From the IMG/VR virus record IMGVR_UViG_3300021960_009059, positions 1 to 27,988 of that record: a stretch of DNA of 27,988 nt, one strand, 5' to 3'. Both the position numbers and the translations under genes were made by a program. The DNA is from a virus. The notes below the pieces were generated by a model. It had not been told where the DNA came from and made no database searches. It saw nothing but the letters and a program-made list of their open reading frames with translations. Positions 1 to 27,988 of this stretch are shown here, piece after piece (position 1 is the stretch's first letter; each line of letters begins with the position of its first letter).

Positions 1-353
1 CAACCGTGAGTTCTATCTAGGTAGTGAACTGGGATTTTTAAATCGTAACCGGTATAGGGTTTTCCTTTATAATCATCGCCTAAAAATCTAATATCTGGCT
101 TAATTAACTTAAGGAGTTCTAAAAGCTCACTTTCATACGTATATACAAATATATTATCTATATACTTAATAGACATTAAAATTTCATCTCTTTCTTCAAC
201 AGAAAGAATAGGTTGTAGCTTATTAGGTCTTTCTATAGACGGGTCAGAATGAAGTAATACTATAAACTCATCACAGTTACTTTTACACTCTTTAAACATT
301 TTAATATACCCTGGATGAATAACATCAAAATTACCTGCTATAACTCCTTTCAT
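1..353 (-). CDS. Cytidylyltransferase-like nucleotidyltransferase, cut by left edge
   Basis: Reading the minus strand from an ATG at 353 gives 117 open residues that run off the left end of the window, so the C-terminus is missing. The start MKGVIAGNFDVIHPGY carries the GxFDxxHxG(H/Y) nucleotide-binding signature of the glycerol-3-phosphate cytidylyltransferase / RfaE C-terminal family. Residues 85-101 (KPDIRFLGDDYKGKPYT) and the near-terminal YLDRTHG also fit, the latter matching the beginning of the family's RTxGxST motif. Such enzymes make CDP- or ADP-activated alcohols or sugars from CTP or ATP and a phosphorylated substrate. The last G/H of the HxGH motif is Y here, which is seen in some members. 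The start overlaps the stop of the upstream oxygenase gene as ATGA, implying translational coupling. The substrate is unknown; it may serve the same pathway as the modification island at the other end of the window. Confidence 0.85.
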   Translation of the reverse strand, partial: MKGVIAGNFDVIHPGYIKMFKECKSNCDEFIVLLHSDPSIERPNKLQPILSVEERDEILMSIKYIDNIFVYTYESELLELLKLIKPDIRFLGDDYKGKPYTGYDLKIPVHYLDRTHG

Positions 354-784
354 ATAATTACTTTTTCTTTCTTATTCTTACCAAATACTGTAAGAGATAT
401 TCTTTCACCGTTTTTTATTACAGGAACTCTATGTAATGTATGTACGTCAAACAAGCCAAAATCTCTAGGCTCACCTTTAACTAAGAGTTTCGTTTTACAT
501 TTAGATTCTTTTAGTTCATGAACGTATGCAAATCTTCTATTAGCTCTATTATCAGTATGTTGGTCAAAAAAATTGCCTTTTTTCCACTTGTGTATATGGT
601 AGACGTCGTAATAAAAATTACTGTCTCCAATCTCTTTAACTAAAAATTGATTAAATTCGTCATGAAAAGGAACTTTATCTTTATGTATGTTACAGAACTC
701 ATATAAACAATATGTCCTTTTTTGTATGGTAAACTTTTGAGCTAAAGTATTCAATAAAAACCAATTTATCCAATACTCTTTCAT
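350..784 (-). CDS. 2OG-Fe(II) oxygenase-like protein
   Basis: A 144-residue protein with the core of a 2-oxoglutarate/Fe(II) dioxygenase of the prolyl-4-hydroxylase type. HTD at residues 76-78 would supply the first two iron ligands (HxD). A distal histidine (H115 or H118, in FDVHTLHRVP) is followed ten residues after H118 by R128 (NGERISLTVFG), the usual spacing for the 2-oxoglutarate-binding basic residue. Small stand-alone dioxygenases of this kind are common in T4-like marine phages, where substrates are mostly unknown. Candidates are protein side chains, nucleobases or sugars. It follows the 5' nuclease gene with no gap and overlaps the next gene by ATGA, so it belongs to the replication-end operon. 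The family assignment is fairly secure; the substrate is not. Confidence 0.75.
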   Translation of the reverse strand: MKEYWINWFLLNTLAQKFTIQKRTYCLYEFCNIHKDKVPFHDEFNQFLVKEIGDSNFYYDVYHIHKWKKGNFFDQHTDNRANRRFAYVHELKESKCKTKLLVKGEPRDFGLFDVHTLHRVPVIKNGERISLTVFGKNKKEKVII

Positions 785-1798
785 CTATCTATCGAAAACT
801 GTTAAACCTCTAAAGTTCTCTAACCAGCCTTCTGTATTTTTAGTTATACCTTCGATTTTATCTTGATCCATCAGATGAAGAAAAGCACCAGATTGAAGAT
901 CTGGGATATGTTCTTTAAGTATGTTTTGAACGTATTCTATTTCGTTATCATCTAAAGCTGTATTATGAAGATCCATTAACTTAAAGTTCGTTTCAACTTT
1001 ATCCCAGAAGTGTATAATTTTAGAGAATATTTTTTTACCTTCTAATTTACTTTCAGCAACACCGTAAACATATTCTAAATCAGTTTTTTCCGTAAGCAAT
1101 TTAGGAAACTCTCTAACAATAGTCTTTATGCCTAATCCTTTTACGCCTTGTAGGTTGTCTGAGTTATCACCCAATAATGCCTTTACAATATTATAGTTCG
1201 TTGGAAGAACTTTTAATTCTTCAAAAATATTATCTTTAGTAAAAGTTTTTTTCTTAACTGGTGCATATACTTCAATATTACTATCGACCAATTGTAAGAA
1301 ATCTTTATCAGATGATACTATTGTAACTTTTTTACCTGCATTTCCGGCTCTTACAGCTAAGTAAGCCATTATATCGTCGGCTTCTAGTTTATCCATTACC
1401 ATCTGTTGCATAGGTAAGCACTCTAAGTACTCTTGTGTTCTATATAACTGACCTATTAATGCTTCCTGTTCCTGTTCTCTTGTATCATACAACCCCCAAT
1501 GAGTAATTCTTGCAGTAGCTCTTTGAGCTTTGTAATCAGGATTGATATTTTTCCTATTAGCTGAACCTCCTTTACCGTCCCACACTACTATAACTCTAGT
1601 AGGATCAAATATTCTAGTTACATACCCTAAAGAGCGCAAGAATCCCACCAGTCCTCCGATATGGGTTCCTGATGGGTTCATAGCTTTGAGCAATGAAAAA
1701 CTACGAATCAGCATGTTCATAGCATCTATAATCAAGATATGATCATTCAATGCTCGTGGTGGGGTTTCTTTAAGGTTTTTAAGAATATCGTCGTACAT
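785..1798 (-). CDS. 5'-3' exonuclease / flap endonuclease (T4 RNase H type)
   Basis: A 337-residue FEN-family nuclease expected to remove RNA primers and 5' flaps at the phage fork. The metal-binding acidic residues are visible in order: D25 (LIIDAMN), D74 (VVWDGKGG), E139/D141/D142 (LEADDIM), D164/D166 (SSDKDF) and D211/D214 (GDNSDN). The last group leads into the helix-hairpin-helix DNA-binding loop QGVKGLGIKT (217-226). The residue after D74 is G rather than a further acid, as in other phage members. Its length is close to T4 Rnh (305 residues). The start ATG at 1798 shares its A with the UvsX stop (TAATG), so it is probably translated by re-initiation after UvsX. The gp32-UvsX-nuclease order groups recombination-dependent replication functions. 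Confidence 0.9.
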   Translation of the reverse strand: MYDDILKNLKETPPRALNDHILIIDAMNMLIRSFSLLKAMNPSGTHIGGLVGFLRSLGYVTRIFDPTRVIVVWDGKGGSANRKNINPDYKAQRATARITHWGLYDTREQEQEALIGQLYRTQEYLECLPMQQMVMDKLEADDIMAYLAVRAGNAGKKVTIVSSDKDFLQLVDSNIEVYAPVKKKTFTKDNIFEELKVLPTNYNIVKALLGDNSDNLQGVKGLGIKTIVREFPKLLTEKTDLEYVYGVAESKLEGKKIFSKIIHFWDKVETNFKLMDLHNTALDDNEIEYVQNILKEHIPDLQSGAFLHLMDQDKIEGITKNTEGWLENFRGLTVFDR

Positions 1799-2868
1799 TA
1801 ATCTAACAAGTTAGGAGCTATTGGAGTTTCTTCTAAATCTCCTTCTTCTATTAAGTCAAAGTCTATAGATCCTACAAGTTTTAACCAATGTTCTTTATGA
1901 GCATCTCTATACTTATCGATTGCTCTTTTATCATCTTCTATAAAACCGTGTTGAGTCATAACAATTCTACCTCTTGATTGTACTCCTCCGATATGGTTCT
2001 TTTCTACTTGGACGTTAGTACGTTTAGCAAATTCGACTTGCATACCATTTTTTATAGCCTTAATCTTAGATGTACCTGGGTTAGTAATATTACCAAAAGT
2101 AACTACTAATGTTGCATCATACCACATTGACATACCTCCTTTATTCTGTAATTTAGGTTGTCCCATAGGATGCTCAGGCTTCATAGTCCAGACTTTATTT
2201 ATAGCAACCATCGTATTAGTGTAGGGAGAGTTCTCCTTCCTAGATAATAGTATTTTTTGGTTTAAATTATTACCAAATTGAGTAGACATTGCGCCTGCAT
2301 TCCATTCATTATTATTCTTATTAGAACGTACTGATAAATCACAAGGTACTGATCCGATACTATCCCAGAAGAAACACATATCATAAGGTAAATTACCTTT
2401 TGCTTGTTCATCCATTAGATCAGCAATATAAACTGCTACATCTTCAATAGTATTTAAGGTTCCTCTATCAGCATACAGAAAATGTCCTTCATAATCAGTA
2501 ACTGTACCATTTGCATCAACTACTTCTTCTACTTGTAGTCCCATTTCCTTAGCATGTTCCCAAGACCATTTCATCTCAGTAATAATGAATACGGGTAGGA
2601 TGCCTAATTTCTGAGCATTTACTGCTGCCTCTATTAATGCAGTAGTTTTTCCAGTATCACTATGACCTCTTAATAATGTAATATGACCAGTAGGTATGCC
2701 AGGTAATGAAGTAATATCCTGAAAAGCTTTTGAAAGAGGTATCCATCCTTGCTCTTTAAATTTTACAGAAGCATTAGAATACCCTTTCTTCTTTTTAAAA
2801 TTACTTAGATTAAACGACTTACGTATAGCTGCGGTGGCTTTTTGTTGAGTTTCTTTCTTTTTAGCCAT
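1798..2868 (-). CDS. uvsX: UvsX-like RecA family recombinase
   Basis: A 356-residue RecA/UvsX strand-exchange protein. It has a Walker A loop at residues 68-76 (GHSDTGKTT), the catalytic glutamate region around E98 (FIITEMKW) and a Walker B strand ending in D169 (CFFWDSIGS). These are followed by the DNA-binding loop region rich in N and Q (about 180-205) and a block near AINKVWTMKP. The basic N-terminus (MAKKKETQQK) and acidic C-terminus (EEGDLEETP) are typical of the family. It would pair homologous DNA for recombination-dependent replication and repair, working with the gp32-type protein encoded just upstream. The start overlaps the gp32 stop by one base (TAATG) and there is no Shine-Dalgarno sequence, so coupling to gp32 translation is likely. 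Length and motifs are complete. Confidence 0.93.
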   Translation of the reverse strand: MAKKKETQQKATAAIRKSFNLSNFKKKKGYSNASVKFKEQGWIPLSKAFQDITSLPGIPTGHITLLRGHSDTGKTTALIEAAVNAQKLGILPVFIITEMKWSWEHAKEMGLQVEEVVDANGTVTDYEGHFLYADRGTLNTIEDVAVYIADLMDEQAKGNLPYDMCFFWDSIGSVPCDLSVRSNKNNNEWNAGAMSTQFGNNLNQKILLSRKENSPYTNTMVAINKVWTMKPEHPMGQPKLQNKGGMSMWYDATLVVTFGNITNPGTSKIKAIKNGMQVEFAKRTNVQVEKNHIGGVQSRGRIVMTQHGFIEDDKRAIDKYRDAHKEHWLKLVGSIDFDLIEEGDLEETPIAPNLLD

Positions 2869-3647
2869 TACTCGTTGAATAAGTCGTCAAATTTAGAAAC
2901 TGTATCTTTATTTTCTGCTGTAGCTGTCTCTAACGTAAAATCAGACTTAGCTGGAGCTGGAGGAGCTGCAGGTGTTGGAGTATCATCTCCTGAACCTGGG
3001 TTAAGATAATTCTGTAATTGTTTCTTAATAAAATCGTAATCGTATTCAGTATGAACTTCTACAGGATTAGGTTGTGACTTTAACCAAAGGTCTACTTGAT
3101 CATTATTATCTGACAAAGGAGTTTGTTTAGGTTTAATTCTAACGCTAGTTTCAGGGTAAGGGTTACCTTGAGACTGCTCAACTACCATATCCCATCCATT
3201 AATAACATCAGTAAAGTCTCCAATATCTTCGTCTTCTGCTAAAGCTAAAAGTGCTTTATAGATAGTAATACCGAATCCCCATAGTCTAACACCTTTCTCT
3301 TCTTCTCCTCTTACTATAACAGGAGCAAAGATTCTAGTCTTAGGGTTAATTTTACCTGATAGAGACCAGTTATCTTTATCAGAAGTTTTTCTAAGCTCTT
3401 TTACAAACTCTTCAATCGGGTCTTGTTTCCCGAAGTTAGATAAAGCTACCATAGGATATTTTCCAATACCGTAATGAAACTTTAACTCTTTAAAAGGAAA
3501 TGCAGGGTCGTAAGCAGAAGGAACAATCCTAATAGTTTGCTTACCTAATTCCGGTTTCCAAAAAATTTTCGAATAGTCAGTCTTTTCTTTCTGCTGACCG
3601 TTAGTGTTTAAGGCATCTAGTTTAGCCTTAATAGCATTTAAATCCAT
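2868..3647 (-). CDS. 32: gp32-like single-stranded DNA-binding protein
   Basis: A 259-residue protein resembling phage T4 gp32. The N-terminal segment (residues 1-20, MDLNAIKAKLDALNTN) resembles the cooperativity arm. The core has WKPELGKQTIRIVPS (about 31-45), FKELKFHYGIGKYPM and FGKQDPIEEFVKEL, where T4 has its DNA-binding cleft. The C-terminus is a proline/alanine linker (about 220-235) and a short acidic tail ending SKFDDLFNE, the usual protein-interaction tail. The protein contains no cysteine, so the zinc ribbon of T4 gp32 is absent; many marine relatives also lack it. It would coat ssDNA for UvsX and the polymerase. The ATG at 3647 has no Shine-Dalgarno sequence. A hairpin lies upstream (3679-3701), and T4 gene 32 is known to be autoregulated through its mRNA leader. 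Confidence 0.87.
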   Translation of the reverse strand: MDLNAIKAKLDALNTNGQQKEKTDYSKIFWKPELGKQTIRIVPSAYDPAFPFKELKFHYGIGKYPMVALSNFGKQDPIEEFVKELRKTSDKDNWSLSGKINPKTRIFAPVIVRGEEEKGVRLWGFGITIYKALLALAEDEDIGDFTDVINGWDMVVEQSQGNPYPETSVRIKPKQTPLSDNNDQVDLWLKSQPNPVEVHTEYDYDFIKKQLQNYLNPGSGDDTPTPAAPPAPAKSDFTLETATAENKDTVSKFDDLFNE

Positions 3648-3678
3648 ATAACTTATTTTTATTTAACGTTAATTTATA

Positions 3679-3701
3679 TTAAGATAAGAAAATTATCTTA
3701 A
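3679..3701 (-). promoter_or_regulatory. Perfect 9-bp hairpin in the leader of the gp32-like gene
   Basis: On the coding strand TTAAGATAA, a five-base loop (TTTTC) and TTATCTTAA form a perfect 9-bp stem. It covers the stop codon of the upstream gene (3698-3700) and is followed by the palindrome TTAACGTTAA (about 3664-3673) before the gp32 start at 3647. It is too A/T-rich, and lacks a T-tract, to be a convincing terminator. By analogy with T4 gene 32, whose leader holds an RNA structure bound by gp32, this may be a translational operator or an RNA-processing site. The analogy is inference. Confidence 0.45.
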
Positions 3702-4156
3702 CTTTCCAACTCTAAAATACGATGAAGTTTCGTATTTACCCTTTTAAGTTCAGGGCCTTTAGTCAGTAGTATACAGTTTCTGAAATCAGACCAGTTTACT
3801 CTGTATGTTGTATCTAATTTACCATCATTTAATTCTTTTATCAAAGTATTTAAAGCATTGATAGTATATAGAGTATTAGATTCTTTTTTACGATGAACTA
3901 AGATAGTGTTCTCTAAGAACTGACCTACATTGCCAAAATCTACATTGTACGTACATATATACTCGTCTTGACTTTTGGAGTAAAGAACAAATATTTTATT
4001 GTAAATGATTTTGTATCTTGCTTGAATTTCTTCTAAAACAGGTTCTAATGTTTCTTCTGTGGCAAAAGTACAGAACAGTTTGTTGCTCATATCTTCATTA
4101 TAGTAAATAGGATCGATATCGTAATCAAACCGAGGTTTTACTTGTAATTCTATCAT
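3698..4156 (-). CDS. Hypothetical protein between polymerase and gp32
   Basis: A 152-residue protein I do not recognise. It has no signal peptide or membrane segment and is mixed alpha/beta in composition. The N-terminal half carries alternating hydrophobic stretches (FCTFATEETLEPVLEEI, then ARYKIIYNKIFVLYS). The C-terminal half has a probable helix (NTLYTINALNTLIKELNDG) followed by TTYRVNWSDFRNCILLTKG and a basic segment (ELKRVNTKLHRI). Its place between the family A polymerase and the gp32-like gene suggests a DNA-metabolism accessory or regulatory role, but no motif supports one. The only in-frame ATG with a sensible context is at 4156, immediately after a TATTTATA motif, leaving almost no leader. 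It reads as a real gene: the whole frame is open, and it fills the space between two well-identified genes. Confidence 0.65.
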   Translation of the reverse strand: MIELQVKPRFDYDIDPIYYNEDMSNKLFCTFATEETLEPVLEEIQARYKIIYNKIFVLYSKSQDEYICTYNVDFGNVGQFLENTILVHRKKESNTLYTINALNTLIKELNDGKLDTTYRVNWSDFRNCILLTKGPELKRVNTKLHRILELES

Positions 4157-4157
4157 A

Positions 4158-4165
4158 TATAAATA
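4158..4165 (-). promoter_or_regulatory. TATTTATA motif in gap before the 152-residue gene
   Basis: The coding strand reads AGATATTTATATATG, with the last ATG being the start codon. This is one copy of the motif found in most intergenic gaps of the left part of the window, 11 bases past the polymerase stop codon. The distance to the ATG is only one base, so as a promoter it would give a leaderless or internally started mRNA. That weakens a promoter reading for this copy. Confidence 0.3.
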
Positions 4166-4176
4166 TCTTTTTTATC

Positions 4177-5502
4177 TTATAAATTTAAACTTTTTGAATA
4201 TTTAAATTTAATTGGGTATTTCTTGTTAGTTTCCATTATTCTTTCAAGTCCTTTAAGTGTCTCTTTTCCATCTTTAGTGCTAAAGTCAAATAAAATAGCA
4301 TCGTATGTGTATAAAGCTATTTTAGTTTGTTTATCTCTTAGATAACTGAGTACTTCTTTCAAGATAAGAATATTTCTAGCGGTTTCCAAGCTTTGCATCA
4401 TATAATTCATTAATTTAGCAGGATGCATTTCTTTTAACTCTTTTGTGAAGTGTTTATTAGATAATGTATTCTGTACAAAACCTAGTTTAGTAAAAGATTC
4501 CCACATACTATCTATATATCCCTGTATTTTTTGAAATATAGATAAATTTTTATGTTCTTCTGGTATTTTACCGTAAATCGCTTGAAAATTAATTTGTTTT
4601 GCACTATTATACTCTTCTTCTGTAATTTCTTCTTTATCGAAATACATCTTTGCTAGGTACTTGTGAGCTGAAGAGGAAGGTATTTCAAAGCCTATTTCAT
4701 CGCAAAGTAAACGAAGATGATAGCCATCAAAATCTAGCTCAACAAAAAAATCATTAGTAGGTTTAAAGCAGTTCCTGTATTCTCTACCTTTAGGAATAGC
4801 AGCAAAGTTTACACTATTGAAAGCATTAGTAGGACGTGAAGTAGCATTATATAAATTATAAGAAGTATAAACAGTTTCTTTATTAATATTATACAAAGAG
4901 TTACGAGGTGTAAAGTATTTAACAAAATTTTCTAACTCTATACCTAATCCAGTTTGCTCTATAAGAAAAAATACATTAGTAGCAATATTATTGTAAAAGT
5001 TAAATCCAGACGGTAGTTCAATGCCCATGTAGATCTTTACACTATCATAAACTTTCTCACAAGATTCGTAAAGTTTAGAAATAGGAATAATTTGATTTAT
5101 ATTAGGTCTATCTGAGAATTTATTGTAAAAGGAATTAAGTGTGTTGTTTTCTCGTGAAAAATCTAATCTATCATAAAAAGTCATAGAGTAAAGTAAGGAT
5201 ACATCTGTTGCATGCTGTATATTAAAGTGGTACAGTAAGTTTTTCTTATCTAATGTATAAAGTATTGTAAAAGAATTAAGAATATCGTATACACGTTCTT
5301 TATCTATATTAAGACATTCATCGTGATTTATAGGAAGTATAAATCCGTGCTTACTGTTTATAGGTCTTATATAAACTGCTACTGTGGATGTTAGTTTAGG
5401 ATGATAGTTATTATTAGAACTTATGATATCTACATACCCTCCTAATCTTCCTAAACTTTTAATTCTGTCTAACTGTGTATCTGTTTCTAATATATAAAAC
5501 AC
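4177..5502 (-). CDS. Divergent family A DNA polymerase-like protein
   Basis: A 441-residue protein with the palm/finger motifs of Pol I-type polymerases. Motif A is ELDFDGYHLRLL (255-266, catalytic D257), motif B is SAKQINFQAIYG (300-311, K302 and Y310) and motif C is YTYDAILFDF (398-407, catalytic D401). TSRPTN (221-226) stands where the family has TGRxSx. The two metal-binding aspartates and the motif B lysine are kept, but the motif A glutamate is H262, the motif B arginine is Y298 and the motif C HDE is YDA. About 160 N-terminal residues (GGYVDII, then HGFILPINHDE) look like the proofreading domain with its acidic active-site residues gone. It may be a small exonuclease-less replicative polymerase or an accessory one. 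The start is GTG at 5502: the codon before it is TAA, and AAAGG lies eight bases upstream, one of the few Shine-Dalgarno-like sites here. Confidence 0.8.
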   Translation of the reverse strand: MFYILETDTQLDRIKSLGRLGGYVDIISSNNNYHPKLTSTVAVYIRPINSKHGFILPINHDECLNIDKERVYDILNSFTILYTLDKKNLLYHFNIQHATDVSLLYSMTFYDRLDFSRENNTLNSFYNKFSDRPNINQIIPISKLYESCEKVYDSVKIYMGIELPSGFNFYNNIATNVFFLIEQTGLGIELENFVKYFTPRNSLYNINKETVYTSYNLYNATSRPTNAFNSVNFAAIPKGREYRNCFKPTNDFFVELDFDGYHLRLLCDEIGFEIPSSSAHKYLAKMYFDKEEITEEEYNSAKQINFQAIYGKIPEEHKNLSIFQKIQGYIDSMWESFTKLGFVQNTLSNKHFTKELKEMHPAKLMNYMMQSLETARNILILKEVLSYLRDKQTKIALYTYDAILFDFSTKDGKETLKGLERIMETNKKYPIKFKYSKSLNL

Positions 5503-5528
5503 TTAAATAACCTTTTACTCTAAGTTAC

Positions 5529-5536
5529 GATAAATA
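5529..5536 (-). promoter_or_regulatory. Near-match TATTTATC motif upstream of polymerase gene
   Basis: The coding strand reads AAATATTTATCGTAAC between the stop of the 167-residue gene and the GTG start of the polymerase gene, 27 bases before the start. It differs by one base from the TATTTATA motif found in neighbouring gaps and begins two bases after the upstream stop codon. A promoter or processing role is inferred only from recurrence. Confidence 0.3.
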
Positions 5537-5538
5537 TT

Positions 5539-6042
5539 TTAATTTACAAACTCTGTATAGTCTGTAATGTAAGAAGAAATACCATTTAAGGTATTATTAA
5601 GTTTTAATGTAGCAATACGGTTGTTATGTTCAGCTCCATAATAAAGATAGTTATTTATTAAACGATTTTCAACTGGTCCTTGAATAATCCAATCTAATTT
5701 TGCTGATTCTATGTTAGGTGCTTTGTCGAAAAAAAGATATTTTTTCTTTGATACCTCTATTATTTTTTGATTACTAATCTTTTTAAGAAAATATCTAGTC
5801 CAAATTCCATTTTTTACCACCGTTAAATTAGGTTCTACTTTATCTTCTACGAATAACGGTTTAATAACCTGTTCTTTAGCTACCGGTATTAGTTTTTTAG
5901 AGTTATCTTTTGCTTGTTTACCAGTTAAGTATTCATTTTTATAAGTTACTACATACCACCCTATATAGTTTTCTTTATTGAGCAAGAATTCTCCTCCAGG
6001 AGTATGTTTTGGACTGCTATATTTAGATTTAGGTAATCCCAT
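5539..6042 (-). CDS. Hypothetical tail/baseplate-associated protein
   Basis: A 167-residue protein of unknown function. It begins MGLPKSKYSSPKHTPGGEF and continues with GWYVVTYKNEYLTGKQAK, a Lys/Pro-rich, Tyr-rich segment typical of small phage structural proteins. A second half (TRYFLKKISNQKIIEVSKKK) has short alternating strands. There is no signal peptide or transmembrane helix. It is the last gene of the tail cassette, starting as TAATG on the stop of the hub gene, so it is probably translated with the hub and may be a baseplate component. A late structural role is inferred from position alone. It precedes the polymerase gene, where the genome switches from tail to replication functions. 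Confidence 0.6.
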   Translation of the reverse strand: MGLPKSKYSSPKHTPGGEFLLNKENYIGWYVVTYKNEYLTGKQAKDNSKKLIPVAKEQVIKPLFVEDKVEPNLTVVKNGIWTRYFLKKISNQKIIEVSKKKYLFFDKAPNIESAKLDWIIQGPVENRLINNYLYYGAEHNNRIATLKLNNTLNGISSYITDYTEFVN

Positions 6043-8207
6043 TATGTAAAAATAATTTGAGATTTTACATTAGTAGTCCATTTATTATCACTGACTTGAT
6101 GATCTAAACCTGTGATTATATATGCTACTCTATTTTGATATCTTTTAGGTAAAAAGAATTCATTTACCTTGAATGCTTGTCCTACTTTCATACCGCTTAT
6201 TCCTTTCATCGTAAAACTAAGTTCAAATGGTATTAAACCAGGAGCATTAATTTTTTTATCTACAGTAATTTTATTTAGATACTGTTCAGTCACTGATTGA
6301 TGCAATACTGCTATGTCATCAAATTCAGATTCAGGTAAATCAACTTTAAATTTACTTGTGGGTTTATTAACTCTATTTATGAAATCTTTAAGTTCATCAT
6401 CTTTTTCATCGAATACTTTAGCTCTTTCTTCTAAGGTATCATTTTCTGTTTTGTTACTTGCTTTTTTATTAGCTGTTTTTTTATCAGCTTTTTCGTATAA
6501 ATGTCTATCTCTAAGACCAGTATTCCATCTTTGAAGATTTAAAGTATCTGAGTCGGAAGTATTAGATGATCCTGCAGCAATAGAAAGCATTGTAACTAAG
6601 CTACCAGGGATTTTAGATACAACGTTTAAATTAGATACTTCTGTTCCTAAACCTGCTACATCTATATATGAATGAGGTAAAGAAAAATCATCAGGATCTT
6701 TTTCAAATTGTTTTTCATCAGGTATTATCTTTTTGTCAACTATAAAATAAGTAGCTTCATCTTCATCATAGTGCATATGAAATTCATTTATATTTCCTAA
6801 ATTAGTCTGAATTCCTTTAAGAATACTATCAATAAATACAAAAACAGTTCTTTTTTCTTTGCTTTTTACTTTTCCTAATTCTTCTAATTTAGCTAAAATG
6901 TAGTCTATGTTGATATAGATGCTAAGTATTTCATCTACTGGTCCGGTAGCTTGATTAGATAAATTATAAGCATAGTCAGAGTTATCAGTAGACTTACCAG
7001 GTAGTAAGCATATGTATGGATTTAATGCAATATGTTCTGGGAAGGTAGTAAAAGCAGGAGAAAATTCTTTTCCTGTTTCAAAGTCTACTATATTCTCACC
7101 GTCAGGTCCTTGTAAAAGACCTGCTTTATTTACTACTGATAAAAAATCTCTTAAAGTAATATATTTAAAACTATTGGATGTAGTAAAAGTAGTATTACCA
7201 GAAAAATAAGATGCTGGTATAGAAGAGTCTTTAAAAATATCTATATAATCAGGCGCATTCTTTTTTATAGCGTCTAATATAAATGCAGTGTTAGTTGATA
7301 TATCTGAACTATCTTCAAAGTCAGAAATACCAGGTGCGTTTTTAATAGCCTTTAAAACACTTTCTAATTCTGTATTTTTGTCTTGATCTTCTTTTAATTT
7401 ATTATTTGATACAAATAACTGTGCTATAGATGATATTACTTCACCTTTTGATACTACATCTACTTGACATTCATAATTACCTCCGTTATAGCTCCATTGA
7501 AAGTTTTTTATAAACCCATATAAAAAGTCATAATTATATGCATTATCTTTACTTCTTATATTGAAAAGTCTTTTTCTTAAATCTTTCTCTTTCTGTTTAA
7601 CAGTAAATCTATTTGCATCGTAGTAAGTAGGAGTAGAAGTAAAATTATCTTTATCTATAAAAAAATTAGAGTGCCCCCATTCCATAAGAATAGTAAATCC
7701 GGGTCTAAGATATAACTCTTCCATTAAATTAAACTGTTCTACTGAATGTACAGTGAAGTTAAATGAACCTGCTCTTAATGTACCGTATGTACCTTGAGAA
7801 GTAACTTGAAAACTTGTTATACCGGGCATAGGAACTATACCTTGAGTATTACTAAAGCTATAAGCTGATTCACCAGAAGAATCACTAATGCCAAGACCTT
7901 GAGGAAAACCTGATTTTTGACCTAACGTTGAAAAAGTTCCACCAAAAAGTTGGTTAAGTTTTGCGTGTACGTTACTAAAACTAGGTATATAGTTAGGATC
8001 GTCTGCAAATTCGTTACTGTAATTTATATCTATATCGACGGCTGAGGTAACTTTACACCAGCCTGTATTAGAAGTTAAGTATGATAATTCATCAGCACTT
8101 CTACTCTGTCTATTGTTAAGTACGTGTTGTCTAGTTTTTAATTGCTTAATAACCCCATTACCTAACGGACCTCCGACAATTCCGTATTTTTTATAAGACT
8201 GAGACAT
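6042..8207 (-). CDS. Putative baseplate hub protein
   Basis: A 721-residue protein that fits a baseplate hub of the T4 gp27 / late-control D kind. An N-terminal domain includes a beta-rich stretch (TYGTLRAGSFNFTVHSVEQ) and LRPGFTILMEWGHSNFF, the pattern of a hub tube domain. The middle is long and Ser/Asn-rich with charged, probably flexible segments (KKTANKKASNKTENDTLEE). The last 80 residues (IPFELSFTMKGISGMKVGQ, then IITGLDHQVSDNKW) match the closing domain of hub proteins that describes a coordinate system for the tail tip. No lysozyme active site or signal peptide is visible. It lies in the order tape measure, gp48/54-like, LysM protein, hub, and starts as TAATG on the stop of the LysM gene. 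I am confident that it is a tail structural protein, less so of the exact T4 equivalence. Confidence 0.7.
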   Translation of the reverse strand: MSQSYKKYGIVGGPLGNGVIKQLKTRQHVLNNRQSRSADELSYLTSNTGWCKVTSAVDIDINYSNEFADDPNYIPSFSNVHAKLNQLFGGTFSTLGQKSGFPQGLGISDSSGESAYSFSNTQGIVPMPGITSFQVTSQGTYGTLRAGSFNFTVHSVEQFNLMEELYLRPGFTILMEWGHSNFFIDKDNFTSTPTYYDANRFTVKQKEKDLRKRLFNIRSKDNAYNYDFLYGFIKNFQWSYNGGNYECQVDVVSKGEVISSIAQLFVSNNKLKEDQDKNTELESVLKAIKNAPGISDFEDSSDISTNTAFILDAIKKNAPDYIDIFKDSSIPASYFSGNTTFTTSNSFKYITLRDFLSVVNKAGLLQGPDGENIVDFETGKEFSPAFTTFPEHIALNPYICLLPGKSTDNSDYAYNLSNQATGPVDEILSIYINIDYILAKLEELGKVKSKEKRTVFVFIDSILKGIQTNLGNINEFHMHYDEDEATYFIVDKKIIPDEKQFEKDPDDFSLPHSYIDVAGLGTEVSNLNVVSKIPGSLVTMLSIAAGSSNTSDSDTLNLQRWNTGLRDRHLYEKADKKTANKKASNKTENDTLEERAKVFDEKDDELKDFINRVNKPTSKFKVDLPESEFDDIAVLHQSVTEQYLNKITVDKKINAPGLIPFELSFTMKGISGMKVGQAFKVNEFFLPKRYQNRVAYIITGLDHQVSDNKWTTNVKSQIIFT

Positions 8208-8509
8208 TATCTATCTAAGTTTACTTGTTTATATCTTGAAATAGCGCTCTGAGTATTTCCTGGTATTCTAATTTGTATTCCAGGTTCGGTTACTAAAGAA
8301 GCTTTAGTCATGTTATTAGCTGATGCTATAATCCACCAGAGTTTAGAATCTCCATAAAATTTTAATGCTAAAGTATCATATCTATCTCCAACACTACTAA
8401 GTATATAAAAATCGTCTATTGAAGGAGGAATAGCAGGGTATATAGGATTAGACTTATACTGTTTTCCTTCTCCAGTTTTCAATAGTCCTATATCTTTATA
8501 TCTATTCAT
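8207..8509 (-). CDS. LysM-domain baseplate protein (gp53-like)
   Basis: A 100-residue protein consisting mostly of one LysM-like domain at about residues 33-83. DDFYILSSVGDRYDTLALKF is the first strand and helix, GDSKLWWIIASANN the second helix, and PGIQIRIP the closing strand. Small LysM proteins in this position join hub and wedge or bind the cell wall during assembly; T4 gp53 has the same fold. The pattern FYGDSKLWWII is typical of phage rather than cell-wall LysM domains. Its start follows the gp48/54-like gene by two bases and its stop overlaps the hub start (TAATG), so it sits in the baseplate operon. It has no signal peptide, consistent with a virion component rather than a secreted lysin. 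Confidence 0.82.
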   Translation of the reverse strand: MNRYKDIGLLKTGEGKQYKSNPIYPAIPPSIDDFYILSSVGDRYDTLALKFYGDSKLWWIIASANNMTKASLVTEPGIQIRIPGNTQSAISRYKQVNLDR

Positions 8510-8511
8510 AA

Positions 8512-9714
8512 TTAACTTTTAGGTTGTTCTCCGGGAGTAAAAAATTGTGAATCTTCTTCACTAGGGTTAGTAATATAGTGATGTAGTCCTGTTTGAGGAG
8601 TAAAGTAATGTACTGGTGTAAAGCTAACAGTGCAGTCTAGTATATGAGGTAGTTGCTGTGCAAGTTGTGAATCAGTGCCGTCTTCAGTTTTATATTCCTC
8701 TGTCTTACCTAGAGCAACTTCAAATGGATAATTTGAACTCCAATTATAAGTTACTGCAGTTATAATCCCTGGTAGTTTGCTAAAATAATCACCTATAGTA
8801 AGCTTTACATAAGTGCCGTTCATTATATTATTTTTAGAGTAAGTAGGAGCAGTAGTAGAAGCTAAGTAAACTAATTTTTTATACAGAGGTTTCAACTCTT
8901 CTTTAGTAGCAACAGCTGATTTGAATGAGACTTCTACAGTTCTATCAAATCCGCTATAAGTTTTAAATTTTTCCCCACGTCCAATATACTGGCTATCAGT
9001 CCATGAACCTGCATAATTATCACTAAAATTATCAATATAGGCTCTAAACGGTAAGAATACATTACTAGTTTCTCCTGGTCTAATAACTTCGAATAAAAAT
9101 TTAACTAAGTCTTCGCTAGGTTTTTCTGTCTCTCCAGAGTAAACATCTTGCATATTTACTTTATCTTGACCATCACTACCGTGATTAGCTAGTTGATTGT
9201 CTTTATTATATATTACCCTTACTTTACCTGGTTCTCCAAGTTTAGCTATTGGTGTAGCTACTTTATTACGAGGATAACTAGGAGTACCAAAAGCTTTACC
9301 TTTTATAAAGTGTGTACCTGTACCTGCTACAGATACCTGAGCTAGTGTAGAAGCTAATGTTCCTAGTGTGTCTTTTAAAGCATTTCCTGTTGCTCCTCCT
9401 GTTAAAGCATCTTTTTTATCTTGTAAAGTACCAAATACAGTTCTAGATAATGCTACTGCTCCGTTTAAAGCTGTATTATTAGAAAGTAAAGTTAAACCTT
9501 CAGTTCTTCCAAATAATTTAGTAACACGTGCTAAGTCATCTCCTCTTCTTTGAAGAGCTGATCTCATATCTGGACTTTTAGAAGTAGCAGGTTCTATTGG
9601 TATATCCCTAGTTATTAATGGTTCTTTGCCAGGATGACCAGCTCCCATAGTATTACTATACTTAAGTTTATTAAGGTCTGTCTTTCCGCTATTATAATCT
9701 CTTATTATACTCAT
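8512..9714 (-). CDS. Baseplate protein, possible gp48/gp54-like tail-tube initiator
   Basis: A 400-residue protein. Residues 1-200 are low in recognisable motifs and contain an Ala/Gly/Thr-rich stretch. Residues about 215-385 look like a tail-tube-fold domain: PFRAYIDNFSDNYAGSW, YIGRGEKFKTYSGFDRTVEV, YVKLTIGDYFSKLPGII and LDCTVSFTPVHYFTP. This is the pattern of T4-type gp48/gp54 proteins that cap the hub and nucleate tube polymerisation. Its location directly after the tape measure gene is where those proteins are found. The ATG at 9714 overlaps the tape-measure stop as TAATG, and the gene ends two bases before the LysM protein. The structural role is well supported by context; the gp48/54 label comes from pattern resemblance and is less certain. 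Confidence 0.65.
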   Translation of the reverse strand: MSIIRDYNSGKTDLNKLKYSNTMGAGHPGKEPLITRDIPIEPATSKSPDMRSALQRRGDDLARVTKLFGRTEGLTLLSNNTALNGAVALSRTVFGTLQDKKDALTGGATGNALKDTLGTLASTLAQVSVAGTGTHFIKGKAFGTPSYPRNKVATPIAKLGEPGKVRVIYNKDNQLANHGSDGQDKVNMQDVYSGETEKPSEDLVKFLFEVIRPGETSNVFLPFRAYIDNFSDNYAGSWTDSQYIGRGEKFKTYSGFDRTVEVSFKSAVATKEELKPLYKKLVYLASTTAPTYSKNNIMNGTYVKLTIGDYFSKLPGIITAVTYNWSSNYPFEVALGKTEEYKTEDGTDSQLAQQLPHILDCTVSFTPVHYFTPQTGLHHYITNPSEEDSQFFTPGEQPKS

Positions 9715-12029
9715 TATTGTTCGTATGCATTAAGCCTCATAACTTCGTTTATCTTTCTACTATCTAAATAAGTATTACCGCTAGCTCTTACTTCCTGTAC
9801 TAATTCTCTTAATAGATCATTAGTCTCTTTACCAAATTGAGTACCACCGGCCATTACTAAAGAATCTTTAGGATGAGCTCTAATAGTAAAATCTCCCATA
9901 GGTTCACCAGATTTTACATTACTATCTATAGCTTCTGATGATGAATTTTTTATGTCTCTTGCCATCAACAAGCCATCTATACCTACCGATGCAGCTGTAC
10001 CAGCTCCAGGTACTAAAGAGGCTATACCTGATAATAGTTCAAGTCCTGCTCCTGTCATATCTCCGTCTAACCCTCTTGAAAGGGCAAATGCTAAACCTGC
10101 TAATGCACCAATTATTGGTATTTTTTTAATTAAGGATTTACCTACTGTTTTCCCACCTGCTTTTGCTGCTGTTTTAGCTATATTTTTTCCACCACCTTTA
10201 TTAGCACCAAACCTCATATCAGGTTTACCAGCTTTAGTTAGTGGTCCAGCTAGTTTAGAAGCACCTTTACTTAATTTTAAAAAACCTGAAGCCCATTTCA
10301 TAAATTTATATAATTTACCAATTATAGACGCACCGGCAATAAGTCCAAAGGCAGATGCAATATATCCTGAATATTTACTAGCACCATCTAATAATGGGTT
10401 TAATTTTTCTATAAAAGGTACTATTACCTTACCTAATTTATCGGAAACTTGTTCCATCGCTTGAGCAAATTTTTCAGAAGTTGTTTCCTGTAGAAGTGCT
10501 TGCTGGTATGCTTCTTCTCCTAATTGCTTTTTAAGTTGTAAATGAGCTTCTTCGTCTGAGAATCCTTTTGCTTTTATAAGTTTTAATTTTTGTTCAAAGT
10601 TAGCATTAGCATATAAATCTTTAGCTTGTAGTTTAGATAAATCAGCATCTCTCCTTCTAATGTTAAAAGACTTAGAAACTTCTTCGGTTGTCATCCCCAT
10701 TGCTTTTGCCATTGCTTCCCTCTGCTTTACATTCATTGCAAGGTACTCTTGTTCTGAGCCTAGCTGCTTAACAATTTCATTAGCAACTCCTGCTAAATCT
10801 CCTTTGAGAGCTAATTCTCTTGCTGCTTGTAATTCTAACTGTTTACCAGTTAATAGTTCTGCTTCTAATTCTGCTGCTATAGATGATTCAAAGTCTAATA
10901 AACCTTGAGAAGAATTCTCTAATCCTGAAAAAGATAATCCTAGCTTTCTAGTTTCAAATGCTGCTTGTGCTAAACCTCCTCGAAATTTACCTATAGTTAA
11001 ACGAGTAGATTCTGAAGCTGAACCAATAGATTCAATTACATCTAGAAAATTAAAAGCACTACCTGTAAGTCCGTTCTGCAACGCTACTGTACCGGCTATA
11101 TTTTCGGTAAACTCTTGAAGTTCCATTCCAGCTAAAGAAGCTGCATCGTATAATGCTGCTGTATTTTCAGCAGAAATTCCCATTCTTTTCTGTAGTACGG
11201 CAGCATTCTGAGTTAGTTTAGCGCCTATATTAGCTGATGTATTTAAAGCTTTTTGAAATGCTATTGTAGACTCAAATGATTCTTTTATTCCTAAACCAGT
11301 AGCATTTATATTGTTTTTCATCCTAGAAGCTGCGGCTGTAGAAACACCGAATGCTCTAGACATCTCTACTACTTTATCTTGAATAGATATAGCTCCTTTG
11401 ATAGCCATAGCTATAATACCTTTCAGACCAAAAGATCCTAACTCAGCTATTCCTTTCCCCATAGCGGGGAAAAAATTACTACCTTCTGCAAATGCATCTC
11501 TTGCAGCTTCTGCAGCTTTTTTAAATTCAGGGAATAGTTTATTTATTACAGGTATATCACTAACCAAATCTGACATGGCATCAAAAAACTTAACTGATTT
11601 ATCTATATTTCGATAAGTGGAGGAAAGCTTACGAGCTTCTTTGACTAAGTCTTTAGAAGTATCTAATTGATCTTTAAATAGTTTAGCTCGTGCAACGGCT
11701 GAATCAGTTCCTTTTTCTAATAATTCAGCTATTTCGACTTCTAAATTATTTTGCCTCTGTTTAATAGCTAATATTTTCTTTTCAAGTTTTTCTCTATTTC
11801 CTTTGGTTTTTAAATCATTTACTGATAATGCGGCTAACTGTTGGGCGACATTAAGGTTATCTTTTGCTGATTGAGTAAATGTTTCATTACTTCCTAATCG
11901 ATTTTGATCAGCCTTAGACATCTCTTTGAGAGCTTTCTCTTGCTGTTTTAGAATATCAACATACATAGCACCTTGCTTGTTGATTTCAGTAATCTGATCT
12001 AATCGTTTTTTGCTAATATCGTCTGCCAT
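9714..12029 (-). CDS. Tail tape measure protein
   Basis: A 771-residue protein, the longest in the tail cassette, with tape-measure features. The N-terminal 150 residues are charged and predicted coiled coil (AVARAKLFKDQLDTSKDLVK). Small-residue-rich hydrophobic segments follow (about 205-215 LKGIIAMAIKGA, 550-570 YIASAFGLIAGASIIGKLY, 650-665 IIGALAGLAFALSRG, 680-700 SGIASLVPGAGTAASVG). The C-terminal block contains FTIRAHPKDSLVMAGG and ELVQEVRASGNTYLDSRKI. Such proteins fix tail length and help DNA cross the envelope. Taking the known rule of about 0.15 nm of tail per residue, 771 residues would give roughly 115 nm. The two overlapping ORFs upstream (gp26-like, gp51-like) occupy the usual place of tail chaperones. 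The ATG at 12029 is preceded by a TATTTATA motif and no Shine-Dalgarno sequence. Confidence 0.85.
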   Translation of the reverse strand: MADDISKKRLDQITEINKQGAMYVDILKQQEKALKEMSKADQNRLGSNETFTQSAKDNLNVAQQLAALSVNDLKTKGNREKLEKKILAIKQRQNNLEVEIAELLEKGTDSAVARAKLFKDQLDTSKDLVKEARKLSSTYRNIDKSVKFFDAMSDLVSDIPVINKLFPEFKKAAEAARDAFAEGSNFFPAMGKGIAELGSFGLKGIIAMAIKGAISIQDKVVEMSRAFGVSTAAASRMKNNINATGLGIKESFESTIAFQKALNTSANIGAKLTQNAAVLQKRMGISAENTAALYDAASLAGMELQEFTENIAGTVALQNGLTGSAFNFLDVIESIGSASESTRLTIGKFRGGLAQAAFETRKLGLSFSGLENSSQGLLDFESSIAAELEAELLTGKQLELQAARELALKGDLAGVANEIVKQLGSEQEYLAMNVKQREAMAKAMGMTTEEVSKSFNIRRRDADLSKLQAKDLYANANFEQKLKLIKAKGFSDEEAHLQLKKQLGEEAYQQALLQETTSEKFAQAMEQVSDKLGKVIVPFIEKLNPLLDGASKYSGYIASAFGLIAGASIIGKLYKFMKWASGFLKLSKGASKLAGPLTKAGKPDMRFGANKGGGKNIAKTAAKAGGKTVGKSLIKKIPIIGALAGLAFALSRGLDGDMTGAGLELLSGIASLVPGAGTAASVGIDGLLMARDIKNSSSEAIDSNVKSGEPMGDFTIRAHPKDSLVMAGGTQFGKETNDLLRELVQEVRASGNTYLDSRKINEVMRLNAYEQ

Positions 12030-12045
12030 GAATAAAAAGTATACT

Positions 12046-12053
12046 TATAAATA
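12046..12053 (-). promoter_or_regulatory. TATTTATA motif upstream of tape measure gene
   Basis: The coding strand reads CCTATTTATAAGTATAC, 16 bases before the tape measure ATG and 10 bases after the upstream stop codon. It is one of the repeated intergenic motifs of this genome. It could provide a -10-like element (TATAAG) for a late promoter. Confidence 0.4.
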
Positions 12054-12063
12054 GGAAAAACTT

Positions 12064-12357
12064 CTATTTTTTTGAGGCTTTTGAAGTATAGGATGGAGAA
12101 ATATCAGGTCCTGTGGCAGGCGTAGTTTTATTACCGCTAGTTTTATTAGCTTTTTCATAATGCTCTTGAATATTTCGAAAGGTAAACTTTCGTAGCCAGA
12201 TAGGCATATTATAGACTGTATTCCAGTCGTAACCGCCATTTCCATGAAAAACAATCTGATGTATCTGTTCGAAAACGAATACTCTATAATTAGAGGTCAG
12301 GCCAAAAAAAGTTAAGCCCGATGGGCAAATCAACTTCCTCCTCTCTTCCATCTTCAT
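12064..12357 (-). CDS. gp51-like small tail assembly protein, possibly made by frameshift
   Basis: An ORF of 97 residues whose conserved-looking core is VFEQIHQIVFHGNGGYDW followed by NTVYNMPIWLRKFTFRNI, then a charged, Ser/Thr/Lys-rich tail. Short proteins with an xVYxMPxxLRxF pattern sit next to gp26-type genes in T4-like phages and are taken as baseplate assembly (gp51) or tail chaperone proteins. It overlaps the gp26-like gene by 68 bases in the +1 frame and lies just upstream of the tape measure gene. Its frame opens after a TAG at 12373-12375, and the first ATG is at 12357 (AAAATGAAG context). The protein could start there, or be made as an extension of the gp26-like protein by slippage on the seven-T run at 12304-12310. 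The first 15 residues (MKMEERRKLICPSGL) look unlike a conserved domain, which favours a downstream junction. Confidence 0.7.
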   Translation of the reverse strand: MKMEERRKLICPSGLTFFGLTSNYRVFVFEQIHQIVFHGNGGYDWNTVYNMPIWLRKFTFRNIQEHYEKANKTSGNKTTPATGPDISPSYTSKASKK

Positions 12358-13030
12358 TTTCGTAATTGAAAACTAGATTTACATCTGGATTGACTTTTGT
12401 ATATTCTTTTCTAAGAGCTCTAGCATCTTGAGCTAGAAGGTAATTGTCAACGAATTCTCTAATATCTTTTTGTTCTGAAGCTCCATTTACAGAGGTAATC
12501 ATATGTTTTAGCCTTGTAGTTACATCTGGTTGAGCTGATTTATTGATTTTCTGTAAGCCTTTGATCTCTCTTTCGATTAAGTCCTCGTCTTTTTGAGTCA
12601 ATAGTTTAAACGTTACTGAATTCCCGCTTTTAGGTAGGTTAAATTGAAATTCGTTCTGCTTATCTTTAAGTTTTGATAAGTCTATTTCTTTTTCTTTAAG
12701 CTCTGCAAGATCTATAGTAACATCTTCACTATTATACTTTATTACGTAATCTTTACCGTAAGATAGTATTCTTGCTGCTACCATAATAGCATTCTTATCT
12801 CCTATCAATAATTCACTAAAGTCTACATTTTTATTTACTATGAGTGACTTTAAAAGCTTATTAATAGCAGTTCCTTGCTTTATGTAATTTGTATTAGTTA
12901 AGATATCCTCTTCTTTAGCAGTCATATACTTCATTTCGATAGTACCTGATGATAAAGGTGAAGATTCAGGATATAATAATCCTTTTGATGGTAACTCTAC
13001 TGTTTCAGTAGGTAAGTTGAATTGTGACAT
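12290..13030 (-). CDS. gp26-like baseplate hub assembly protein
   Basis: A 246-residue protein starting MSQFNLPTETVELPSKGLLY, the typical opening of T4 baseplate proteins of the gp26/gp51 group. The next block, GTIEMKYMTAKEEDILTNT, and then LIGDKNAIMVAARILSYGKDY and FKLLTQKDEDLIEREIKG, are characteristic of that family. The C-terminus ends EVDLPIGLNFFWPDL at 12293. An in-frame upstream extension to 13144 exists but would overlap the preceding gene by 64 bases. The ATG at 13030 is preferred because it gives the family N-terminus and lies 26 bases after a TATTTATAAT motif. There is no Shine-Dalgarno sequence at the start, whereas a perfect AGGAGG occurs inside the gene near its 3' end. The protein probably takes part in hub or tail-tip assembly, and its overlap with the next ORF is a candidate frameshift region. 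Confidence 0.82.
   Translation of the reverse strand: MSQFNLPTETVELPSKGLLYPESSPLSSGTIEMKYMTAKEEDILTNTNYIKQGTAINKLLKSLIVNKNVDFSELLIGDKNAIMVAARILSYGKDYVIKYNSEDVTIDLAELKEKEIDLSKLKDKQNEFQFNLPKSGNSVTFKLLTQKDEDLIEREIKGLQKINKSAQPDVTTRLKHMITSVNGASEQKDIREFVDNYLLAQDARALRKEYTKVNPDVNLVFNYENEDGREEEVDLPIGLNFFWPDL
12304..12342 (-). promoter_or_regulatory. Candidate programmed frameshift region (AGGAGG, hairpin, T7 run)
   Basis: On the coding strand, in order, are AGGAGG (12342-12337), a hairpin (AAGTT plus GCCC pairing with GGGC plus AACTT, 12336-12309) and seven T (12310-12304). The gp26-like frame reads AAC TTT TTT TGG and the following ORF reads ACT TTT TTT GGC, so a +1 or -2 slip on the T run would join them. 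The distance from AGGAGG to the T run is 26 bases, longer than in known SD-stimulated sites (prfB, dnaX), so its part is uncertain. AGGAGG could instead promote internal initiation. Confidence 0.4.
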
Positions 13031-13054
13031 AAATTTTATTTTAAAACTTCTTTT

Positions 13055-13064
13055 ATTATAAATA
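13055..13064 (-). promoter_or_regulatory. TATTTATAAT motif upstream of gp26-like gene
   Basis: The coding strand reads CGTATATTTATAATAAAAG, 24 bases before the ATG at 13030 and 16 bases after the upstream stop codon. The motif contains TATAAT, a -10 hexamer, and the same ten bases occur upstream of the tube and sheath genes. Confidence 0.5.
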
Positions 13065-13080
13065 TACGAATAAAAAATTA

Positions 13081-13893
13081 TTAAACAAACGGTGTAAATA
13101 TATTCTTTATTATTACATTTTGTTGTAAACAATTTAATAGCCAAGCAGTTTCACTGGTAAATAAATGAATAAATGGTTTTTTAGAAGAATCAAGCCATTG
13201 CGTTTCAACACATTTCAATCTATCTTTCATATCACTACTATCAAAAACCTCTTGTTTATATGTAAATTTTTCTTCTTTTTCTACAATATACTTATCTATA
13301 TTAGGAAATAAGTTTGCCTTTAAAAAATTACTGTATGATGCAAAGTATACAAAATCTTTAAATGTATACAAGTGTTCTCTGTTAAAATTTTCTTGTTTTA
13401 TATACTCATATAAACTTCCGTAATTATTTACTATCATAGAATAGATAGACTTAAAATTATAAAAAGTACATGCATTCATCTGATGGGTTCCGAATTTCAT
13501 AAGGTCTAACCTCCATTTAACAATATAGTCATATTCAGAAAGATCTACTTGGTTAAGAACTTCGTTTAGTCTCCTCCATTGTGCTATTCTACCGAAATTA
13601 GCATTAAAGTGTACTCCTTCAGGAATAGAGTTTTCAGTTTCTTTTATTAGATTTGAATACTTTTTTAAGTAGATATTTTTGGTATCTTGCCAGTAAGATG
13701 ATTCAGTAGTTATTACTTTAACAGGGTTAAATTGTTCAGCAATTTGTTTATAGTTATCATCTGTATGAAAGTATAAGTCACAGTCTTTAACTAATTTAAA
13801 ATTAATTTCTTTCCAATAGCTATAGTCGATATCTTTATTTAATGAATTTTTTATCTGTTCTACTGGGCCTAAGATTATTACTGCTACTTTCAT
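13081..13893 (-). CDS. Glycosyltransferase-like protein inside tail cassette (paralogue 1)
   Basis: A 270-residue protein beginning MKVAVIILGPVEQIKNSLN, a short first strand-loop like the other two paralogues in this window (17251-17901 and 21213-22016). Shared features are DLYFHTDD (39-46), comparable to DIYCYTWN and DIFIATWN in the others, and an Arg/Lys-rich segment followed by YDYIVKWRLDLM (121-132). The YDxx(I/V)K..(D/N)L block lies where such proteins have their nucleotide-sugar/metal site (RxD). These resemble small glycosyltransferase-like proteins of polysaccharide clusters and phages; activity is inferred, not shown. There is no signal peptide or membrane anchor. It starts as ATGA on the stop of the preceding gene. 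Its presence between tail genes suggests virion glycosylation or an island insertion. Confidence 0.6.
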   Translation of the reverse strand: MKVAVIILGPVEQIKNSLNKDIDYSYWKEINFKLVKDCDLYFHTDDNYKQIAEQFNPVKVITTESSYWQDTKNIYLKKYSNLIKETENSIPEGVHFNANFGRIAQWRRLNEVLNQVDLSEYDYIVKWRLDLMKFGTHQMNACTFYNFKSIYSMIVNNYGSLYEYIKQENFNREHLYTFKDFVYFASYSNFLKANLFPNIDKYIVEKEEKFTYKQEVFDSSDMKDRLKCVETQWLDSSKKPFIHLFTSETAWLLNCLQQNVIIKNIFTPFV

Positions 13894-14546
13894 TCTATAT
13901 TATCAGTTAAAACTTTTATAAATCTTACTGTATTTTTAGTTAATTTTTCTTGCTTACCTGACGGATTAATTACAGTATTTTCTGTAAGTAGTGTACGAAC
14001 TACTTTTATAAAAAATTTATGGAATATAGGAGTATTTTTAAGAGATGAGTTTATTCTATAAAATAAATTTCTATAAATATCATCTCCAATTACTCCGTGC
14101 ATGCCGCTCCATAGAACAGTAGTATTACCGTATTTCTTGTCTAATTTAGATTCTAAATGTAATTTTTCTGTATCTTCATATTCTGGATGCATTCCACCTC
14201 TCCAGTATAAATGAGTAGTAGCAACTTGTGTCTGACGTATAAAGCTTGAAAGTAGTAAAGCTGCTAGTCTTTCTTCAGAATTATTAGAACAGTCTACATA
14301 ACTTTCACATAGTGCGGTAATCCATCTAGCATTAAACTCTTTTGCTATTTCTTTATAATTTCTTTTTACATAGTTAGAAATATCGTTTTCAAAATTAAAA
14401 GTAGAGGTAAGTTCTCTATCCCATACTTGAGTTGTAGGAGAATTAGGGCCAAAATTTCTAGTGTAAGCTATATAAGGGTATAGATAGTAGAGGTGTTTAT
14501 TTGTAGGATCTTTAGGATCTATAGCTTCAAGTTTAGTATTAGACAT
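13890..14546 (-). CDS. Unknown protein coupled to glycosyltransferase-like gene
   Basis: A protein of 218 residues when started at the ATG at 14546 (MSNTKLEAIDPKDPTNK). An upstream in-frame TTG at 14567 falls on the T-tract of the tube terminator and is unlikely. I do not recognise a family. Notable blocks are EIAKEFNARWITALCESYVD, TTHLYWRGGMHPEYEDTEKL and TVLWSGMHGVIGDDIYRNL. The Trp, His and Cys in these look conserved and could be structural or catalytic. There is no signal peptide. A TATTTATA motif lies 10 bases before the start, right after the terminator, so it may head a new transcription unit. The stop overlaps the start of the paralogue 1 gene (ATGA), suggesting the two proteins act together, for example as partner or acceptor of a glycosyltransferase. 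It could equally be a tail component such as a tail terminator. Confidence 0.55.
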   Translation of the reverse strand: MSNTKLEAIDPKDPTNKHLYYLYPYIAYTRNFGPNSPTTQVWDRELTSTFNFENDISNYVKRNYKEIAKEFNARWITALCESYVDCSNNSEERLAALLLSSFIRQTQVATTHLYWRGGMHPEYEDTEKLHLESKLDKKYGNTTVLWSGMHGVIGDDIYRNLFYRINSSLKNTPIFHKFFIKVVRTLLTENTVINPSGKQEKLTKNTVRFIKVLTDNIE

Positions 14547-14556
14547 AACTTTTTTA

Positions 14557-14564
14557 TATAAATA
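14557..14564 (-). promoter_or_regulatory. TATTTATA motif after the tube terminator
   Basis: The coding strand reads GTATTTATATAAAAAAGTT before the ATG at 14546. It directly follows the terminator T-tract, so transcription of the downstream genes would need a new start if the terminator is efficient. This copy has TATATA rather than TATAAT. Confidence 0.35.
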
Positions 14565-14565
14565 C

Positions 14566-14589
14566 AAAAAAACCCGGGAATACCGGGTT
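14566..14589 (-). terminator. Rho-independent terminator after the tail tube gene
   Basis: The coding strand reads AACCCGG TATTC CCGGGTT followed by TTTTT: a perfect 7-bp GC-rich stem, five-base loop and T-tract, 22 bases after the tube stop codon. It is the only strong terminator seen in the window, and it closes the abundant sheath/tube transcript. Confidence 0.9.
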
Positions 14590-14611
14590 CTTTAAAAATG
14601 AGGTGGCTATT

Positions 14612-15097
14612 TTAGAAGTTTAGTACACAGTAGTCCATTGCAACTGTAATAGTAAGCTCAACTGGTTCCGAAGAAGACCAGTCAAAAGAACCTTGTGACA
14701 TATTTGTTATAAAAGCACCTTTAATTACCCATTCAGAAACTACGTCCCCTACTGGTCCTAGTACGTTAAGTGTTAAGTCTTTTTTGTATAGGTCAGAGTA
14801 TCCAGATCTTCCGGTTACTGATTCGTAAGAAATACGTGCCCAATCCATTACCGCTTGAGCACCAGATGGTGTTACAGGGTCATACATTGTTAAGTCCATA
14901 TCTCCCCATTCTCTTTTTCCTCTTATTTTTCTGTACGTATTGATGTGATCAAGTTTAATTGACTCATCAGTAAAGTTTGGAGCAGTTACGTTCTTTACCA
15001 TGAACGATGGAATACCATCAGCGTAAAGTACAAATCTATTTTGTACCTTTGGCTCGAATGCTCTAAACATTATTTCATTTGGGTCTAATGTTGCCAT
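14612..15097 (-). CDS. 19: Tail tube protein (gp19-like)
   Basis: A 161-residue tail tube subunit of the T4 gp19 family, which polymerises into the inner tube of contractile tails. Typical blocks are FEPKVQNRFVLYADGIPSF (14-32), VKNVTAPNFTDESIKLDHIN, KREWGDMDLTMYDPVTPSG (58-76) and NMSQGSFDWSSSEPVELTIT (132-151), ending MDYCVLNF. Length matches gp19 (163 residues). The gene follows the sheath gene as in T4 and is bounded upstream by a TATTTATAAT motif and downstream by a strong terminator. That organisation suits high late expression. The leader AATAATAACAC before the ATG has no Shine-Dalgarno sequence. This is one of the most secure assignments in the window. Confidence 0.93.
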   Translation of the reverse strand: MATLDPNEIMFRAFEPKVQNRFVLYADGIPSFMVKNVTAPNFTDESIKLDHINTYRKIRGKREWGDMDLTMYDPVTPSGAQAVMDWARISYESVTGRSGYSDLYKKDLTLNVLGPVGDVVSEWVIKGAFITNMSQGSFDWSSSEPVELTITVAMDYCVLNF

Positions 15098-15113
15098 GTG
15101 TTATTATTGCTTT

Positions 15114-15123
15114 ATTATAAATA
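15114..15123 (-). promoter_or_regulatory. TATTTATAAT motif upstream of tail tube gene
   Basis: The coding strand reads AGATATTTATAATAAAGC, 16 bases before the tube ATG and 13 bases after the sheath stop codon. It contains TATAAT and is identical over ten bases to copies at 13055-13064 and 16884-16893. Confidence 0.5.
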
Positions 15124-15136
15124 TCTAATTAAAAAA

Positions 15137-16858
15137 TTATGCGTCAAATGTTGCGCCTGTTGGTTCTACTACGAAATCAAGAACAATAAATTCAGCTGTT
15201 TTAGATGGTTGTATAAATATTTGACCAACTAATTGGTTTCTATCTACTACATCTGCTGTATTATTCGTATCATCCATTACAACTCTATAGCTAAATAATC
15301 CTTGTTGTTGTACTACTGAGTCTAAGTAAGGATTAACTGCAGCTAAGAATCTGTTTCTAGTTGCGATAGTATTTTGTTCGAATACTAGATTTTTAGCTTG
15401 ATCACCTAAGAATTTTTTAAGTTCGATTAACAAACGTCTAACATTTACTCTATCTAAAGCTGATGCTTTAGTTTGTAAAGTCTTCTGTCCGAATACTGAT
15501 ATACCTGTTCCTGGGAAAGAAGCTATTGGATTTACTTTACCACTGTATAGTGAATCTCTATTTGCTCTAGTTAATTTTTTTCTTGTCTGTATTACTCCAA
15601 CTAATCCTCCTCTTACTAATCCAGCAGGTGCGAACCAAGGTGCTGAACTATTATCTGTAAATGCATATACTCCTGGTATTACAGTAGAAGCCGGTACCCA
15701 TACGTTTCTTCCTGTAGCTGACTGAACTTGTAACCAAGGCCAGTATGAAGCTGCGTAAGAGCTATTGTGTCCTGTAGCTTGTGAAGTTACGTTAGCAATT
15801 GTAAGTTCTGAGTATCCTACTAAATCAATAGCTGCTATACAATCTCCTCTAGTCTCTGCTAAAGAAACTAAACTATCTACAGTTGTTCCATGTGAAGCAT
15901 CTATTAACCCAGGTGCTGAAATAATATTGAATAAAAATTCATCTTTATTTCCTAATAAAGAAATAATATTTGTATAATCTCCTGCTACTAAACCTTGAGT
16001 ATTAGCTGCTATATTTCCAAATGATGTTTGAGTACTCTGTACTACATTTCCTGTGGCACCGTGGAATCCTCCTGAAGCTGCAGCTGGTAAAGAGCCACTT
16101 GCTGATGCTACTCTTATATTTCCGTCATTTCCTAAGTAGTCGAATGTTTTAGATGTAACTGAAGCTACATAAACATAATTCGATTTATTTACATAGTCAC
16201 CTGATTGAATAAGGTCACCGCTGCTTAGAGTTTGAAATTGATCTCCTATTTTTGCTGCAATATAATTTGGAGCATTTGGATCTAATGATAAATCGTTAAA
16301 AGTTTCTAATACAACTTTTCCATTTGTATTGTCATCTCCTCTTCTAATAGTTAAAGAAAAAGTTCCTTTTGCATTATCCTTATTACTTATTTCCCATCTT
16401 ATGTTATCTGCAGAACCTGAAACTAAAGAGCCATCAGAATTCTGTGTACCTGCGTCTAAGGATCCAGTTGTGTTGTTATATATTGAGCCTTTACCTATTG
16501 TTTTTAGTTGAAAAGGTTCAGTCGATCCTGAGGAAGGAAGTATTTTAGAATTAGAAGCATTAGCCCAGCCTGATGCTGTTGCTACTACTCTAGATACTAA
16601 TAAGCTTTCACCTCCTTGATCAAAATAGCTTTTTGCAGCTATTGAAGTAAGAAACTCGCCGCTTGTCGATGCACTTTCAAAAGTAACACCAAATTTTCTG
16701 CTATATTCGTTGTATGAAGTTACTAACGTTGGAACTTCTACAGGTCCTTTTACTGTAGGTCCGATAATTGCTGCCCCGACTGCTGTAGGTGCGGGTTGAA
16801 TAAAAGAGATGTCGTTTTCTCTTGAAAATACACCAGGGGAGATAATTGTTTCTGCCAT
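15137..16858 (-). CDS. Contractile tail sheath protein
   Basis: A 573-residue tail sheath subunit. It begins MAETIISPGVFSRENDISF and continues GAAIIGPTVKGPVEVPTLV and TSYNEYSRKFG, the classic N-terminal signature of sheath proteins. The variable middle (about 140-340) is Ser/Thr/Asn-rich and probably surface exposed. The C-terminal domain is conserved: GVIQTRKKLTRANRDSLY, then IASFPGTGISVFGQKTLQ, then DRVNVRRLLIELKKFL, and lastly FIQPSKTAEFIVLDFVVEPT. Six-fold rings of it surround the tail tube and contract on infection. There is no Shine-Dalgarno sequence before the ATG at 16858, but two TATTTATA motifs and a 105-base leader region precede it. It heads the tail cassette and is the first late gene after the modification island. 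Confidence 0.95.
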   Translation of the reverse strand: MAETIISPGVFSRENDISFIQPAPTAVGAAIIGPTVKGPVEVPTLVTSYNEYSRKFGVTFESASTSGEFLTSIAAKSYFDQGGESLLVSRVVATASGWANASNSKILPSSGSTEPFQLKTIGKGSIYNNTTGSLDAGTQNSDGSLVSGSADNIRWEISNKDNAKGTFSLTIRRGDDNTNGKVVLETFNDLSLDPNAPNYIAAKIGDQFQTLSSGDLIQSGDYVNKSNYVYVASVTSKTFDYLGNDGNIRVASASGSLPAAASGGFHGATGNVVQSTQTSFGNIAANTQGLVAGDYTNIISLLGNKDEFLFNIISAPGLIDASHGTTVDSLVSLAETRGDCIAAIDLVGYSELTIANVTSQATGHNSSYAASYWPWLQVQSATGRNVWVPASTVIPGVYAFTDNSSAPWFAPAGLVRGGLVGVIQTRKKLTRANRDSLYSGKVNPIASFPGTGISVFGQKTLQTKASALDRVNVRRLLIELKKFLGDQAKNLVFEQNTIATRNRFLAAVNPYLDSVVQQQGLFSYRVVMDDTNNTADVVDRNQLVGQIFIQPSKTAEFIVLDFVVEPTGATFDA

Positions 16859-16883
16859 GTTAGGTTAAGTTTGTTAAATTTCT

Positions 16884-16893
16884 ATTATAAATA
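16884..16893 (-). promoter_or_regulatory. TATTTATAAT motif upstream of tail sheath gene
   Basis: The coding strand reads CCCTATATTTATAATAGAA, 25 bases before the sheath ATG. It is the best placed of the recurring motifs and contains TATAAT. Being in the longest intergenic gap of the tail region, it is a good candidate for the main late promoter. Confidence 0.5.
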
Positions 16894-16901
16894 TAGGGAA
16901 A

Positions 16902-16926
16902 ATATCGAAAACCTTCTTTACGATAT
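16902..16926 (-). other. Weak hairpin in the sheath leader
   Basis: The coding strand has ATATCG and CGATAT separated by 13 bases and followed by TTTTCCC. The stem is only six base pairs and A/T-rich, so a terminator role is doubtful. It sits between the two TATTTATA copies and may be incidental. Confidence 0.25.
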
Positions 16927-16942
16927 GTTATCTACCTACATA

Positions 16943-16950
16943 TATAAATA
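16943..16950 (-). promoter_or_regulatory. Second TATTTATA motif in the sheath gap, within a palindrome
   Basis: The coding strand reads TACATATTTATATATGTA, a near-perfect palindrome with the motif inside, 13 bases after the stop of the 99-residue gene. It may be a promoter, an operator or a processing hairpin. Confidence 0.35.
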
Positions 16951-16963
16951 TGTACAAACTACG

Positions 16964-17263
16964 TTAACCTTTAAAAGGAATAAAAACTTGATTGTCGATA
17001 TCTACTGTGCCTTCCCCGTACTTATTAGTTAAAGTTTTAGATAATTGACGTTCAGATTCAAGATTACTTTCAAATACAGTATTATTTTTTCTTTTTCTGA
17101 TATCTAAGCTGGCTTCTAGCTGTCCGATAGATGCAAATTCGTTTACGACTATTTGTTTAGAGGTATTTAAATCAGTAATTAATTTAATCTCTGTTGGAGT
17201 CAAAGGAATAGTCTCAATTTGAGGTTTCTTTGCTTTAGATTTTAATTCTTTTATTGTTGCCAT
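16964..17263 (-). CDS. Small coiled-coil hypothetical protein
   Basis: A 99-residue protein starting MATIKELKSKAKKPQIETIP. A mainly helical, charged middle (about 22-80) would form a coiled coil (ASIGQLEASLDIRKRKNN, ERQLSKTLTNKYGEG). The end, KYGEGTVDIDNQVFIPF, has a TVDID pattern typical of short phage proteins of this shape. I recognise the general style (small coiled-coil proteins found in many AT-rich phages) but no function. It overlaps the upstream glycosyltransferase-like gene by 13 bases and so belongs to the end of the island operon, yet it directly precedes the sheath gap. It may be a chaperone or minor tail factor; this is a guess from position. Confidence 0.65.
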   Translation of the reverse strand: MATIKELKSKAKKPQIETIPLTPTEIKLITDLNTSKQIVVNEFASIGQLEASLDIRKRKNNTVFESNLESERQLSKTLTNKYGEGTVDIDNQVFIPFKG

Positions 17264-17901
17264 GGTTTACTATCTGGTATTAACAGGTCTGTATCCTGTA
17301 TTAGTTTTATATTACAATTATTTATCCATTCTTTCCAAAATATACTCCCTTCACAATTATTACCGTATTCTCTTCTTACGTCTAGATCAGTTGAGTACAT
17401 TCTATGTACAAAGCTTTCTTCTAAGATATGAAATATTTTACTAAAAGCCAACGGGTAGCCTGAAAATAATCTTTCATCCATAGTTTTATAGTGAATAGAG
17501 CCATATACACACTCTTCTTTTTTGGTGCCTTCTAAAAGAGGTCTAGACTGTAGGTAAGCTTTATTAAAATAATGTTCTAAGTTACCTTGATACTTTATAC
17601 CCCCAATCAAATTAGGTTTAAATTTAATTATTTTATCGTAAATAAAAATATTATCTATCATATTTACGGCTTTGTATGTAGAATAAAAATAAGAATGTCT
17701 TTTAGAATCAAATAATGGCTCTTTTACTTCTACAAATAAATTTCTACAGTATTTTTTATAGCGATTTAATTTTTTTACCCACCTGGGGTTATCATCAATA
17801 TTCCAAGTATAACAGTATATATCAGTATTACTATCTAAGAACGGTATAATATTATCTGACAGATGTGTTACTAAACCTGATATAATAATTGCTTTATTCA
17901 T
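17251..17901 (-). CDS. Glycosyltransferase-like protein (paralogue 2)
   Basis: A 216-residue member of the same family as the proteins at 13081-13893 and 21213-22016. Shared landmarks are an opening strand (MNKAIIISGLVTHLSDNI), TDIYCYTWNIDD (26-37) and YDKIIKFKPNLIGG (88-101), the equivalent of YDYxxxKxxxDL. In this copy the acidic residue of the RxD block is asparagine (N97) and the arginine is lost, so it may be inactive or use another site. The C-terminal half has many aromatic and charged residues (YGSIHYKTMDERLFSGYPLA, SIFWKEWINNCN). There is no membrane anchor. It overlaps the genes on both sides, so it is co-translated with the phosphodiesterase-like gene. A role in glycan assembly is inferred from the island; catalysis is not demonstrated. 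Confidence 0.55.
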   Translation of the reverse strand: MNKAIIISGLVTHLSDNIIPFLDSNTDIYCYTWNIDDNPRWVKKLNRYKKYCRNLFVEVKEPLFDSKRHSYFYSTYKAVNMIDNIFIYDKIIKFKPNLIGGIKYQGNLEHYFNKAYLQSRPLLEGTKKEECVYGSIHYKTMDERLFSGYPLAFSKIFHILEESFVHRMYSTDLDVRREYGNNCEGSIFWKEWINNCNIKLIQDTDLLIPDSKPWQQ

Positions 17902-18334
17902 ACTCTCCTACGTAGTCACTACATACTCCTCTAGTTAAGTCAACTGGTGTGTTATTAGTGCTTTCCGGCATTACTAGTATACCGTTATCTAATGAATTTA
18001 TACTCCAAATAAAACCCTTAGAAGTTAATGTAGCATAATCATTTTCATGCCAAAAATAATTTAACTTATAACCTCCTTTATCTATTTCAACTAACTTAAC
18101 TAAAGCTTCTTTATTTTTACAATGTATCCACATTTTATTATACCAGTTTTTTAACAGTTCATAAGGAAACTGGTACTGAGGTTCGTCATGTCCTAAAACG
18201 AATTTACTGTCTATATAGTGAATATCTACTTCTACATCAAAACCTGCCCGTAATGCTTCATATACGTAAGCCGGGTTATTTTCTCTGTCAGGATTAGGTC
18301 CTGTAATATTACCTCTATGAGAAATTAAAATCAT
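17894..18334 (-). CDS. Short glycerophosphodiesterase / PI-PLC-like protein
   Basis: A 146-residue protein with the catalytic marks of the GDPD / PLC-like phosphodiesterase fold. HRGN at 6-9 supplies the H-R pair, E18 lies in DRENNP, E35 and D37 in GFDVEVDIHY, and a second histidine in LGHDEP (48-52). The sequence is about 90 residues shorter than full GDPD enzymes. It has only the first part of the barrel plus a compact second half (KMWIHCKNKEALVKLVEI, FIWSINSLDNGILVMPE). Compact proteins of this sort occur in polysaccharide gene clusters, where they may cleave or transfer glycerol- or other phospho-groups. All key residues are present, so activity is plausible. It overlaps the aminotransferase gene by 20 bases upstream and the paralogue 2 gene by 8 bases downstream. 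Confidence 0.72.
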   Translation of the reverse strand: MILISHRGNITGPNPDRENNPAYVYEALRAGFDVEVDIHYIDSKFVLGHDEPQYQFPYELLKNWYNKMWIHCKNKEALVKLVEIDKGGYKLNYFWHENDYATLTSKGFIWSINSLDNGILVMPESTNNTPVDLTRGVCSDYVGEYE

Positions 18335-19337
18335 GATTCTTTATAATAGGTTCATAATTTAATTTTATCCACATACCTTCTTCACCGGGTAGTAAATTAG
18401 TCCTATGGTGTATTCTTTGTAGTTCTAAAAGTTCAGATAAATCTTTACCATTCTGGTTTTGTTTTATAAAAACCCAACTACATTCTGTATCTCTTATCTC
18501 TACTCCTTGTTCAATTAACTTTTCAACAAATTTTTTCTTTCCTTCACTTATATCTTTAAAGTAGTTAAGAAAAAAAGTATGGTGTTTAATTATAAAATCT
18601 ATATACCTTGCTCCTAGTGAATTAATAGGGTACATAAGTCTTAGCTTACTATAATAGCTACTAATATTATTTTTACTTGATATTAAAACTCCTACTCTAA
18701 GTCCTGCTGCTCCATATGCTTTAGAAAATGTTCTAAGTACAGTAAGGTTTTCATATTCATTAATTAATTCTATACTAGATTTTAAATTAGTTAATTCTAT
18801 ATAAGCTTCATCTACTATTAAATGTACTCCTGTATCTAAAATTTTTCTAATATTATCTACACTTTGAGTATCTCCTATAGGTGAATTAGGATTAGCAAGT
18901 ATGACAAACTGTGTATCTTTGTCTATTAATTCAATAATAGAATCTACATTTAAGTTTAAGTTTGTATAAACAGCTTTTTTAACCTGTGTTTCACTTATAT
19001 CAGCATAAACATTATACATAGGAAAACAGTAATCTGAGGTTACTATGTTTTTACAGCATACATCGAATGTATCGAAAATAGTTTTTATACCAAAATCACT
19101 ACCGTGAGTAAGCATAATATTTTCTGATTCTACTCCGTACATATTAGCTACTTTAACTTTTAAAGGGGCTATATCGGGGTAATGAAAAATATCTTCTTGC
19201 TCTATAGATGATAAAAAATTATCAAATACTTCATCAGGTAGATAAGTATTTCTTTCATTTTGACCTAAGTAAATACGGTATTTTTTTCTATCTGTATTTT
19301 TTTGATACCTTTCAACTTTCTTTAAAAAACCTTTCAT
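18315..19337 (-). CDS. HisC-type PLP-dependent aminotransferase
   Basis: A 340-residue class I/II aminotransferase of the histidinol-phosphate / threonine-phosphate decarboxylase group. It keeps the PLP-site residues: ANPNSPIG (148-155), VDEAYIEL (175-182) and RTFSKAYGAAGLRVG (202-216), with K206 as the Schiff-base lysine and R214 as a phosphate or PLP contact. The substrate-side segment GQNERNTYLP (25-34) and the ending MWIKLNYEP also fit. HisC homologues in surface-polysaccharide clusters are often thought to transaminate or decarboxylate phosphorylated amino alcohols. The phage has no other histidine-pathway gene in view, so a biosynthetic role in histidine is unlikely. The next gene upstream is the SGNH protein (gap 9 bases) and the downstream one is the phosphodiesterase. 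It is co-transcribed with nucleotidyltransferases that could use its product. Confidence 0.85.
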   Translation of the reverse strand: MKGFLKKVERYQKNTDRKKYRIYLGQNERNTYLPDEVFDNFLSSIEQEDIFHYPDIAPLKVKVANMYGVESENIMLTHGSDFGIKTIFDTFDVCCKNIVTSDYCFPMYNVYADISETQVKKAVYTNLNLNVDSIIELIDKDTQFVILANPNSPIGDTQSVDNIRKILDTGVHLIVDEAYIELTNLKSSIELINEYENLTVLRTFSKAYGAAGLRVGVLISSKNNISSYYSKLRLMYPINSLGARYIDFIIKHHTFFLNYFKDISEGKKKFVEKLIEQGVEIRDTECSWVFIKQNQNGKDLSELLELQRIHHRTNLLPGEEGMWIKLNYEPIIKNHDFNFS

Positions 19338-19346
19338 ATTTTAAAA

Positions 19347-20297
19347 TTATAATACTTCTTTTGTTCGTAGTGCACGTTTTACATCTCTTTTTATATTCAG
19401 AGTAGATGCTAAGTGTTTAGCAAAGTAACTATTACCTAATTCAGAAAAATGATAGTCTCCTTCTAGCCCGTAATCTCTATGTAAAGTAGGTACATCTTTA
19501 GCTAATAATTTTGGTGTTCCTATAGATTGCTTTATAATTGTTGACATTCCTTCAGTACCTATAATATTTAACTCTTCATATAAGTCTGCCATAGTTAGTG
19601 GCCCTTGTATTGCCTTTTCCCAACCTACCCTATGGTACTGACTGTATATCTCTTCATAAATTTTAATTTCCTGGAGTGTTAATTTAGGTAGGGTGAACCA
19701 CGGTTTAGCGAATATTCGAAACTCTGCTCCGTTTTTTTCAAATACTTTCTGTAAAAAAAGTAACTGGTAAAAGTACTCAATCATAAAAAAATTTTCATCG
19801 TACAAATGGAAAAGATAGTCTTTTTGCATTCTATTAAGACCGCTTTCTTCTGGGTAGTTGTTAGTACAAAAATGGTGTTGTGTTTCAAAGGCCATACGGC
19901 CATTATCGTATCTTATCAGTAGTTCGTCCCTATAGTTATATTGTAGCTGTACTATAACTAAATGATTAGTTAAGTCAGGTGTATTATAGAAGTAGTTCTG
20001 CAATGATCTTATTGTAGTAGTAGTACCAAGTCCTCCGTAACCTAAGTTAACTATATTTCCAATATTAATATAGTCTCTTAAATATGCCATCCAGGTTAGA
20101 TTGTTAGTTATAAATTCTGCTGTACAATCTGTGTTAAATTTATTTTTAATTTTATCATTAGCCCACTCAAATACCCAATTAGGATCATTCCAGGTATCTC
20201 TAGGCCGATTTTGGTACTTAGTGAAAGCACACCCTTGAGTATGAGAACAGCCTGCTGCTACTAAAGTGTAACACTTATTAAAATCTATTTTATTCAT
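19347..20297 (-). CDS. SGNH-hydrolase-like protein
   Basis: A 316-residue protein with SGNH-fold landmarks. GCSHTQG (16-22) replaces the usual GDSxxxG and includes candidate nucleophile S18. NLGYGGLGTT (84-93) supplies the glycine block and QYNYRDE (119-125) the asparagine block. DYHFSELGNSY near the C-terminus supplies the D/H pair, although the D-to-H spacing is one residue shorter than the common DxxH. GCSHT is common in phage and viral members of this fold, where the role may be removal or transfer of acetyl or other acyl groups on glycans. There is no signal peptide, so it would work in the cytoplasm or on virions. It overlaps the radical SAM gene by 8 bases. A second protein of this type, truncated by the window, stands at the other end of the island (27419-27988). 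Confidence 0.75.
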   Translation of the reverse strand: MNKIDFNKCYTLVAAGCSHTQGCAFTKYQNRPRDTWNDPNWVFEWANDKIKNKFNTDCTAEFITNNLTWMAYLRDYINIGNIVNLGYGGLGTTTTIRSLQNYFYNTPDLTNHLVIVQLQYNYRDELLIRYDNGRMAFETQHHFCTNNYPEESGLNRMQKDYLFHLYDENFFMIEYFYQLLFLQKVFEKNGAEFRIFAKPWFTLPKLTLQEIKIYEEIYSQYHRVGWEKAIQGPLTMADLYEELNIIGTEGMSTIIKQSIGTPKLLAKDVPTLHRDYGLEGDYHFSELGNSYFAKHLASTLNIKRDVKRALRTKEVL

Positions 20298-21216
20298 GTT
20301 TAATTAACTTTAGCATTGGTGCGAGTTCTTTATATGAACAAGTAGCACAGTGACTTGTAGGTTTATTAGTGGCACATCCTTGTTGTACTGCTTGGAAATC
20401 TTTAGAGTTTCTTATTTCTTCTACAGTATTTTCAAATAAGTTACCAAACGGCTTAGCACCTGTGTTAAGACAACACATTTTTACATGCCCTTCTACTGTA
20501 GTATAAATTCCTTCTTTTACCCAGAAACAATCAGGAAAATCCCATTCATCTTTTCCTTTTAAATTATCTTTCCAGTTTTCTTTTAAATACTTTATTTCTT
20601 TTTGAGTATATCCTCCAGGCATATTTTTATCTTCACTCCATTCTTGTGCAATATTTAATCTAAGCTCTTCCAAACCATAAACATCTACTATTTCATCTTG
20701 AATAGTTTGAATATCGTAAACATTATCTGGGTTTACAACATAATTACAAGTAACTCTGCATCCATGTCTTTCCATAGGCTTAAAGTGTTCTAAAAAAGAC
20801 ATAAGTTTATCCCATTTAGCAGGTGCTCTATCTCTTTCGTATGAATCTTTATATCCATCAATACTAAAATAAAGAAGGTCTATATATTTCATACTTTCAT
20901 TAAACTTTCTACCCATTTTAGTATCAGGTCTGATAGGATATTGACAGTTGGTAGCTACTATTAAAAAAGCATCTGGGAAATATTCTTTAAAAGTTTTACA
21001 TATTTCATCAAACTGAGGGTGCAGCATAGGTTCTCCCATACCCATAAGTTTAGCCTCTTCAATTGGATGATGTTTAATATTTTCAAGCATTTGTCGAAAC
21101 TTAGGTAAAGGCATATGCTGTAAAGCACCTATAACTTCTTTTCTATTGCAAAAAGAACAGTCTAGATTACAGTAATTAGTAGTCTCTAAATAAGCGTACG
21201 TTATTGGTTTATTCAT
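20290..21216 (-). CDS. Radical SAM protein with SPASM-type C-terminus
   Basis: A 308-residue radical S-adenosylmethionine enzyme. The [4Fe-4S] cluster motif CxxxCxxC is C16, C20 and C23 (TTNYCNLDCSFC). The GGEP-like motif is MGMGEPMLHP (58-67), followed by IDLLYFSIDGY (112-122) at the SAM-binding strand. The C-terminal part has C230 (FPDCFWV), the pair C248-C249 (VKMCCLNTG) and C281, C290 and C293 (GCATN, HCATC), the pattern of a SPASM or twitch auxiliary cluster domain. SPASM enzymes act on peptides, proteins or sugars by radical epimerisation, dehydrogenation or bond formation. No precursor peptide is visible nearby. The setting among nucleotidyltransferases and glycosyltransferase-like genes favours a sugar or activated-metabolite substrate. 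The neighbours overlap on both sides (8 and 4 bases). Confidence 0.9.
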   Translation of the reverse strand: MNKPITYAYLETTNYCNLDCSFCNRKEVIGALQHMPLPKFRQMLENIKHHPIEEAKLMGMGEPMLHPQFDEICKTFKEYFPDAFLIVATNCQYPIRPDTKMGRKFNESMKYIDLLYFSIDGYKDSYERDRAPAKWDKLMSFLEHFKPMERHGCRVTCNYVVNPDNVYDIQTIQDEIVDVYGLEELRLNIAQEWSEDKNMPGGYTQKEIKYLKENWKDNLKGKDEWDFPDCFWVKEGIYTTVEGHVKMCCLNTGAKPFGNLFENTVEEIRNSKDFQAVQQGCATNKPTSHCATCSYKELAPMLKLIKHE

Positions 21217-22016
21217 ACTATTTTTCCTTTAAATCCAGGCAGGGTAGCTTTATTTTCTTTTTTTAATTGATTTTTATGCATAGCTAACTGATGTGTTAAG
21301 TTTTCTGATGAAGCATATTGTTCAAAAACTTTATGATCTAAAACCGGTCTCATCAGAAATAATTCTATATAAGTATTCTTTATATTAAAATTAAAAAACT
21401 TAAAGAAGTAAATATGATTCCAGTGACCTCCTTCTCTATATGTTATATTTAATTTTTTATAATGCTTATGAATCCAGAAAAAGTTATACATTAATGAATG
21501 TAAATCTGCTGCTAGTGAATTTTCTATAAACATATAATCTTGATTCAACCTATATGCAGGGAAAGATCCTCTGCTATTTTTTTCTTCTGATAGTATAAAC
21601 TCATCTAAAGTATATACACAAGGTAAAGTTTCGTTTTTAAAATTTATTTCTGATAAGCTTTCATAAAATCTTTTTTTTGCTATTACTAAATCTACTCTTT
21701 TTACTATAACATAGTCGTAAGTAAACTGTTCTTCAACTTCTACTTTTCTTTTTAATTGTATAGAGTTTGATATAGAAAATGCCATTTTAGGAGTATTTCC
21801 TGTCACTCCTTCTTTTTCTATTATAGATTGATCTAAAAATAACTTATCTTTGAAGTTTAAATTAAGTAAGCTAGTATCAAAATCATTCCAAGTTGCTATA
21901 AATATATCAACTAAGTAACTATCATTATCACAAAGATACTCATAGTACTCTTTTAACTTATCTACGAACCGGACTTGGCCGAAAAGACATATCGCTATTC
22001 TTTTTTTACTTTCCAT
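21213..22016 (-). CDS. Glycosyltransferase-like protein (paralogue 3)
   Basis: A 267-residue protein opening MESKKRIAICLFGQVRFVDK, a first-strand and loop pattern (xxxFGQxR) seen in small glycosyltransferase-like proteins of polysaccharide loci. DIFIATWNDFD (37-47) and YDYVIVKRVDLVIAK (100-114, with R107 and D109 forming the RxD block) align with paralogues 1 and 2. The C-terminal part (residues 150-230) contains RLNQDYMFIENSLAADLHS and HKHYKKLNITYREGGHWNH, with several conserved-looking histidines. There is no signal peptide. It overlaps the radical SAM gene (4 bases) and the nucleotidyltransferase gene (11 bases), so the three are translated together. The nucleotidyltransferase could supply its donor. 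This is the best preserved of the three copies, though enzymatic function is inferred. Confidence 0.6.
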   Translation of the reverse strand: MESKKRIAICLFGQVRFVDKLKEYYEYLCDNDSYLVDIFIATWNDFDTSLLNLNFKDKLFLDQSIIEKEGVTGNTPKMAFSISNSIQLKRKVEVEEQFTYDYVIVKRVDLVIAKKRFYESLSEINFKNETLPCVYTLDEFILSEEKNSRGSFPAYRLNQDYMFIENSLAADLHSLMYNFFWIHKHYKKLNITYREGGHWNHIYFFKFFNFNIKNTYIELFLMRPVLDHKVFEQYASSENLTHQLAMHKNQLKKENKATLPGFKGKIV

Positions 22017-22734
22017 TTAAATATTTCTCTAAGTATTCTGGTGTTCCTAGTTCGTATACCTTATCTACTTGAGTTATAATATACTGCTTACCGTCTTTTA
22101 TACCGTAGTTATAGACAGGAGCAACATAAAATTCATTATTAACTCTATCATTAGCTGCAATCATTTCTTCAGCATACTTTACGTAATCAGAACCTTTACT
22201 CCAAAAATAATATCCAGCAGTAGCATCGTTAGATATAACTTGTTTTTCTGCTACTTCTGTTACAAACCCTTCTTTATTGGATTTAGCGTATGACCAATCT
22301 GTACTATCTCCCCAAAAGCATGGTATACCTCCATCATATTTTTTTATTTTTTCAAAAGTATCTTCAACATTATAATCAATCATCTGATCAGTATTAAATG
22401 AAAGCATTGGAGTATCATTGTTAACATACTCCTTAGCTAAAAGTAAAGTACAAGCAGCTCCTTCTGTAGTACCGTCAATTTTAACTATCTCAATATTATT
22501 ATGCCCTATTATTTCGTTAAAAATACTAAAATTATACTTTTCGTAATCAGATTTTTGACATAGTATGATAGTTTTAAATTCTGAGTTGAATTCAAAGTTA
22601 AGATTTTCTATTACTCTTTGAATCATAGGTTTTCCGTTTACGTCTATAAACGGTTTTGAATCTGTATATCCTTGTTCTGTAAATCTCGAACCTTTCCCTG
22701 CCATGGGTATAACTATGTTAAAAAATTGCTTCAT
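22006..22734 (-). CDS. Sugar-phosphate nucleotidyltransferase
   Basis: A 242-residue protein with the complete nucleotidyltransferase core. MAGKGSRFTEQGYTDSKPF (11-29) includes the GxGxR phosphate loop and the lysine that contacts the sugar phosphate. DGTTEGAACTLLLA (87-100) is the base-binding loop, and SFNTDQMI (112-119) holds the metal-binding aspartate D116. The closing segments VAEKQVISNDATAGYYFW and EFYVAPVYNYGIKDG are typical of GlmU/RfbA/LicC-like enzymes of the single-domain kind. It would couple NTP to a phosphorylated sugar or amino alcohol, giving the activated donor needed by the glycosyltransferase-like proteins. It has no acyltransferase tail. It overlaps both neighbours (11 and 17 bases). 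Which nucleotide and substrate it uses cannot be told from the sequence. Confidence 0.87.
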   Translation of the reverse strand: MKQFFNIVIPMAGKGSRFTEQGYTDSKPFIDVNGKPMIQRVIENLNFEFNSEFKTIILCQKSDYEKYNFSIFNEIIGHNNIEIVKIDGTTEGAACTLLLAKEYVNNDTPMLSFNTDQMIDYNVEDTFEKIKKYDGGIPCFWGDSTDWSYAKSNKEGFVTEVAEKQVISNDATAGYYFWSKGSDYVKYAEEMIAANDRVNNEFYVAPVYNYGIKDGKQYIITQVDKVYELGTPEYLEKYLNGK

Positions 22735-23440
22735 TTCTTTTTCTATATTCTATTGTTTTTTTATTTATATCTAATACTATATCTAAATATTTTCCTTCGA
22801 ACCAATATGGTTTTGCTCCTCTGTAAATAAATTTACTAATAAATTCAGTTTCAGTTTCTTCGGTAACTGGGAATAAAGTAGGAACATTATGACCTGCTTT
22901 AGCACAAAAGAACTGTTTATGAGTGTGTTGTTCTCCATGCGCTTTACTAGAAGCCAGTACCGGAAATACAGTACCGAATTTTTTAAAAGAAGAATAACAT
23001 TCATACGAAACTGTTATATATTCGTTATATACGTCCCATGGAGTATCAGAGTCAATATGCTCTTTTGCTTTTTTCAGAGTTTCATAATCCGGCAAATTAG
23101 TAGTTATATTATCTTGTATATGCCAATCTGTTTGATAATTTGCTACTAAATTTTTATCTATACATGCAAATATAAAGTATTCAGGTTTATCAAAAAAATT
23201 AGGATTATGGTAGTAAGCTTGTTTATAAATTAAATCTAAAAAACTTCCATCATGATCTGTCCAATGCTTAAGTCTCTTTAATCCTCCTCGATATTGTTCC
23301 GGGTAGTCTTTAATATTTATATTTCTGACAAATTCAACTTGCTTCTCTACTCTCTTTACTATTTCATCTATAGGAAGAAGTGTAAGAGGTTGTATACCGT
23401 CGAAACCGTCACCAAAAAAAGTTGTATTTTGATTAACCAT
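22718..23440 (-). CDS. ParB/sulfiredoxin-like protein, divergent (240 residues)
   Basis: A 240-residue protein. Residues 153-187 (KKFGTVFPVLASSK, then HGEQHTHKQFFCAKAGHNVP) follow the pattern of the ParB/sulfiredoxin fold: a hydrophobic strand, G-x-x-H(T/R), a helix, then VP before the next strand. Here the usual G-x-H-R is HTHK (172-175), with K175 in place of arginine. Two longer proteins in the same operon (23736-24824 and 26551-27411) have the intact form. The N-terminal half contains VEFVRNINIKDYPEQY and GGLKRLKHWTDHDGSFLDLI, with no recognised motif. ParB-type proteins bind CTP in chromosome partition, and related proteins (SerK, SbnI) are small-molecule kinases. The operon makes a metabolic role more likely than DNA partition. 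The link to the fold is a motif-level inference. Confidence 0.5.
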   Translation of the reverse strand: MVNQNTTFFGDGFDGIQPLTLLPIDEIVKRVEKQVEFVRNINIKDYPEQYRGGLKRLKHWTDHDGSFLDLIYKQAYYHNPNFFDKPEYFIFACIDKNLVANYQTDWHIQDNITTNLPDYETLKKAKEHIDSDTPWDVYNEYITVSYECYSSFKKFGTVFPVLASSKAHGEQHTHKQFFCAKAGHNVPTLFPVTEETETEFISKFIYRGAKPYWFEGKYLDIVLDINKKTIEYRKRNEAIF

Positions 23441-23739
23441 TATTTAAAAAACTCGTCAGGATGTACTGATCTATCATCTATAAATATATCTCCGTCAAAG
23501 GGTTTGAAATAAAGTTCATGATATTTTACTCCCCAAGCATCTAACTGTGCTCTAGTGATCGGTCCATAGTATTCTTCTCCTCTTCCGCTTTTATTTCCTC
23601 TAGCAGTATAGAATATAATTATATGCCCATCGTCATACAGTTGATTAATTTTCTTTATTCTATCAGTCCAGGGTTGACGGCTTATAACTGGTCCTTCTTC
23701 TTTGCAAATTGTATTGTCTATGTCTATAATATATTTCAT
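23440..23739 (-). CDS. Small HAD-type phosphatase
   Basis: A 99-residue protein with all four HAD motifs. They are DIDNT at 6-10 (nucleophile D6 and acid/base D8), YTAR at 44-47 (T45), K79 in YFKPF, and IDDRS at 87-91 (D88, D89). The core is minimal, without a cap domain, like the capsule-biosynthesis phosphatases that remove phosphate from sugar phosphates. It would act in the cytoplasm on a pathway intermediate. The second HAD domain of the operon is fused to the cytidylyltransferase encoded at 24811-25869. It starts in a 4-base overlap with the upstream gene and overlaps the downstream one by one base. The active-site set is complete, so it is probably active; the substrate is unknown. Confidence 0.85.
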   Translation of the reverse strand: MKYIIDIDNTICKEEGPVISRQPWTDRIKKINQLYDDGHIIIFYTARGNKSGRGEEYYGPITRAQLDAWGVKYHELYFKPFDGDIFIDDRSVHPDEFFK

Positions 23740-24824
23740 AATTCAAATTTAAAATCATAACCTCTGTACTTATTAGCTTTTTTCATATAGTTTGCAAAAC
23801 TTAATGCCTTATCTGGGTTTTCATTAAAATGATAAAAGGTATTAGGAGGTTCTGAGCCGTTTCCTAGCTCTGGGAGATACTTAATATAGTCTTTAAGGTT
23901 TTCAGATGTCATTAAAGTTCCATATATAAAGTTTCTATTTCTAGCTATATCTAAAACTAAATGTCTATGTCTAAACCATGCTGGAGTTATATAATGGATA
24001 GGTTCTTTTGAGCTAAAATGATCGACCTCTTGTAAATTAAGTAAAAGCGGAAGGTCTTTCTTTGCTATGGGCGCTACTGATAAACGGTGGGAACCGTCTA
24101 GTAAGGTGTTATTCTTATCACTTACAATTACCGGATAACCGTAACCGTACTTAGTAACAGAATATAGCATATCAGGAAACATATCCGCTCTCCACCTGTA
24201 CCTTGGTAGTTTTTGATTAGTGCTAGCTCCTAATAAATTAGGTTTAGGCTTATCTCTACCGTAAGGATTTATTTTTTCACGATTTTTTATATCATTTTTT
24301 TGAAAAGCACTTATTATGTTTTTATAACTATTACAATTTACCTTACTAAAGACTTTATAAAATGTTTCTAGATGTGGGTTTCCTACATTAGTTGATAAAT
24401 GGTTCTTTAAAAATAAATGAGGAAGTTTAATGTAAATATAGTGGCTAGGATATTTTAACTCTCTTATAAAATCTTCTCTATGTAAAGGTATTCTATGAAT
24501 CTTACTATCACTATAATCTTTCCCGAATACAAAATTACCTTTATTTCTGTTAAACTCAATAAAGTCTTTAATTAAAATATTCCAAGTTAAAGTTTTCCAT
24601 TTAAGACCAAACCTAAAAGTACTTGGGTCGTTTCTGTGTTGAGAGGTAACAGTTATAGGAGAAGTAACTAATGGATCTTGTAAGCTTTCTGCGCAAACCA
24701 GTCTTTCTTCATAGAAATCGAAAAATTTAATAATTTGGTAAAGCGAGTAGTGCTTAAATAGTTCTAATTCTGGTAGACCTTTGTCTATAAAGTGGTTTTC
24801 TTGTTGTATTTTATAAGTTTCCAT
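23736..24824 (-). CDS. ParB-like domain protein (362 residues)
   Basis: A 362-residue protein with a ParB-like core in its second half. WRAD (211-214) is followed by KYGYGYPVIVSD (225-236), LLDGSHRLSVAPIAKKDLP (241-259) and LLLNLQ, matching the strand, G-x-H-R loop, helix, VP/LP and strand order of ParB/sulfiredoxin folds. The N-terminal 200 residues contain HYIYIKLPHLFLKNH (128-142), which resembles HFIYLEIPSKLLVKY in the 286-residue protein at 26551-27411. The two are therefore likely homologous over more than the ParB motif. There is no helix-turn-helix or dimerisation domain as in true ParB, arguing against chromosome partition. The role is unknown; kinase-like or nucleotide-binding activity is a hypothesis. 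It overlaps the cytidylyltransferase-HAD gene upstream by 14 bases and the small HAD gene downstream by 4 bases. Confidence 0.68.
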   Translation of the reverse strand: METYKIQQENHFIDKGLPELELFKHYSLYQIIKFFDFYEERLVCAESLQDPLVTSPITVTSQHRNDPSTFRFGLKWKTLTWNILIKDFIEFNRNKGNFVFGKDYSDSKIHRIPLHREDFIRELKYPSHYIYIKLPHLFLKNHLSTNVGNPHLETFYKVFSKVNCNSYKNIISAFQKNDIKNREKINPYGRDKPKPNLLGASTNQKLPRYRWRADMFPDMLYSVTKYGYGYPVIVSDKNNTLLDGSHRLSVAPIAKKDLPLLLNLQEVDHFSSKEPIHYITPAWFRHRHLVLDIARNRNFIYGTLMTSENLKDYIKYLPELGNGSEPPNTFYHFNENPDKALSFANYMKKANKYRGYDFKFEL

Positions 24825-25869
24825 ATACGTATTCTATTGTATTTTCCCAATTTTCAAATCTGTATCCTTTATCATCTATATATACTTTAGCGTTTGGCTT
24901 GCCCCAAACAATATCGTTTACATATTGCTTTATACCGTGTTTTTCTAGCCATTCCCAAGTACCTTGTATACCGTCTTTACCGTTAACAGAAGGTCTCTCA
25001 GGATGTCCTTTGAACGTATATAGTATTATTATATACTTTTCAGAAAGCTTCTTTATAGCATCGATTGCTCCATCTACTGGTTCATCATATACAGTGCCAT
25101 CGTAGTAGCCTTTTGAGTTTTTATGTATTACTCCGTCAAAATCAATAGCTAGTGTGTTTTTAAGTATTTTATCTTGCAACTTACCCCACGACTCTACAGT
25201 ATGACGATTTCTATCTTTATAGACTAACTTTACTAGTTTAAAATCTAACTCAGTATCTACATCTATTAATTCTTCTTCAGGCCAATCTACTATATATGTG
25301 TAAGGCTCTTTTATTAAGTTAGGAAATAACTCCCAATTATCCAACATATATTTCTTTTTAAACATTACTAAAGAATGAGTAGCTTCTAGTACACCAGGAC
25401 CGCCTGTTGTTGATAATCTATCGTTTGGTTTAAAGTTTAATGGTAAACTATCGTCGTTCCAATACCAATTTTTCGTCTTTTTGACTGTTATAGCACTTTC
25501 ATGAGGAGATGATTTATACCAATCTATAACTTTCTGTATTTTATCTATATCTAAAAAAGGCTGGCAAGCATTTACATTAATAATATAATCTGATTTTACA
25601 TTTTTTAAATGTCTATACATTATAGAGTGATGAGCATTGCCAGGTGCTACTGAGTCATACTCTCTTTTTAATGTATTTATTTTATTATCTGCTTTATCTA
25701 TCAATTCTTGATCAAAAGCTGCTAAGTAAACTTCTTCTATATTTTTTAACTTACTAACTTTATCGATAGCTATATCAATCATAGTTGTACCTCCAATATC
25801 TCTTAAATGTTTATTAGGGCAACGAGTACTATCCTTTCTGGCATGTATTATAACTGCTATTGTTTTCAT
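24811..25869 (-). CDS. Cytidylyltransferase fused to HAD phosphatase domain
   Basis: A 352-residue two-domain protein. Residues 1-225 resemble KdsB/NeuA-type cytidylyltransferases: IIHARKDSTRCPNKHLRDIG (7-26, the R and K that bind CTP phosphates), YIINVNACQPFLD (95-107), then IDVDTELDFKLV near 202. Residues 238-352 are a HAD phosphatase: DFDGVIH (242-248), YTFKG (284-288), WGKPNAKVYIDDKGYRFE (322-339) with K324 and D332/D333. The order NTP-transferase then phosphatase matches animal CMP-sialic acid synthetases, whose C-terminal domain is a KDO-8-phosphate phosphatase relative. The phage enzyme may therefore dephosphorylate a sugar phosphate and activate the product with CTP in one chain. The HAD here is of a different subtype. 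It overlaps the 362-residue gene by 14 bases and starts 2 bases after the sulfotransferase stop. Confidence 0.82.
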   Translation of the reverse strand: MKTIAVIIHARKDSTRCPNKHLRDIGGTTMIDIAIDKVSKLKNIEEVYLAAFDQELIDKADNKINTLKREYDSVAPGNAHHSIMYRHLKNVKSDYIINVNACQPFLDIDKIQKVIDWYKSSPHESAITVKKTKNWYWNDDSLPLNFKPNDRLSTTGGPGVLEATHSLVMFKKKYMLDNWELFPNLIKEPYTYIVDWPEEELIDVDTELDFKLVKLVYKDRNRHTVESWGKLQDKILKNTLAIDFDGVIHKNSKGYYDGTVYDEPVDGAIDAIKKLSEKYIIILYTFKGHPERPSVNGKDGIQGTWEWLEKHGIKQYVNDIVWGKPNAKVYIDDKGYRFENWENTIEYVYGNL

Positions 25870-25871
25870 AA

Positions 25872-26558
25872 TTATTTAAAACTGTAATTAAACATTTCTA
25901 TATCCTCATTAAGTATATTTTGTAGAGAATTTATATCTTTATCAGTCATAACATCATAGTATTTTACGTCTAGTTTATTAGATCTATTTAAATGCTGAAG
26001 TTTAGTTTGAGGTAATCCTATTTTTTTGCAAATAAAATCGAAATCTTGCTGAAGATTTTCGAACCTACCAATAAAGTCTATATAGGGTAATCTATCTATA
26101 TTCCCGCTAAAATGGCCTTTTAAGAAATTAACTTGAGATGCTAAGTGAATATTTTCTCCCATATAATCAAAAAGATTAAAAAATGGTTTACCGGTTGTTA
26201 ATGGATCTACATCATTAAATCTTAATTTATTTAAGAATTTTTTTGAGTTCTCTATTTTTTCTTGAGGGTAGTAATAATCAACCCATAAGTCTTCTAAATT
26301 ATCTATAGCATAACTTAAAGGATGTTTATTTAAAAACTCTCTAAATTTATACAGAGAATAAAACCTATCCCAAGGATTACGTACAAAAGTAAATACAAAA
26401 TAGTCTTTAAATAAATCTTCATCAAATTTATCATAATGTATCTTAAATCCTTCATATCTAGAATCGACGTCTAATAGATTGTAGAGAGTTTGTCCAATAG
26501 TTACTCCACCAGTTTTAGGTGTATGTAGAAATATAAATTTTTTCTTGTGATTAATCAT
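25872..26558 (-). CDS. Sulfotransferase-family protein
   Basis: A 228-residue sulfotransferase. FIFLHTPKTGGVTIGQTLY (8-26) is the 5'-phosphosulfate-binding loop that grips PAPS. FTFVRNPWDRFYSLYKF (56-72) is the 3'-phosphate-binding motif, with R60 and S68 as contacts. The C-terminal half (about 150-215) contains IGRFENLQQDFDFICKKIG, the pattern of cytosolic/Golgi type-2 family (sulfotransferase family 2) proteins. There is no membrane anchor, so it would sulfate a sugar, a lipid or protein tyrosine in the cytoplasm. PAPS would come from the host, as no PAPS synthase is visible. Sulfation of a glycan made by the neighbouring enzymes would give a strongly acidic surface. It overlaps the ParB-like gene upstream by 8 bases. 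Confidence 0.9.
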   Translation of the reverse strand: MINHKKKFIFLHTPKTGGVTIGQTLYNLLDVDSRYEGFKIHYDKFDEDLFKDYFVFTFVRNPWDRFYSLYKFREFLNKHPLSYAIDNLEDLWVDYYYPQEKIENSKKFLNKLRFNDVDPLTTGKPFFNLFDYMGENIHLASQVNFLKGHFSGNIDRLPYIDFIGRFENLQQDFDFICKKIGLPQTKLQHLNRSNKLDVKYYDVMTDKDINSLQNILNEDIEMFNYSFK

Positions 26559-27411
26559 CTATTATCAGCTTTTCATTACCCGAGAAAAATTCAAGGCTTT
26601 TTTTACTTAGGTCTATTTTAAAATTTACATCAGGTACACAGAACATGTCAGCCATAGTAACTTTCCAAGAATTTTGATCTGTGCCTAGATTTGGTTTACG
26701 TAAAAAGATAGGTACATCAAAACCTAATAATGCATGAATAATAGCTCTATGAGTACCTCTTCCAAAAATACCGTGTGATTGATTATAAAGGATAGGGTAA
26801 ATAAGCCCTTTATCTTTTATACTTATTAACTGAGTAATGTCAAGGTCAGCTCTCCATGCTATCTCTTCTCTATTTTCAAAAAAATCTTTTATTTTATGAG
26901 CCTCTGGATATTTAGAATCGTAATAATCAGCTAATTCTAATATTTCTCTTATATTTAAATTTTTACTAATAGTTTCTAAAGCAAATTGTTTAAAAATATC
27001 TATATTAGGATTAGAATGTACTTTATCTTGATACTTAACGAGTAATTTACTAGGTATTTCTAAGTAAATAAAATGAGTCCATGTTTCATTTAAACCGGAC
27101 ATATCCATTGATATGACATCTGCTTTTGCAAATGCTTCTTTTGAAAAATGATTAGCCTGTTTACCGTTAATAGTATACTGACTTACATCATTTACTGAAA
27201 AATATGCAGGAGGGTGTCCGCTCCAGAACCCGTTTTCTTCTATATTGTGCTTTTCTTTAAATAAAGGTTCTTCATTAGGTCCTCCTCTTTTCTCATACCC
27301 CTCTTTTTCTAGTAGTTTATGATTTTTTAAATATAAATCTATAACTTCTTCTCCTTTAATAATATCAAAGCTCTTTAAGTTGTTAAATGTATCAAAATAA
27401 AACTTTTTCAT
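26551..27411 (-). CDS. ParB-like domain protein (286 residues)
   Basis: A 286-residue protein with a ParB/sulfiredoxin-type signature. WRAD at 186-189, GLIYPILYNQ (202-211), GRGTHRAIIHALLGFDVP (217-234) and then IFLRKP give the strand, G-x-H-R, helix and VP-strand order. WRAD and HFIYLEIPSKLLVKY (113-127) are shared in spacing with the 362-residue protein at 23736-24824, showing common origin. The N-terminal region (NEEPLFKEKHNIEENGFW, then GHPPAYFSVNDVSQ) has no known motif. No helix-turn-helix is present. The ParB fold here probably serves a metabolic rather than a segregation function. The gene begins 7 bases after the SGNH-like gene and overlaps the sulfotransferase gene by 8 bases. Confidence 0.7.
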   Translation of the reverse strand: MKKFYFDTFNNLKSFDIIKGEEVIDLYLKNHKLLEKEGYEKRGGPNEEPLFKEKHNIEENGFWSGHPPAYFSVNDVSQYTINGKQANHFSKEAFAKADVISMDMSGLNETWTHFIYLEIPSKLLVKYQDKVHSNPNIDIFKQFALETISKNLNIREILELADYYDSKYPEAHKIKDFFENREEIAWRADLDITQLISIKDKGLIYPILYNQSHGIFGRGTHRAIIHALLGFDVPIFLRKPNLGTDQNSWKVTMADMFCVPDVNFKIDLSKKSLEFFSGNEKLIIDD

Positions 27412-27418
27412 ATAACTG

Positions 27419-27988
27419 TTACCTAGTTTTTTTATAATGTTTATAAAGAGTTTCTGCGAAAAGTTTATGCCCTTTCGTAGAAGGGTGTTTAGGTCCGTAA
27501 CTATTTGCTAGAACGTACTCTTCTAGTTCAAATAAATCTCTATCTTCATACTGTTCGAGATAACTGTAAATATTATAGAAATTATATCCCCAGTAGTGTT
27601 TGTATATGTCTATAAAATCTCTCTTGTCATATGTAGAGCTGTTGAAAGTAGGTTCAAAAGCATCCATTAGTATATAATCAACTCCAATATATTCAAAAAA
27701 CTGCTGTAATAATGCAATCATATTAAAATTAAAGAAATCTAAATACCTATAATCAAACATTTCAGTAATAAAGAATTTTTTATAGTTGTTTAAAAAATAA
27801 CCTATATCAGTATTTTCCGGGGTTACGGGTAAACCTAGTAGGTCATTAGTACTTACTGTTTTTTTAAATTGATCATAAGTTCTTTCTTCTTTTAAAGGTA
27901 GGTATATATCACTTATATTCCATGATAGACCTTTCCATTGTCTTTGTTTAAGAGTAGGAAAAAAAGGAAAATCATCTCTTGTAGTAGA
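27419..27988 (-). CDS. SGNH-hydrolase-like protein, N-terminus beyond window
   Basis: The reading frame is open from the right edge to the stop at 27419, so the gene starts outside the window and 189 residues are visible. A methionine at 27760 (MFDYRYLDFFNFNM) is internal, because the 76 codons before it are open and coding-like (ending YFLNNYKKFFITE). Near the C-terminus, YGPKHPSTKGHKLFAETLY has the HPxxxGH pattern of the last block of SGNH hydrolases, where H is the catalytic base. LIALLQ-type helix and GVDYILMDAFEPTF precede it. The first blocks (nucleophile Ser, Gly, Asn) must lie upstream, out of view. It is the first gene seen of the island and similar in type to the protein at 19347-20297. 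Confidence 0.6.
   Translation of the reverse strand, partial: STTRDDFPFFPTLKQRQWKGLSWNISDIYLPLKEERTYDQFKKTVSTNDLLGLPVTPENTDIGYFLNNYKKFFITEMFDYRYLDFFNFNMIALLQQFFEYIGVDYILMDAFEPTFNSSTYDKRDFIDIYKHYWGYNFYNIYSYLEQYEDRDLFELEEYVLANSYGPKHPSTKGHKLFAETLYKHYKKTR

Follow-up and report, generated by a model that had tools for sequence, protein, structure and literature searches.

A radical SAM enzyme linked to an aminotransferase in a variable sugar-gene island beside the tail sheath gene of a marine T4-like phage

The window, meaning the whole stretch of DNA that was analysed, is a virus record of 27,988 bases and derives from a marine T4-like phage, of whose genome it covers only a part. Its structural genes are T4-like, with a gp18-like tail sheath gene (15137..16858, minus strand; PHROG match with E 8e-74) that is adjoined by tube and baseplate-type genes and that anchors the insertion slot described here. 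The sheath protein is 67% identical to that of the Flavobacterium phage immuto, the other isolates among the matches listed reaching about 40% or less. In immuto, which is the only close isolate, the island is absent, and tail-fibre-type genes and a lysozyme gene precede the sheath gene. The nearest isolate thus infects Flavobacterium, and the cellular relatives of the island core are alphaproteobacteria. Upstream of the sheath gene 14 ORFs, i14 to i01, follow one another on the minus strand from position 27988 down to 17251 with a spacing of -20 to +9 bases, which confirms the 14-gene island that an earlier note on this DNA had delimited from 17251 to 27988. Its placement just upstream of the sheath gene was likewise right, whereby one gene encoding a 99-aa protein (16964..17263, minus strand), which overlaps i01 and precedes the sheath gene in most relatives, lies in between. 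Rfam and tRNA searches of the window gave no matches.

The proposal of a sugar-activation and sugar-transfer island joined to tail genes is supported by gene content and location (all coordinates of i01 to i14 given in the following refer to the minus strand). Two nucleotidyltransferases plus a third one at the left edge had been expected and were all recovered with Pfam, namely as NTP_transferase in the core gene i07 (22006..22734), CTP_transf_3 in the CMP-sugar-synthetase-like i11 (24811..25869) and CTP_transf_like in the left-edge gene (3-353). The expected phosphatases correspond to i09 (23440..23739) and to the C-terminal part of i11, both being HAD phosphatase-like (PHROG 1238). The i11 fusion is confined to the window lineage and L085, while other aligned relatives possess the first domain of about 220 aa alone; i09 is a small, capsule EcbF/BcbF-like phosphatase with an intact HAD motif, which scores 34 bits against the EcbF-BcbF profile and hence below the curated cut-off of 162. 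The claimed aminotransferase, radical SAM enzyme and sulfotransferase were identified by Pfam matches to i03 (18315..19337; Aminotran_1_2, E 3e-29), i05 (20290..21216; Radical_SAM and SPASM) and the accessory i12 (25872..26558; Sulfotransfer_2, PF03567, E 1e-14), respectively. The core enzyme i05 is highly conserved, with a mean column identity of 77% (14 sequences); both PF04055 and PF13186 score above cut-off, and its CX3CX2C motif is made up of C16, C20 and C23, to which further invariant cysteines add. The core enzyme i03 is of fold-type I and HisC-like, and although its score against the HisC equivalog TIGR01141 (180 bits) lies below the cut-off of 276.6, its PLP motif is intact and it remains an aminotransferase. 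Catalytic motifs were found to be intact across the island enzymes.

Other labels given earlier are weaker. The SGNH-like proteins i04 (19347..20297, accessory) and i14 (27419..27988) were assigned by motif only, whereby the 5' end of i14 lies outside the window and its N-terminus is thus cut off by the contig end; a 90%-identical relative (L083) has an N-terminal GDSFTSG. The proposed short phosphodiesterase, i02 (17894..18334), is glycerophosphodiesterase-like in its GDPD-type motifs (HRG, ExD and GHD) and has a cyanophage homologue so annotated, but no Pfam family, GDPD included, was matched. As to the claimed glycosyltransferase-like proteins, i06 (21213..22016) belongs to a putative transferase family, multi-copy in relatives, for which a weak match to DUF7796, seen in some relatives, is the sole family match and for which the profile search revealed nothing significant, whereas for i01 (17251..17901) no family match was found. 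Pfam, PHROG and NCBIfam gave no family assignment for i01, i06, i08, i10 and i13. Of these, i08 (22718..23440), a soluble protein, and i10 (23736..24824), a G-S-H-R motif protein, are rare accessories, while i13 (26551..27411) is a soluble protein from a family repeated in relatives and carries an invariant H-R within a G-[ST]-H-R motif. The G-x-H-R motif is clear in i13 and i10, but not in i08. An AlphaFold model of i13 was obtained with a pLDDT of 92, and fold and profile searches with i13 yielded no significant known-fold match, with ParB entries reaching E 3.8 at best in the PDB and five ParB/sulfiredoxin-named entries with E of at least 0.25 occurring among the BFVD top 20. A ParB/sulfiredoxin-like core in i13 is suspected.

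The 14 genes are the sheath-proximal portion of a larger island, and the earlier delimitation, while real for these genes, does not describe the island as a whole. In the contig identical to the window (L082/L141) the island continues upstream past the window with further transferase-like genes, and the close relative L083/L170 likewise extends upstream with more of them. In two long relatives the complete island amounts to approximately 28-30 kb and about 33-37 genes (34 and 37 with the 99-aa gene), with tail-fibre genes on one side and the sheath gene on the other; beyond it capsid genes were found and, in G003, also portal- and terminase-like genes as judged from sequence reading only. Additional island genes in relatives encode a UDP-sugar dehydrogenase, a NeuB-type synthase, a D-2-hydroxyacid dehydrogenase, an exostosin-like protein and a HAD-nucleotidyltransferase fusion. 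Strongly hydrophobic segments were absent among the island proteins, relatives' islands included (maximum 19-residue mean 1.75), and the island was found to encode neither a flippase nor a polymerase nor any other protein likely to sit in a membrane; this absence does not favour an envelope target. Late expression, as suggested earlier from the position of the island, gained no support. The pattern of T4-type late promoters (TATAAATA) occurred as often as expected by chance, the minus strand ahead of the sheath gene having none, and a sigma-70 promoter scan revealed no excess over the shuffled background. Between the island and the sheath and tube genes no terminator-like site exists, the sole minus-strand one from 27988 onwards being a hairpin 3' of the tail-tube gene (14567..14593).

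Comparison of gene content and gene order across relatives revealed that the 14 genes do not form one conserved unit. The core consists of i07, i05 and i03 and is usually accompanied by the HAD phosphatase i09 and the CMP-sugar-synthetase-like i11. Downstream of i05 an i03 homologue was identified in 48 of 48 non-redundant i05 contigs, in 43 of which it is at most two genes away. Counting only contigs that extend 6 kb or more to both sides of i05, of which there are 37, i07 is found near i05 in 36, i09 in 26, i11 and i13 in 22 each, i12 in 17, i04 and i02 in 15 each, i08 in 6 and i10 in 3. Linkage in relatives is thus conserved for the core but not for the full set of fourteen. The refuting condition named in the earlier note, independent occurrence with no conserved linkage, does not apply to the core, whereas the idea of one contiguous, conserved pathway to a single product is not supported: i08, i10, i12, i04 and i13 come and go, i02 is elsewhere often accompanied by a further gene of the HAD-nucleotidyltransferase fusion type (Synechococcus phages have this pair, too), and i01 tracks the sheath gene, which it precedes in relatives without the core as well. 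Moreover, as two different activation enzymes are encoded in the island, at least two activated sugars are suggested. Distance correlation singles out no core, because nearly all genes, the sheath gene included, correlate; the lowest values were obtained for i11 and i13 (i11 versus i05, r 0.22), and i11 may function outside the i05 pathway. Some contigs have the core but no sheath gene close to it, and in other phages the same slot carries unrelated genes, its content being variable.

Upstream of the core two architectures alternate. In other contigs and in both alphaproteobacterial genomes carrying the core enzyme, a small-molecule-kinase-like gene (one with a RIO-domain match) is located directly before i07. 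In the 41 loci whose upstream flank spans 4 kb or more, the kinase occurs in 11 and the HAD phosphatase i09 in 28, while both together occur in none and neither in 2, hence the two are mutually exclusive (Fisher p 2.5e-8, shared descent ignored). This suggests that a phosphorylated intermediate could be supplied or trimmed in two ways. The kinase accompanies a divergent, often longer i07, and the pattern may likewise result from the descent of two i07 subfamilies.

When 84,980 species genomes were scanned by motif, i05 was found to have two clear relatives; each belongs to an alphaproteobacterial single-cell genome and lies among polysaccharide-type genes. This number of bacterial carriers is a lower bound, as the motif scan needs exact motif peptides and the profile searches covered the orders of these two genomes. 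They gave one clear carrier in 297 genomes (order of the SAR11 genome) and one in 162 genomes (order of the other genome), both of them already known. In one of the two (L137) the order is kinase, i07, i05 and i03, after which SIS and DHQ-synthase-like genes come, and NeuB and several CMP-transferase-like genes lie in the vicinity; in the other (L138, a Pelagibacteraceae genome) kinase, i07 and i05 are followed by a DegT-family aminotransferase. This exchange of the aminotransferase family beside i05 is the best hint that the i05 product is aminated, and amination, rather than one protein family, is probably what is kept beside i05. In IMG/VR 58 i05 loci were found, whereas 50,697 isolate phage records contained no full-length i05 match, but a single weak one of 71 residues, and no match to the i11 nucleotidyltransferase domain. 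Within the limits of these scans, i05 thus appears to be mainly seen in uncultured phages.

BtrN is a radical SAM dehydrogenase in an aminocyclitol pathway. Profile similarity of i05 to SkfB, BtrN and aminodeoxyfutalosine synthase is weak (BtrN, E 8e-5 over the first 95 residues), and a fold search with the i05 model (pLDDT 78) returned SPASM/twitch enzymes of many functions. Deriving the i05 substrate from the fold search was rejected, as the matches are not specific to one function.

With a probability only just short of even, we consider the island to encode a surface-polysaccharide pathway common to phage and hosts, which would supply a nucleotide-activated, aminated building block and a CMP-activated acid sugar to an acceptor in the host envelope. 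We infer its reactions, their order, the product, the target and the benefit as follows. The radical SAM enzyme i05 would oxidise or otherwise remodel a small polyol- or sugar-type substrate to a carbonyl product, which would be aminated by the PLP enzyme i03. The nucleotide-activated form would be made by i07, together with the kinase in some lineages and with the HAD phosphatase i09 in the window lineage, while i11 would make a CMP-linked acid sugar, relatives also carrying a NeuB-type synthase. The transferases and the sulfotransferase i12 would attach the activated sugars to a glycan whose acceptor would be the host cell envelope, reached via the host's own export machinery, and the infected cell would thereby be altered for competitors. 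The location of the core inside polysaccharide-type loci of two single-cell genomes was counted for this reading, together with the enzyme families and their motifs, the core linkage, the kinase/HAD exclusivity, the BtrN match of i05 and the UDP-sugar dehydrogenase, NeuB-type and exostosin-like genes of relatives' islands, and for similar phage clusters a host-surface change was proposed (PMC2984593, PMC7824862).

As target, the host envelope is slightly favoured over the virion, for which decoration is a serious if less probable possibility: here, cytosolic activated sugars would be attached by soluble transferases to the neighbouring tail-fibre or other tail proteins. Island proteins without a likely membrane segment would fit this, as export would not be needed, and so would the position of the island between tail-fibre and sheath genes with no terminator-like site before the sheath and tube genes. 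The adjoining fibre proteins consist mostly of 22-30% Ser+Thr, yet as evidence for virion glycosylation this was rejected, since the phage immuto lacks the island and yet has fibre proteins with a similarly high share of Ser and Thr. Virion decoration is further weakened by the occurrence of the core both in contigs without nearby sheath genes and in host polysaccharide loci, and by the unrelated genes filling the same slot in other phages. That radical SAM chemistry in a pathway maintained largely by viruses yields an activated amino-sugar or aminocyclitol, and that soluble transferases of the phage then join this to the tail of the virion itself, is considered unlikely. The idea of filler DNA without function, retained for headful packaging, was raised for cyanophage LPS clusters (PMC3037559) and would agree with the variable gene content of the slot, but intact catalytic motifs, the strong conservation of i05 and the fixed core order point to selection and render it highly implausible. 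The product might also be a diffusible small molecule, aminocyclitol- or aminoglycoside-like, instead of a glycan, as a halogenated-metabolite cluster was proposed for jumbo cyanophages (PMC7824862) and as both the adjacency of radical SAM enzyme and aminotransferase and the BtrN match resemble aminocyclitol pathways. We regard this as improbable, because the same islands hold sulfotransferase, CMP-transferase, NeuB-type, UDP-sugar dehydrogenase and several putative sugar-transferase genes and because a DHQ-synthase-like cyclase is absent from the window.

Radical SAM dehydrogenases of the BtrN/SpeY SPASM-twitch type work together with aminotransferases. The i05 locus is alike in its radical SAM core, its auxiliary-cluster domain and the adjoining PLP aminotransferase gene, whereas the sequence similarity is weak and the fold search unspecific. 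The earlier description of the island as unusual was overstated, as marine phages of the T4-like kind with large clusters of polysaccharide genes have been described (PMC3037559, PMC2984593, PMC7824862). With the LPS/capsule clusters of the T4-like cyanophages P-SSM2, S-SM2 and S-SSM7 the island shares the marine T4-like background and a large polysaccharide cluster combining several sugar-activation and transfer genes, and homologues of i07 and i02 exist in Synechococcus phage records including S-SM2. However, the cyanophage clusters are located near hli03/phoH instead of next to the sheath gene, the full clusters comprise an NAD-dependent epimerase/dehydratase and a PfkB kinase, for which no Pfam match exists among the 14 genes, and full-length i05 and the i11 nucleotidyltransferase domain lack counterparts in the isolate phage records. 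Cyanomyoviruses likewise have variable cargo immediately ahead of the sheath gene, in their hypervariable gp17-gp18 region (Millard et al. 2009, cited in PMC3037559). In the window's complete relatives, by contrast, capsid and tail-fibre genes separate the terminase-like gene from the island, and the slot is filled with glycan genes or, elsewhere among the relatives, with radical SAM arrays. In the available part of PMC5332604, 12 radical SAM genes are reported for one T4-like environmental genome and NeuA as well as LPS genes for a second one; these marine T4-like genomes are likewise rich in radical SAM or surface-polysaccharide genes, and the i05-i03 linkage is not described in that part. 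In the Campylobacter capsule, Cj1435-Cj1438 are described as a transaminating enzyme and a phosphatase that supply and trim an amino-alcohol phosphate for decoration, with no radical SAM enzyme named in the portion of the source available (PMC12096443), unlike in the island core; i03 and i09, of which one is an aminotransferase and the other a phosphatase encoded among glycan genes, are likened to them by description only, as a lead. No description of a radical SAM-aminotransferase core with kinase/HAD alternation was found in the literature searched. Glycan islands of phages are already known, as are slots of variable content next to the sheath gene, and the radical SAM-aminotransferase core is a new form of this known kind. 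Through the constant pairing of a radical SAM enzyme with an aminotransferase, the general statement that phages carry LPS genes turns into a defined and testable chemistry. Its product can be sought directly, as i05 and i03 are both moderate-sized, predicted soluble and conserved, and would show whether these marine phages make sugars for their own virions or use them to change the surface of their hosts.

The pre-sheath slot, i.e., the insertion site before the tail sheath gene, was found to be occupied by 3-7 radical SAM genes, for the most part in tandem, in the related contigs L057, L073, L015, L016, L040, L051 and L053, whose sheath proteins are 62-66% identical. Arrays of this kind locate to L057:797-9638, L073:1160-9635 and L015:2016-6013, in all three of which the CX3CX2C motif is intact; the L057 proteins comprise 349-540 aa, share 21-37% identity with each other, and those array proteins tested match the twitch-domain family NF033640. 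One T4-like genome with twelve radical SAM genes is noted in PMC5332604.

Within the island, i11 (24811-25869) fuses a nucleotidyltransferase to a HAD domain, a fusion which, apart from the window and the contigs near-identical to it, was identified among the aligned relatives in L085 only; the remaining ones possess the first domain without HAD. Next to the left-edge nucleotidyltransferase gene resides a 2OG-Fe(II) oxygenase-like gene (350-784, weak match).

Two extra genes (13081-14567; 270 and 225 aa, no assigned function) separate the tail-tube gene from the tail gene that comes next and are missing in most relatives; when compared by eye, the N-terminal start of the first resembles the putative transferase family of i06, a hint that insertions may have a second, minor site here.

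In the alphaproteobacterial single-cell genome, SIS and DHQ-synthase-like genes follow the core (L137:11973-13639), and this combination is reminiscent of cyclitol formation.
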